Positions 1 through 64,000 of a stretch of 64,000 bases of DNA are shown one piece after another. The stretch is from Burkholderiaceae bacterium. GTDB lineage: Bacteria > Pseudomonadota > Gammaproteobacteria > Burkholderiales > Burkholderiaceae_A. The translations under genes were made by a program, and so were the position numbers. Each line of letters opens with the position of its first letter. The first letter of the stretch is position 1. Location: the NCBI GenBank assembly GCA_018882795.1, contig VERJ01000001.1, positions 83,461 through 147,460 on the forward strand, written 5' to 3'. Under the pieces are notes generated by a model. That model saw only the letters and a program-made list of their open reading frames with translations. It did not search any database and was not told the origin of the DNA.

Positions 1-136
1 GCTCCTTCAAAAAGCGCAAAAGTGAAGCCCGGGGAAATTCCCAAGCGAGTTAGTTGGATTCTATGCCCCAGGAATAGTTTCCTCAACGACATTTTCCCGC
101 CACTACAACAGGAATGTGGCGCCAAAGCGAGGGTTT

Positions 137-799
137 TCAAGGGGTCTTTTCCGGCTTTAAACGCCGACCGAGCAGAAAAGTCTCGCTCGACTGGGCGCGC
201 GAGGCGGGCGGCTTGCGGGCCGAAACGGAAACGAAATGTCGCTTGAAGAGTTCCACGAGCTGGCTATAGCCGCTGCCTTGGAAGGCCTTCACCAGGAGCG
301 CGCCCTCGGGTTTGAGGTGCTCCCGGGCGAATTCCAGCGCCAACTCACAGACATGCATCACGCGGGCTGCATCTGCCGATTCCACTCCCGAGAGGTTGGG
401 TGCCATGTCGGAGAGCACAAGATCGACCTTCTGGCCTGCGAGCCGCTCTGCCAAGCCATGGGAGACGGACTCCTCCCGGAAGTCACCCTCTATGAACGCC
501 ACATCGGCGATCGGCTCCATGGGCAGGATATCCAGCGCAATGATCCGGCCATGGACCCGCTTGCCGGAATCGCCCGGCAGCTTCACCGAAAGGATCTCGC
601 GCACGACCTGTGACCAGCTGCCCGGCGCACTGCCGAGGTCCACCACTGTCATGCCAGGTTTGATGAGTTTGTCTTTTTCCTGAATACCCAGGAGCTTGAA
701 GGCCGCCCTCGAACGGTAGCCTCTGGCCTGGGCCTGACGCACATAGGGATCAGTGAGATGCATGTGCATCCACTGAGGATTGAATTTGTTTTTAGCCAA
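137..799 (-). CDS. rlmE: 23S rRNA (uridine-2'-O-)-methyltransferase RlmE/FtsJ
   Basis: 220 aa; [21 protein letters not shown]-terminus, [16 protein letters not shown] motif, [10 protein letters not shown] and LVKAFQG motifs typical of RlmE. Confidence 0.96.
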
Positions 800-1276
800 T
801 CAGACGTAGCGAACATCCAGGATCTCGACCTGGCGAGCGCCGCCAGGCGCATGCACCACCGCGACATCGCCGACAGATTTTCCGATCAGTGCACGGGCAA
901 TGGGGCTGGAGATCGAGATCTTGTTTTGCTTGAGATCGGCTTCGTCGTCGCCAACGATTTGGTAAGTGTGTTTTGCTTCGGATTCGATCTCAACAAGATC
1001 CACCGTGGTGCCAAACACCACGCGGCCATCCTGCTCGATCTCGGCCGGATCAATGATCTGCGCATTGGCCAGCTTGGCCTCCAGATCGGAGATGCGGCCC
1101 TCGATAAAGCCCTGACGCTCTTTGGCGGCATCGTATTCGGCGTTCTCGGAGAGATCACCCTGGGCACGGGCCTCGGCGATTGCGTTGATCACAGCAGGCC
1201 GTTCCTTGTGCTTGAGACGATTCAACTCTTCTTTCAAGAGTTCAGCGCCGCGGACAGTAAGAGGAGTAATGCTCAT
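800..1276 (-). CDS. greA: Transcription elongation factor GreA
   Basis: 158 aa; [50 protein letters not shown]. Confidence 0.97.
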
Positions 1277-1285
1277 GTTCAGCTT

Positions 1286-4200
1286 TCAGTGTATGGTGAT
1301 CTGCCTGTGCATGCTTTGTACATCGATCACGGTGAGCGAGGCATCCAGCAGATGCCGAATACCTTCCACAGCCGCCTTCGCGCCAGCGATCGTGGTGTAA
1401 GTCGTGACCCGGGATGCCAGGGCGGTTGTGCGAATGGAACGCGAATCGGCAATCGCCGAACGTTTTTCTTCCACCGTATTAATCACAAACTGTACATCAC
1501 CATTTTTGATCATGTCCACCACATGGGGCCGGCCCTCGGTCACCTTGTTCACGGTGGCAACCTCAATGCCGGCAGCGGCAATCGCGGCTGCGGTGCCGCG
1601 GGTCGCCAATAGCTTAAAGCCCAGGTCGGAGAGCATCCTGGCGATCTCGACTATGGCGGGCTTATCGCTGTTTTTCACACTGATAAATGCACGGCCCGAT
1701 GTGGGCAGCCGAACGCCCGCACCCAACTGAGACTTCACAAAGGCCTCGGCGAAGGTATCGCCCACGCCCATCACCTCGCCGGTGGACTTCATTTCCGGGC
1801 CAAGAATGGTATCCACGCCCGGGAATTTCACGAAGGGAAATACCGCCTCTTTGACGGAGTAATACGGCGGATTGATCTCGGCACCAATGGCCTGGTCATC
1901 AAGCGAGCGGCCCAGCATGGCCCGCGCAGCGACCTTGGCCAGCGGAATGCCAGTGGCTTTGGACACATAAGGCACGGTGCGCGATGCACGCGGATTGACC
2001 TCCAGAACAAACACATTGCCGTTCTGAATCGCAAACTGCACGTTCATGAGGCCCACGACGTTGAGCGCCCGGGACATGAGGGCTGTTTGGCGCTTGAGCT
2101 CTTCAATCATTGCCGGGGCAAGGGAATACGGGGGCAGACTGCAGGCAGAGTCGCCCGAATGCACGCCCGCCTGCTCGATGTGTTCCATGACCCCACCAAT
2201 AAAGACACGTTTGCCATCTGACAAACAATCGACATCGACCTCGATAGCGTCATTTAAGAAGCGGTCCAGCAACACTGGGGAATCATTCGATACCTTGACG
2301 GCCTCACGCATGTAGCGCTCGAGATCCCGCTGCTCATGCACGATCTCCATGGCCCGGCCGCCCAGCACATAGCTGGGCCGTACCACCAGCGGGTAACCGA
2401 TTTCCGTGGCCAGACGAATGGCCTCTTCTTCGGTACGCGCAGTCCGGTTAGGCGGCTGGCGGAGTTCCAGCTTCATGAGCAGTTTCTGGAAACGCTCGCG
2501 GTCTTCAGCAATATCAATCGATTCGGGCGAGGTGCCCACAATCGGCACACCCGCAGCCTCCAGCGACTTGGCCAGTTTCAACGGTGTTTGACCACCATAT
2601 TGAACAATCACGCCAATAGGTTTTTCTTTATCGACGATCTCCAGTACGTCTTCCAGAGTGAGCGGCTCGAAATAGAGCCGATCCGAAGTGTCGTAATCAG
2701 TGGAAACGGTTTCCGGATTGCAGTTGACCATGATGGTCTCAAAACCATCTTCGCGCAGGGCCATGGCCGCATGCACACAGCAGTAATCAAACTCAATACC
2801 CTGGCCGATGCGGTTGGGACCACCACCCAGCACAATCACTTTTTTGCGATCAGAGGGATTGGCCTCGCATTCCTCTTCATAGGTTGAATAGAAATACGAT
2901 GTCGATGTCGAAAATTCTGCAGCACAGGTGTCCACCCGCTTATAGACCGGACGCACATTGAGCGCATGGCGTAGCTTACGCACCTCGCCCTCGGTGGTAT
3001 CCAGTAGGTAAGCCAGGCGGCGATCAGAGAATCCCTTGCGCTTCAGTGTGCGCAGTGAATCAGCATCCAGATCTGCGATGGTCATCTTGTCGAGCTCAAG
3101 CTCAATATCGATGATCTCTTTGATCTGGACCAGGAACCAGGGATCGATCTTGGTCAGGCCATGCACCTCTTCGACCGAGAAGCCCTGGGCAAATGCATCG
3201 CCCACGTACCAAATGCGCTCCGGGCCCGGCTCACCGAGTTCTTCCTCAATCCGTTCGCGATCGGTGGTCTTCTGATTCATGCCGTCTACACCAACTTCCA
3301 GACCACGCAGAGCCTTTTGGAAAGACTCTTGAAATGTGCGGCCCATGGCCATGACCTCGCCCACCGATTTCATCTGGGTGGTGAGATGAGCATCGGCCAT
3401 CGGGAATTTTTCAAAGGCGAAACGCGGCACCTTGGTGACGACATAGTCGATGGTGGGCTCAAAGGAAGCCGGGGTGGCGCCACCGGTGATGTCGTTTTTC
3501 AGTTCATCCAGGGTGTAGCCCACGGCCAGCTTGGCGGCCACTTTGGCAATAGGAAAGCCCGTGGCCTTGGATGCAAGCGCAGAAGATCGCGACACACGCG
3601 GATTCATCTCGATCACAATCAGTCGACCATTGGCAGGGTTGACCGCGAACTGTACGTTCGATCCACCGGTATCCACACCGATCTCCCGCAGGATGGCAAT
3701 CGAGGCATCCCGCATGACCTGGTATTCCTTATCGGTCAGCGTTTGCGCAGGCGCAACAGTGATGGAATCCCCGGTGTGAATGCCCATCGGGTCCAGGTTC
3801 TCAATCGAGCAGACGATGATGCAGTTATCCGCGCGATCGCGAACCACTTCCATCTCGTATTCTTTCCAGCCGATCAGCGATTCTTCAATGAGCAATTCAT
3901 TGGTGGGGGAGGCCTCAATCCCGCGCTTACAAATGGTTTCAAACTCTTCGGCGTTATAGGCAATACCGCCGCCGGTGCCGCCGAGTGTGAAACTGGGCCG
4001 AATCACCAAAGGAAAGCCGCTGCCACCCGTGATGGCGCCAATCTGTTTTTGTACCGCCCAGGCTTCTTCCAAGGTATGGGCAATGCCCGACTTGGCCGAA
4101 TCCAGGCCGATCTTGGTCATCGCATCTTTAAACTTCAGGCGGTCTTCGGCCTTTTCAATTGCCTCTTCCTTGGCGCCGATCAGCTCGACCTTGAACTTAT

Positions 4201-4525
4201 CAAGCACGCCTTCACGGTGCAGATCCAGGGCACAGTTGAGCGCCGTCTGGCCGCCCATGGTGGGCAGCAGGGCATCGGGTTTTTCTTTCTCAATAATCTT
4301 GGCAACGGTCTGCCAGGTGATCGGCTCAATATAGGTGACATCGGCCGTTTCCGGATCGGTCATGATCGTCGCCGGGTTGCTATTGACCAGAATAACTTTG
4401 TAGCCCTCTTCTTTGAGGGCCTTGCAGGCCTGGGCGCCGGAGTAATCGAATTCACAGGCCTGGCCGATCACGATCGGTCCCGCGCCGATGATCAGAATGC
4501 TGTTGATATCAGTACGCTTAGGCAT
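1286..4525 (-). CDS. carB: Carbamoyl-phosphate synthase large subunit
   Basis: 1079 aa; [30 protein letters not shown], duplicated ATP-grasp domains, full length. Confidence 0.98.
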
Positions 4526-5687
4526 GACCGGCCCCGCGATGCTGTGACATCAGTGTGATGAAACGATCAAACAGCGGCCCGATATCGTGGGGACCGGGAC
4601 TGGCCTCGGGGTGGCCCTGAAAACAAAACGCCGGTGTATCGGTGCGCTCAAGGCCCTGAATGGATTGATCGAAGAGCGAGACATGGGTGACCCGCATGTT
4701 CTTCGTCAGTGACGCTGCGTCCACTGCAAACCCGTGGTTTTGCGATGTGATGAACACCCGTTTGGAATCAAGATCCTGCACGGGATGGTTAGCACCATGG
4801 TGGCCGAATTTCATTTTCAAGGTTTTGGCCCCCGATGCCAGGGCCATGATCTGGTGACCCAGGCAGATGCCGAACACAGGAAGCTTTTTCTCCATCGCTT
4901 GAGCCACCGCCCGGATAGCGTAATCGCAGGGTTGAGGATCGCCGGGACCATTGGAGAGAAACACGCCATCCGGTTTGAGCGCTTCGATATCTGAAAAGGC
5001 AGTCTGTGCAGGCATCACCGTGATCTTGCAGCCACGATCAGCCAGCATGCGCAGAATGTTGTGCTTGACACCAAAATCCAGCGCCACCACATGAAACTGC
5101 GAGGCAGCAATCTGACTGTGGCCCTTGCCCAGGACCCAAGAGCCCTCGGTCCAGACATAGGGTTTGGTGGTGGAGACCACCTTGGCCAGATCCATACCAA
5201 CCAGGCCAGGGAACCCCTTTGCGGCAGCAATGGCTTTGTCGGCATCCAGTGATTCGCCTGGGGCGCCCGCCAGCAATGCGCCGTTCTGCGCGCCCTTTTC
5301 GCGCAAGATGCGCGTGAGCCGCCGGGTATCGATGCCCGCAATGCCCACCACGCCTGCGCGCTTGAGCGACTCAGACAGGCTCTGCTCGGAACGGAAATTG
5401 GAGACAACCTGCGACAGATCACGAATGATCAGGCCTGCAGCGTGAATCTGAGAGGACTCTGCATCTTCAGCATTCATGCCGACATTGCCGATGTGCGGAT
5501 AGGTCAGCGTGACGATTTGGCGGCAATAGCTCGGGTCGGTCAGGATTTCCTGGTAACCGGTCATTGCGGTGTTGAAAACGACCTCGCCACCCGATAGGCC
5601 GACAGCGCCAATGGATTGGCCTTTGAAGAGCGTGCCGTCGGCAAGCGCAAGCAATGCCTCCGCCACGTGTGGAGACTGGCGAAACAA
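4518..5687 (-). CDS. carA: Carbamoyl-phosphate synthase small subunit
   Basis: 389 aa; [31 protein letters not shown] glutaminase motif; overlaps carB by a few nt. Confidence 0.98.
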
Positions 5688-5747
5688 GAAATTTACTCCC
5701 GGAATTTTTGCAATTATAAGGCCGAAAGCCGGGTTTCCGAAATCGGT

Positions 5748-6125
5748 TCAGCCAGCGCCAGAGGCGAATACCGTCAGAGTCGTAATCAGGCCTGCAAGCC
5801 AGGCCAGGCTACGCAACGAAGACTTGTCTGCGACATAAAACGCCACATACAGGATGCGGGCCACAACAAAAAAGATTGCCAGGCTATCGAGTTTCCCGGG
5901 GTCAGCTTTGTTGAACATCGCCATGGTCATGGCAATACCAAACCAAATGAAGGCCTCCCAGCAGTTGGCCTGGGCCGCATTGGCACGACGTCGAAATCCC
6001 TCCTGCCGGGCCAGCCATTCGCGGGGGGCGCGGTTGTCGTAATCTGAGGCGCCCCACTTTGAGATCCCTGCGCACACGATCGGCATCAGCCCCGTGATCA
6101 TCAGGCACCACATTGCAATGGTCAT
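5748..6125 (-). CDS. MAPEG family membrane protein
   Basis: 125 aa, four hydrophobic segments; [29 protein letters not shown] matches the MAPEG pattern. Confidence 0.85.
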
Positions 6126-6742
6126 AGTTTTCTCCGCTCTCTGACCGCCTGGGCAATTGTGCCCAGGTCGATGTATTCCAGTTCGCCGCCCACAGGCACA
6201 CCGCGCGCAAGGCGCGAGACTCTTTTCTGCTCGTATAAGCCCTTGGATTTGAGCAGGCTTTCAATCGCGTGGGCAGTGGCCTCACCTTCAGGCGTGAAGT
6301 TGGTGGCAATCACCACCTCTTTGACTTCATCACTGGTCACCCGCGCCACCAGCCGATCCAAGTGGATTTCGCGTGGGCCAATGCCATCCAACGGCGAGAT
6401 CCTGCCCATGAGTACGAAATACAGGCCACGCCAGGCATGGCTCTGCTCCACTGCCAACAAATCAGAGGGCGACTCCACCACGCAGAGCTGACTGCGATCA
6501 CGACCCTGATCGGCACAGACCTGGCAGAGCTCATCCTCGGTAAACGTGTTGCATTCCCGACAATGGCGAATTGCAGCGACGGCATGCAAGAGTGACTGGC
6601 CCAGAATCTCTGCGCCGGATGGATCATGCTGCAAGAGATGCATGGCCATGCGCTGTGCGGTCTTGGGTCCAACACCAGGCAATCGCCGCAGGGCCTCGGT
6701 CAGCGCATCGAGCGCATGCGGCGTGACAGGGAGCGTTTTCAC
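6122..6742 (-). CDS. recR: Recombination mediator protein RecR
   Basis: 206 aa; [20 protein letters not shown] HhH, C-x2-C...C-x2-C zinc finger ([16 protein letters not shown]), Toprim domain. Confidence 0.97.
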
Positions 6743-6752
6743 ACCAAGGGAA

Positions 6753-7085
6753 TCAGAAGAGTTTCATCCCGGGCGGCAGAGGTAGTCCCGCAGTGACTGC
6801 CGACATGCGCTGCTGCGCAAGCGCCTCGGCCTTGGTGGCCGCATCATTAAACGCTTCCACCAGAAGATCCTGCAAGGTCTCGCGATCATCGGCATCTGCC
6901 GACATCAGGCTCGGATCAATGGAGACCGATTTCAACTGGTTCTTGCAGGTCATGGTGAGCTTGACCAGTCCCGCACCGGATTGGCCCTCTACCATCTCAT
7001 TGGCAAGACTATCCTGCACCTGTTTCATCTTTTCCTGCATCTGCTGCGCCTGGCGCATGAGGCCTGCAATTTGGCCTTTCATCAT
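6753..7085 (-). CDS. YbaB/EbfC family nucleoid-associated protein
   Basis: 110 aa; [24 protein letters not shown]; between recR and dnaX as expected. Confidence 0.95.
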
Positions 7086-8830
7086 GATGGGCTTCCTTTC
7101 CTGGTTGCACGAATCGAACCCGGCACAATCTTGCCGCCAAAATCCTGCAAGATGGACTGCACAACGGGATCGGATTGAATTTTGGCCTCTGCCTGTGCCT
7201 GAGCCTGGGCTGCTGCATCCGCATCCTCTGCTGCTGCCGTGAGCGAATCGGTATCACCCAGTTCCACCTCAATGCGGCAGGGCTTACGAAAATGACTGGT
7301 CAGCGCATCCTGGGCCTTGGCAACCACCGCCGTTTCAGTGAGTGCGGGGATGGCGACACGAAACCTGCAATTCACACTGCGGCCCGCATCTTCAAAAGAC
7401 AATAGTTTTGCCTGCTGCACAAACTGCCGGGCAAGGCCGGATACCGCGAGAGCACGTGACACCGTTGGCCACTGCTCGGGAGTAAGTGAGGCTGCAGGGG
7501 CGGCTGCGGGGGCGGCGGGAGCATCATCTCGCGGGCCAGGGGCCCGTGGCGATCCGACAGGGTTATGGATTGCTTCGCCTGCAGCACGCAATGAGGATGG
7601 GGGTTTGGCGCGCAACGACGGTTGCGCATTGGGGCGTGATGATGGCATCGACACCCTGTCGTCTTGAGGGCCAGAGGCCCGTGGGGATCCACCCGGCTGA
7701 AACGCAAAGAGCCGCAGCAGGGTCATCTCCAGACCCGTGCGCTCATCCGGCGCCAAGGAGAGATCGCGCCTTCCAAGCACCACGATTTGATAATTGAGTT
7801 GCAGCAGTTCGGCCGACATCTTTTCGGCCAATAGGGCCACCGTCTGCGTGGGATCTTCGTGGGTTTCAATTTTCAGTGTCGATAAGGCGGCGGCCTGATG
7901 AAACCACTTGGCCATCTCCGCGAGCAGGGCATCAGCAGAGCCACCGGCTGAGAGCAATTCCTCCAGGGTGGTAAAGGCCGCCACAGGCTGGTGGTCGGCG
8001 ATTTCTCGCAACAGGCGCGCCAGCAACTCACGCTGTACCAGTCCCAGCATCGACTGCACTGCGGATTCGGTCACACGACCCGCACCATAGGCAATTGCCT
8101 GATCGGTTAATGACAAGCTATCGCGCACGCTGCCCTGGGCCGCGGCAGCAAGCCATGAGAGCGCCACAGGCTCGGCCTCAATGCCTTCCTGCTCCAGTAC
8201 CCATTTCAGATGCTGCTCCAACGTATCAGGCGGCACATTTTTCAAATTGAACTGTAAGCACCGCGAAAGCACAGTCACTGGAATCTGCTGCGGATCGGTG
8301 GTCGCCAACAGAAACTTCACATCGGGTGGGGGCTCTTCCAGTGTCTTGAGCATGGCGTTAAACGCATGCTTAGAGAGCATGTGGACTTCATCGATCACAT
8401 AGACTTTGAAGCGGCCTGCTGTGGGTGCGAACTGGGCCTGCTCCAGCAGTTGTTGGATCTCACCCACACCACGATTGGAAGCAGCATCGATCTCGATGTA
8501 ATCCACAAACCGGCCACCATCAATCTGGTTACAGGCACTGCAGACCCCACAGGGGTTGCTGCTGATGCCCTGCTCACAATTCAGGGCCTTGGCGATGATG
8601 CGGGCCAGGGTTGTTTTCCCTGTGCCACGTGTTCCGGTCAAAAGGTAGGCATGATGCAGCCGCTTTGCATCCAACGCATGCGCGAGCGCCTTGACCACAT
8701 GATCCTGGCCCACGACCTGCTGAAAATGTTTTGGCCGCCATTTGCGCGCCAACACCACGGGCACAGACTGAGACATCGGATTGGCCTGCCCCGGCGGCAA
8801 TTCTTCAGCGGAAAACAAAGCATCGGTCAT
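7082..8830 (-). CDS. dnaX: DNA polymerase III subunit gamma/tau
   Basis: 582 aa; [37 protein letters not shown] Walker A, CGVC/CSAC zinc module; actual start may be Met19 (about 8776). Confidence 0.95.
7524..7690. repeat. Interspersed palindromic repeat (CATTGCG..GAAGCAATCC / GGATCGCCACGGGCCC type), one full and one partial copy, inside dnaX
   Basis: Copy 1: TCATCTCGCGGGCCAGGGGCCCGTGGCGATCCGACAGGGTTATGGATTGCTTCGCCTGCAGCACGCAATGA; copy 2: CGTCTTGAGGGCCAGAGGCCCGTGGGGATCC; perfect hairpin GCGCAAC-GACG-GTTGCGC between them. Confidence 0.7.
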
Positions 8831-8839
8831 AGGATGGTG

Positions 8840-8952
8840 GGCGGCCTTAAAGTGGGGGCGAGCCGGACCCCCGGCACTTGAGAAATTCAGCCTTGGCTGC
8901 TTCGTTCCCGACCTGACCAGGTATGCCGACTCCCAATGCGGGGCGGCCCGCC
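8840..8952 (-). ncRNA. ffs: 4.5S signal recognition particle RNA, small bacterial type
   Basis: Reverse complement contains ACCTGGTCAGGTCGGGAACGAAGCAGCCAAGGC, the conserved SRP domain IV, with flanking complementary GC-rich ends; lies upstream of dnaX. Ends are approximate. Confidence 0.93.
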
Positions 8953-11900
8953 TTAACCTGAGTGTACCAATTCCCCACTCTGCAGGCGCCAGACCTGTGC
9001 GGCGGCCGTCAGGATCATGGACTGGATTTGTGCACCGGGTCGGATGATTTGAAATGCATGCTGATAGCTGGCCAACTGTTCCGCATAATCACTGCGCTCG
9101 GACGCCAACACCTGCCATTTGAAATCGATGATCCACCAGACCTCTGGCGTCTGATTCATGCGGATGACACGATCCGGCCGCATGATCGATCCCGGCGCAG
9201 GATGGGATATTGGCCACTCCCGCTCGGCATAGGCCAGCAGCGATGGATCAAAAATTCTATGCCCAAAATCTGATTCCATAATCGTTGCCACGGCCTGCAA
9301 GACTCTGAGTCGGGACTCAGCAGACAGGGCGAACTCCGCAATCAAGGCCTGCGTGTGCGCCTGATGCAATCCCGCTCCAAATTGAAGCAGTCGATGCAGC
9401 GCCTTGCCCTGGCGTATTGCCTCGTTATCGCTGACCGGCTCGGCCAGCATGCCGGGGGCAGTCTTGGGGAAACGCACCCCCCGCCAGACGAGTGGCACGG
9501 ATGTCAAACGTGTTGCAGCAGTCTGCGGCAACGGCGGTGCCCAGACTTCACAAGAAGCAGCGGCCTTGTCATACCAGGTACTGCCTGCGTCTGACTCGGA
9601 TTCAGACTCCGCAGAAGCGCCTGCGCCCTGCTGCGATTTCTTGGTGGCGCTAAACAGCAGCGCCCGCTTTGCACGTGTCATGCCGACATACAGCAAGTTG
9701 AAATCTTCATCCTGCGCCTGGCGACGATCCTCTCTTAGCGCAGCCACCACGGTGGCGTTATACGGATCGGTCGATGCCCAGCTCACGACGCCACGGATTG
9801 CATCACGATCCTCTGACCAATCGATCAGCCATCGCACGCCACGATCGGACTGCTCCCGATCCATCAATCCAGCCAGCACCACGACCTCTGCCTCCAGCCC
9901 CTTGGCGCCATGCAGGGTGGAGAGCGTCACAGCGCGAACATTCAGCATCACGCCGGGGCCTGGGGTCTCGGATGCCTTGGCTGTGGACCATCGGCTGAGC
10001 TCTTGAAGAAATCTCGGCAGGCTGGGCAGTCTGCCAGTGTCCAGGTCCAAAGCCAGCCCAATGAAAGCCTCCAGATTGGCAAGGCACTGCAGACCCCGCG
10101 CGCCGGAAAATCGTGCGGCGATTCGATCAAAGACATCTCGTTCGTGGAGCACACGATCCAGCAGGTCATGCACCGGAAGCTGCGAAGCCAAGGCAATCCA
10201 TCGGTCCAAAGTGTCGCGGACTTCAATCAGCCAGGGCTCGGCATCCGGCTGTCGCGATAGGGCCTGAAGCCGATCAAAGAATGCGCCTGAAGAATGCGCA
10301 GTTTCTTGCACGGCAATTCGCGCCAACTGCTGATCATCCAAAAGAAAAATTGGGCTTTTCAGTGCGTGGGCGCAGTCGATATCCGACCAAGGAAAGGCAA
10401 GAAAACGCAGCAGTGCAATGACATCCTGCACTTCGGGCTCAGCCAGCAGCCCGCCCATTCGATCGCTGACAAATGGTATGCCCACCCGTGTCAGGGCGGA
10501 CTCATAAGCGGCCATATGGGTACGGGTACGCACCAGAATTTTTACATCGGACCACTGCAAATCGGGGTAGCGTGCACGCAAAGCAATCAGCGCATGTGCG
10601 ATCTGGACGCCCTCGGCATCCCAATCCGGGGCCACCGGCAACCGCGCGACCAGGCCCTCCTGCTCAGCCACAGCAGTGGCATGTTCGACAAATCGTGACG
10701 CCCCAGGAATCGTGGGCATGATTTTGTTGAGCGCATCAACAATGGGCTGTCGACAGCGCCGTGTGGCATTGGCCTGCAGCAGCTCAGCGCCATAGTGGGC
10801 CTTTAACCACTGCGCTGCCGCCTGAAAGACCTGTGGGTCTGCGCGCCGAAAACGGTAAATCGATTGCTTCGGATCCCCCACGATAAAAACCTTGGGCGCA
10901 CTGCACCGCATGGTGTCATCAGCCTGCTCATACTGCGCGAACCATCGCCGCAGCATGGCCCACTGCACCGGGTTTGTATCTTGGAATTCATCGACCAGCA
11001 CATGGGCAATCTGGGTATCAAGCCGCGCATGAAAGGCGGCGGCAAGCTCACCCCCAAGCAATTCCCAGGCTTTGGACTCAAGGCCGGAGAAATCGGTCTC
11101 ATGGCCCCTTCCCATGATGTCTTCCAGGCATTGGGCAAGCATCTCGCTACACGCCCATAGGGCCCTGGTACGGGCCTGCGCGCTGCGCTCATCACATTGA
11201 TCCAGCATGATCATGAAGGCCTCGCCAAACAGGCGAACCTCTTCTTTCAGCGCCGGGCCCTGTGCACCCCAGACGCCGAGATCCTTGCCTTTGCGAACAA
11301 ATTTTTCATTGCCACCCTTAAGCTGATATCGAGATGGCGGGTCTTCTTCGAGCGCTTGATCAACCTTGCGCAATGTAAGAAACACTTTGCGTAAATCATC
11401 GACCTCAGCCTGATCCCATCGGGTCAACAGCCCACAGAATTCATCACGGCCCTCGACAAGCGCATAGGCCTGTGCAAGCCGCTCGGCCCGAAGACGCTGA
11501 GCATGATAGAAATCAGCAATTGCCTGCGCATTCAGAATCTGCGCCCGCTCAAGTTCAGCGGCAGCCTGCTCCCCCGACACACGAAGTGCCCCCAGTTGGT
11601 CCGCAAAGGCGCGCCACTCCACCCTCGCCAGCACCCAGTCCTCCATTGCCGCGCGCACAGCGCCACTGCCCATCTGCGCTACCAGCCTGTCGTAAGGAAC
11701 ACGCCCCGCATGTTCCGCAAGAAATACCTGCCAGGCCTGCCGCAGCAGATCCCATGTGCGCTGAGACAATGTCATGGTGGCCCAGCCCGCCATCTTCAGC
11801 GGTGCCATCGCGGCAAGACGGATGTACCAGCTATGAAAGGTGGAGATGGTGGGCGGCTGTGGATCGGATAAAAACCTTGCCAACGCTTTTGGTGCAGCGG

Positions 11901-12189
11901 CCATCGCAGATTCAAGCGCTTCGCCGGCCATGCCCCACTGCATGAGTTTTTGCCGCAGCGCTTGCGGTGTGGCACTGGCCATTTCTCTTAAGTGGCCAAT
12001 CACCCGATGACGCATCTCAGCAGCAGCCTTGTTGGTAAATGTCAGCGCGAGAATGGACCTGGGCGGCACGCCCTCGAGCAGCGCTCGGGTGATTCGGGAC
12101 GACAGCAGCCAGGTCTTGCCACTGCCCGCGCAGGCCTCGACCACGACGCTGCCGGAGGTATCAAGGGCCTTGGCGGGGTCAAGATTCAT
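8953..12189 (-). CDS. UvrD/AddA-like ATP-dependent helicase-nuclease subunit
   Basis: VVEACAGSGKTWLLSSRITRALL Walker A, LALTFTNKAAAEM, VLVDEFQDTNPVQW, STLHGAKGLEAEVVVL helicase motifs and C-terminal WWIIDFKW nuclease motif; start chosen at MNLDPAKAL (ORF track begins at 12216). Confidence 0.88.
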   Translation of the reverse strand: MNLDPAKALDTSGSVVVEACAGSGKTWLLSSRITRALLEGVPPRSILALTFTNKAAAEMRHRVIGHLREMASATPQALRQKLMQWGMAGEALESAMAAAPKALARFLSDPQPPTISTFHSWYIRLAAMAPLKMAGWATMTLSQRTWDLLRQAWQVFLAEHAGRVPYDRLVAQMGSGAVRAAMEDWVLARVEWRAFADQLGALRVSGEQAAAELERAQILNAQAIADFYHAQRLRAERLAQAYALVEGRDEFCGLLTRWDQAEVDDLRKVFLTLRKVDQALEEDPPSRYQLKGGNEKFVRKGKDLGVWGAQGPALKEEVRLFGEAFMIMLDQCDERSAQARTRALWACSEMLAQCLEDIMGRGHETDFSGLESKAWELLGGELAAAFHARLDTQIAHVLVDEFQDTNPVQWAMLRRWFAQYEQADDTMRCSAPKVFIVGDPKQSIYRFRRADPQVFQAAAQWLKAHYGAELLQANATRRCRQPIVDALNKIMPTIPGASRFVEHATAVAEQEGLVARLPVAPDWDAEGVQIAHALIALRARYPDLQWSDVKILVRTRTHMAAYESALTRVGIPFVSDRMGGLLAEPEVQDVIALLRFLAFPWSDIDCAHALKSPIFLLDDQQLARIAVQETAHSSGAFFDRLQALSRQPDAEPWLIEVRDTLDRWIALASQLPVHDLLDRVLHERDVFDRIAARFSGARGLQCLANLEAFIGLALDLDTGRLPSLPRFLQELSRWSTAKASETPGPGVMLNVRAVTLSTLHGAKGLEAEVVVLAGLMDREQSDRGVRWLIDWSEDRDAIRGVVSWASTDPYNATVVAALREDRRQAQDEDFNLLYVGMTRAKRALLFSATKKSQQGAGASAESESESDAGSTWYDKAAASCEVWAPPLPQTAATRLTSVPLVWRGVRFPKTAPGMLAEPVSDNEAIRQGKALHRLLQFGAGLHQAHTQALIAEFALSAESRLRVLQAVATIMESDFGHRIFDPSLLAYAEREWPISHPAPGSIMRPDRVIRMNQTPEVWWIIDFKWQVLASERSDYAEQLASYQHAFQIIRPGAQIQSMILTAAAQVWRLQSGELVHSG

Positions 12190-14869
12190 GGGGCACCTCA
12201 TCGCGCCGACAAACACCCCGCACGCTGCAGTAATCGCAAATGCGGTCTTCTTTATTCATGCCGCTTGCAAAAACGGGCTCGCGGCTCTGAATGGCTTTTA
12301 ATGCATCCGCTACCCGAACTGCTGCTTGCGCGGCAATCTTGTGAACATCTTGGCCCGACTCCTCCTGCAGACTGACCTCGACCACGCCCTCACGTCGCAC
12401 AGAGACATAGCGCACATCATCAATCGCAGGTGTGTCTTCAGTTTGCGCAGCAAGCCAGGCATAGAGCGGCAGTTGTAGATCCTCGCCTTGCGGCCCAACA
12501 CGTTTCGATAACGCCTTGGCATCGGTTGTCTTGAAATCGATCAGCCGCTGGCCGGTCTTCTCCCACCGATCAATACGCCCTTTGAGCGTGACACTCACCG
12601 ATTCAAGAACGCGCTGGACATCATGCTCGGTCACCACCTGACCACCCGCAACGGATGCTCCATAAAGCCATCGCGCCAATTCCGGAACAATCGCCATGAC
12701 ATCGGCCCGCAGTTTTACGCGAATCGCTGCCGGCATCGGAAGATTGAGCGGCCTACCGTGACGGTCGCAGAAAAAGGGCCGCGACAACACTGTATCAATC
12801 TGTGTCACTAACCATGCATTGCAATCCGGGATCGATGAAAAGGTCTGAGTTGCTCCTTTCAAGACCAGGTGCACCAACGATCCCAAATCGGCGCTGGCGG
12901 CGTCCTCTTCCAGCTCAGGCACCTGCGCCAAGCCCATCAGCCTTGCCAGCATGAATTGGTAGGGACAGTCGATGAGCGACTGTGCCTGAGACACAGTGAT
13001 TTCTGCAGGCAGGGCATAAGGCCAGACCGCTCCCGCTATCGGTACACCCTGATCGGTGGTGAGGTCATGCCGAGTGTCGATGGATCCATCCATCCGGGCC
13101 TTTGGCACGTAAGACTCTGGCGCAATGCCCAGCTCCGGCACCACTTCCGCAGCGGACTCTGGAGTCTGCGGACTCAGAAGCTGCAGCCAAGGGGAGAACT
13201 CCACTTCACTATCGGGCTTATCACTGGTGGCAATCACAGTCAGCGGTATGCCCGACTGCCACAAGGCAAGGAATTGAGCGAACTGCTCGGACTCGATCTG
13301 CTGGGGATCGTTTTGCAGGCCCATCTCGGCAAATCGCTTTGGCTCGAAGAACTGCGGTGCCAAACGCTGAGGCAATCGTGCGGAGTCACCACCCACGATC
13401 AGCACGGCCTTGGGCTGATGCCAACACAGTGACGACAATGACACCACACGTACTGCTGCGCCTGGCCTTGGCTCCACAAAGCGGGCACGGTTTAACTCCT
13501 CTGTCAGCACCGCATGCCAAAGCGAGGCGGAGATCAGCGTGTCATCACCGTGGGCTCGGGCCTGCAGGCCCTGCAGCGCCGCAATCAGCGATTGGCCTGC
13601 CGGGTCTTGGACAAGCGTGGACTCCAATCCGCAGTGGGCCATGGCCAAAAGCAGACGCTCACCCCATTGCGCCAGAGAGAATCGGGCGCCGGCACTCGCT
13701 GGCGTGATTACAGATGCCGAAAACGGCAGCAGATCTTGCTGAATCAGATCTGCAAGATCAATCGCAGCGATACGCCCAAAGCCGCGCAGGGCATCATCCA
13801 GCGCGCGCTGCCGTTGCGAATCAAATCCGAACTGGGCCTTCAGTCCCGCGAGCACATAGGGCGAATGAATCCACTCCAGCAACGACTGGGTAGTGGCCTG
13901 ACGAATCAACAAATCATTCAAACCAACCACTGCACTGGCGACCACGGTGGTATCCAGCGCCCAGCCAGAGCGATCACCGAGCGACTCACCCGCACGCTCA
14001 AGCAGAGCCCGCATACGCCGCACTGCTTTGCGGTCCAGGGCCACAACACCGATGTCATCCATGCCCTGTGCCCGCCAATCCAGTATCACCTTGACTGCCG
14101 CCCAGGCGGATTCCTCCAGCGTGTTGGCAGCGATGAGCCGACGCTGCCCCACCGCCAATGACATCTGCTGCGCCACCAGCACCGGTGCATAAGACCAGAT
14201 GGTGATGGCATCGACATCAACACCCCAGAGCAGTTTTGCCATCGACAACTCAAGCGCCGACGGTGAGATGCCGAAACAAAACCAGACCTGTAGTTGATTC
14301 GAGCCATGGTCCGTGGATTTCGCGCCAGCAGCATGCGACTTAAGCCAGGCGACCCGGTCATGCTCACGACGATTGGCCAAATGCAGCCTGCGCAAAACAG
14401 CCAGATCTTCTGACAGGTGGCGGGCTTGCGGCAGGCTGTGATCCGTCTCAAGCCACTCCCAGCCATCGAATAAAGCAGCCCATTGGGCCGCAAGCGATAA
14501 GGCCGCCCTGGGCGATGCGCCTAACGATGCCCTCAGGTCTTTGTAATCAAGCAGCTGTTGCGCAAGTTCCACGCGACGCGAAGCAGTTGATCGCGGCGGT
14601 GACAACACAATTCCCCCGCTTGAAGCTTGCAGTGTGCGAATGACCAGTTCATCGAAGGCCTGCTCCAGCGTGCCGCACCAAGGCAAAGGGGCACCCTGCT
14701 CCCGACCGGGCCAGCTGGTCTGGGCCAGGGCCGTTTTCAGCGCTGCTGCGGCCAAGGGGGAATCCACGAGCAGAACGGGCGACGCCAGACCATCCAGGGC
14801 TGACATGGCCTGAGCCACGGCCGGGGCCAGATTGGCATCGACAGGGAGAGAAATTGCTTTGGGCTTCAC
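12179..14869 (-). CDS. AddB-like PD-(D/E)XK nuclease family protein
   Basis: 896 aa; GRIDRWEKTGQRLIDFKTTDA nuclease motif; Cys pattern LIDCPYQF...CDYCSVRGVC resembling the AddB iron-sulfur staple; overlaps the AddA-like gene. Confidence 0.85.
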   Translation of the reverse strand: MKPKAISLPVDANLAPAVAQAMSALDGLASPVLLVDSPLAAAALKTALAQTSWPGREQGAPLPWCGTLEQAFDELVIRTLQASSGGIVLSPPRSTASRRVELAQQLLDYKDLRASLGASPRAALSLAAQWAALFDGWEWLETDHSLPQARHLSEDLAVLRRLHLANRREHDRVAWLKSHAAGAKSTDHGSNQLQVWFCFGISPSALELSMAKLLWGVDVDAITIWSYAPVLVAQQMSLAVGQRRLIAANTLEESAWAAVKVILDWRAQGMDDIGVVALDRKAVRRMRALLERAGESLGDRSGWALDTTVVASAVVGLNDLLIRQATTQSLLEWIHSPYVLAGLKAQFGFDSQRQRALDDALRGFGRIAAIDLADLIQQDLLPFSASVITPASAGARFSLAQWGERLLLAMAHCGLESTLVQDPAGQSLIAALQGLQARAHGDDTLISASLWHAVLTEELNRARFVEPRPGAAVRVVSLSSLCWHQPKAVLIVGGDSARLPQRLAPQFFEPKRFAEMGLQNDPQQIESEQFAQFLALWQSGIPLTVIATSDKPDSEVEFSPWLQLLSPQTPESAAEVVPELGIAPESYVPKARMDGSIDTRHDLTTDQGVPIAGAVWPYALPAEITVSQAQSLIDCPYQFMLARLMGLAQVPELEEDAASADLGSLVHLVLKGATQTFSSIPDCNAWLVTQIDTVLSRPFFCDRHGRPLNLPMPAAIRVKLRADVMAIVPELARWLYGASVAGGQVVTEHDVQRVLESVSVTLKGRIDRWEKTGQRLIDFKTTDAKALSKRVGPQGEDLQLPLYAWLAAQTEDTPAIDDVRYVSVRREGVVEVSLQEESGQDVHKIAAQAAVRVADALKAIQSREPVFASGMNKEDRICDYCSVRGVCRRDEVPHES

Positions 14870-15065
14870 CGGACTTATGCTATCTTCTTCCCGAAATTAG
14901 TCGTTGTTATACCGACAAGCAGGCTCACCTGGCGATCCTGGTTCCCAGCCAGAGTGCTTCAACAGCCTGCCGAAAGAAGAAACAAAAAAACCCCCACAAT
15001 CAAAATTTGCAGCCGTCAGTGGTTCCTCCCTTTGATCGTTCACAACTTCTAACCCCTTTTTGACT

Positions 15066-15392
15066 ATGAGCCAATCTGTATTAGCTGTCAGCGACGCCTC
15101 GTTTGAGGCCGATGTTCTGAAATCCGATCTTCCCGTACTGGTCGACTTCTGGGCGGAGTGGTGCGGTCCCTGCAAAATGATCGGCCCAATCGTGGAAGAG
15201 ATCGCCCGGGAATACAACGGCAAGCTGAAGGTCACCAAACTGAATGTCGACGAGAATGCCGCTGTTCCCGCAAAGCATGGTATCCGCGGCATTCCCACCC
15301 TGATTCTGTTCAAAAACGGCGCCGTGGTCTCCCAAAAAGTTGGGGCAGCGGCAAAATCTCAATTGACTGCATGGATCGATAGCAATCTGTAA
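15066..15392 (+). CDS. trxA: Thioredoxin 1
   Basis: [22 protein letters not shown]; directly upstream of rho. Confidence 0.98.
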
Positions 15393-15397
15393 TCTTC

Positions 15398-15418
15398 CGG
15401 GCGGGTCATTCCCGCCCG
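15398..15418 (+). other. GC-rich perfect hairpin in the trxA-rho intergenic region
   Basis: CGGGCGGG-TCATT-CCCGCCCG, 8-bp stem, 5-nt loop, no following T-tract. Confidence 0.6.
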
Positions 15419-15520
15419 ATGAACACCTATTCCTTGACGTTGGGCCACTACCGCGCCCTCCAGACCCCAAAAGATTTTTTCAACATCGCCGCGAGCGGCG
15501 CCTATTCCTCCTAAACACCT

Positions 15521-16783
15521 ATGCATCTCTCTGAACTCAAAGCACTCCACGTGACCCAGCTGGTTGACCTGGCCATGAGCCTGGAAATCGATAACGCCAG
15601 CCGCCTACGCAAACAGGAACTGATGTTTGCCATTCTGAAAAAGAAGGCCAAACTCGGCGAGCAAATCTTTGGCGATGGCGTGCTGGAGGTGCTGCCCGAT
15701 GGATTCGGTTTTCTGCGCTCGCCCGAGTCCAGCTATTTGGCGAGCACCGATGACATTTATCTCTCACCATCTCAGATCCGGCGCTTTAACCTGCATACAG
15801 GCGACTCCGTTGAAGGCGAGGTCCGCACGCCCAAAGAAGGCGAACGTTATTTCGCCCTGGTGAAGGTCGACAAAATCAATGGCCAGCCGCCCGAGGCCTC
15901 GAAGAACAAAATTCTGTTTGAAAACTTAACCCCGCTTTTCCCCGACGAGCCGATCACGCTTGAGCGCGATATGAAGGGGGAAGAGAACATCACGGGCCGG
16001 GTCATCGACATGATCGCTCCGATTGGCAAGGGCCAGCGAGGGCTGCTGGTTGCATCACCCAAGAGCGGAAAGACCGTGATGATGCAGCACATCGCACACG
16101 CGATCACCACCAACTACCCAGAGGTCACACTCATCGTGCTGCTGATTGATGAGCGGCCAGAGGAAGTCACCGAGATGCAGCGCAGTGTGCGCGGAGAAGT
16201 CGTGGCCTCGACCTTCGATGAGCCTGCCACACGCCACGTACAGGTGGCCGAAATGGTGATCGAAAAGGCCAAGCGCCTGGTGGAGCACAAAAAAGATGTG
16301 GTGATTCTGCTGGACTCCATCACGCGCTTAGCGCGGGCCTACAACACGGTGGTGCCGACCTCGGGCAAGGTGCTCACCGGTGGTGTGGATGCCAACGCAC
16401 TGCATCGGCCCAAGCGCTTTTTCGGTGCGGCCCGCAATATTGAGGAAGGCGGCTCGCTCACCATCATCGCCACGGCCCTGATTGATACGGGCTCACGGAT
16501 GGACGAGGTGATCTATGAGGAATTCAAGGGCACGGGCAATATGGAAGTACATCTGGCCCGTCGTCTTGCAGAAAAACGTGTCTATCCAGCCATCAACATC
16601 AATCCCTCGGGCACGCGCCGTGAAGAACTGCTGATCAAACAGGATGTGCTGCAGAAGATCTGGATTCTGCGCAAACTGCTACACGATATGGATGAGTTGC
16701 AAGCGATGGAGTTTCTGCTTGATAAGATGCGGCAGACAAAAAACAATGCTGAATTCTTTGACATGATGAAGCGGGGCGGCTAA
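15521..16783 (+). CDS. rho: Transcription termination factor Rho
   Basis: 420 aa; [56 protein letters not shown]. Confidence 0.99.
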
Positions 16784-16847
16784 CGATTTCGTGGGCTGAG
16801 TGCATTCATGTATGGCTGTCCTTGCAAAAGCAAACAGGTGTAGGACA

Positions 16848-16946
16848 GGCGTTCGTGCTGTCGCCGCCCTTGCAAAAAATGGGAGCATAGATTCAACACT
16901 CGTAGGTTTGGATTTTTTGACGGCGGGCAGCGACAGCACGAACGCC
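16848..16946 (+). repeat. Palindromic element copy A
   Basis: Arms GGCGTTCGTGCTGTCGCCGCCC / GGCGGGCAGCGACAGCACGAACGCC around core TTGCAAAAAATGGGAGCA..TGGATTTTTTGAC. Confidence 0.85.
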
Positions 16947-16987
16947 TCCGGGCAGAGCTGGTTTAAACAACCGATCAAACATCTTTA

Positions 16988-17089
16988 GCCCAATCCGCGA
17001 TTGCCCGACCGCTGTCAAAAAATCCAATCCCTGACGGATTGAGGCTGTGCTCCCATTTTTTGCAAGGGAGGGCAGATCGGGGATTGGGC
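16988..17089 (-). repeat. Palindromic element copy B, inverted relative to copy A
   Basis: Reverse complement: GCCCAATCCCCGATCTGCCCTCCC + TTGCAAAAAATGGGAGCACAGCCTCAATCCGTCAGGGATTGGATTTTTTGAC + AGCGGTCGGGCAATCGCGGATTGGGC; 52-nt core aligns gaplessly to copy A. Confidence 0.85.
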
Positions 17090-17216
17090 CCATCAACCCA
17101 GGCCCGAAATTGCCAGAAAACCAAATTTCCCTTAACATTCAGCGGTTTAGGCACGTAGCACCCCCATCGCATCCCATGGCGCGGTGCCGGCGACCGGCAA
17201 CCCCAAAGGAAAAATC

Positions 17217-17498
17217 ATGAAAGCAGGCATCCACCCCGATTACCGCGAAGTTGTGTTCGTCGATCTATCGAACGACTTCAAATTCATCACCCGCTCCACA
17301 GTCCAGACCCGTGAAACCACAAAATGGACCGACGGCAAAGAGTATCCGCTCTACAAACTCGATACCAGCTCCGAGTCCCATCCCTTCTTCACCGGCAAGC
17401 AGAAGCTGGTGGACACCGCGGGCCGCGTTGAGAAATTCCGCCAAAAGTTTGGCAGCAAGACCGGGAAGAGCGCTTCCAAAGGCGCAGCCAAGGCATAA
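17217..17498 (+). CDS. rpmE2: 50S ribosomal protein L31 type B
   Basis: [29 protein letters not shown]...; lacks the zinc-binding Cys of type A. Confidence 0.95.
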
Positions 17499-17516
17499 AC
17501 GCCCCGGTCAACCCCA

Positions 17517-19439
17517 ATGGCAGCAAACGCAGAAGGCAGCCGAAAGGCTGCTTTTTCATTTCTAGAGGCAGGCAGCACCGCGCCCCTTCCCGGCCTTGCC
17601 GCGAGCGCAGCGAATCGGATACCCCGCTGGCTGCTGATGCTGATCGTGCTGCTGTACATCGGCCATGGCCTTTTCCACCGAGATCCCTGGCGTGGCGATG
17701 ACATGCTTGGCCTGGCGTTGGCGCGCACTACCGCAGAGGCACTACTGCACGGAGATTTCTCTGTGCTGCTATTGCCCCAGCTGGCTGATTTGGCTTGGAA
17801 TCAGCAGGGTCCTTTGTGGGTAACGATTCTTGCAATTTTCATCCTGCCCATTACCGCATGGTCAGCGCTGCAACAAGCGCCCTTGCCTATTCATCTGCTC
17901 GACGATATCGCGCGTATCCCACTTGGCATCGCACTTGCTCTCGGACTCACAGCAGTCTGGAAAGCCACCGACCGCTTTGCGCGTCGGCGTGAAGCGCAGC
18001 CAGTGGATCCCCTGGGCATGGGACCGCGCTCACCCGAATTCGGCAAGACCCTGGGTGATTGCGCACTGCTGCTGACCATCGCAGCCCTTGGCGTGGTCTA
18101 TCCCTGGCACCAGCTGGGCACCGCAGCGATAAGCCTGCTGCTGCAAGGCCTGTTGCTCTGGGCCCTGGCCACAGCGCCCGAAACACCGCGGCGTGCCGCA
18201 AACCAAGCTGCACTCATTGTGACCGCAAGCCTGCTCACGCAAGGGGTTGGCCTTGCGTTGACGCAGATCATCGCGGTGCTCTGTGTGTTTGTCTGGATCA
18301 GGCCATATCAGCTGGTTGCCCGAGATTTTTTACTGCGCTGGTCTGTAGTGCTGCTGCTCTTGGTTCTGATGTGGACACTCGCTGCGATCACGGCCCACTC
18401 CACACAGCGCGTTGCCAGCTGGTGGTTTGAAGGTCTCAGCAATTGGTCACTGTCGCAATGGCTCGTGGGAGGCAAATCTGGGCTCCGCGCTCTTGGGCTC
18501 TGGTTCAATGAGTCGCTCTGGCGGTGGTGGCCGCTATGGCCGATCGCTGCATTCGGGTTGTGGAAGATCCGCAGAACCCAGCTATCGAGGGCGCCCCATT
18601 GGGCCGTGCCCTTGATCTTCACTTTTGTAACAGTCATTGCAGGGCTTGTCGGCCCATCCGATTGGCGGGTGCATCAGTTCACACCCCTGGTGTCCATTGC
18701 ATTGATTGCAGCATTTAGCCTGCTGTCACTGCCCAGACCCATCATCAATCTTGTGGACTGGTTTGCAGTGGTGCTATTCACCGCAGTAGGCATTTTCGTA
18801 TGGCTCTATTGGACCGCATTGAATTTTGGTTTTCCTCAAACACTCGCCATGCGTGTGCCACTGCTGGCCCCCGGCGTCACTGGCAATGCAAGCGTCTACG
18901 AAATCCTGATTGGCGCGCTGGCAACGCTGGCCTGGGTGTTGCTGATCTCTTGGCGCATACGCCGAGGCTCACCCCGTCTATGGCGGCCCGTGGCGCTAAG
19001 TACCGGCGGCGTTACCCTGCTCTGGGTGTTGCTGACCACGCTGTGGTTGCCAGCGCTGGATCGCATCCAGGGCCAGCAGGAATTGGCCAAATCCCTCGAA
19101 ACCGGATGGCTGCGTGCAGCAGAACGCCGTCTGGGCCTTGATACGGATGCAATCAGTCAGCGATACCTCACCCAGTCAATGACCCTGAGCGCCTCGAAAG
19201 AGGTCTGCGTGCAGCTCTCCGATCAGGCGATTGCGCTTGATGCAATGGCCGTGGCCATTACCCGGCTGCCCGTGACCCATCAGCCCCAGTGTTTGTGGAG
19301 ATTAGGTCTATTGGGATCCGGAGACACCAAAGAGACACGGACAACCCCGGCTGGGGAGCGCTGGTCGGTCGTTTGGCAAAGCAGCGCCGAGGACCGTCGC
19401 GGACGACAACGCTATGTGCTCTTAGAAAAGACACCGTGA
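17517..19439 (+). CDS. Large polytopic membrane protein, possibly glycosyltransferase (ArnT/PMT)-like
   Basis: 640 aa with many hydrophobic segments and an early WRGDDMLGLA acidic motif; family assignment uncertain; true start may lie downstream of 17556. Confidence 0.55.
   Translation: MAANAEGSRKAAFSFLEAGSTAPLPGLAASAANRIPRWLLMLIVLLYIGHGLFHRDPWRGDDMLGLALARTTAEALLHGDFSVLLLPQLADLAWNQQGPLWVTILAIFILPITAWSALQQAPLPIHLLDDIARIPLGIALALGLTAVWKATDRFARRREAQPVDPLGMGPRSPEFGKTLGDCALLLTIAALGVVYPWHQLGTAAISLLLQGLLLWALATAPETPRRAANQAALIVTASLLTQGVGLALTQIIAVLCVFVWIRPYQLVARDFLLRWSVVLLLLVLMWTLAAITAHSTQRVASWWFEGLSNWSLSQWLVGGKSGLRALGLWFNESLWRWWPLWPIAAFGLWKIRRTQLSRAPHWAVPLIFTFVTVIAGLVGPSDWRVHQFTPLVSIALIAAFSLLSLPRPIINLVDWFAVVLFTAVGIFVWLYWTALNFGFPQTLAMRVPLLAPGVTGNASVYEILIGALATLAWVLLISWRIRRGSPRLWRPVALSTGGVTLLWVLLTTLWLPALDRIQGQQELAKSLETGWLRAAERRLGLDTDAISQRYLTQSMTLSASKEVCVQLSDQAIALDAMAVAITRLPVTHQPQCLWRLGLLGSGDTKETRTTPAGERWSVVWQSSAEDRRGRQRYVLLEKTP
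17535..17556 (+). terminator. Rho-independent terminator downstream of rpmE2
   Basis: GCAGCC-GAAA-GGCTGC followed by TTTTT. Confidence 0.8.
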
Positions 19440-20782
19440 CGACCCGGGCCCGCGATGTATTGAGGCTGGGGTGGCCCATCCTGGTAGGACAAATCGCTGT
19501 GCTGGGCAATGGTGTGATCGACACCATCATGGCAGGCCAACGATCAGCCGCAGATCTCGCCGTGATCGGCCTGGGGGCTGCAGTCTATATCAGCGTATTT
19601 GTGGCTTTTCGTGGCGTGCTCATGGGATTGACACCGATTGCAGCAGGCCATTTCGGCGCAGGAAGGCTGTCCGAAATTGGCGATGATGTTGGTCAGACAG
19701 CCTGGGTGGCGCTACTGTTATCCGCAATCGGCATACCGCTGCTCTGGTGGATTGATCCGTGGCTCAACCTGATCAAGCCCGACCCAAGTCTTCAGGGACC
19801 CTTAGCGCAGTATCTTTGGATCGTGGCACTCGGTATGCCGTCGACGCTACTCTTCAGCGTATTTTTCACACTCAACAGTGCCACGTCTCGACCGGCAGTG
19901 ACCATGAGCATCAACCTGGCGATGTTGGCCCTGAAATGGCCGCTCAATCTGGTGTTCATGGATGGCATCGAGGGCCTGATCGCACCCATGGGGGCGGTTG
20001 GCTGTGCGGTCGCCACTGCCATTCTCTCCTGGACATCACTGTTGATCGCCCTGATGGTGTTGGCCATTGATCGACGCTATCGCGAATTCCATATTCGACT
20101 TCACGCGCCACAATTCAAAAAAATTTCTGAATTGCTGCGCGTGGGTATGCCAATTGGCGTGGGCTATCTGATCGAGGTGACCTCTTTTACGCTCATGGCG
20201 CTTCTGATCGGCCGATTCGGCACCATCGCCAGTGCAAGCCACCAGGTGGCGGCCAATCTGGCAACGCTGATTTTCATGATGCCGCTGGCGCTCTCCAATG
20301 CCACCAGCATCCTGGCTGCCCAGGCAATCGGTGGACAAAATGAGGAAAAAGCCCGTGCTTGGATATTTGCAGGCATGCGCCTGATCATGGGCATTGCGAT
20401 CACGATATCGTTGCTGCTATTTCTTTTCCGCACACCCATGGCGCAACTCTATGCAGAAAACGCCACCGTGCGGGCCTTCGCAGAGATACTCATCATTTAT
20501 GCCGCCGTATGCCATGTGCTGGATGCACTGCAGTGCCTGCTCTATTCCTCGCTTCGGGCCTGGCGCATCACCTTCACCCCAATGCTTGTTTACGGGTTTA
20601 GCCTCTGGGGTTTTGGGGTCGGGGGCGGATGGCTATTTGCGCACAGCCTGTTCGAGGAAGGGCCCACTGCAACACAGGGATTCTGGATGGGCAATTTCCT
20701 GGGCCTGGCGATTGCCTGCGTGGGTCTTGGACTGCTACTACGGCGCCGATTTCTCAATCCAGTGTTGCCGGTAAAAACGTAG
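19436..20782 (+). CDS. MATE family efflux transporter
   Basis: [27 protein letters not shown]...; 12-TM-like pattern; GTG start overlaps the preceding stop (GTGA); ORF track begins at 19289. Confidence 0.9.
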
Positions 20783-21304
20783 TTCATCAATCGACTCTTC
20801 GATATCGGCAAGCGCTGTGTGGGCGCCACGCTTCTCAAAGCCCTTCATGATGCCCGGATTCCAGCGGCGGCAGAGCTCTTTGATGGTGCTGACATCAATA
20901 TTGCGATAGTGAAAAAATGCTTCCAGCTCTGGCATGTAGCGCTGCATAAAACGGCGATCCTGGTGCACAGTGTTGCCACACATGGGTGACTTGCCAGCAG
21001 GCACATAACCCCGAATAAACTCCAGCAGCTCACGCTCAGCCAAAACCTCGCTGATGGTGGAAGCTTTGACTTTGTCGATTAAGCCAGACTTTCCATGAGT
21101 GCCTTTATTCCAGGAATCCATAGCATCCAATACCGAGTCAGGCTGATGAATCACCATGACCGGAGCCACTGCGAGCACGTTGAGCTCGGCGTCGGTCACG
21201 ATCATGGCGATCTCCAGGATTCGATCGGTGTCGGGCTTCAGGCCGCTCATTTCCATGTCGACCCAGACCATATTCATTTCATTGACGGTTGCCATAGGTG
21301 CCAA
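20738..21304 (-). CDS. orn: Oligoribonuclease
   Basis: [27 protein letters not shown] and [36 protein letters not shown], DEDDh exonuclease. Confidence 0.98.
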
Positions 21305-21321
21305 TCATCGCACAGGCTAAG

Positions 21322-22230
21322 ATGTCGGCCATGCGAGCGCGCCTTTTATCCCATCATGGTCGCCAGGCCTGGGTCCTGGATGATCAGGGGCAGGCGCACC
21401 TCTGTGTTTTTCGGGGCCGTGAGCTGACACCTGCAGCCAACGACTGGATTGAGGTTGACACCTCGGTTCAGCCTGCGGTGATCACAGCGATTTACCCACG
21501 GACAAATGACATCACGCGCAGTGAGGCCCACCGCAGCAAGACCCTTGCCGCCAATATCGATCAGGCGGTGATCGTGATTTCAGGAGCGCCACTTTTTTCC
21601 GATGAGCTACTTGCGCGCATGATTTGCGCCTGCGCTGCGCAGGATGTTCCAGGGCTGATTGTGATGAACAAGACGGATTTGGTCGATGACACCGCGCGTG
21701 CCACAGCGCAGCTCTCTGTTTTCGGAGCCTGCATCGAATTACTCGGCTGGAGAGTGATCCGGATCGCGGCCAGGCCCTCAGAGGGAGATCGCACTGCGGT
21801 GGGATGCGATGCGTTGAGGTCCCTTCTCGCTGGAAAAGCAACACTGATCATGGGCCAATCCGGCATGGGCAAAAGCAGCCTGATGAACGCGCTTGTGCCT
21901 GGCCTGAACGCGCAGACCAGAGAGATTTCCCAGGCACTACAGACCGGCAAACACACGACCACGGTGGGGCAAGTCGTGCGCTATGACCAGGATAGCTGGC
22001 TAATCGATACGCCCGGGTTTCAGCTATTCGGTCTACATCATCTCTCGATTAGTCAGCTGGCGCTCGGATTTCCCGAATGGCAGGCGGTTCATGAACGGGA
22101 TGGCCGATGCCACTATGCCAACTGCACACATGATCTGGAACCGAACTGCACTGTGCGCAGCGCCTGCCTCAATGACAAAGCCGCCTCCCGGCGGCTTGAA
22201 TTATGGAAAATGCTGCGAGCGTCTCTATAA
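21322..22230 (+). CDS. rsgA: Small ribosomal subunit biogenesis GTPase RsgA
   Basis: GQSGMGKSSLMNALVP, DTPGFQLFGL circularly permuted GTPase, CHYANCTHDLEPNCTV zinc module; ORF track begins at 21298. Confidence 0.95.
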   Translation: MSAMRARLLSHHGRQAWVLDDQGQAHLCVFRGRELTPAANDWIEVDTSVQPAVITAIYPRTNDITRSEAHRSKTLAANIDQAVIVISGAPLFSDELLARMICACAAQDVPGLIVMNKTDLVDDTARATAQLSVFGACIELLGWRVIRIAARPSEGDRTAVGCDALRSLLAGKATLIMGQSGMGKSSLMNALVPGLNAQTREISQALQTGKHTTTVGQVVRYDQDSWLIDTPGFQLFGLHHLSISQLALGFPEWQAVHERDGRCHYANCTHDLEPNCTVRSACLNDKAASRRLELWKMLRASL

Positions 22231-22288
22231 CACCCATGCAGCACCGAAACTGTCACAGAATCTGCCGCTGGGTCAGAAATAAACAGGT

Positions 22289-22864
22289 CTAGTCGTGATG
22301 AGCGGTAAGCCAAGCATCGAGCATGCCGACCAGCTGGGGATCAGTCCAGACCCGTTTGCAATTCTCCACCTGACGATCAGTAATTTCAATCGCACGCAGG
22401 CGTTTCACAAAATTCTGGTGGCCAGTGAGGGGAAAAAAGGAATTGGGTGGGGTGAGCGCACCGACCGGGATTAAGCACAAAATCCAAAGATCCCGCATGT
22501 GGGAGTCGAAAATCTCGCCTGTTTTCTTGGCCTGCAATGCCCGATGCACCACCGCCTGGCAGAGCTTGATGGGATCCACCACCTTGTAGTTACAGATGTT
22601 CACCAGCTCTGCACCCACAATTTTCTTTAAATCTTTACCCTCGGAAAAATCGAATCCAAACTCGCCGAAATCGAAGACATAGTTGGTTGCGATCTCAGCA
22701 ATCTGCTTGGCCTTGTTGCCATGGGTCTTGGTGAAGACATCCCGCAGGCCTTTCTCCATGCCAGTACGGACTTCGTAGACCATGTCGTTATAGGCCTGCA
22801 AAGGGTCAACGGTTTTTTTCTTGCCGCCAAGCAGCCAGCCAAAAAGACTCTGAAAAAGTGACAT
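22289..22864 (-). CDS. Hypothetical protein
   Basis: 191 aa uninterrupted ORF, MSLFQSLFGWLLGGKKKTVDPLQAYNDMVYEVRTGM...; no family recognised. Confidence 0.7.
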   Translation of the reverse strand: MSLFQSLFGWLLGGKKKTVDPLQAYNDMVYEVRTGMEKGLRDVFTKTHGNKAKQIAEIATNYVFDFGEFGFDFSEGKDLKKIVGAELVNICNYKVVDPIKLCQAVVHRALQAKKTGEIFDSHMRDLWILCLIPVGALTPPNSFFPLTGHQNFVKRLRAIEITDRQVENCKRVWTDPQLVGMLDAWLTAHHD

Positions 22865-22889
22865 CCGATTAATCCCCTTGAAATCTGAT

Positions 22890-23759
22890 TTAAGCCTGAC
22901 CGGTATCCCGAATCATAGCGGGCACGCGCATGGGCTCCGCGGGGGCGACCACCGCTGAGCCCCTGGCCACCCCGACGACGGGGCTGGCAGCAGCAGCGCC
23001 AACATCCGACCGCTGCCGCATGGCGTGGGTATCAGCAACCGAGATCTGACTGGCCTGCCAGACGGCCTCGCAGAACATCAGAAAGCGCTGCCTCACCTCT
23101 TCTTTGGCCGATGAGACGATGTAGTCCTTTTGGTAGAGAGTCTCGAAATCTTTCGAGGCAATCACCGACGGGGTCAGCAGAAAAGGCACCGGAAATCGCT
23201 GGGCAGCCATCGAATCGAATTTGCGCTGAAACGGATGAATCTTGTTCGGCGTAATCAGCACCTTGGGGGATCGGGGGCGATCCAGCGCTGGCTTGAGATC
23301 GCGTAACAGGCCAATCGTGCTGAGCAACTCCAACTCAGATAAAGATGTGGGAATAATCCAGAGATCAAAAATTTCCAGCAATTCAAAGCCGACAGCCGGC
23401 GACCAGGTGACATCGGTGATCACCACTTCGTGCATATTGGACGCATCGCGGATGTGGCAGCGGGCATTGAAAATACCCAGGCGGTTGGCACTGCGAATTA
23501 GGTCGCTGGCATGATCAAACTTCAGCCGCTCGTGTTGGACAGCATTTCTGATCCAGGAGGACGAGGTACCCTGCCGGTCCAGATCAATCAGCATCGTCTC
23601 CATCTGCCGCTCCAGGGCGAAATAGGCCGCCAGATTAGCGCTCAGGGAACTCTTCCCAACGCCCCCCTTCTGATTGCTGACAAGAATCTTGAGCCGCGGC
23701 ACCGCGCCTGATTTCAAAGGACTTCCCCACTGGTGTGATGGACAGGATTTTAAGGGCAA
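22890..23759 (-). CDS. ParA/MinD-like ATPase
   Basis: LKILVSNQKGGVGKSSLSANLAAYFA deviant Walker A, MLIDLDRQGTSSSW; start uncertain. Confidence 0.88.
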   Translation of the reverse strand: MPLKSCPSHQWGSPLKSGAVPRLKILVSNQKGGVGKSSLSANLAAYFALERQMETMLIDLDRQGTSSSWIRNAVQHERLKFDHASDLIRSANRLGIFNARCHIRDASNMHEVVITDVTWSPAVGFELLEIFDLWIIPTSLSELELLSTIGLLRDLKPALDRPRSPKVLITPNKIHPFQRKFDSMAAQRFPVPFLLTPSVIASKDFETLYQKDYIVSSAKEEVRQRFLMFCEAVWQASQISVADTHAMRQRSDVGAAAASPVVGVARGSAVVAPAEPMRVPAMIRDTGQA

Positions 23760-23783
23760 ATGGCGATGTTCTAGAATAAGCTG

Positions 23784-24563
23784 TTGGTGAATTTTCCGAG
23801 GTGCGCTGTGGCTTTCCGTGTTTACCCCCCTGAACTCGATCCCGCTGTCATTGAACAGTTCAAGCTTGAACCTCGAAAAGCGGAACGCACGCTGGTGCGC
23901 GAGTTCGCCTCAGGCGTAACCGCAGGTCTGATGCCGCTGAAGGATTTCAGCAAGAAGCTGGCCCTGCGCTGCGCCGAGGCGGATTCAGTGACTGGGCTGG
24001 CGTTCTCGCTGCCCGAGGGTACCGAAGTGCCCAAAGAAATTAAAGAAAGCAAACACCTGTGGGTGGTGATCACCACCGACCAATACAAGCTGCAATTCAT
24101 CGCACCCAATGTGAAGTTTGGCAACTATGACCTGGTCACCTCGGATTTCCCCCTTGAAGTGGTGGCAATTCAGCGCCGGGAAAGCTTCCGTGTGCTACCC
24201 CCCAATGACCGAACACTGGACCTGGTGATCTCTGGATCCTTTAGTGCGGTGGTACAACCCCATATTCTTGACATCGGATTCCATGGCATCGGCCTGGAGT
24301 TCAGCGCCATGGAACGTGTGCAGATCGGCACCATCTGGTCCAATGCCTATTTCGCCCGGGGGAAGAAATCTTCCGAAAAATTCATGCTGCAAGTGATGAA
24401 TGTGAGCGAGATCTATAACCTGGATCATTTTCGTGTGGGCTGCAAGCTGCTCACACCCACCGAGCAGAACCTGACTGACTTTGAGACAACACGCAACAGC
24501 ATCCAGAATTCACGGGTTGCCGGCCAGCCCCAACGTTGGCATCTCAGCGTGAGCTGGCTGTAA
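23784..24563 (+). CDS. YcgR-like flagellar brake / PilZ domain protein
   Basis: YcgR-N-like domain, QRRESFRVLPP (RxxxR) and DIGFHGIGLEF region. Confidence 0.75.
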   Translation: MVNFPRCAVAFRVYPPELDPAVIEQFKLEPRKAERTLVREFASGVTAGLMPLKDFSKKLALRCAEADSVTGLAFSLPEGTEVPKEIKESKHLWVVITTDQYKLQFIAPNVKFGNYDLVTSDFPLEVVAIQRRESFRVLPPNDRTLDLVISGSFSAVVQPHILDIGFHGIGLEFSAMERVQIGTIWSNAYFARGKKSSEKFMLQVMNVSEIYNLDHFRVGCKLLTPTEQNLTDFETTRNSIQNSRVAGQPQRWHLSVSWL

Positions 24564-24615
24564 TCTCGCCCCCAAAGCCCCAACACCCACCCGTAGGCAA
24601 CACAACCCATCGGGC

Positions 24616-25392
24616 CTAGAGCCGATACACAAACAATTCGGTCTGCCGTGCGTCGTCGACACAAATCACCTTGGTTGGTGTTTGGCCAGGCACTTGAAAG
24701 CTATTGGAGATAAGAAAACTTCCAGGAGTCATTTCCCGCTTCGCTTTCTCCCAGAGCCGGGGCATAGGCTCAGTCGACAGGAATGCATAGACGGCGCAAT
24801 ACGGTGTCAAGCTTTTTGACCAGAAATCGCCCTGCTTGATCACGACATTCGAAAGGCCAGCGCAGGCCAGACGAGAAACGAGGTAAGGCAGCCATGCTCC
24901 TTCAATGCCCTCAAAACGATGCAAAGGGTGATCGCGCGCCAGATGCTTGAGCATACTGCCGGTACCGGATCCAAAATCCAGCACTGTTTTCTGGGCGCCA
25001 GGATCGGGCCCAAGATCAAACACGTGGGGTTTTAAAAACCCTGTGAGTGCGGCAGCGGTGGTTTGATTGGACAGATACAAGGGCACGCGGGTCCGCACAG
25101 TGGGCCCGAACACCAAGAGCAAGACCACAAACCCAGCCAGATACCAGGCGCTGTCCAGCTGCAGACGACTGGCCAGCGCCAACGCCACAGGAAACACGGC
25201 GTGGATGATCAACCACCAGCGGTCCGACTTCAGTAACCAGGCAAATATCGTGGCTATCCCCGACTGCATCAGCACCAGCCAGCCGATAAAGGGGGTGTTG
25301 CCAAGCAGTCCAAGATTGAGCGCCAGCAAGACCACGCCCATGGCGCCCACCTGGGCAAGCAATGCTTTTGAGAGCGTGCCCAAACGAATCAT
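24616..25392 (-). CDS. Membrane-anchored class I SAM-dependent methyltransferase
   Basis: N-terminal hydrophobic helices then TVLDFGSGTGSMLKHLA SAM-binding motif. Confidence 0.8.
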   Translation of the reverse strand: MIRLGTLSKALLAQVGAMGVVLLALNLGLLGNTPFIGWLVLMQSGIATIFAWLLKSDRWWLIIHAVFPVALALASRLQLDSAWYLAGFVVLLLVFGPTVRTRVPLYLSNQTTAAALTGFLKPHVFDLGPDPGAQKTVLDFGSGTGSMLKHLARDHPLHRFEGIEGAWLPYLVSRLACAGLSNVVIKQGDFWSKSLTPYCAVYAFLSTEPMPRLWEKAKREMTPGSFLISNSFQVPGQTPTKVICVDDARQTELFVYRL

Positions 25393-25416
25393 TGAACACA
25401 GCTGGCGCCATGCCGT

Positions 25417-26541
25417 TTAGGCATTCGTCACCGGCTCCAGCGTGGGTAAGTCGTCGATCTCTGGCAGATCTGAGGCGTCTTTGGTGCCACGCTTGAGCTC
25501 ATAGGCCCAGGCCAGAATCTTGGCCACGGCCTCAAAGAGCTGCTCCGGCACAGGGTCCCCGATTTCAAGCTTCGCGTACATGAGACGCGCAAGTGGCGGC
25601 ACCCGTGCGATTGGCACCGCGTGCTCTTTAGCGACATCCTGAATGCGCAACGCGAGGTTATCGAGACCCTTGGCCACCACCACAGGAGCATTCATTGTGG
25701 CCTGGTCATAGCGCAAGGCAATTGAATAGTGGTCCGGGTTCGCCACCACCACATCGGCCCGCTCAATTGCGGCCATCATGCGGCTTTGTGCAATCTGGCG
25801 CTGCCGCTGACGCAACTTCTGGCGGATCTCGGGTGAGCCCTCCATCTCTTTCATTTCCTGCTTGATCTCTTCCCGACTCATACGCATTTGACGCATGAAA
25901 TTGAAGCGCTGAAAAAGTGCATCCCCCACCGCGATCAGAATTAAGGGTGCCATCAGAATCAGTGCGCCGTTAAAAATCAGCTGACTGGTATTCACGACTG
26001 CCACATTGAAGTCCTGGTGCACCAGGGTGGAGACATTGCCTAACAGTGCAATCAAATACGCCATACCCACACCCAACACGAGCGAGGCTTTCAGGATGGT
26101 CTTTAGGAGTTCCACGGCTGTAGGCAGTGAGAACATGCGCGCAATGCCTTTGATGGGATCCATACGATCGGCATTGAATTTAAACGCAAATACGGGCCGC
26201 AGGCCCGAGAGGCTAAGCGGCGCAAAAATCGCCACCAGCACCACGGGCACAATCAGCATGGCAAGCGTGCCGATTAAACGCAACACCGAGCCACCCAACC
26301 ATGCCATGACACCATCGGCCCAACGGTCCGGATTGCCAAAGGTCAACCCATCGCGGACCATCACGACCATCTGCTGCACCAGGATGGGGCCCGCTGAGAA
26401 AATAAAGAGCATGAAGGTGAGTAGCAGCAGCAGCGTGGTCAGGTCGCGGGACTGGGCGAACTGGCCTTCCTCGCGGGCTTTCTGTAATCGCCGCTCGGTT
26501 GGGTCGAGGGTTTTATCTTCCTGAAACTCTTCTTCCGCCAT
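25417..26541 (-). CDS. flhB: Flagellar biosynthesis protein FlhB
   Basis: 374 aa; DPTERRLQKAREEGQFAQSRDL, four TMs, VVVANPDHYSIALRYD cleavage-site region, PPLARLMY. Confidence 0.95.
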   Translation of the reverse strand: MAEEEFQEDKTLDPTERRLQKAREEGQFAQSRDLTTLLLLLTFMLFIFSAGPILVQQMVVMVRDGLTFGNPDRWADGVMAWLGGSVLRLIGTLAMLIVPVVLVAIFAPLSLSGLRPVFAFKFNADRMDPIKGIARMFSLPTAVELLKTILKASLVLGVGMAYLIALLGNVSTLVHQDFNVAVVNTSQLIFNGALILMAPLILIAVGDALFQRFNFMRQMRMSREEIKQEMKEMEGSPEIRQKLRQRQRQIAQSRMMAAIERADVVVANPDHYSIALRYDQATMNAPVVVAKGLDNLALRIQDVAKEHAVPIARVPPLARLMYAKLEIGDPVPEQLFEAVAKILAWAYELKRGTKDASDLPEIDDLPTLEPVTNA

Positions 26542-26556
26542 GGGCGAAAGTGTAGC

Positions 26557-27129
26557 TTAGGCCTCTGGGTTCTTGTCCAGGATGTCGTAGAGACGATCGG
26601 CCTGTTCCCGATCAGAAGGGGGCATCTTGTTCCACACGCGTGTGGCCGCAATCTTGCCGGCGGTGCTCTTCGCCAAACGAAACCAGGCATAGGCACGGGG
26701 CAGGTCCTGCGGAATACCCTCGCCCGATTCGTACATCATGGCCAATTTGTAGCAGCCTATCGAATCACCAATGACCGCAGCCCGTCGATACCAGGTAAAG
26801 GCCAAAATCGTGCTCTTTTCCGCGTTTACGCCGTTTTCGTAGCGGCCACCAATCTCAACCATGGCCGTGGCGTTTCCATTGTTGGCCGCAGCCAACATCC
26901 ACTGTCCACCCAGAGTGGGATTGACAGGCGTGCCGATGCCCTGCAGATACATCAGGGCAACTTCATACTGGGCGCGTGAGTCGCCCTCACGCGCAAGCTT
27001 CTCCAACAGCTGTAGCGCCTCGGTAAACCGGCCCACTTCGTACGCGCGCCGCGCAGTCTGATAGTCCGAGCACGCTACCAACAGCGTGATCAGCGGTGCA
27101 ATCAGCAGAATTCGGAGGTATGGAGTCAT
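26557..27129 (-). CDS. Sel1-repeat lipoprotein
   Basis: Lipobox LLVACS; AQYEVALMYLQGIGTPVN and CYKLAMMYESGEGIPQDLPRAYAWFRLA Sel1-like repeats. Confidence 0.8.
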   Translation of the reverse strand: MTPYLRILLIAPLITLLVACSDYQTARRAYEVGRFTEALQLLEKLAREGDSRAQYEVALMYLQGIGTPVNPTLGGQWMLAAANNGNATAMVEIGGRYENGVNAEKSTILAFTWYRRAAVIGDSIGCYKLAMMYESGEGIPQDLPRAYAWFRLAKSTAGKIAATRVWNKMPPSDREQADRLYDILDKNPEA

Positions 27130-27147
27130 ACGTGACGCCGAGAATTC

Positions 27148-27546
27148 CTATCGCTTCGGTGCCGGAAGCGGCGGGGGTGGGGGCGGCGGATTGGCCGCCA
27201 CCGCAGGTGCTGCCGCAGGCGCCTCCTCAGACTTTTCAGCCGCAGGGGCCGGCGGGGGCAACGCCTCGCGGTAGCTCGCACCTAGATCACCACCCACCAT
27301 GCGGGCAAAGGCGCCCAGATAGCGTCGACCAAGATCAGGGTAGTAGGGTGCCTGTGGGAGATAGCCCTTGGATCGAAGGCAGCTGTTTTTATTCGGCGCA
27401 TCCTCGCAGACGGCGATCGCCCCCAGACGGCCAACCTCGAACTGCTCGCCCAAAAAGAAGAGAAAAATCACGAAGATGATCGGGAAAATCAAGAAGAACA
27501 GGATCTTCTTGGCAATTGTTCCGACCTTTTCAAGGATTGGTGCCAT
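27148..27546 (-). CDS. Hypothetical single-TM protein with proline-rich C-terminus
   Basis: 132 aa; N-terminal TM FFLIFPIIFVIFLFFLG, C-terminal PPPPPPPLPAPKR. Confidence 0.6.
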   Translation of the reverse strand: MAPILEKVGTIAKKILFFLIFPIIFVIFLFFLGEQFEVGRLGAIAVCEDAPNKNSCLRSKGYLPQAPYYPDLGRRYLGAFARMVGGDLGASYREALPPPAPAAEKSEEAPAAAPAVAANPPPPPPPLPAPKR

Positions 27547-27560
27547 CGGGTTTCCTTTTT

Positions 27561-28385
27561 TTATTTTTCAGTGTTAACCGGTGAAAGCGGTTTGATCGGT
27601 CGCCAGGGATTCTCAGGCTGTTTCGTCAAAAGCCGGGCATGCATTTCCACCACCATCGGGTCCTGCGGATGCCCAGTGCGCAGCATGCCGGAATAGGCCT
27701 TCATGGCCAGTTCTCGATTGCCAGCCAGGTAGTACTCCCGGGCAGCACAGTAAAAAAACACGAGTGCAGACGACGATTTTGGATCAAACCGGTAGTACTC
27801 AATGACTTCACCCATGAGCATGCAGGAGTCTGGCTGATGGGCGCGGGCGGCGGGATACAGAAACTCCCTGGCACGTCTGAGTTCGCGGTCCGAGAATTCC
27901 AGGAATCGATGGCTGGCCGCAAGATAACGCTCATCTTTGTGACTGTTGTAAATGCGGAACTCTTCATCAAAGCTTTTGGCCTGATCAAAAGCCATAAGCC
28001 CAGCGTAATAAGCCGCATGATGGTTGCCCGCCTGGGCCCAACCCTCAATAGCTTTACGCAGCTTGTGGGCCTCTTCAATGTGTTTAAGGTAATCGCTCTC
28101 ATCGCTCACACAGGTACTGCTGCGAATGCAGGCCTCCCCTTTTGCCGCCTTGCCCCGCTCCTCCAGATAGCGTCGGTGCCAGTGGGCGAACTCTGCAGCG
28201 CCGGGCCCCTGGGTATCCGCAGCTTTCGACGCTGGCGCCTTCGCTGCTGGCTGAGATGCGGGCACAGGCTTGCGGGGTGCATGATCCGATGCCGCCATCG
28301 CCGAGGCCGCAACAACGCACATCACACCAAGCACCTGTGCGGCGTCTTGAGAGAGTCGATGCAGCATAGACTGGGCTCGCATCAC
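27561..28385 (-). CDS. Hypothetical secreted protein with Sel1/TPR-like helical repeats
   Basis: 274 aa, signal-like N-terminus, helical repeat-like body. Confidence 0.65.
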   Translation of the reverse strand: MMRAQSMLHRLSQDAAQVLGVMCVVAASAMAASDHAPRKPVPASQPAAKAPASKAADTQGPGAAEFAHWHRRYLEERGKAAKGEACIRSSTCVSDESDYLKHIEEAHKLRKAIEGWAQAGNHHAAYYAGLMAFDQAKSFDEEFRIYNSHKDERYLAASHRFLEFSDRELRRAREFLYPAARAHQPDSCMLMGEVIEYYRFDPKSSSALVFFYCAAREYYLAGNRELAMKAYSGMLRTGHPQDPMVVEMHARLLTKQPENPWRPIKPLSPVNTEK

Positions 28386-28393
28386 GATCGCCT

Positions 28394-29503
28394 TTATTTT
28401 TTAGCGGGTGGTTGGGCCACCGTGCTCGGCGATATTTGCGGGCGCGGTGGCAGCACCAGCACCGGGGTCCGGCCACTCTGATCCATAGAGGTCTGCGATG
28501 TCACGCCAGCCCCTGATACGCCTGCGGCAGGGTTGGAGGACACAGCAGCAGGAGCAGTCACAGCTTTACTCGGGGCACCCTTGGATCCGGCAGCACCTTT
28601 CTCAATTGCCGAAGGCGGAGGCGATGGCGCTGCCGACTTGGCCGAAGGCAGACTCCCCACAATGCGATTCTGAACCGTGATTGAGATGCGGCGATTCAAG
28701 GGATCATTTGGATTGGACGGATTGAGACGAATCGTGTCAGCAAAGCCCACCACCTGAGAGACGCGCTCTTCCTGAAGGCCACCTCGGACAAGCTCCCGCC
28801 GGGCCGCATTGGCCCGCTCGGTGGACAACTCCCAATTGGAGTAGCCCGCGGGGCCATTGCCATATTTCAGGCCATCAGTGTGCCCCTCAATGCGCACCAT
28901 ATTGGGCATATCTTTGAGCACACTGCCCACCAGGCGCAAAAGATTGATCGCATAGCCAGCCATTTCCGCACCACCAACGCTGAACATGGCGCGGTTTTTT
29001 TCATCTACGATCTGAATACGCAGGCCCTCGGCAGAGATGTCCATAAACACCTGATTCTTGGTCTTGGCCAACTCGGGATCGGATTGCATCTGGGTCTGAA
29101 TCTCGGCCTTGGCTTCCTGCATGGCCAACTGGCTCAATCGAAGGCGCTCATCCTCTTCCACGCGTGAGTCACTGATGCGCCGCTGCGCGGTATCGGCATC
29201 CGCCTTGGATTCAACGCCCTGGGTACGGAAGATCTGTGGGCCGCCGCCTTTGATGATCGAGTTCTGATCGCCGGAGCCCTGGCCGCCCTCCAGCGTGAGC
29301 CGCAGGGGATTTTGAAAGTAGGCCGAGATACCCGCCAGGTCACCCGTGGTGGTCGAACCCAGCACCCACATCAGCAAAAAGAAGGCCATCATCGCCGTCA
29401 CGAAATCGGCGTAGGCGATTTTCCAGACCCCACCGCCATGCCCGCCAACGACTTTCTTGACACGCTTGACGATGATTGGTTCTTGATTTTTCTTTTCTGC
29501 CAC
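28394..29503 (-). CDS. motB: Flagellar motor protein MotB
   Basis: GGVWKIAYADFVTAMMAFFLLMWVLGS plug/TM, OmpA domain RIEGHTDGLKY. Confidence 0.97.
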   Translation of the reverse strand: MAEKKNQEPIIVKRVKKVVGGHGGGVWKIAYADFVTAMMAFFLLMWVLGSTTTGDLAGISAYFQNPLRLTLEGGQGSGDQNSIIKGGGPQIFRTQGVESKADADTAQRRISDSRVEEDERLRLSQLAMQEAKAEIQTQMQSDPELAKTKNQVFMDISAEGLRIQIVDEKNRAMFSVGGAEMAGYAINLLRLVGSVLKDMPNMVRIEGHTDGLKYGNGPAGYSNWELSTERANAARRELVRGGLQEERVSQVVGFADTIRLNPSNPNDPLNRRISITVQNRIVGSLPSAKSAAPSPPPSAIEKGAAGSKGAPSKAVTAPAAVSSNPAAGVSGAGVTSQTSMDQSGRTPVLVLPPRPQISPSTVAQPPAKK

Positions 29504-29541
29504 GATGATCTTTCTGAGTCATCACACAAGACATCTCGGGA

Positions 29542-30402
29542 TTACTTACCCTTGACGGCCTTGGTCTCTTCATCCAGTTCTTTAAAGGTTGGTCGCATAT
29601 CAGAGAACAACACCTTGCGGCCAAATTCCACTGCTGCCTGCGGCGGGAATCCATTGAGACTGGCCAATAGCACGGCCTTCACGGCCAGAAAGGTCTTGCC
29701 CTCTACTTCCTCATTCTGTTCCAGGGCACTGGAAATAGGACCGGTCACGGAGTAGGACATCAGAATACCCAAGAAGGTACCCACCAGCGCGGCGCCAATC
29801 AGTTTTCCGAGTTCTGCGGGCGGAAGACCAATGGAGCCCATCACCATCACCACCCCCATCACCGCCGCCACAATACCGAAGGCGGGAAACGCGTCGGCCA
29901 TCTTTCCGATAATGGTGACCGGGATATGGGCCTCCTGATGGTGGGTCTCGAGCTCCTGCTCCATCAGGGCCTCGACCTGCTGAATATTCAGCGAGCCCCC
30001 GAGCATCATGCGCAGATAGTCACAGATGAACTCAGTGAGGTGATGATCCTTGGAGATGCTCGGATACTTTTCGAACAATGCGCTGGACTCGGGCTCTTCG
30101 ATATCTGCCTCCAGTGACATCAGACCGTCGCGACGAATCTTTTGCAGAATCTCAAACAGCAGGCAGAGCAGATCCAGACATTTACGCTTCGTGGCCGAGG
30201 GCGACTTGAAGGCTTTCGGAAGTGCTGCCATGGTGGCCTTCAGATTTCGGCCAGAGTTACTAGCGATCAGATAACCAACTGCCAGGCCCACAATACTGAG
30301 CACCTCGGTCGGCTGCCAAAGCACCAAGATGTTTCCGCCGTGAAGCGAGTAGCCCAGCAGGGCACAGCCCAGGCCGACGATCACACCAATTATCCAGGTC
30401 AT
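29542..30402 (-). CDS. motA: Flagellar motor stator protein MotA
   Basis: 286 aa; FPAFGIVAAVMGVVMVMGSIG, ALVGTFLGILMSY. Confidence 0.97.
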   Translation of the reverse strand: MTWIIGVIVGLGCALLGYSLHGGNILVLWQPTEVLSIVGLAVGYLIASNSGRNLKATMAALPKAFKSPSATKRKCLDLLCLLFEILQKIRRDGLMSLEADIEEPESSALFEKYPSISKDHHLTEFICDYLRMMLGGSLNIQQVEALMEQELETHHQEAHIPVTIIGKMADAFPAFGIVAAVMGVVMVMGSIGLPPAELGKLIGAALVGTFLGILMSYSVTGPISSALEQNEEVEGKTFLAVKAVLLASLNGFPPQAAVEFGRKVLFSDMRPTFKELDEETKAVKGK

Positions 30403-30442
30403 GTTCTTTTCCTTACCTTCCCGCCGAAGTGCCTTCTGTTCT

Positions 30443-32440
30443 TTACATTAACCGCTGAAACAAATTCGATGACTCAAGCCGGGCAAAAATCGAGCGCGCT
30501 GCCTCCAGCAGGGTCTGCGTTCTGACCAGGCCCGCCGATGCCTCGGCAATATCCGTATCCAGCAGTCGCGAGCGATGGGCCTCCAGCTCTGTTGCCTTGG
30601 TGTCCAGCGCCGCTTTTGCCGCATCCACCTGTGCGCCGATCACACCCGCTCGGATCTGATACTGCAGGACCTGATCTGTGGCTGAATTCAAATTCGAGAT
30701 TTTGCCCGTAAAGTCGGATTCAAGCGTGCCTGACACCGCCGCCCGCTCAAGGGATTCCACAAACGCCAGGGCATCGGCCAGGACATCCCGTGAAGTGGCG
30801 GTCGTATTGCCCAGGGCCTCACGGAAGCTGATGCCCTCGGGCACCCAGATGCCGGGTTCGACCTCGATCTGTTTCACCTTCGGATCGACGCGGAAGGCGA
30901 TCGTATCGGTGGTACGGAGATTCTTGGGATCGCCCACCATAGTGAAGGCCAGATCGTAGAAGTCCACCGGCTCATTTGAAGCATTTCCGAAATTAATGGA
31001 CGTGGTCTTGGTGGTGGCGTTATAGGCGACCCCACCGTCACTGGCGGTGACTGTTTTTACGGCCTCACCGTTAAATTTCAGCGTGGCCGAAGTGATTTCC
31101 TGCACATCAGAGATCACCTTGATGTCGTCCAGATAGAGCGACATGTCTCCGATGTCCGGATCCACAGGTGCGGAGACGGCTGACGTCACGCGTAGCGAAT
31201 AGGCACCGTCTTTGGTAACGCCCAGCGATGTATTGTCAAAACTCCAGTCGGGAGAATTTGCCGTGATGAGCTTGGTATCTACCACCAACCCATCCGAATC
31301 GATCAATTCAATTTTTGCATCGATGACCGCATTTACTGTCCCTTCAGTTTTCCAGCGGAAACTGATGAGGTCATCTTTTAATAAATTAACAGGCTGTGTC
31401 GAATTCAGCACGAGCTGATTTGCGGAGGTAATGCCTTCCTGCTTCAGAATCAGGGCACTGCCACTGCCGAAGGGTGTCTGGGTTTTGTTGGCGAATTCCA
31501 GTGTCTGCCCAGGCCCGACCGTGGCGGTCCAGCCTGCCACCGTGGCGGTGCCATTCTGGTAGACCACACCCGTGGTGTCGAAATTGCCGTTAAGGAACTG
31601 CTCGCCCTTGTTGAGTTCAACGGTAAACGCGCCATCGGCATGCATACGGGCCGTTTTGTCCAATTGAAGGACAACAGGATTGGCCTCAAAGCTCAGCTCA
31701 GTGGCGGCATCGGGCCTACCCACGATGGATAAGCGCAGATTAAAAAACGCATCCGGCGTCTGCGGGAACTGCAATATTTTCTTATCGGGATCGTAGGTGC
31801 CGATGTAATACGTATTGCTCGTACCATCCGGGCCAAGGCCCGCGATCTGTAGACGCGCATCCGTGACGAATTCCTCTGGCGACCCACCGATAGATCGTGT
31901 GGTGAAACCGTCAATCTTGTAGGTACCAGCCTTGTGAAATACCGCATCGGCATCGATCACCGCACTGGAGACAGACTCATCTGCGCTGGCAACCTTCGGC
32001 TGATCCAGGCGTGCCACATTGGTTGTGCGCAGCAGGTAGCGCTCATCGTTAGTATCCATGGCCACGGCCTGCTGGGCCAGCTGCTCATAGGCGGCCCGGG
32101 CACGTTGGGCCAGGCCCTGCAGACCCACCTTGCCAATGGCTGCATCGCGGGCCTGCACCGACATCTGCTGCATATCGGCCAGTACATCGTGCATCGCGCC
32201 CAACTGGGCATCAGCCAGCGCCATGCGTGTGGCCACAAAATCCTGATTGGCCTTCAGCATCTTGTACTTTGACTGGTCGAACTGGATTTCAACCCCACGC
32301 GCAACCGCCACTGCACCATCCGATGCTTTAGCGTATTTATTGCCCGATGAAATCTGCTGCTGCCATTTCATGGCCTCGACGGATTGCTGCTGAATCGACT
32401 TGATTCCGGCATCCAGGAGTTGATAGCTGCTCACACGCAT
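30443..32440 (-). CDS. flgL: Flagellar hook-associated protein 3 (FlgL), enlarged
   Basis: Flagellin-like N-terminus (MRVSSYQLLDAGIKSIQQQS) and C-terminus (LDTDIAEASAGLVRTQTLLEAARSIFARLESSNLFQRLM); 665 aa with large central insertion. Confidence 0.93.
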   Translation of the reverse strand: MRVSSYQLLDAGIKSIQQQSVEAMKWQQQISSGNKYAKASDGAVAVARGVEIQFDQSKYKMLKANQDFVATRMALADAQLGAMHDVLADMQQMSVQARDAAIGKVGLQGLAQRARAAYEQLAQQAVAMDTNDERYLLRTTNVARLDQPKVASADESVSSAVIDADAVFHKAGTYKIDGFTTRSIGGSPEEFVTDARLQIAGLGPDGTSNTYYIGTYDPDKKILQFPQTPDAFFNLRLSIVGRPDAATELSFEANPVVLQLDKTARMHADGAFTVELNKGEQFLNGNFDTTGVVYQNGTATVAGWTATVGPGQTLEFANKTQTPFGSGSALILKQEGITSANQLVLNSTQPVNLLKDDLISFRWKTEGTVNAVIDAKIELIDSDGLVVDTKLITANSPDWSFDNTSLGVTKDGAYSLRVTSAVSAPVDPDIGDMSLYLDDIKVISDVQEITSATLKFNGEAVKTVTASDGGVAYNATTKTTSINFGNASNEPVDFYDLAFTMVGDPKNLRTTDTIAFRVDPKVKQIEVEPGIWVPEGISFREALGNTTATSRDVLADALAFVESLERAAVSGTLESDFTGKISNLNSATDQVLQYQIRAGVIGAQVDAAKAALDTKATELEAHRSRLLDTDIAEASAGLVRTQTLLEAARSIFARLESSNLFQRLM

Positions 32441-32453
32441 CGCTGTCTAATCC

Positions 32454-33947
32454 TTATCGAGAGATCATCGACAACAGGGTGTCGAACATTTGATTGCCGG
32501 TTTGAATAATTTTGCTCGAAGCAGCATAGAGCTGCTGAAACTTCACCATATTGGCAGCTTCTTCGTCTAGATTAACCCCGGAGATTGACTCCCGGCGGTC
32601 ATTCAGAACATTCATGATCGACTTGTTCGCCTGATCGTTGGCGACCCAGCCCGCAATGGTATGGCCCACCGTGGCCACCACATCAGCAATCGGGTCACTG
32701 AATACCGAGCGTAATTTCTCCATGGCGAAAACATGATCGGATTCAATCTGCCACTCGTTGGCGTTTTGAGGGGCAACGGACACCATATTGCGGGCCTTCA
32801 ACTCAGAAAGTCCTGCACTATAGGTCGAAGACTGCGGATCCAATCGATCGCGTAACGCATAGACATCATTGGGACTCAGAATCGTGGGGATCTCTTTGGC
32901 AAAGGCATCCGTGGCCGTGTTCGACACAATGTTACCTGTCGACGTTTTAAATCCATACACCGGATTCGGACTGATGTCGTTCACTGTTTTCATCAAACCG
33001 ATCGCCACCGTATCCAGGCGACGATTCAGGTCCGGAATAAAATCCCGAATAATGTGCAGATAGGCGCCGGCATCGCCCCCCTGAATAAAGGAGGTTGCAA
33101 TCACCGGCGTGGTGAGGTTGTATTCCCGCGGAAAAAATGCCTCGGGGAACTGTGACTTATAGGTTTTGTATTCCACCTGAATCTGATCGACACTGCCTTC
33201 CAGATTGTTGGTCAGAAATCGGTGGGCACCGGCGCCCTCGACCAGAGGAATACCCTCCAGATAATGCGTGGCGGTCCCATCGGCATTGACCACCGACTGG
33301 CCACCGACCAGCTTCTGCAGGCCCATCAATAAACGATCGCGCTCGTCCAGAAAATCGGCAGAGGGGGCAAAGTTGCCTTCACTCGTGCCCGCCAGAATCT
33401 GGACATTGATGCGGGCGAGTTTTTCAGTGATGCCATTCACACTTTCCAGCGTATTTTTTAATGCAATCCGAGAATCGGCCTCTACCTGGGAGATGGTGTT
33501 GGCCAGGCCCACCACACGCTGCACCACCAGATCGGCCTTGCCGGTCAAATTGGAGCGATAGGCCACGCTCTCTGGGGCGCCGACCATTTGGCCCGCCGCA
33601 TCGAAAAACTGGGATACGGCTGTAGAGAGTGAATTTGCGCCATCGGCCACAATCACATCCAGCATTTCGGTGGCCTGCACCAGGGTCTCGGAATAACTTG
33701 TTTTGCCCTGCTGGACCAGTCGCTGGGATTCGAGCAGACGGGAATAATCCCGAACAAATCCTTCGACTGCGAAACTGGTGCCCGTTATTAAAGAGGAATT
33801 GGGTGCCAGACGGTTAATGACCGCATTGGCATCCCGGCGGCTGTAGCCATCGACTGAGGCACCCGCGACGTTTTGCGAGGTGACCAGCAGGCCGGCCTGG
33901 GCAACCTTCAGGCCCGCCTGTGCTGTGCTCATGATTGAAGAGGTCAC
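32454..33947 (-). CDS. flgK: Flagellar hook-associated protein 1 (FlgK)
   Basis: STAQAGLKVAQAGLLVTSQNVAGASVDGYSRRDA and ESISGVNLDEEAANMVKFQQLYAASSKIIQT. Confidence 0.96.
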   Translation of the reverse strand: MTSSIMSTAQAGLKVAQAGLLVTSQNVAGASVDGYSRRDANAVINRLAPNSSLITGTSFAVEGFVRDYSRLLESQRLVQQGKTSYSETLVQATEMLDVIVADGANSLSTAVSQFFDAAGQMVGAPESVAYRSNLTGKADLVVQRVVGLANTISQVEADSRIALKNTLESVNGITEKLARINVQILAGTSEGNFAPSADFLDERDRLLMGLQKLVGGQSVVNADGTATHYLEGIPLVEGAGAHRFLTNNLEGSVDQIQVEYKTYKSQFPEAFFPREYNLTTPVIATSFIQGGDAGAYLHIIRDFIPDLNRRLDTVAIGLMKTVNDISPNPVYGFKTSTGNIVSNTATDAFAKEIPTILSPNDVYALRDRLDPQSSTYSAGLSELKARNMVSVAPQNANEWQIESDHVFAMEKLRSVFSDPIADVVATVGHTIAGWVANDQANKSIMNVLNDRRESISGVNLDEEAANMVKFQQLYAASSKIIQTGNQMFDTLLSMISR

Positions 33948-33968
33948 GGTCAGGGTTCCTTGTTGCGA

Positions 33969-34364
33969 TTACCGGTTCTTATCCAGTACATCAACGGCAT
34001 TTTCGAAAGAATTGCTTAGGCGACTGATCCCGCTTGAAGCGGCCTCGGCAGGGCTTTGAACACGATTCCTGACCTGCATCAGCATCTGGTCCACCATGGG
34101 CTTTACAAAGCCGACACCGCCTTGCTTGCTCATGAGAAATGCGAGCTGGTCATCCACCATGTTGTCGTAAGTGGCCATGGGGCCCTCACGCGGCTCAATG
34201 CTTGCCTTACGGGCAGCCTCGATCCATTTGCGAATCATGATGTTTTCAAATCCGCGGGCAGCCTCTTCAAGCTGGGCACGCGTATCACCACTTTTACGCA
34301 TGCGATTGGCTTGGGCCTGTTGGGCCGAGAGATCCCAGGGAGAGATGGCGAGAATCGGCTCCAT
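33969..34364 (-). CDS. flgJ: FlgJ-type rod-binding protein (single domain)
   Basis: 131 aa; AARGFENIMIRKWIEAARKASI, YDNMVDDQLAFLMSKQGGVGFVKPMVDQM; no glucosaminidase domain. Confidence 0.88.
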   Translation of the reverse strand: MEPILAISPWDLSAQQAQANRMRKSGDTRAQLEEAARGFENIMIRKWIEAARKASIEPREGPMATYDNMVDDQLAFLMSKQGGVGFVKPMVDQMLMQVRNRVQSPAEAASSGISRLSNSFENAVDVLDKNR

Positions 34365-34368
34365 GGCC

Positions 34369-35508
34369 TTAAATCACCTCGAGTTCGGCCTGAAGCGCAC
34401 CGGAGGCTTTGAGTGCCTGCAGAATTGCCATCAGATCCGCGGGCTTTGCGCCCAGAACATTCAATGCGCGCACCACGTCATCAAGCGACGCGCCTGCGGG
34501 AACTTTCACCAGACCACCCTCAACGCCCTCTTGCTGGATATCAATCTGGGCCTGATTCACAACCGAGGTCTGGCCGCGGCTGAAGGGCTCCGGCTGGCTG
34601 ACAGCAGGTTCGGCCTGAATCTTCACCGACAGATTGCCGTGGGCGACAGCCGATGCTGCGAGCTTGACTTCCTGATTCATCACCACCGATCCGGTGCGAG
34701 AGTTGACCACCACCTTGGCGCGGTCGGGCGCATTGGCCACAGTCAGGTTTTCCAAGTCCGCCATAAAGGCCATGCGGGCAAGGGGATCTGTCGGCACCGC
34801 GACACGTAATGAACGGGCATCCTGAGGCTGTGCCACGCCGGGACCAAAGCGCTTGGCAATGGCCTCGGTGGTTCTACGCATCAGGCTGTAATCGCTCTTG
34901 TAGAGATCAAGCTGAAGAAATTGTCCAGTCGCCTGAGACGACGGTGCACGCTCAACCAAGCCACCCGCGGGAATACGGCCAGCACCGAGATGATTGACCG
35001 TGGCGCTACTGCCTGCGGCAGCTGCACCCGCACCGCCCACAAAGACGTTGCCCTGGGCCAAGGCATAGATCTGTCCATCAGCGCCACGCAGCGGTGTCAT
35101 GAGCAGCGTGCCACCACGCAGGCTTCGGGCATTACCCATGGAAGACACGGTGAGATCAATCTTCTGGCCAGGACGGGACATCGGCGGCAGATCGGCCGTG
35201 ACCATCACTGCAGCGATATTTCGGGTCTGGGCTGATGTACCCGGAGGAATGGTCACGCCGAGGGACTGCAGCATGGCCAGCGTACTCTGTAATGTGAAAG
35301 GACTCTGTGTGGTCTGATCACCGGAGCCATCCAGGCCCACCACCAGTCCATAACCAATCAACTGATTGGAGCGCTCACCCGAGACAGAGGCAATCTCTTT
35401 GATGCGCTGCTGGGCTGGTGCCTCGGCAGCGATAAAGGCCTGGGCGAGCAATAAGGCAGCTACGAGATACCACCAGCGCTGAGTCACAACTTTTTTCTGA
35501 ACATTCAT
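34369..35508 (-). CDS. flgI: Flagellar P-ring protein FlgI
   Basis: RIKEIASVSGERSNQLIGYGLVVGLDGSGDQTTQSPFT. Confidence 0.98.
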   Translation of the reverse strand: MNVQKKVVTQRWWYLVAALLLAQAFIAAEAPAQQRIKEIASVSGERSNQLIGYGLVVGLDGSGDQTTQSPFTLQSTLAMLQSLGVTIPPGTSAQTRNIAAVMVTADLPPMSRPGQKIDLTVSSMGNARSLRGGTLLMTPLRGADGQIYALAQGNVFVGGAGAAAAGSSATVNHLGAGRIPAGGLVERAPSSQATGQFLQLDLYKSDYSLMRRTTEAIAKRFGPGVAQPQDARSLRVAVPTDPLARMAFMADLENLTVANAPDRAKVVVNSRTGSVVMNQEVKLAASAVAHGNLSVKIQAEPAVSQPEPFSRGQTSVVNQAQIDIQQEGVEGGLVKVPAGASLDDVVRALNVLGAKPADLMAILQALKASGALQAELEVI

Positions 35509-35520
35509 GATGCGGCCCCT

Positions 35521-36291
35521 TTAAAACGGCGAGATCTTCATCAGTACACCCGTCAGCCATCCGGGTTTACTGGTGTCATCACCAAAGCCACGGCCGCGAT
35601 ACTCAAGGCGCAAATCGGCCACCCTATCCGATGTCACCTGGTTACGTACCAGTACGGCAGGGCTAACCACGCCGCTGACCCGGATGATTTCTTCTTCAGA
35701 GCTGACCGCAACCTGTTTTTCTCCAGCCACGACCAGGTTACCGTTGGGCAGCACCTCCATCACCGTCACCGTGATGGTTCCGGTGAAGGCGTTTTGTGCG
35801 GCGGCAGTCCCTGCCCCTTCGTATTCAACAGTGCCCTCGGCGGTGATGCCGTTCACGCTGTTGGCTGCTGCCGTTGCGCGGCCAGCAAGACTGCGTGCAA
35901 TTCCGGAGCCAGGCAGGCCCTTCACAACACCACTAATATTCGATAAGGAGGAGAGATCAGCAGTGATGTCAGCAGTCGATGTTTTTTCTGCAGAGGCATT
36001 ACTGGACCGATTGGCAGAGGTCCGTTCGTTCAAAACAATCGTCAGCGTGTCGCCGACATTGCGTGCACGCGGGTCTTCAAATAAAGGCCGATACTGGCCC
36101 GTGGCCCCTGGGGTTGTGGGGAAAAGGCTACCTGGGTTAGACGGTGCGTTATTCAGTGATGGGGGCCGTGTAGAGGTGGATCCCTTCACCAGAGGCTCTT
36201 TGTCTGCAGTTGCGCAGCCGGTGAGCACCAATGCGGCGGCAAATGACACCAGAAAAATAATGCCTGATTTTCTAAAGAAGCCTAATTCCAT
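35521..36291 (-). CDS. flgH: Flagellar L-ring lipoprotein FlgH
   Basis: Lipobox LTGCA; LFEDPRARNVGDTLTIVLNERTSA; VLPNGNLVVAGEKQV. Confidence 0.97.
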   Translation of the reverse strand: MELGFFRKSGIIFLVSFAAALVLTGCATADKEPLVKGSTSTRPPSLNNAPSNPGSLFPTTPGATGQYRPLFEDPRARNVGDTLTIVLNERTSANRSSNASAEKTSTADITADLSSLSNISGVVKGLPGSGIARSLAGRATAAANSVNGITAEGTVEYEGAGTAAAQNAFTGTITVTVMEVLPNGNLVVAGEKQVAVSSEEEIIRVSGVVSPAVLVRNQVTSDRVADLRLEYRGRGFGDDTSKPGWLTGVLMKISPF

Positions 36292-36293
36292 GA

Positions 36294-37076
36294 TTACATC
36301 TGCCCTAAGCGTTGCAGCATGTCATCAGAAGCGCTGATGGCGCGGGTATTGATCTCATAGGCCCGTTGGGCAACGATCATGCTGACCAGTTCTTCGGCCA
36401 GATTCACATTCGATGCCTCGATGAAGTACTGACGTAATGCGCCGATGCCATTTGCAGCAGGAGCACCCTGCTGTGGGTTACCGGATGCGGCGGTTTCTAA
36501 ATATAAATTCTGGCCAATGGACGTCAGACCAGCTGGATTGGAGAAGGTCGCCAGCTGCAGCTGCCCAGCCTGAATCGGCACTGGATTGCCCTGCACGGTG
36601 TAGGTGACTTCGCCGGACTGGGCAATATTGATCGAAGTCGCCTCTCCGGGAATCGTGATGCCCGGGGCAACCCGAAAGCCTGTCTGAGTCACAATTTCGC
36701 CCGCTGCGCTGCGCGTGAAGTTGCCATCGCGCGTGTAAGCGATCGTGCCATCGGGCAGATTGATTTGGAAAAAACCGTTTCCATAAATAGCCACATCCAG
36801 GGGGTTCTGGGTCTGGTTCAAGGCACCCTGAATATGAATCCGCTCGGTCGCAGCAACACGGGCACCCGCGCCAAGCTGCAGGCCACTGGGCGACTGGGCA
36901 TCTCCCTGGGTTGGACCGCCGGGCTGTCGAATCGTCTGATAAATCAGATCCTCAAACATCGGCTTGACACGCTTAAAACCTGCAGTCGTGCCGTTGGCCA
37001 GGTTGTTAGAGATCACATCCAGGTGAGTCTGCTGAACATCAAGGCCGGTTTTAGCAATCCAGAGTGAACGAATCAT
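36294..37076 (-). CDS. flgG: Flagellar basal-body rod protein FlgG
   Basis: MIRSLWIAKTGLDVQQTHLDVISNNLANGTTAGFKR. Confidence 0.98.
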   Translation of the reverse strand: MIRSLWIAKTGLDVQQTHLDVISNNLANGTTAGFKRVKPMFEDLIYQTIRQPGGPTQGDAQSPSGLQLGAGARVAATERIHIQGALNQTQNPLDVAIYGNGFFQINLPDGTIAYTRDGNFTRSAAGEIVTQTGFRVAPGITIPGEATSINIAQSGEVTYTVQGNPVPIQAGQLQLATFSNPAGLTSIGQNLYLETAASGNPQQGAPAANGIGALRQYFIEASNVNLAEELVSMIVAQRAYEINTRAISASDDMLQRLGQM

Positions 37077-37103
37077 GATGGCGATCCTTGTGTACGGTTT
37101 CCG

Positions 37104-37850
37104 TTAGAAGTTGGACAGGGTCATCAGGATGTTGGCCTGACGCGAGTTCTGTTCGGCGGTCTGAATGACCCGCATGTTCAGTTCGAACATCCGGGTCTGG
37201 TTGATCATTTGGACCATGGCATTGGCAGCATTCACATTGCTGGTCTCATAGGCGCCCTGACGAACACGGACTGAGGCATCCAACTCCGCAGGGGGCTGAT
37301 TTTTGGGAAGTTCAAAAAAACCATCTTCCGCACGCACCAGATCACGGATATTCGGATTGACCAGTTTGAGCTGGGCCACCTGGTTCAGACGCTGTTCGCC
37401 ATTTTCACGAACCCAGACAATGCCGTTGTTGCTGATTTCGACCTCGGCGTTACGTGGAATGGTGATCTCGCCACCCTCGCCCATCACCGATACATCGCGA
37501 CCAATTCTGAGCACACCGTTTTCATCACGGAAAAAACGGCCGTTACGGGTGTAGACCTCGGAACCATCGGCGCGTCGAACTGCGAAAAATCCCTGGGTGG
37601 CAATCGCGACATCAAAGGGATTGTCGGTGCTCTCAATGGCACCAGGGTTGAAATAGGCTGTGGGGGTGGAATCCACCACGAAGGCTCTGGAATCGGCCTG
37701 CTCACCCTCCAGCGGTACCGCCCGAAATGCGGCGACCTGCTCGCGAAACCCGGGGGTGTGGACATTGGCCATGTTGTTGGACGTTGTGGCCAGCTGCCCC
37801 ATGGTGTGCTTGGCCCCCGTCATGGCGGTGTAAGCGATGCGATCAATCAT
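37104..37850 (-). CDS. flgF: Flagellar basal-body rod protein FlgF
   Basis: MIDRIAYTAMTGAKHTMGQLATTSNNMANVHTPGFREQ. Confidence 0.97.
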   Translation of the reverse strand: MIDRIAYTAMTGAKHTMGQLATTSNNMANVHTPGFREQVAAFRAVPLEGEQADSRAFVVDSTPTAYFNPGAIESTDNPFDVAIATQGFFAVRRADGSEVYTRNGRFFRDENGVLRIGRDVSVMGEGGEITIPRNAEVEISNNGIVWVRENGEQRLNQVAQLKLVNPNIRDLVRAEDGFFELPKNQPPAELDASVRVRQGAYETSNVNAANAMVQMINQTRMFELNMRVIQTAEQNSRQANILMTLSNF

Positions 37851-37914
37851 GTTTGCGTTCCGATAATTGCCTGGGAATGGGTCTTACCCACTACCAAGCA
37901 AGATCAGTGCCAGA

Positions 37915-40900
37915 TCAGCCGCCGGTCATTCGGATCGTGGTGGTCAGGGTGTCGTCAAAGGCCCGGATGGACTGGGAATTGGCCGAGTACATCCGCTGCT
38001 GGATCAGCAGCTTGACCAGCTCATTGGCCAAATCCACGTTGGAACCCTCCACAGCGCCCGCCCGAATACCGCCCAGGCCCTTCTGCCCCGGCTTACCGAC
38101 GATAACGTTGGGGTGGACTTCATCACCTGAAAGGTAGGAAGACTGGAAAACGTTGCCGCCGCTTGGGACCAGGCCATTGGTGGCGGCAAAATTTACCAAT
38201 ACCAGCTGGCCAGCAATAAAGTTGCGACCGTCGCCGTAGGTACCCACGATCTTGCCCTCGTCATCAATCGACACAGCGTTCAGCAAGGCAACCGAGCGGC
38301 CATCCTGGGTCGACTGATCCACGCCAAAGGGGGTGGCAAAATTGCGTGTACCGGTCAGATCTAAGGTAAACACAAGATCTGGATCCATAGACGTCGGAGT
38401 ATTACCCGGAGTCGTGACTTTGCCCGACAGCGTTACCTGAGACTCAAACGTTGGAATGCCAGTCACAGGGTTCGTGACCACTGCATCAATATTCTTTCCA
38501 CCCCAAAACTGCATTTCTGCGATTGGCTTATAAGCCCCATCTCCTACCGGGGGCGCCGGGAATCCCACATTGCCTGAGTAAAGGTTGTTGCCAGAGTTAT
38601 AGAACGTGCCATCAAGCGATCCGTATACCTCGTACTTGGTGGTGGTGGCTGTAAATTTCTGATTCTGTTGACCACGGAACAAGTCCCCACCCATGGAAAC
38701 ATTACTGCCATCTTGCAAGGTCAGTCGATAGGCAACGGGGTTATAAAAAATCAATGTATCGTTTGCCAGGGGCACGCTGGGTGTTCCCGACAATGTCAGC
38801 GTCGTTCCACTTACTCCGGATACTGTGATTGCATTACCCAGCGAGTCAACAACACGCGTTACCTTGCCATTATCAAGTTTATAAACAAACTGATCCTTTT
38901 CAATCTTGCTGTTTGCTGTGATATTGACGGTAGCAGAGCCCACCGGAGACGATGATGCGCTTGGCATCGTGGTGACAGGATTGAAAAACTCGAGCTTCTG
39001 ACCCTGCTGCAGAGTAATTGCTGTATCAAGTGCAATCGCGCCTGCGCCACTTACCGAAGAAGCTGCGGAAAATTGGTTACCGGGAACATCCGCGGTAAAG
39101 ACCACTTTCGCCCCGTCACGTGATGCAGTCACGGATGTGTGGGAAGGAGATGTGCTCAGATTAAACGCAGACACGATTGATGCTGCGATCCGTTCAAAAT
39201 CTGCCGTAGTCGATCCCTCCTCCTGTATGTCTGTTGACGTAACCGTATAGTTAAGATCCACACCGTTGACGTTGACAGTAACAACATCCCCAACGGCATA
39301 GTTACCGGAGATGGTTGTCTGGGTAACTTGCGCAACCGGTTTTGTGGAATTTGCTACCGTAGCCAAAGTCGCCGTTGTACCAGTACCGACACTAGCCGCA
39401 CTACCCTGCGCTAAGGTGTAACTAAGAGCAGATGAAACCGCGGCGTCTACGGTGAGCACACCACCCGAGGAGGATGCAATAGCACCCGAATTTGCGGCAT
39501 TGATTTTTGCTGCTAACGACGCAGCTATCGTTGCCTCAGTATCGGCCACACCCACCCCGTGAGTGTAAGTTGTACCACCAAGTGTAATATTTACTTCGTT
39601 ACCCGTTACATAAACACCTGCAGCGGCTGCAGCGAGAGTAACAGTGCGTTGATTGACCGATGCGTTGTCGGTAAACACACTATTCTTGGATGCGGTAATC
39701 AACGATCCCGCTGTGACCGACACTGGAGATAACGTGAATGAGTCACCGGGAATTTGAGACGTGAAAATTACGACATCTCCACGCGTGGTCGCCTGAACAT
39801 AGTTGTGCTCAGGTAGGGAGCTACGGTTATAAGCCGCGGCGAGATTAGTCGCCAACACCGATACCCCACCCGACACATCCGAAGCAGTGGTGGTGTATTC
39901 GACATCTTTTCCATTGATAGTGAGTTTTATGGTTTTTCCAGCATCGACGGTGCCACCTAGGGCAACTTTATCGATCTGTGCTTGTCGAACATTAGCGGTT
40001 GTTGTGGCCGTCGTGGACAACCCCCCATTAATCGCTACCGAACCTGCGGCGGCACTTACCGCTGTATTTGCCTCAATGCCATCAACCATCACGCGCGCAT
40101 ATTGCTGAATGTCAGCAGCTGAAAGAACGCTGATCTTGTCTGACGTGACAGCTCCGCCACCAGTCTTATCGACGATTGCCGCGGTCGCCCGATCAGACGA
40201 CGATACAAGCTTCAAACTTTTCGTGGTATCGGATGTCAGGACTACATTTTCTGGATCGGAACCCAAAGAGTTACGCGCCATCTCAGAGACTGGATAGCGA
40301 AAGCTTGCACCATCGTAGGTAATCGTCAGATTTTTATCATCGACCCGACGGTAGTAGAGCGTTAAAGTGTGCGCGCCACCATTATCATCTGCGCTGTAGA
40401 CCGTTTGAGACACCTTGTTATTAAAGCTAGAAGGCACATCGGGATTAAATGGCACTTTACCGGAGGGAAGATAAGTATTTGTTCGGGCGTCCAAATTTAC
40501 GGCAATTGTTGATAGGTTTGTAGTCTTAGGCTCGAGCGATGTTGGTGGCATGCTCAGACGCGATGTCCATTGATCATCCAAAGTAGCACCATCTTGTGAG
40601 GCATAGCCCGTAAGGTACATTCCGTTTTCATTAACGATGTAAGAGCGTTTCGGAAAATTTGGATCAACTTCTTTCGATACGGCGAACTGCCCGTTACGGG
40701 TGTAATAGACCTCATCCGGATCAACATTCGATGCCAAGCGAAACATTCCATTAGCACCAGTAATCGCCATGTCCAGGGTGTTAGCAGATTCCTGAACCGA
40801 GCCCATATTAAAGAGCCGACGAATATTCTGTTTCGCAGTGCCTTGACCGGCACGGGCAGGGTCGAGCGGGTTGATCGCCTTATAGAACTGGTCTTCAAAG

Positions 40901-41016
40901 ATATATTCACCCGCCTTATAACCCACCGTACTGGAGTTGGCGATGTTATTGGAGATGACATCCAGTGCGTTATTGTTGGCGCGCAATCCTGAGAGACCAA
41001 TCGTGTAATTACTCAT
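37915..41016 (-). CDS. flgE: Flagellar hook protein FlgE, enlarged (1033 aa)
   Basis: N-term NYTIGLSGLRANNNALDVISNNIANSSTVGYKA; C-term GSNVDLANELVKLLIQQRMYSANSQSIRAFDDTLTTTIRM; long central repetitive beta region. Confidence 0.95.
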   Translation of the reverse strand: MSNYTIGLSGLRANNNALDVISNNIANSSTVGYKAGEYIFEDQFYKAINPLDPARAGQGTAKQNIRRLFNMGSVQESANTLDMAITGANGMFRLASNVDPDEVYYTRNGQFAVSKEVDPNFPKRSYIVNENGMYLTGYASQDGATLDDQWTSRLSMPPTSLEPKTTNLSTIAVNLDARTNTYLPSGKVPFNPDVPSSFNNKVSQTVYSADDNGGAHTLTLYYRRVDDKNLTITYDGASFRYPVSEMARNSLGSDPENVVLTSDTTKSLKLVSSSDRATAAIVDKTGGGAVTSDKISVLSAADIQQYARVMVDGIEANTAVSAAAGSVAINGGLSTTATTTANVRQAQIDKVALGGTVDAGKTIKLTINGKDVEYTTTASDVSGGVSVLATNLAAAYNRSSLPEHNYVQATTRGDVVIFTSQIPGDSFTLSPVSVTAGSLITASKNSVFTDNASVNQRTVTLAAAAAGVYVTGNEVNITLGGTTYTHGVGVADTEATIAASLAAKINAANSGAIASSSGGVLTVDAAVSSALSYTLAQGSAASVGTGTTATLATVANSTKPVAQVTQTTISGNYAVGDVVTVNVNGVDLNYTVTSTDIQEEGSTTADFERIAASIVSAFNLSTSPSHTSVTASRDGAKVVFTADVPGNQFSAASSVSGAGAIALDTAITLQQGQKLEFFNPVTTMPSASSSPVGSATVNITANSKIEKDQFVYKLDNGKVTRVVDSLGNAITVSGVSGTTLTLSGTPSVPLANDTLIFYNPVAYRLTLQDGSNVSMGGDLFRGQQNQKFTATTTKYEVYGSLDGTFYNSGNNLYSGNVGFPAPPVGDGAYKPIAEMQFWGGKNIDAVVTNPVTGIPTFESQVTLSGKVTTPGNTPTSMDPDLVFTLDLTGTRNFATPFGVDQSTQDGRSVALLNAVSIDDEGKIVGTYGDGRNFIAGQLVLVNFAATNGLVPSGGNVFQSSYLSGDEVHPNVIVGKPGQKGLGGIRAGAVEGSNVDLANELVKLLIQQRMYSANSQSIRAFDDTLTTTIRMTGG
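39040..39985 (-). repeat. Three divergent tandem ~85-aa beta-repeats within FlgE
   Basis: KTIKLTINGKDVEYTTTASDV.../NEVNITLGGTTYTHGVGVADTEATI.../DVVTVNVNGVDLNYTVTSTDI... each followed by a helix-like segment (ATNLAAAYN, AASLAAKIN, AASIVSAFN) and a strand (VVIFTSQIPGDSF, VVFTADVPGNQF); boundaries approximate. Confidence 0.7.
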
Positions 41017-41081
41017 TCCCGACTCCTTGCTTTATATTTCTGTTGACCCGAAAAACGTTTCCTGAAATTTATCCAACCCGA

Positions 41082-41777
41082 TTACTGCAACACCCACTGC
41101 TTGACCTCGCTTGGCGCAATCTTTCGGCCATCTGCCAGAGTCATGTTGATACTGACGCCATCACGGCCCACAGCCGTTACACGCGAGGCAACCATGCTTT
41201 CACCCACAATGGTGTTGGCCCCATTTGCGCCCGTGACTTCCAGGTAATAAGTGCCAGCACTGAGCGGCTGACCATCGGGCCCTAAGCCATCCCAGTAGAG
41301 ATTCGAGATACCGGCAGGCGATGCGCCCACTTTGCTGTTCATGACTACGTTGCCGGCGCTGTCCGTGATCTTCACTGTGGTATCGCTGACTGGCGCCGAG
41401 AAATTCGCACCAATCACCACTGGATTCACACCATCAAACTTGATCGTGTTGGCAGATACCAAGGCAGAGCGGCCGACCGTTAACGACTGACTCATGAAGT
41501 CAGACATTTGCATCTGCTCCATCAGGGCCGTCATGGTTTTGTTCATGTTGGAGATGCCATCCACCATGTTGAGCTGCGCCAACTGGGATGTCATCTCTGC
41601 GCTCTCCATGGGATTAAGCGGATCCTGGTTTTGCAGCTGGGTGGTGAGCAATTTCAAGAAATTGCTCTGGAGTTCTTTGGTGGAGGTGCCATCTAACGCC
41701 TTGGCGGCGGATGTACGTGAAGCCGGATCGTAGTACGTCAATCCAGCGATATTCAGGTCATTGATGGAAGTGGCCAT
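41082..41777 (-). CDS. flgD: Flagellar hook capping protein FlgD
   Basis: FLKLLTTQLQNQDPLNPMESAEMTSQLAQLNMVDGI. Confidence 0.97.
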   Translation of the reverse strand: MATSINDLNIAGLTYYDPASRTSAAKALDGTSTKELQSNFLKLLTTQLQNQDPLNPMESAEMTSQLAQLNMVDGISNMNKTMTALMEQMQMSDFMSQSLTVGRSALVSANTIKFDGVNPVVIGANFSAPVSDTTVKITDSAGNVVMNSKVGASPAGISNLYWDGLGPDGQPLSAGTYYLEVTGANGANTIVGESMVASRVTAVGRDGVSINMTLADGRKIAPSEVKQWVLQ

Positions 41778-41799
41778 TTCCGTTTTACCTTTTTAAAAA

Positions 41800-42207
41800 T
41801 TACCCTTTACCCATGCTCAATGTGCGCAGCATCAACAGCCGCGTGTTGTTCATGAGTTCAATATTCATTTGATAAGAACGCGAGGCCGAGATCATGTTGA
41901 CCATCTCTTCCACCGGGTTCACGTTTGGCATTTCGACATAGCCCTGTGCATCTGCGCGGGGGTGGCCAGGTTTGAATTCTTTGCGCAGCGGCGCGTCGTT
42001 TTCCACGATGTTGGCCACTTCCACACCCGAGCCCGGCGCCCCATCAATCGGCGTCGTGCGAAACACCACCTGGCGGCCGCGGTAAGGACGGCCATCTGGG
42101 CCTTCCAAGGTTTCAGCGTTCGCGATGTTGGATGCAGTGGTGTTCAGACGGATCGACTGGGCCACCAGGCCAGTGGATCCGATTTCAAAGGTGCGCATCA
42201 GGCTCAT
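41800..42207 (-). CDS. flgC: Flagellar basal-body rod protein FlgC
   Basis: FEIGSTGLVAQSIRLNTTASNIANAET; YVEMPNVNPVEEMVNMISASRSYQMNIE. Confidence 0.97.
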   Translation of the reverse strand: MSLMRTFEIGSTGLVAQSIRLNTTASNIANAETLEGPDGRPYRGRQVVFRTTPIDGAPGSGVEVANIVENDAPLRKEFKPGHPRADAQGYVEMPNVNPVEEMVNMISASRSYQMNIELMNNTRLLMLRTLSMGKG

Positions 42208-42217
42208 GGCTTAGTCC

Positions 42218-42639
42218 TTAACCCGGTTGGCCACTGATCGCCTGCAGGCGGGTCTTGATGCTGGAGCCAAAGAATTCAATGGCGGCCTGCATCATCATGA
42301 GTTCTGTGCAAAGTGAACACGCTCGGTATCGGCATCCACGGTGTTGCCATCCAGTGAAGGCTGAATCGGGCGGCGATACAGCAGATTGGGGTCTTCATAT
42401 TCCCCTCCCCCTTGGGTCTCGATGTGGGTGGCGGAAGTCCTGGAGACCGTAAGCCGGGGATTGATCTCAAAACCCTGGAGCCGCTGCTGCAAGACATCCG
42501 AGAACACGATGTCTCGGGCCTTGTAATTCGGGGTGTCCGCATTGGCGATATTCGAGCCGAGAATCTCCTGGCGATAAGCACGCGTCAGGAGCGCTTTCTC
42601 ATGAAAGGCCAGCGTGTCGTATTGAGGAACTAATTTCAT
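42218..42639 (-). pseudogene. flgB: Flagellar basal-body rod protein FlgB, interrupted by a 1-nt frame change near codon 114
   Basis: ORF 42295..42639 ends DGNTVDADTERVHFAQNS*; the -1 frame from 42298 to 42218 encodes MMMQAAIEFFGSSIKTRLQAISGQPG*, the expected FlgB C-terminal helix. Confidence 0.85.
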
Positions 42640-42701
42640 GCAACACCCCTTGCAGTTTTCGGGCCACCCCCACCAGCGGTGGAAATGGGGTTGTCCTTCT
42701 T

Positions 42702-42720
42702 AAAGCAATTGGCGTGCCAA
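42702..42720 (-). promoter_or_regulatory. Sigma54 (RpoN) promoter upstream of flgB
   Basis: Minus strand TTGGCACGCCAATTGCTTT: TGGCACG-N4-TTGCT, GG-N10-GC spacing. Confidence 0.88.
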
Positions 42721-42750
42721 ATAAATTAATTCAATAAAATCAATGACTTA

Positions 42751-42779
42751 TAAAACGAAAAGGCCCCATATCGGGGCCC
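42751..42779 (-). terminator. Rho-independent terminator after the carbonic-anhydrase-like gene
   Basis: Minus strand GGCCCC-GATAT-GGGGCC-TTTTCGTTTT. Confidence 0.85.
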
Positions 42780-42860
42780 ATATCGGACGAGGGATTTAGC
42801 CAGAGCCATCAATCCGGCATGTTTTGCCTGATCGATCAGGAAAGAACTGCCTGATCCCGC

Positions 42861-44069
42861 CTAGCTGCGGGACTCTTTGATCAGACGGCTATTGGCGGGC
42901 TGAACCGGCCGAGTGTTGTTGGGGTAAAGCCGCGCAAAAATGGCGATCTGATCAGAGGAGACCTCAATCGGTGTCTTCAGGACATACCAGGTGACGCCCT
43001 CGGTGCAAGGCGGGGTGGTGAGTGAACCCATGTAGGTGTAGTAGGACAGTTTGCGTGGCAGAACCTGGCCCAGATTGATCATGAGCTCCGGCGGGGCGAC
43101 CGCCTCATTGCGCACCAGGGGAATGTGATTCCAGATGGATTGAATGAACGGGTTTTCTTTACCCGGAATCGGGCTGAGCAACACAGAGACCGCGGCCAGA
43201 CGGCCTTGGCCATCGCGGAAATGCAGCTGCATGCTCATGCCATGGGTTTTCCCCTCGATGCGCTCCTCTGCAGGATGGCGAAACTCCAGGTGCATCAGCC
43301 GATACGTGTTGCCCAGAACCCTCATGGATGCGCCAGACAGATAGTGCACCTCCAGGGTCTTGCCCGTATCGATCACCTTGAACAGTGAAGGCTTCACATC
43401 GAAAGTGAGCTCTGGCAGATCAACACCGACACCATCACGCAGATCGATTGGTGATTGGAATTGGCCCTTATCGCAAGCCGCATAACGGGCGTGCAGCTTG
43501 CCCCAATTCGCCGGGCCACGATCACCATCGTAGGACCAGGGCACCATGGGCGCAGCCTTGGCTGAACCGGTTCTGGATTCCACAGGTTTTGAAGACGGTA
43601 CGGGCGGAGACGAAGACTTTGCAGGGGCTGCTATGGCGGAAGCCGCATCAACAGAACGAATCACCAGCTCACCACTGCCCTGCATGCGCTCGCGAATGGC
43701 CTGTCGCACGGCCTCATTTGGATCAGCCGGAACAGGCATTGATGTTTTCACTGCCTGCGCACCATTGACGGTTACCGAGATTGGTCCAGACTTGGCCGGG
43801 ACGGCCAGGCCCTGAGCTGGGACATTCTTTGCGGCAGTTGCCGCGGCGGGAGATGTCACAGCCGGGGCCGAGGCTGCCGCCGGGGCAGCCATGGGCGTGG
43901 GTGCGATCGGCGTGATTTGAATCGGATCTGCCTTGGGGAGCGGCGCAGGGTCGCCAGCAAAGGCGAGGCTTGCCAGGGCCAGCAGGGCCAGAGCCGCCAG
44001 GCCACGCGCGGGGCCAGTGTAATCCAGTAATTTTCGGCGATAAACAGTCATGAAGACGCTTCCTCTCAT
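42861..44069 (-). CDS. Alpha-carbonic-anhydrase-fold protein, predicted catalytically inactive
   Basis: WSYDGDRGPANWGKL...QSPIDLRDG...YMGSLTTPPCTEGVTWYVLKTPIEVS alpha-CA signatures; zinc His positions replaced (LEFRHPAEERIEGK...SMQLHF). Confidence 0.85.
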   Translation of the reverse strand: MRGSVFMTVYRRKLLDYTGPARGLAALALLALASLAFAGDPAPLPKADPIQITPIAPTPMAAPAAASAPAVTSPAAATAAKNVPAQGLAVPAKSGPISVTVNGAQAVKTSMPVPADPNEAVRQAIRERMQGSGELVIRSVDAASAIAAPAKSSSPPVPSSKPVESRTGSAKAAPMVPWSYDGDRGPANWGKLHARYAACDKGQFQSPIDLRDGVGVDLPELTFDVKPSLFKVIDTGKTLEVHYLSGASMRVLGNTYRLMHLEFRHPAEERIEGKTHGMSMQLHFRDGQGRLAAVSVLLSPIPGKENPFIQSIWNHIPLVRNEAVAPPELMINLGQVLPRKLSYYTYMGSLTTPPCTEGVTWYVLKTPIEVSSDQIAIFARLYPNNTRPVQPANSRLIKESRS

Positions 44070-44099
44070 CTGAGGAAACGGTCGATCGGGGTCAACTGT

Positions 44100-44876
44100 T
44101 TAATTGACCAACAAGCCCTGACGGATCAGTCGAAACGGTGCTTCGAGCGAGCGCTGCACGAATTCCGGCAGGTCTGGCAGCACAATGATCAAGACCAAAA
44201 AGGCCAACGGTACGGTGATGGCAAAGCCAACGGAAAAGAGGTTGAACTGTGGGCTCGTGCGGGCCAGGATCGCCTGGATCACATAAAAAAGCAGGTACAC
44301 CACGATCGATGGCAGAGAGAGCAACAGCCCCAGCTGAAAAGCCCGGGCGATCATGCCCGTGACCGCCGGAAGCGTCCAAACGGCGGGCCACTGGCCGAAA
44401 GGTAGGTTTTTGAAACTCTCCACCAACACCTCCAGCAAGACCAGATGAATGTTCAGCATGAACATCAGCGCAATCGCGGTGAGCCCCAGAAATTCACCCA
44501 TCAGACCTGAGGCGATATTGGGGTCACGGACATAGTTGCTGGCAAAGCTCAGACCCGTTTGAATCGACAGGATCTCGGCTGCCAATTCCACTGCCATCAA
44601 TCCCAGTCGAATCAAAAAACCGATGAACACACCGATCAGCAATTCGATGCCAGCCGCCACAAAGGTTGGCGGCGCCAATCCGAATGCCTTTGCCTGAGGT
44701 ACTAACCCCGGCAGAATCGAGATCGCAATCAACAGGGCCACCATCAGCCGCAGCCGCATGGGAAAGGCACGAAACGCAAAGAGTGGCATGGAGAGAAACA
44801 TGCCGAAGATCCGCAGGGAGACGAGCATCAGGCCAGTGGCCCACTGCATAAAGAAATCGGCGGTAATGGTCAGCAT
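44100..44876 (-). CDS. fliR: Flagellar export protein FliR
   Basis: 258 aa polytopic; GLMLVSLRIFGMFLSMPLFAFRAFPMRLR. Confidence 0.95.
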   Translation of the reverse strand: MLTITADFFMQWATGLMLVSLRIFGMFLSMPLFAFRAFPMRLRLMVALLIAISILPGLVPQAKAFGLAPPTFVAAGIELLIGVFIGFLIRLGLMAVELAAEILSIQTGLSFASNYVRDPNIASGLMGEFLGLTAIALMFMLNIHLVLLEVLVESFKNLPFGQWPAVWTLPAVTGMIARAFQLGLLLSLPSIVVYLLFYVIQAILARTSPQFNLFSVGFAITVPLAFLVLIIVLPDLPEFVQRSLEAPFRLIRQGLLVN

Positions 44877-44915
44877 GAGCGGTCAGTGCGCGGCGCTTTG
44901 AGCCCGATGCGGCCC

Positions 44916-45185
44916 TTAACTCATGATGCTCGGGATACGCAGGATGATTTCGCGCAGATAGTCGGAGAACAATGCCAATAAAGCGGGCCCAGCCACCAGA
45001 ATCACCAGCACCATCACAATGATCTTGGGCACAAAGGCGACCGTTGTTTCGTTTAACTGGGTTGCGGCCTGCAAGATGCCAATGATCAGACCCACAATCA
45101 GCAATGCCAACAGAATCGGGCCACTCAGAATGAGTGCCATGCGCAAGGCCTGAAACACCAGCTCAATGACAAAGGTGGCGTCCAT
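44916..45185 (-). CDS. fliQ: Flagellar export protein FliQ
   Basis: 89 aa; LIVGLIIGILQAATQLNETTVAFVPKI. Confidence 0.97.
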   Translation of the reverse strand: MDATFVIELVFQALRMALILSGPILLALLIVGLIIGILQAATQLNETTVAFVPKIIVMVLVILVAGPALLALFSDYLREIILRIPSIMS

Positions 45186-45937
45186 TACAGCCCCCCAACC
45201 ATATAGCTCTCCACCAGTGAGGCCGCCAGCAGGCCCCAGCCATCGGCCATGACAAAGATCAGCAGTTTCAAGGGCAGTGAAAACATCATGGGCGAGACCA
45301 TGACCATACCCAGGGAAGTAAGAATACTTGCGACCGCAAAATCAATGGCTAAAAACGGCAGAAAAATCATGAACCCAATAATGAATCCAGTCTTGATCTC
45401 GGAGATGGCAAATGCAGGAATCAGCACCATGATCGGCACATCTTCTCGAGATTGAATGGGTTTGCCGTGCAGCTTGGCGAACAGGGCCAGGTCATCCTGC
45501 CGCGTCTGCTTGAGCATGAACACTTTCAAAGGCTTACTGCCCTCAGCGACCGCCTGATCGAACGAGAGCTTTTTCTGGGTGTACGGGATGTAGGCGTTAT
45601 CGTAGATCGGGTCCAGCACGCCCGGCTTCATAATAAAAATAGTGAGAAAAATCGATAGGCCCACCAGCACCAGGTTGGGCGGCATGGTGGTCAGACCAAG
45701 GGCCTGCCGCAGCAGTGCAAACACAATCAGGATGCGGGTGAAACTTGTCATGAGCATCAGCGCTGCCGGAATGAAGGTCAGCGCGGTGAGCACAATCAGG
45801 GTCTGCACAGGCACCGAATAGGTGTTACCACTCTGCGTGATGAGTGGCAGTGACTGGGCATAGGCCGTGGCACCAAACAGCAGGACCCCCGACACCAAGG
45901 AAACTGATAGGCAGATTTTCTGAAACCGCGTGATCAT
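45185..45937 (-). CDS. fliP: Flagellar export protein FliP
   Basis: LTFIPAALMLMTSFTRILIVFALLRQALGL; PAFAISEIKTGFIIGFMIFLPFLAIDFAVAS. Confidence 0.98.
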   Translation of the reverse strand: MITRFQKICLSVSLVSGVLLFGATAYAQSLPLITQSGNTYSVPVQTLIVLTALTFIPAALMLMTSFTRILIVFALLRQALGLTTMPPNLVLVGLSIFLTIFIMKPGVLDPIYDNAYIPYTQKKLSFDQAVAEGSKPLKVFMLKQTRQDDLALFAKLHGKPIQSREDVPIMVLIPAFAISEIKTGFIIGFMIFLPFLAIDFAVASILTSLGMVMVSPMMFSLPLKLLIFVMADGWGLLAASLVESYMVGGL

Positions 45938-46482
45938 TTCTTATTCTTTCTAAGCAGTTCCGACAGGCGGGCAGCGAAGTCCACGGGTGCGGGCGAGGCG
46001 GAGAGACCCGCCACTTCCTGCTGCGAGAGCTCGGCAATCAGGCTGATCTGGTTGGCTGTGTGGCCCAGCACATAGACCCGGCCCACCACACTGGCAATCA
46101 CGATCCGCTCACGCGGCCCAAGACTCTGAACCGAGAGGATTCGAATTGAGGAATTGGGCACCGTGGCCGTCATGTTTTTGTGCACCAGCCAGGCCACCAG
46201 CAAGACCACACCAGCCAGCAGCAGCAATGTGATGAAGGTCAGCCAGATCATGCCACCGCCGCTGGAGGCGGGCTGATAGACCGTGGCGGCAATCGATGGC
46301 GCAGCCGGTGCACTGGACTGCGCCTGGGCAAAGGCCAGGCAAGAGATCAGCGACAGAAAAGAAAAAAGCGCGGTCCTTACGGATCGCGCCAAGGAGACCA
46401 ACAATGAAGCTGCTGTTGCCGACTGGGGCGGTGGGGGCTGATGCGATTCTTGGTGGGGAGTGACTTCTTGGTGAATCGGCAT
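45934..46482 (-). CDS. fliO: Flagellar biosynthesis protein FliO
   Basis: Single TM then SIRILSVQSLGPRERIVIASVVGRVYVLGHTANQISLIAEL; between fliP and fliN. Confidence 0.9.
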   Translation of the reverse strand: MPIHQEVTPHQESHQPPPPQSATAASLLVSLARSVRTALFSFLSLISCLAFAQAQSSAPAAPSIAATVYQPASSGGGMIWLTFITLLLLAGVVLLVAWLVHKNMTATVPNSSIRILSVQSLGPRERIVIASVVGRVYVLGHTANQISLIAELSQQEVAGLSASPAPVDFAARLSELLRKNKK

Positions 46483-46507
46483 CTGCTGCCCCCTTAATGA
46501 AGATTCT

Positions 46508-46900
46508 TTATCGGTTGATTTTTCTGAGCCTCTCCGCCGGGGTCACGATATCGGTTAACCGGATGCCGTATCGGTCATTGACAATCACCACCTCACCCTG
46601 AGCGATTAGGCAACCGTTGACCACCACCTCTAGCGGTTCGCCCGCAAGCATATCAAGTTCGATGACCGAACCGTAGGACAGGGCCAAAAGATTGCGGATC
46701 TGCATCTTGGCCCGGCCGAGCTCCACCGTGACCTGTACGGGAACATCGACCACCAGATCAATGTCGTTGAGCACGGCGGGCGCTCTGGGGGTGCTGTCGC
46801 CATCCAGCTCGTCATAATCAGCGGCCCGAACGCCGGCCTGGGTGCGCTCTTTCAAGCCTTCGGCCAGGCTATCGCTGCCCGGGGTTGTGTTCTCTGCCAT
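46508..46900 (-). CDS. fliN: Flagellar motor switch protein FliN
   Basis: DVPVQVTVELGRAKMQIRNLLALSYGSVIELDMLAGEPLEVVVNG. Confidence 0.97.
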   Translation of the reverse strand: MAENTTPGSDSLAEGLKERTQAGVRAADYDELDGDSTPRAPAVLNDIDLVVDVPVQVTVELGRAKMQIRNLLALSYGSVIELDMLAGEPLEVVVNGCLIAQGEVVIVNDRYGIRLTDIVTPAERLRKINR

Positions 46901-46944
46901 GATGATCTTCCTTTCGTTGCTTGCTGCTATCGATTCAAAGTGGG

Positions 46945-48102
46945 TTAAGCGGGATTGGGGCTGCCTGCAGCCGCAGGCGCTACCGTGCCGGGATCACCGC
47001 GCATCGCGGCCTCGAATGTTTCACCTGCGCGTGCCGACTGCCGTTCATAGAGATCACCGCGCTCTTCTGCGCGCATCATGGATGGGCCCAGACGGCCTCG
47101 CTCAAGCGGCGCCTTCAGGTATTCCTCAGGCCGCTGAATGCTCTGCACCTTCACGGCATAGCGGCCATTTTTCACGCCATATTTGCCGCGGATGACAGGC
47201 AGACCATCCACATACACGGTAACGGGATCCACGATTTCAATCGGAATGATCTCGCCCACGGCCATGGAAAGCACATCGCCCAACAACATTTCTTTTCGGG
47301 CCAGCACGGCCACGGCGGTCACTGGTGTGGACTGGACTTCATTTTGCAGCTTATCGACCCAGATCTTGTCGGGCTCTGAGACCAGCTGCATGTTTTCATA
47401 GAGCACACCTTTCAGGGGCTCAAGCACCCAGAACGGGATGCAGAGATCGACATCGCCTTCACGGCCATTGATATCAATGGTGAACTTGGCATGCATCACC
47501 ATCTCTTCAGGGCTGGTGATTTTGGCAAAAGTGAAGTTGGTCTCCTGGCGCATGAAGTCAAACTTCATTTCATGCACGGATTTCCAGGCCTTTTCATACT
47601 CGTTTAAGAGGCCATCCATAATCCGGCGCACAATGCGCAACTCGGTGGCGGTGTATTCCTTCACGCTGGTACGGGGTGCCAGGCGGCCCTCGCCACCAAA
47701 CATATTGTCGATGGCGATATAGATCACGCCCGGATCAATACACCAGCAGCCGGTTCCCTTGAGTGAGCGGATGTTCACGATATTGATGTTCGTGCGCTCA
47801 GGAAAACCGTCGATGAATTTCTTATAGGTCTTCACCATCGGCAGATGAACCCGAACCTCCACCGGGGATCGGATCATGTTGAACAGTGTCAGCCGCACGG
47901 TGCGGGCGAATTTTTCGTGGATCAGCTCCAGGGTGGGCATGCGCCGGCGCGAGAGCTGCTCCAGCTTGTTGAACATGCCCTTCTGATTTTCGACCTTTGC
48001 GCGGTACGCCGGATCCATGTCATCCATGGGATTGCGAGCCTCGTGGGGGACATCGTCCTCCGCCACTGCGGCAGTGTCTTGCGGATTGTCGTTTTCAGCC
48101 AT
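46945..48102 (-). CDS. fliM: Flagellar motor switch protein FliM
   Basis: TLELIHEKFARTVRLTLFNMIRSPVEV; LKGTGCWCIDPGVIYIAIDNMFGG. Confidence 0.97.
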   Translation of the reverse strand: MAENDNPQDTAAVAEDDVPHEARNPMDDMDPAYRAKVENQKGMFNKLEQLSRRRMPTLELIHEKFARTVRLTLFNMIRSPVEVRVHLPMVKTYKKFIDGFPERTNINIVNIRSLKGTGCWCIDPGVIYIAIDNMFGGEGRLAPRTSVKEYTATELRIVRRIMDGLLNEYEKAWKSVHEMKFDFMRQETNFTFAKITSPEEMVMHAKFTIDINGREGDVDLCIPFWVLEPLKGVLYENMQLVSEPDKIWVDKLQNEVQSTPVTAVAVLARKEMLLGDVLSMAVGEIIPIEIVDPVTVYVDGLPVIRGKYGVKNGRYAVKVQSIQRPEEYLKAPLERGRLGPSMMRAEERGDLYERQSARAGETFEAAMRGDPGTVAPAAAGSPNPA

Positions 48103-48151
48103 GGTAGGTGTGCTCGAACCGATTTCCTGTTATGCGTTCAGCCGCTGTTGA

Positions 48152-48883
48152 TTACTGCATGACCAGGCGATCAAACAGAACGCCCTGGACTGGCAGGTCC
48201 ATTTCAGTGACTTTCCAATATTGGGCGGCAGCCTCAATGGCAGTCTGGCTCAGGCGCTCACCGGCCGTGGTGGTCTTGGGCACTGCGCCGATACGCTCCA
48301 GATTTGCGAGTTCAGCGGATTCAAGACGCTGCTGCAAGATATAGATGGCAGTGAGCTGCGGCTCAATGATGGAATTGATCACCAAAGCGATCTCTTTGGC
48401 CATGGCATTTTTGCCATCTACAGTTGCGAGCTCCTGCATGGTGCGAGAAGAGAGCACCAGAATGATCTTGTCGCGAATCACCGGCAGGAAATTCTTGATC
48501 TTGCCTTCAGTTGCCGCATCACCGGTACGCAGCACGATTGCGGTCTGCAGATAGTGCTCACCACCACGCCCCGGCAAATTCACCGTGAATTCATCCATCT
48601 TGATAAAGCGCGGAGGTTTGTTTTCCTTGCGGAACTCCATCTGCTTTTTCAATTGATATTCCGGAGTGGCCTCCAGCTCGGCCTGCTTACGCTTGGCCTC
48701 GGCCTGGCTCTGCGAGTACATGTAGTAACCCACACCACCCCCGATCACCACGACCGCGCCAAGGATGATGAAGATCAGCTTCTTCTTGCTTTTCTTCGTT
48801 GCGTCACCTTCCGCGGGGGCAGCTGCGGCCACCGATGCAGGCGCCCCTGCAGCTTCTTCTGGGATTGCGATTTCGTCAGCCAT
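48152..48883 (-). CDS. fliL: Flagellar basal-body-associated protein FliL
   Basis: Single TM; MDEFTVNLPGRGGEHYLQTAIVLRTGD; VLSSRTMQELATVDGKNAMAKEI. Confidence 0.94.
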   Translation of the reverse strand: MADEIAIPEEAAGAPASVAAAAPAEGDATKKSKKKLIFIILGAVVVIGGGVGYYMYSQSQAEAKRKQAELEATPEYQLKKQMEFRKENKPPRFIKMDEFTVNLPGRGGEHYLQTAIVLRTGDAATEGKIKNFLPVIRDKIILVLSSRTMQELATVDGKNAMAKEIALVINSIIEPQLTAIYILQQRLESAELANLERIGAVPKTTTAGERLSQTAIEAAAQYWKVTEMDLPVQGVLFDRLVMQ

Positions 48884-48944
48884 GATGCTCTCTCACTTAT
48901 GTTGTCTGTTGTCTCGAATCAATATCTCGGATGTAACTTGAAGG

Positions 48945-50561
48945 TTAGGCTACCAAATGGATGCCGTCATCGGCAGTAATCGACCCACGCGCATTCGGCG
49001 CGCTCCCCGCGACCGTGGTCAGCGAGGAGGATCGACCACCATCACGCTCACGGCTGCCATTACCCCCAGATCGGCCAAATTGGCCCTGATCGAAGGCCTG
49101 TGCAGCGCTATTTGAGTCATTACGCTCGCGCATCTCCAAGTTCAGTGCAAGTCCCATCTGGGCCATGTCTTGGCGCAGAAAATGGGCGCTGCTCTCCAGG
49201 CGTGCTTTCATGGCGTCGGTCAGACCCTCCACCACCAGCGAAGCGCGTCCAGCACCATCCAACTGCAGATCCAGGCGGATCGGGCCCTGATTCGGCGGGG
49301 TCACTTCCAGCACAGCGCGGCCGCCCCCTTGTTTGGTGAGCTTGAGCACCTCGACGTTGAGCGGACCAGAGCCTAGCGAGGCACGGGTGGCCTCCAGCCG
49401 ACTCTCTGTGCGGGCAGATTCAGCACTTTGTGCAGCAGCCGTTCCGGTCGTGGCATCCACGCGTTGCGCCGATTGACGCGCCGTCTCTGCTGCTGCAGCT
49501 ACACCCTCTGCGTTGGCCTTGGCCACAACCACGACATTGCCCACATCACCCGCCAGATCGCCTGCGGCAGAGTTCTCTTTGCTGATCTCCACCACCGGCT
49601 GCTGAGATTTGGAAGCTGCTGCCGCAGCAAGCGCGGCCGATTGGGATGACTGCTGCTGAGACGGATGATCTGCAGATGCATCGGCACCGCCCGAGTGGGC
49701 CTGGGCGCTATTGTTTGAAACGGCAACACCGGACGCCACATTGGCGCTCACGGGGGTTGATCCCGTCGTGCCGTTTTGGGTCATCCCTGTCACGGCAGCC
49801 CCTGCGTTTTGGACAGAGGCTGCATCATCGACAGCCTCAACAGACGCTTTCACCGACTTCGTGACGGCTGGAGCATCGGCCTGAACCGAGGTCTGCACCG
49901 TTAAGGCTGCGGTAGCGATCACCGGATTCTGATCAGACCCTTCGGTCACCTGGGCTGGCTGTATCTCTGAGGTTAACGATTCATCAACGACGACAGCGGC
50001 CACCGCGCCCGACTCGGCACCCACCAAAGCCTCAGGGGTTTCGGCAAGCAAGGCCAGTTCACTGGCACTTGGCGCTGACACTGTGATACCGGTGGCGGAC
50101 TCAATCGACGCATCGGCTGCGAGCTGGGAAACCCCATTGGCAGCCATTTGGGCGGCGGCTAGGGTCGCCGCATCAACAACGGCCACGCCATCCTGAACAG
50201 CCCCGTTGACCGCGGCAAAGGTTGCCATCACGGCGCCCTGAAATGCTGGATCGAAAGGCAAATTCTGCCCATTTGCCATGAGCAATGCCGCATCGGTGGC
50301 GGCCTGGGCCTGCGGAAGGATCTGATCTGACAGAGACTGGGCCATGGCAGCGGCCTGCTGGGCCTCCAGCGCGGCCAAAGCGGCAGCAAATTCGCCTGCA
50401 AACTGGTTTTCCGGGGTGCCTGAGCCCGCCTGGCCAGCGGCCGCGGCCACTGCCTCGGCTGAAAAGCCGGCCATCAGTGGGTCAACGGCTCCAGCCTGGC
50501 CTGCAGATGCTGCCGCTGCGCTTGAACCGCCTAAAACTTGCATGGATGCCATGACGTTCAA
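48945..50561 (-). CDS. fliK: Flagellar hook-length control protein FliK
   Basis: Ala-rich N-terminal region; C-terminal LKLTKQGGGRAVLEVTPPNQGPIRLDLQLDGAGRASLVVEG Flg_hook domain. Confidence 0.9.
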   Translation of the reverse strand: MNVMASMQVLGGSSAAAASAGQAGAVDPLMAGFSAEAVAAAAGQAGSGTPENQFAGEFAAALAALEAQQAAAMAQSLSDQILPQAQAATDAALLMANGQNLPFDPAFQGAVMATFAAVNGAVQDGVAVVDAATLAAAQMAANGVSQLAADASIESATGITVSAPSASELALLAETPEALVGAESGAVAAVVVDESLTSEIQPAQVTEGSDQNPVIATAALTVQTSVQADAPAVTKSVKASVEAVDDAASVQNAGAAVTGMTQNGTTGSTPVSANVASGVAVSNNSAQAHSGGADASADHPSQQQSSQSAALAAAAASKSQQPVVEISKENSAAGDLAGDVGNVVVVAKANAEGVAAAAETARQSAQRVDATTGTAAAQSAESARTESRLEATRASLGSGPLNVEVLKLTKQGGGRAVLEVTPPNQGPIRLDLQLDGAGRASLVVEGLTDAMKARLESSAHFLRQDMAQMGLALNLEMRERNDSNSAAQAFDQGQFGRSGGNGSRERDGGRSSSLTTVAGSAPNARGSITADDGIHLVA

Positions 50562-50587
50562 CCTCTTTTAAGAGAAAGTGAACCGTA

Positions 50588-51046
50588 CTAAGCATCTTTC
50601 GTGCCAGTCTCCTTTGAAAACGGGCTTTTACGGTGAGAAAAGGCATCTTCGATTTCCTGCCACTCGGCCTGCTGCTCTTCCTGCTGGGCCTCTTTTTTGC
50701 GCCGCGCGACAGCGCGATCCAGGCCCTGGCTCTTCATTTTGGCCGCCAGTGCTGCCTTATTGGCATTTTGCAGTTCCCGGTGAAGGTGTGCGGACGCTAA
50801 CTCCTGCTCCTTGGCACCCGCCAAGAGTTTGGAACGAAAGGCCATGGTGTCGCGCAGCAAGGCGACCGATATGCCCTGCTGTCCCATCTGCATGGCAGCA
50901 TCGCCGTATTCATCAGCGTACTGAATAACCTGCTCGTTAAGATCCTTGGCCTTGGCGAACTCGCTGGCAATGCGACGGGCCTTGGCCATGGCCATATCCT
51001 GGCGCACCTTGGCCAATCGGGCCATCGCGCTCATGGCGCGACTCAT
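50588..51046 (-). CDS. fliJ: Flagellar export chaperone FliJ
   Basis: 152 aa coiled-coil between fliI and fliK. Confidence 0.85.
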   Translation of the reverse strand: MSRAMSAMARLAKVRQDMAMAKARRIASEFAKAKDLNEQVIQYADEYGDAAMQMGQQGISVALLRDTMAFRSKLLAGAKEQELASAHLHRELQNANKAALAAKMKSQGLDRAVARRKKEAQQEEQQAEWQEIEDAFSHRKSPFSKETGTKDA

Positions 51047-51068
51047 TTAGCCACCCCCAGCAGCCCAC

Positions 51069-52457
51069 TCATTTGGGTCCGCCCACCATGGCAGCGATTT
51101 TCATCAGCTCTGAGAGCGAGTTCTCCATGCCGTGGGCATCATCGGCATCCTGCTGAAGATACTTTTGAATTTGTGGCCAGAGCTTTACCGCCATGTCGAA
51201 TTCAGGATCTCCGCCCGGCACATAGGCACCCATCGACAAAAGCTCCCGGCCACGCATGTACTTGGAAACCAGCATCTTCATTTTCCGGGCAGCCATCTGA
51301 TGTTCCTTGCTCGTAACCTTGGGCATTACTCGGGAGATCGATTTCTCAATATCGATTGCCGGATAGTGGCCGCTGTCGGCGAGCTCCCGGGAGAGAAAAA
51401 TATGGCCATCCAAAATGCCACGGGCCGTATCGGCCACAGGATCGTGCACATCATCGCCTTCCAACAAAATGGTGTAGAAGGCGGTAATTGATGCGTCTTC
51501 GCGGGCACCATTGCCCACGCGCTCAACCAATTCCGGCATCTTGGCAAATACGCTGGGTGTATAGCCACGGGATACCGGCGCCTCGCCAAGACTCAGACCA
51601 ATCTCACGTTGGGCCATGGCAAATCGTGTCAATGAATCCAGAATCAGCACCACGTGCTTGCCCTGATCACGAAACCAAGTGGCCACATCGGTGGCGTAAT
51701 AAGCACCGCGCACACGTGCCAGGGGCGATGCATCCGCAGGCGCTGCCACCACCACCGAGCGATGCATGGCGTTCTCACCCAACACATCGACACAGAATTC
51801 ACGCACCTCTCGGCCGCGCTCACCCACCAAACCAATCACCATCACATCCGCCACGCAGTTACGGGCCAGCATGCCCAGCATCACACTTTTGCCCACGCCT
51901 GAGCCAGCAAAAATGCCAACACGCTGACCACGGCCCACCGTTAATGCGCCATTGATGGCACGAATACCGGAGTCCATGGGCTCGTGAATCGGCGCCCGAT
52001 GCAGTGGATTGACACGACGCGTGGGCACGCCGGGAATGCCGTGGGTATCGATACCTTTGCCATCAATGGGCCGGCCGAATCCATCCACGATACGGCCCAA
52101 CAGACTCTGGCCCAGGGGCAACACCCCTGCGGCCTGCTGGACCTTGAATGCGGCGCCTTCGTAATAGGGTGTGCCGAGCGGATAGACCGGCGCTCCAGGC
52201 GAAATACTGTCCACCGGATCAACCGGCATCAGATAAGTGGTGGCGCCATTAAATCCGATGCACTCCGCCTCGACAGCCTGCTCGCCACCAAGGTTAATCG
52301 TGGCGCGATCACCGATCGTCATGGGCAGGCCCTGGACTTCATAAAGGAGTCCCGAGACACGCACCAGTCGACCCTCCCGGACCGACTGCGGCATGATGTT
52401 GAGCCGTGCGGAATACGCGGCAAGCCGCTGCAAAGATTGGCTATTCTGTGGATGCAT
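51069..52457 (-). CDS. fliI: Flagellum-specific ATP synthase FliI
   Basis: GRGQRVGIFAGSGVGKSVMLGMLARN; VADTARGILDGHIFLSRELADSGHYPAIDIEKSISR; start chosen at MHPQNSQ (ORF track begins at 52508). Confidence 0.97.
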   Translation of the reverse strand: MHPQNSQSLQRLAAYSARLNIMPQSVREGRLVRVSGLLYEVQGLPMTIGDRATINLGGEQAVEAECIGFNGATTYLMPVDPVDSISPGAPVYPLGTPYYEGAAFKVQQAAGVLPLGQSLLGRIVDGFGRPIDGKGIDTHGIPGVPTRRVNPLHRAPIHEPMDSGIRAINGALTVGRGQRVGIFAGSGVGKSVMLGMLARNCVADVMVIGLVGERGREVREFCVDVLGENAMHRSVVVAAPADASPLARVRGAYYATDVATWFRDQGKHVVLILDSLTRFAMAQREIGLSLGEAPVSRGYTPSVFAKMPELVERVGNGAREDASITAFYTILLEGDDVHDPVADTARGILDGHIFLSRELADSGHYPAIDIEKSISRVMPKVTSKEHQMAARKMKMLVSKYMRGRELLSMGAYVPGGDPEFDMAVKLWPQIQKYLQQDADDAHGMENSLSELMKIAAMVGGPK

Positions 52458-53193
52458 CGAGACCGAGGGCCGTGCGTACCAGAGCCCTGCGGGCCTGATC
52501 GCCAACATTTAGGCGCGTGCCCTGTGCCTCGACATAGGCATGGCCTGGCGGCACATTTTCATCAAAGACCAGAGTGCATTTGAAGGGCAGGCCCGGATCA
52601 TCCAAAGCCCGCTTCCATGAATCGAGTTCCTCCTGGCGAATACGGAAAAATAATTTCTCGCCTGGTTTGGGCAGACGCATCAGAGCCTCCTGCACCGCGC
52701 TCACAAAAGGCGCCCGGTCCATGCCCTCTTTGCCCGAAAGCCGCTCACCCACCCGATAGGCGAGCTCCACCATCGGTTCACCCATCGCGGCAGGCAGCTC
52801 GTTGATGGCTTCCAGCAGCGTGTTGAGCGCTGTCGTGAGCCGTTCTATCTCGGCCTTCGACTGCTCGTAGCCGGTTTTATAACCTTCCTCGTGGCCTTTT
52901 TGCATGCCCTCCAGGTGGCCGGCAGCAAATCCTTCCTGCTTGCCTTCGGCATAACCGGTCTCGTGGCCCGACTCCATGCCTAGCCGTGCGGCTTCCGCAC
53001 GAATGGCCTCGACTTCATCCACAGTGGGCAGAGGTGCACGTGGCACCTCCGTTTTTGGTCGTGGATCAAATGAGGGCGGCTTCCATACCCGCAGCGATGC
53101 GGTGAGCTCTTTTTCCAGCTCGGCCTCTTCCGCCGCACGACGCGCGCGGCTTTCTTCTGCCGCCTTGTAGACCGAATCCAGTGAATACGCCAT
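52441..53193 (-). CDS. fliH: Flagellar assembly protein FliH
   Basis: GxxxG-rich heptads (GMESGHETGYAEGKQEGFAAGHLEGMQKGHEEGYKTGYEQ) and C-terminal FliH domain. Confidence 0.94.
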   Translation of the reverse strand: MAYSLDSVYKAAEESRARRAAEEAELEKELTASLRVWKPPSFDPRPKTEVPRAPLPTVDEVEAIRAEAARLGMESGHETGYAEGKQEGFAAGHLEGMQKGHEEGYKTGYEQSKAEIERLTTALNTLLEAINELPAAMGEPMVELAYRVGERLSGKEGMDRAPFVSAVQEALMRLPKPGEKLFFRIRQEELDSWKRALDDPGLPFKCTLVFDENVPPGHAYVEAQGTRLNVGDQARRALVRTALGLDASTE

Positions 53194-53221
53194 GAGTCAA
53201 TCAGGCAGGCAGGGCGCGCGA

Positions 53222-54319
53222 TCAGACAAACTGATCGGCAGCTTTGCCACGCTCCATATTGATGCGGCCTTCGTCGGAAAGTGTACGCGCCACCGCAAGG
53301 ACGGCTTTCTGCTGCTCCTCGACATCCTGAATTTTCATGGGACCACGGGTCTCCAGATCTTCTTTGGTTGCTTCTGCTGCACGACGTGCCATGTTCTTGA
53401 AAAGCTTATCGCGCAGACGCGGACTGGCCCCCTTGAGTGCCACCACCAACATATCTTGCGGCACTTCCAACAACAGGGTCTGCAGAGAGCGATCATCGAT
53501 GTCGACGAGGTCTTCAAAGGTGAACATTTGTTCCAGAATCAACTGGGCGAGTTCTTCGTCGTGTTCGCCGATCTTGGCCAGTGCAGCCTTGTCCATACCA
53601 CCCGACATAAAGTTCAGGATCTCGGCCGTTGGCATGACACCGCCCACCGTACTGCGGCGCGTATCGCTGGTGCCTTCCATCGCACGTGACATGACTTCAT
53701 TGAGCTCCTTCAGGGCAGCAGGCTGGACCTTTTGCAGAAGTGCCACACGCAGCATCAGCTCATCGCGGACTGCATCGGGGAAGAGCTTGGCCGTGGCTGC
53801 CGCATGTTGGGGCTCAAGGAAAACGAACACCGTGGCAATAATCTGCGGATGTTCGTTTTTGATCATTTCATAGAGCACATCAGGCTCCATGCGCTTTAAG
53901 GCCTCCACACCAGACATATCAATGGCGGACTCAAGTTTGCCAAGCAGATCAGAGGCACCCTCTGAGCCCAGCGCCTTATGCAGCATGTTTTGCATAAAGG
54001 AGTCAGTATCAAAGGCCACCTGGGCATTGTTGGCCGTGGCATCTTTAAACTGACGCAGAACTTCAATCACCAATTCACGGGGCAGCGCGCGCACCACAGC
54101 CATTTTGGAGGAGAGCTTCTGCACCTCGAAAGGTGAGAGTAGACGCAACACATCGGCGGCGGCCTCAGGGCCCACCGCCAGCAGCACCACGGCGGATTTC
54201 GATGCGCCATCCAGATCGTCGATGGATGTGGCCGCTGCCGACGAAGCAGACCGGACGCCCTCTTTCAGGGCCTCGGCAATCGATATTGGCTTGTCTTCCT
54301 TGACGTCATCTTCGGCCAT
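53222..54319 (-). CDS. fliG: Flagellar motor switch protein FliG
   Basis: SAVVLLAVGPEAAADVLRLLSPFEVQKLS; NEHPQIIATVFVFLEPQHAA; MFTFEDLVDIDDRSLQTLL. Confidence 0.97.
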   Translation of the reverse strand: MAEDDVKEDKPISIAEALKEGVRSASSAAATSIDDLDGASKSAVVLLAVGPEAAADVLRLLSPFEVQKLSSKMAVVRALPRELVIEVLRQFKDATANNAQVAFDTDSFMQNMLHKALGSEGASDLLGKLESAIDMSGVEALKRMEPDVLYEMIKNEHPQIIATVFVFLEPQHAAATAKLFPDAVRDELMLRVALLQKVQPAALKELNEVMSRAMEGTSDTRRSTVGGVMPTAEILNFMSGGMDKAALAKIGEHDEELAQLILEQMFTFEDLVDIDDRSLQTLLLEVPQDMLVVALKGASPRLRDKLFKNMARRAAEATKEDLETRGPMKIQDVEEQQKAVLAVARTLSDEGRINMERGKAADQFV

Positions 54320-54334
54320 GTTGCGCTCCTGTGG

Positions 54335-56260
54335 TTACCCTGCCGCCTTGGCGTCCGTGCTCATCCAGCCCTTGAACACGTTGGCCACCACACGCGGGTC
54401 TTTTGCCACAAAATCCTTGGCGTATTGCACCAGCTCCTCGTACTCGCGCTGAGCCTCTTCGGCCTTGCGCTTGCGTTCCTCTTCGGCCATGCGGCGCTCG
54501 TCTTCCGCGGCACGCCGACGCTCCTCTTCCTCCATCCGCTTTTTCTCGCGCTGCAGTTCCATTTCCAGGCGTTTTTTCTCGCGAATCTCGGGCGTCATCA
54601 TGGCGAGCTCGGCCTTCATGCGCTCATCAATCTCATCTTCAAGTTTCTGCTCTTCTTCCACCACTTCCACCAGGGGCGGAAAGAGAATCGGCTTGGCCAC
54701 CACGAAAAAGAAGATGGCCAGTGCGCCGATGATGATGGCGAACTTGGCAAATTCTTTAGAGAGCTCAATAAAGCCTGCGTCCTTGTAGAACGGAACCTGC
54801 TCCACCGGCTCGGGCGTGAACGGAATATTGGCCAGACTGACTGAGTCACCACGATCCTGCCGGAAACCCACCGCATCGCGGGCCAGCGCAATCATCTGCT
54901 GGACTTCAGCGGGCTGATAAGGAATGAGCTTGACCTCACCCGATTTGGTATCGGTCTGCGATTTAAAGTTCACCACCACCGCAGCCGATACGCGGCGCAA
55001 TTCACCCTTGGCACGCTTGAGGTACTCAATAGTGCGATCGACTTCATAGTTGGTGGTCAATTCATTACGCGAAGTACTGCCCGATCCGCCATCGCCAGGC
55101 GCATTCAAGACGCGGGCTCCGGTGGCACCCTTCTGCGCTGCGCCTTTTTGAATTGGTGCCTGGGCATTCGGCGGCGGCTGATTGGTCAGCGCACCCGGAA
55201 TGCCGCCTGTAGATGGCGTGGTGCCCTCTGCACTGATGCTCTGCTGGCTACGAATCGCGGCCGCATTGGGCGGCGTGTTCCGGCCAAAGGCCTCCTGCGT
55301 GCGGGCCAGTTCATTGAAGTCCATATCAAGCGTGACCTGGGCCTTCACGTTGCCCTTGCCGGTGATCGGCTCAAGAATGCTGGCCACGCGCTTGGAGAGC
55401 GCTGCCTCCAACTCCTGCACGTACTTCAGCTGGGACTGATTCAGTCCTTCTGCACGGTCGGCGCTTGGCGAGAGCAGATTGCCCTCTGAATCCAGAATCG
55501 TGACGTCCTGCGGGCCCATCTGCGGAACAGAGGACCCCACCAGATGCGTGATGGCGGTCGCCTGCTGCTTATCGAGGAAACGGCCTGGATGCAGCGTCAG
55601 CACCACCGAGGCCGTGGGCCGCTGCTGCTCGCGCACAAAGGCCGACTGCTTGGGCACCGCCAAGTGCACACGTGCCGACTTCACCAGAGACAACGATGAG
55701 ATGCTTTTGGCCAGCTCGCCCTCCAGGCCCCGCTGATAATTCACCTGCTCTACGAACTGACTGGTGCCCAGCCGCTGATTTTCTAAAAGCTCAAAGCCAA
55801 CAAAGCCAGACTTGGGCAGGCCCTGGCCAGCCAGCTTCAGTCGGGTCTCATGGACCGTCTTGGCAGGCACCGTGATGGCGCCGCCACCCTCCGTAAACTT
55901 GTACGGAACATTCATCTGTTGTAAGGAGGCAACAATTGCCGCGCTATCCCGCTCATCTACATTGGAGAACAGGATCTTGTAGTCGTCCTTCATCCCCGAG
56001 AAAGAGGTGAACAGAATCACCAGCAGCAGAAAGAGCACGCCGCCGCCAAGAATCGCCTTCTGCGCAAGGGGCAGGCCCTTCAGACGGCTGGAAAGCTGCT
56101 GGAAAGCCTCGGCCCTGTTGGCCTTTAATCCCGTGGAAGGTTGCGCATTTTTTGCCGCCGCATCTGCCGCTGGGGCGGCCGCAGCCGCAGCGCCGCCGAT
56201 ATTGACGACCGCAGCATTGGCATCCGATGCCTGAACAGGAGTATTGACGTTTTCGGCCAC
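54335..56260 (-). CDS. fliF: Flagellar M-ring protein FliF
   Basis: 641 aa; DYKILFSNVDERDSAAIVASLQQMNVPYKF; RVHLAVPKQSAFVREQQRPTASVVL. Confidence 0.98.
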   Translation of the reverse strand: MAENVNTPVQASDANAAVVNIGGAAAAAAPAADAAAKNAQPSTGLKANRAEAFQQLSSRLKGLPLAQKAILGGGVLFLLLVILFTSFSGMKDDYKILFSNVDERDSAAIVASLQQMNVPYKFTEGGGAITVPAKTVHETRLKLAGQGLPKSGFVGFELLENQRLGTSQFVEQVNYQRGLEGELAKSISSLSLVKSARVHLAVPKQSAFVREQQRPTASVVLTLHPGRFLDKQQATAITHLVGSSVPQMGPQDVTILDSEGNLLSPSADRAEGLNQSQLKYVQELEAALSKRVASILEPITGKGNVKAQVTLDMDFNELARTQEAFGRNTPPNAAAIRSQQSISAEGTTPSTGGIPGALTNQPPPNAQAPIQKGAAQKGATGARVLNAPGDGGSGSTSRNELTTNYEVDRTIEYLKRAKGELRRVSAAVVVNFKSQTDTKSGEVKLIPYQPAEVQQMIALARDAVGFRQDRGDSVSLANIPFTPEPVEQVPFYKDAGFIELSKEFAKFAIIIGALAIFFFVVAKPILFPPLVEVVEEEQKLEDEIDERMKAELAMMTPEIREKKRLEMELQREKKRMEEEERRRAAEDERRMAEEERKRKAEEAQREYEELVQYAKDFVAKDPRVVANVFKGWMSTDAKAAG

Positions 56261-56363
56261 GTAAGTTGTAGTGCGAACTTAAAGTGATTAATTAAATTTT
56301 CCGGGGTTATGACACTATTTATGGACTTCGTCAAGAAAAACTCATGACATCGCCCAATCAGCT

Positions 56364-56381
56364 AAAGCAAGGATTACGCCA
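56364..56381 (-). promoter_or_regulatory. Candidate sigma54 promoter for the fliF operon
   Basis: Minus strand TGGCGTA-ATCC-TTGCTTT, GG-N10-GC spacing, upstream of fliF. Confidence 0.65.
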
Positions 56382-57494
56382 TTGAACCTCCAGGCCAACC
56401 CTCCTGGCCAAGGCGCCCAGCTGGAGGAAGCCTTCCGGCTTTTTCTGCAGGCCTCGCAGGATCTGGAGGAACAACAAAAAGTCCTTCAAAATCAAGTAGA
56501 TCGGCTATCCAACGATCTTGCGATCGCCAACCAGCGACTGGCTGCCTTGCTGGGCGCCCTGCCCGCAGGCGTGCTGCTGATCGAAGAAGGGGTGGTGCGT
56601 GATCTAAACCCAGCCGCCCGGGCCCTGCTGCCCGATCTGGTGGAGGGCATACCCTGGCAAATTCCGACGGCCTGGTCGGCCACACCCGTTCAGGGCGAAT
56701 ATCAGACCAGCTGCGATTCCACTGGGCGCACCGTGCAGTTGAAAGAGGTGACCATTGGTGATCGAAAAATTCTGCAGATTCAAGACATCACCGAAAGCCT
56801 TGCCCAGCACGCAGAGACACAACGGCAATCAAAACTTGCATCCATGGGTCAGATGGCCGCAAGCATTGCCCATCAGCTCCGCACGCCGCTGGCCACCGCA
56901 ACGCTGTATGCGGGCCACCTTGCCGACCCATTGCTTCCGCAAGAGCGCCAAGGTGAGATGGCCGACAAACTAAGACGGCAGCTGACCTCACTGGAAAAGC
57001 TCACCACGCGCATGCTGCAGTTCGTGCGCCAGCGGCCCCAGAGAGCCGAAAGCGTATTGATCAATGAACTACTCGATGAGGCCGAACAGGCCATTGCCCC
57101 GCAGTGCGAACGCTACGGTGTCCCGCTGAATGTGAGCCTTCAGGGCGAGCCCAGTCTGGTCACAGTGGAGCGCGATGCGATTGTGTCAGCCTTGGTGGCG
57201 GTTTTAGAGAACGCGCTGCAGATTTCACCCAAAGGCTCGGTGATTCAGATGCAGACCACAATTGAGGCCTCGCGTGTACGCATTCAAATCGATGATCAGG
57301 GCCCGGGCATCGAAGACAGCATGCTGAATTCCATGTTTGAACCCTTCACCACCAGTCGTGTGAATGGCACCGGACTTGGCCTTTCAATTGCCCGCAATGC
57401 AATCGAGGCCCATCGCGGTGAGATCTCTGCCACCAACCGGCCGGAGGGTGGCGCACGCTTCACCCTGACCCTGCCCTGCCTGCCAGCACTTTAA
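56382..57494 (+). CDS. FleS/FlrB-type sensor histidine kinase
   Basis: PAS-like segment, SIAHQLRTPLATATLYAGHL H-box, DDQGPGIEDSMLNSMFEPFTTSRVNGTGLGLSIARNAIEAHRG. Confidence 0.92.
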   Translation: MNLQANPPGQGAQLEEAFRLFLQASQDLEEQQKVLQNQVDRLSNDLAIANQRLAALLGALPAGVLLIEEGVVRDLNPAARALLPDLVEGIPWQIPTAWSATPVQGEYQTSCDSTGRTVQLKEVTIGDRKILQIQDITESLAQHAETQRQSKLASMGQMAASIAHQLRTPLATATLYAGHLADPLLPQERQGEMADKLRRQLTSLEKLTTRMLQFVRQRPQRAESVLINELLDEAEQAIAPQCERYGVPLNVSLQGEPSLVTVERDAIVSALVAVLENALQISPKGSVIQMQTTIEASRVRIQIDDQGPGIEDSMLNSMFEPFTTSRVNGTGLGLSIARNAIEAHRGEISATNRPEGGARFTLTLPCLPAL

Positions 57495-57515
57495 TTTAAA
57501 AAAGCACGCCTACTT

Positions 57516-58934
57516 ATGTCCCACGCCCCTGTCATGATTGTTGAAGACGATGCCGATCTGCGCGAAGCCATTTGCGTCACGCTGGATTTGCATCAGATTG
57601 AATACAGAGCCTTTGGCGATGCCGAAAGCGCACTGATGGCCTTTGATGATCAGGAGTTTTCGCTCACCGTATCGGATTTCAAGCTGCCGGGTATGGATGG
57701 CTTAACGCTGCTGCGTTCCATCCGCAAGAAAGTGCCGCAGCTGCCCGTGGTGATCATGACGGCATTTGCAGAGGCCAAGCTGGCGGTGGAGGCCCTGCAG
57801 ACTGGCGCCAGAGACTTTCTGATCAAACCATTTCAACCCGAACATCTGGTGGGCGTGATTGCGCGGTATCAGCCCACAGTGGATAGCGTGAGCAACGGCA
57901 ACGGCCAATCGATCGTTGCCCGCGCACCCGCAACACTCAGCGTGCTGTCACGCTGCCAGCGGGTTGCTGCCACCACTGCTACTGTATTGCTCACGGGTGA
58001 AAGCGGGGTGGGCAAAGACGTGTTCGCGCGCCAGGTGCATGCCCGCAGTCCTCGTGCCTCAAAACCCTATGTGGCGATCAACTGTGCAGCCATTCCGGAG
58101 ACGCTTTTGGAATCGACCCTGTTTGGTTTTGAAAAAGGCGCATTCACCGGAGCAAATAAGCCCCAGGAGGGCAAGTTTGAAAACGCCCATGGCGGCACAC
58201 TCTTTCTCGATGAAATCGGTGAGCTGCCGATTGAACTTCAGGCAAAACTGCTACGCGTGATCCAGGACCGGGTGGTAGAGCGTATTGGCTCAAACAAATC
58301 CCAAGAGGTGGATGTACGCATCATCGCTGCCACGAACCGGGATCTGTTGGAGCGCGTATCGGCCGGTAAATTCCGCGAGGATTTGTACTACCGATTGGCG
58401 GTCTTCCCCATCGCGATTCCGCCACTGCGTGAGCGCATGGAAGATGTGATCCCCATGGCCGAACTTTTCCTGGAGCGTTACGGACAGACGATGGGGCGGC
58501 CTGGATTAAAACTCTCCGAGCCCGCCAAGGCCGCGATCAATGCCCACCACTGGCCGGGCAATGTCCGCGAACTGGAAAATGCCGTGCAACGGGCGCTGCT
58601 GCTCTCCGACACCGACCTGATCATGCCCGAGGACCTGGAACTGAAGGCCCCGGTAACCGGGGCCGCCGCTTCTGCCGTAAGAACTTCAGGGGACGGACTA
58701 CCGGGTTGGTCCATGGAAGGCGCAGGAGTTGGGGGTGGCGCGGAATTTGCTTCATCTGTAGGGGATCCGACCGCGGATCTGGAAACCGTCGAGCGGGAGC
58801 ACATCCTGCGGGTGCTCAAAGGCACGGGTGGGAACCGGAAAAAAGCGATCGATATCCTGGGAATTTCTGAGCGGGCACTTCGGTACAAGCTCAAGGATTA
58901 CAAGGAAAAAGGCTTTTATTCAGGCAAGGATTAA
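57516..58934 (+). CDS. FleR/FlrC-type sigma54-dependent response regulator
   Basis: Receiver [61 protein letters not shown] (GAFTGA), C-terminal Fis-type HTH. Confidence 0.96.
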
Positions 58935-58949
58935 CTTAGACTTCGTGAC

Positions 58950-59309
58950 ATGAGTGTAGAAGGCATCAATCAGGTACTGTCCCGCATGCAGGCCATGCAG
59001 GAGATGGCCGCCAGTGGAAAATCCACGGTGGATGGGGTCGGCTCGCCGCTGAATAGCGGCAACATGGCTGCTATGAAATCCAGCGGTGTCGACTTTGGTC
59101 AGGTTCTGAAGCAGGCCGTTCAGGAAGTGAGCGATGCCCAAAACACCGCCCAGGCCAAGGCACAGGCGTTCCAAATGGGCGCCAAAGATATGTCGCTGGA
59201 AGAAGTGATGGTGTCCTTACAGAAGGCAAATGTTGCCTTTCAGGGCATGATTGCCGTGCGTAATAAGCTGGTCGAAGCCTACCGGGATGTGACCAACCTT
59301 CAGGTCTAA
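58950..59309 (+). CDS. fliE: Flagellar hook-basal body complex protein FliE
   Basis: VDFGQVLKQAVQEVSDAQNTAQAKAQAFQMGAKDMSLEEVMVSLQKANVAFQGMIAVRNKLVEAYRDVTNLQV. Confidence 0.96.
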   Translation: MSVEGINQVLSRMQAMQEMAASGKSTVDGVGSPLNSGNMAAMKSSGVDFGQVLKQAVQEVSDAQNTAQAKAQAFQMGAKDMSLEEVMVSLQKANVAFQGMIAVRNKLVEAYRDVTNLQV

Positions 59310-59608
59310 GCGTTTCCTTCGCGCTTGGCGCGAATTTCCTCTGCCGTAGATCCATCCACCTGATACGCCCAGGCCAGCACCTCCGCCACAGCCGCATAGA
59401 GCTCCGGCGGAATCAACTGATTCAGATCGAGCTGCACCAAGAGCTCTACCAATTCAGGCTCAATGGCCACCGGCACCTGGTACTCATTGGCGCGATCAAT
59501 GATGGTCTGGGCCACATAGCCTGTGCCCTTGGCGACAATCCGCGGCGCTGCCGAGTTCTGTTCATAGCGCAGCGCCACAGCACGTTTATTCAAAAGCTCG
59601 GCGCTCAT
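59306..59608 (-). CDS. Stand-alone FlhB C-terminal domain protein (FlhX-like)
   Basis: 100 aa; RAVALRYEQNSAAPRIVAKGTGYVAQTIIDRANEYQVPVAIEPELVELLVQLDLNQLIPPELYAAVAEVLAWAY. Confidence 0.9.
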   Translation of the reverse strand: MSAELLNKRAVALRYEQNSAAPRIVAKGTGYVAQTIIDRANEYQVPVAIEPELVELLVQLDLNQLIPPELYAAVAEVLAWAYQVDGSTAEEIRAKREGNA

Positions 59609-60501
59609 GCCAGGCTACTTCCATCTTCCGACTGAAGACGAATCTTGACTGCCTCGAGATGTGCAGAGACCAGATGATCTTTTAACTCTTGAAAATGCTG
59701 CGCCATCACCTGTTGGCCCTGGGTCTGCGGGCGCACCACCACACTCACCGAATCTGCGATCTGCATGCCCCGAATCGTGACCATGCCAATGGTGGGCAAC
59801 TCAGCCTCAATCGAGATCTGTGCCCCTTTGACGAGACCCGCACCTGGATTTTTTGGGTCTTCACCATAGGTGTCTTCGCGGTAGATCTTGGCCCGCACGC
59901 CTGGTGTGAGCTCGCCATTCCAGACCAGCTGGCCATGCATCAACAGATTCAAACCATCCTGGACTTCCTGAGAACCACGCGCGGGAATGTTCTGCACTGC
60001 GGCTGCAGCGCTGCGCGGGCTTTTTTCTTTCGTTAGACCAAGCGCCTCTCCAAACTGGGCAACCGCCATCATGGGCGACTGATCAAGGCCTTTTTTCAGC
60101 ATGACTAAGGCCTCCTTCGGCGTTGCTGCCAGCGACTGATTCCCAGGGTCGCGCGTTTGCTGTTGCACCAACTCTTTGGGCATAGGCCACTTCAGGGAAT
60201 GCTCGCCAGATTCAACCTTGCCAAGCTGCATCGTGAGCTTTGCGATATGGGCTGCTGCTTCAGGGTCATCGGGAATTACCGGTGATGTGTAGATGGTGCC
60301 TGTCTGATCGGTACTGCTACGCACATTCGGAGTTGTGCGCGGCCCCTGTGACACCGGCACAGGGGTTTTTAAAATCACACTGGGATCGATGCGTGCTGCC
60401 GCATCGTTCATCACCACCGGGGCCACACGCGCAACCGGCTCAGGCTTGAGATCCTGAGGTGGTGGGGCCGCGGGTTTGGGTATGTTCGGTGGTATCTGCA
60501 T
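59605..60501 (-). CDS. FliK-like (hook-length control C-terminal-like) protein
   Basis: 298 aa; QLVWNGELTPGVRAKIYREDTYGEDPKN...GAQISIEAELPTIGMVTIRGMQIADSVSVVV; overlaps the FlhX-like gene by 4 nt (ATGA). Confidence 0.7.
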   Translation of the reverse strand: MQIPPNIPKPAAPPPQDLKPEPVARVAPVVMNDAAARIDPSVILKTPVPVSQGPRTTPNVRSSTDQTGTIYTSPVIPDDPEAAAHIAKLTMQLGKVESGEHSLKWPMPKELVQQQTRDPGNQSLAATPKEALVMLKKGLDQSPMMAVAQFGEALGLTKEKSPRSAAAAVQNIPARGSQEVQDGLNLLMHGQLVWNGELTPGVRAKIYREDTYGEDPKNPGAGLVKGAQISIEAELPTIGMVTIRGMQIADSVSVVVRPQTQGQQVMAQHFQELKDHLVSAHLEAVKIRLQSEDGSSLA

Positions 60502-60536
60502 GGGGCAAGGTCCTTACCCCACTTTATACGGCGAAC

Positions 60537-60989
60537 TCAGACTGCGGGGATAGCCCCTGCTGCGGAAATATGCACCGTGCTGGAGGCTTTTTCCACCCCC
60601 TCAGCACCAGAGCGCATCAGATGAATCTCAACCCAGGCGGCCTCCAGGTTACGAAAGACCTCGATCACGCCGGTGAGCATTTCGGAGTTATTTTTCAGTC
60701 GGGATTTCAGAATTTCCCGAATCGCCCAGTCATAGAGCGACGCCAGGTTCTGCGAAATCTCACCACCTTTGTCGTGATCGAGTGCGGCCAGCAGCCCCTT
60801 CTGAATCAGATCCAAAGACTTACTGACATATTCAGCATTTTCCCTGCCCTCTTCCATGGCCTTTTGCGCCAGTCGAAGGTTATCGATAAGTCGCTTGTAC
60901 ACAATCACAATCAACTCAATCGGACTGGCCTCGGAAACCGCCGTTTGTGCCGCAAGATTGCGGTAGGCGTTGAGATTACGGGCATTCAT
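60537..60989 (-). CDS. fliS: Flagellar export chaperone FliS
   Basis: NAYRNLAAQTAVSEASPIELIVIVYKRLIDNLRLAQKAMEEG. Confidence 0.92.
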   Translation of the reverse strand: MNARNLNAYRNLAAQTAVSEASPIELIVIVYKRLIDNLRLAQKAMEEGRENAEYVSKSLDLIQKGLLAALDHDKGGEISQNLASLYDWAIREILKSRLKNNSEMLTGVIEVFRNLEAAWVEIHLMRSGAEGVEKASSTVHISAAGAIPAV

Positions 60990-61069
60990 AGGTCTTCCCC
61001 TTGTTTAAATTCTTTCAGTGGCGTGTTCAACATTAAAAAATTCTTTCGTATCACTTTGGCGTTTAGTCA

Positions 61070-63979
61070 TTAACCGCTTTTCTGGCTGTTGACCAGGCTT
61101 TCAATCGCCGATGTCAGCGCGTTGCTGGTGGTCTGTAGTCGGAAGAGCAAGGCATCCAAGGCTGCGTATTGACGGTAGTAACGCTGCTCAATACGGGCGA
61201 GTTTGTCTTCCCAGTCGGATACACGCTCTTCCAATCGGGTTTGTTGGGTTTCGACATCGCTGATGTGGGCAGACACAATGCCACTGGACCGCAGCGAGGA
61301 TGTTAGAAAACTGGTCAGGCTGAGTGAACTGCTGGCATAGCCCAGGGTCACTCCCTGGGCGAACTTATCCTGCAGACCATTGGCAATCGCCGTATTCAAA
61401 TCGCCCTTATCCAAAAATAGTGTGCCGTCACGCTGGACTTCCACTCCAATTGAGGTAAAAGTGATGTTGCTGCCATCGGCCAGTCGAATGCCATTGGCAT
61501 AGAGCCCCCGAATTCGATCCATGAATGTGCGCAAGGTGGAGTCACCGTTGAGTACACCCCGTGCCTCCGGATCTTGCGAGGACATGGATTCGGTTTTATA
61601 GAAACCTACAAGGTCGTTATAGGCAGTGACAAAATCCTCGACGGCTGCGCCAGAGAGATCCTCTGCGCCCTTGGTCACGTTGATGATGGTCGCAGACGCA
61701 GCTGCAAGGCTTGTTGCCACATTTTGATCTGCCATTGATGCCAAAGCACCACCAGCGGGCAGGACTGGGCTATCCAGACTGAATGTCACGCCGTTAACAA
61801 CATCATCAACCTGATTGGATGCGCGCTGAACCGCAAGACCATTGACTGAAAAAAATGCATCGCGGGCGGATTGAAGTGTGGATGCTGATAACGCACTGTA
61901 CGTTGCCGCACCAGAGGATCCGGCTGTTGTAGTGGTCAGTGTCCCGACTGCGGCTGTTCGCACCAGCGTCGCAGCACCCACATCGCCATTCGCAGTGTAG
62001 GTCAATACGAGCTTTCCTTCGTCAGCACCAGACCCGGCGCTAAGCGTCATGTCATCGGTAGAGTAGTCCAAGTCAGCCGTCAATTTCGAGACCAGATCAG
62101 CAATCGTTGCCGCCGTAAGGGCTGCCGTAGTCAACACTTTTCCATTGGGCAATGTGAGGCTATAAACGTCCCCGATGGCGGGAGCCAATGTTGCCGTTTT
62201 TTGAACCTCTTGCGAAGCAGCAAACCCATTAACCTCTCCCAATACTCCGACCGATACCGGATCCTCGTATAGTGCCGCAGCAGATTTATTACCGAAACTT
62301 TTATACGTAATAACCAAATCTGAACCACTTTTAGACAGCTCAATATCACTAGCAGCATAGCCGTCGTTCGCAGTTAACTTGAAGAGCAAGTCATCAATAT
62401 CGGTTGGGTTTTCGGCAGTAAGAGTTGTGTTGTCAGCAAGGGTAAGCGTGTAATTCTTGGCGTTATTCAACGTTAAGCCAGAGAGCGTCTGCACTTCGTG
62501 TGATTCAGCGTCCCCGTCAATCCCCCCCAATGCTCCTACCGATACCCGATCCTGGTGTAATGCCGCAGCAGACTTATTACCGACACTTTTATAAGTAATA
62601 ACCAAATCTGAACCACTTTTAGACAGCACTACATCACTGGCTGCATAATTACCGTTCGCAATTAATTTGGCGAGCAAATCATCAATATCGACGGGGTTTG
62701 CTGCCGTAAGAGTTGAATTGTCAGCAAGAGTAAGCGTGTAATTTTTAGCGCTATCTAGCGTCAAACTGGAAATAGTCTGCACTTCCTGAGACCCGGAGGA
62801 TCCATCAACGCTGGTTACGGCAGGCTCACTTGCTGTTTTCTTCAATGTAGCAACACCCACATCAGCATTGCTTTTGTACGTGAGAATTAATTTCCCTAAA
62901 TCTGCTCCAGCCCCCTCTGTAATGACAACATTGCTCGTGCTGTAATCCAAGTCCGCCTGCAAAGCAGCCACGAGACTGCCAATGGTCGGGGTTGCACCAA
63001 GCGCCGCTGTGGTGAGCACCGTTCCATCAGCCAACACCAGTTCAAAAATATCTCTCTGAGCCGGTGTAAGACCAGATACAGCTTGCACTTCTTGCGCGGC
63101 AGCCCCCCCGGTTGCAACGCTTAGATTTGCCAGTGCGAGACTATTAGCTGCGCCGGTCGCCGTAGATGAGAGACTCAATGAATAGCTGCCGGCACCGATC
63201 TGAACCAAATTTGCCTCGACTTCGACATCCAACTCGTTAATCAACTCGGTCAGACTCGAGATCGAAGTGGTTGTGGACAATCCCTCTTGCGTGACCGCAG
63301 CGCTGGTTACTGCACCTCCCGCGGCCACCGTGATCTTTGCTGTAAGCCCCTGAATCGCATTCGAAGAGCTCAGTTGAAGTTCGTTTGCAGAGTTCTTGCG
63401 GGCGATAACACCCGATAACGTCCCGGCAGAAACCGCAGTGTTAATGGCGGAAACAACCTGATCCACTGTTGTCTGAGTTGTAACCGTGAACGTTTGTTCC
63501 TTGCCACCAGTCAGGGTGAAATTGATCTTGTCACCGGAGGCAAACGTTGTCTTACCGGCAAACTTCGCGTAATCGGGCGAATATTCCACCCCCGCATGCG
63601 TCATTGAAAAAGTGGAAAGGTCGACCACTTGATTGGTCGCGGTGAATCCCGCCATAGATAGCACCGCCGCCTGGGCCGTCTGGGCAACTTTTACCGAGTA
63701 AGTACCCGCCGAGGCGGCATTTGTTGCCGTTGCAGAGACCTTGGTCGGATCGCTGGAGTTGGCCGACCTGAGGGAGAAGACACCGGGCGTCTGAATGGCC
63801 TTCGCTGCCGACTCCAGTGCCGCCACCTTGCTTTTGAAGACCCCCAAGGTGCTGATGACCAGAGTTTTCTGGTCAATCTGGGCCTCTAGCTTCTTGACCG
63901 GCGCGCGCTCGACATCCATGAGACCGGTGACGATCTCTGGAACATTGATGCCCGTACTGGTAGCGCTGGTGACAGCCAT
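61070..63979 (-). CDS. fliD: Flagellar filament capping protein FliD, enlarged (969 aa)
   Basis: N-term INVPEIVTGLMDVERAPVKKLEAQID; C-term QQTRLEERVSDWEDKLARIEQRYYRQYAALDALLFRLQTTSNAL. Confidence 0.95.
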   Translation of the reverse strand: MAVTSATSTGINVPEIVTGLMDVERAPVKKLEAQIDQKTLVISTLGVFKSKVAALESAAKAIQTPGVFSLRSANSSDPTKVSATATNAASAGTYSVKVAQTAQAAVLSMAGFTATNQVVDLSTFSMTHAGVEYSPDYAKFAGKTTFASGDKINFTLTGGKEQTFTVTTQTTVDQVVSAINTAVSAGTLSGVIARKNSANELQLSSSNAIQGLTAKITVAAGGAVTSAAVTQEGLSTTTSISSLTELINELDVEVEANLVQIGAGSYSLSLSSTATGAANSLALANLSVATGGAAAQEVQAVSGLTPAQRDIFELVLADGTVLTTAALGATPTIGSLVAALQADLDYSTSNVVITEGAGADLGKLILTYKSNADVGVATLKKTASEPAVTSVDGSSGSQEVQTISSLTLDSAKNYTLTLADNSTLTAANPVDIDDLLAKLIANGNYAASDVVLSKSGSDLVITYKSVGNKSAAALHQDRVSVGALGGIDGDAESHEVQTLSGLTLNNAKNYTLTLADNTTLTAENPTDIDDLLFKLTANDGYAASDIELSKSGSDLVITYKSFGNKSAAALYEDPVSVGVLGEVNGFAASQEVQKTATLAPAIGDVYSLTLPNGKVLTTAALTAATIADLVSKLTADLDYSTDDMTLSAGSGADEGKLVLTYTANGDVGAATLVRTAAVGTLTTTTAGSSGAATYSALSASTLQSARDAFFSVNGLAVQRASNQVDDVVNGVTFSLDSPVLPAGGALASMADQNVATSLAAASATIINVTKGAEDLSGAAVEDFVTAYNDLVGFYKTESMSSQDPEARGVLNGDSTLRTFMDRIRGLYANGIRLADGSNITFTSIGVEVQRDGTLFLDKGDLNTAIANGLQDKFAQGVTLGYASSSLSLTSFLTSSLRSSGIVSAHISDVETQQTRLEERVSDWEDKLARIEQRYYRQYAALDALLFRLQTTSNALTSAIESLVNSQKSG
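61915..63091 (-). repeat. Four tandem ~96-102-aa repeats within FliD
   Basis: Units begin EVQAVSGL (63091), EVQTISSL (62785), EVQTLSGL (62497), EVQKTATL (62209); units 2 and 3 are both 96 codons and highly similar at DNA level. Confidence 0.88.
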
Positions 63980-64000
63980 TTAAAACCCTTTTCCCTGTTC

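Follow-up and report, generated by a model that had tools for sequence, protein, structure and literature searches.

Introduction

The proximal rod of the bacterial flagellum contains FlgB as a subunit (PMC7693769), and the terminal helices of flagellar axial proteins such as this form the D0 coiled coil (PMC5288503). Disruption of flagellar genes by small lesions has a precedent in Xanthomonas fuscans, in the genome of which most pseudogenes arise from short indels; the same study reports the loss of flagellar clusters in some strains (PMC3826837).

In the present study, a broken flgB was investigated in a window of 64,000 nucleotides, which is the whole stretch of DNA that was analysed (positions 83,461 to 147,460 of contig VERJ01000001.1 of a Burkholderiaceae bacterium, assembly GCA_018882795.1). 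Coordinates given below are those of the window. The assembled sequence does contain the break, which is of an ordinary kind: a recent mutation is probable and an error possible, and a functional split is very unlikely.

The flgB reading frames and flagellar locus

The features at the locus are as follows.

42295..42639, minus strand: first piece of flgB, 114 codons, ending HFAQNS and then TGA; matches Pfam PF00460 and NCBIfam TIGR01396
42218..42298, minus strand: displaced 3′ piece of flgB in the -1 frame, 26 codons and TAA; homologous to the FlgB C-terminus
42288..42302, minus strand: lesion site, with one nucleotide fewer than 4/4 relatives in a five-genome DNA alignment; located after the AAC codon and before the conserved ATGATGATG
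41800..42207, minus strand: flgC, intact, 95-96 % identical to same-genus relatives
42705..42719, minus strand: sigma-54-type -24/-12 promoter-like site TGGCACGCCAATTGC upstream of flgB; a similar site is present in relatives

The first frame, from 42639 to 42295, encodes 114 residues and is closed by the TGA at 42297..42295. The -1 frame, running from 42298 to 42218, encodes the remainder of FlgB, MMMQAAIEFFGSSIKTRLQAISGQPG, in 26 codons before TAA, and the two frames are joined by an ATGA stop-start overlap. The first-pass annotation had described flgB as split by a single-nucleotide frame change, and the coordinates, frames, sequence and overlap are all as it claimed. Against TIGR01396 the first piece scores 94.6 bits (curated cut-off 59.05) over profile positions 4-109 of 131; the match stops at position 109, the C-terminal part being out of the first frame and in the -1 frame. 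There is no homopolymer at the break and no other frame-changing repeat, the sole repeat being three copies of ATG. No second copy of flgB was found in this genome by profile search. The other matches to TIGR01396 are weak and were rejected as extra copies of flgB; they lie in open frames of 269 and 1038 codons at the positions of flgG and flgE.

Directly downstream of flgB are flgC and flgD, as in a flagellar operon, and upstream are a carbonic anhydrase gene and then fliR, fliQ, fliP, fliO, fliN, and fliM. Some 80 nt separate the sigma-54-type site from the start of flgB; in 5/5 relatives examined there is a similar site, at 57-79 nt before the gene.

Several other observations were made at this locus. 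Sigma-54-type promoter-like sites are present on the minus strand at both 42719 (before flgB) and 37912 (before flgF), and a gene for a sigma-54 activator response regulator is at 57516-58934. Another short motif upstream of flgB (42640-42666, minus strand) consists of TGGCCCGAAA..CTGC and then GGGG; it is conserved among the four flagellated members of the genus, at a distance of 27 nt from the start of flgB. The carbonic anhydrase gene between fliR and flgB (42861-44069, minus strand) is of the alpha-type (eukaryotic-type), and relatives from the genus and the family have a homologue in that position. Some flagellar proteins are long, including FliD (969 aa) and FlgE (1033 aa) in the window. 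Elsewhere in this genome, flagellin matches on contig C66 (L273, L274, L275) are in open frames of 1009, 847, and 1395 codons, and in a sister genus FlgE-like frames reach about 1724 codons.

Comparison with relatives

Intact flgB comparators were available from two genomes of the same genus (G003 and G005) and two of the same family (G007 and G011). All four are colinear with the window through the junction, with one extra nucleotide, and have FlgB in a single frame; the break in flgB is therefore a frame-breaking indel, the single gap in an otherwise colinear alignment. The 26 downstream codons, in the -1 frame, align without gaps to the FlgB C-terminus of the four at 80-88 % identity, and this homology begins at the very nucleotide where the first frame ends. 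The reading of the 3′ fragment as the FlgB C-terminus is thus upheld. The intact FlgB of G005 also matches solved FlgB (7bin and others) across the junction.

An extra A had been suggested for the junction. A nucleotide is indeed missing between AAC and the first ATG, yet A is only one possibility, because the relatives carry a different codon at this point; which nucleotide it was is unreadable from the window sequence alone. The base neighbouring the lesion also differs from 4/4 relatives in the DNA alignment.

Whether relatives have the split was a question raised at first-pass annotation, and none (0) shares it. Across 122 fetched loci, some of them duplicated, every FlgB with room to continue has 21-27 residues beyond the junction in frame, except in the window and in L076, a mis-anchored match. 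In a search of 150 genomes of the order, 100 of which have a match, approximately 106 FlgB matches reach at least profile position 123, and the window flgB is the only one ending at 109/131; weaker partial matches (e.g. G132, G166, and G080) sit in longer open frames. Where flgB seems truncated, in G004 and G015, the contig ends, and a split shared with relatives was rejected. The same-genus flgB of G004 runs off the end of its contig, and those of G003 and G005 are complete.

Mutation or consensus error

The assembled sequence has a deletion that is absent from relatives, and the other flagellar genes examined are intact; that the organism itself carries it is what we infer. The best explanation, given a little over an even chance, is a recent, lineage-private, one-nucleotide deletion causing loss of function of flgB. 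The serious alternative, judged to have somewhat less than an even chance, is a sequencing or assembly consensus error, in which flgB is intact in the organism and the draft dropped one nucleotide.

The genome is a 2.03 Mb draft of 85 contigs (99.8 % complete), and that it is a draft, as well as the uniqueness of the split to this one assembly, is consistent with an error. Against this, the site is outside any homopolymer run, the adjacent base has changed as well, and no other convincing frame break was seen in the coding DNA sampled, which covered some 250 partly overlapping gene comparisons (139 genes and 146 kb against the same-genus G001, 55 and 46 kb against G005, 27 and 22 kb against G007, 29 and 25 kb against G011). 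Likewise, rpoB, rpoC, and carB are open in the five genomes checked, except that rpoC of G005 is divided between two contigs. The assembly is therefore not generally noisy. Splits and stops flagged automatically were on inspection stop-to-stop extensions or antisense shadows of neighbouring genes, and were rejected as signs of a noisy assembly; one flagged case, an AI-2E transporter, was checked separately and no convincing break was counted.

Selection data were also compared. The flagellar genes of the window are otherwise open when compared with G007 and G011, and substitutions in most of those compared are mainly synonymous, with flgD and fliO less constrained. There is no acceleration of flgB in comparison with G005 or G003 (dN to G007 0.34 versus 0.38). 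Since purifying selection acts on the other flagellar genes examined, all of them intact, and flgB is unaccelerated, any loss must be very recent. The 3′ piece has kept its frame and a conserved stop, with only 4-5 nonsynonymous differences (dN 0.07-0.09) from same-genus relatives, as expected for either a very recent lesion or an error. This conservation, like the intact and constrained state of the remaining flagellar genes examined, is in keeping with a consensus error; judged from substitutions, a very recent lesion and a one-base error would look alike.

The state of flagellar genes elsewhere in the genus fits the deletion being genuine. In a closed genome of the same genus (G001) there is no match to FlgB, FlhA, FliF, or FlgI, and the same is true of G002 and G006 (~78 % complete). 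In G005 (98 % complete), FlhA and FlgB are present and there is no match to FliF or FlgI. In addition, codon 142 of G005 flgD (L117 1098-1790, minus strand) is an in-frame TGA, against glycine in the aligned relatives, and fliP and flhA of G004 each have a frame break in the assembly (L119 1436-2147, plus strand, and L161 near its end), with non-flagellar controls for G004 amounting to three genes only. With a closed genome lacking the flagellar genes searched for, and two sister assemblies in which flagellar genes are disrupted, the lineage context agrees with loss and with dispensable flagella, although the lesions in the sister assemblies may be assembly errors too.

Stop-start overlap and recoding

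Production of FlgB from the split gene, whether in two chains by termination-reinitiation at the ATGA or in a single chain by -1 frameshifting, is very improbable. The overlap is present and coding sequence is retained in both pieces, as such a gene would require. However, the split is private, being common to no relative, and an overlapping arrangement is not conserved, all comparable relatives having one flgB frame. ATGATGATG is in frame in 4/4 relatives, where it encodes Met-Met-Met, and in a frame shifted by one base it reads TGA TGA, as seen in the shifted frames of 4/4 relatives. Therefore, any single-base loss just upstream of this in-frame Met triplet ends here and leaves an ATGA overlap. 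Because the triplet is ancestral, evolved ATGA coupling was rejected; the overlap and the TGATGA stops are by-products of the conserved Met-Met-Met and not an evolved signal.

Nor are the expected signals present. By eye, no slippery heptamer of the form X XXY YYZ is found at the shift site (G AAC TCA TGA), and G AAC TCA, at the last sense codon, misfits this pattern. The RNA fold around the break is ordinary (z = -0.84 versus shuffles), with no stimulatory structure, and no Shine-Dalgarno-like sequence was seen before the internal ATG. Rated as even less probable is a working rod assembled from two-chain FlgB, in which reinitiation at the overlap would supply the C-terminal helix as a chain of its own. 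Of the three options left at first-pass annotation, assembly error and genuine loss of function are kept; on the evidence of the relatives, a protein made in two pieces or by -1 frameshifting is no longer a serious candidate.

Other bacteria are known to phase-vary their flagella, and the fliP frameshift of G004 sits in a short T run, but a reversible slip turning flagella on and off has a negligible probability here, the flgB site having no homopolymer and slippage among the three ATG copies preserving the frame.

Expected effect on FlgB and the rod

If the deletion is genuine, translation would stop at the TGA after residue 114, giving a FlgB without its last 26 residues. These would make up most of the C-terminal helix, whose expected partner in the rod's D0 core is the N-terminal helix. 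By alignment, the truncated product ends at the residue equivalent to S113 of 138 in solved FlgB 7bin. The break had been placed exactly before this helix, which is not what is predicted: a Gallionella homologue, modelled with low confidence (mean pLDDT 58), has the helix at residues 111-144 and residue 122 as the last before the junction, so that the cut would be approximately 12 residues inside the helix.

Because FlgB is a proximal-rod subunit, assembly of the rod, hook, and filament would be expected to fail, and loss of function with loss of flagellar motility would be the likely phenotype of carrier cells. The 26-codon remainder would be a relic, perhaps translated at a low level via reinitiation at the accidental overlap.

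A genuine deletion would mean that a full-looking set of flagellar genes probably cannot build a flagellum, that motility would be wrongly predicted from gene content, and that an early step of motility loss is seen in a genus with a closed genome already without the flagellar genes searched for. An error would be a warning on single dropped bases in drafts. Either way, the general view of flagellar biology is unchanged.

Comparison with known systems

As in the usual flgBCDE order, flgB in the window is beside flgC. Jointly, the two pieces align over nearly the whole FlgB family (TIGR01396; solved chains 7bin, 7cgo, and others); unlike the family, the window frame breaks at profile position 109/131. 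Programmed -1 frameshifting and ATGA termination-reinitiation resemble flgB in having overlapping frames with a stop-start overlap, whereas flgB is without the X XXY YYZ heptamer, stimulatory structure, and conservation of such systems, and its overlap was accidentally inherited. Flagellar frameshift pseudogenes of lineages that are losing motility, X. fuscans for example, are similar in that a short indel leads to a premature stop in a flagellar gene; here, in contrast, one lesion is seen in the assembled sequence and the cluster is otherwise intact.
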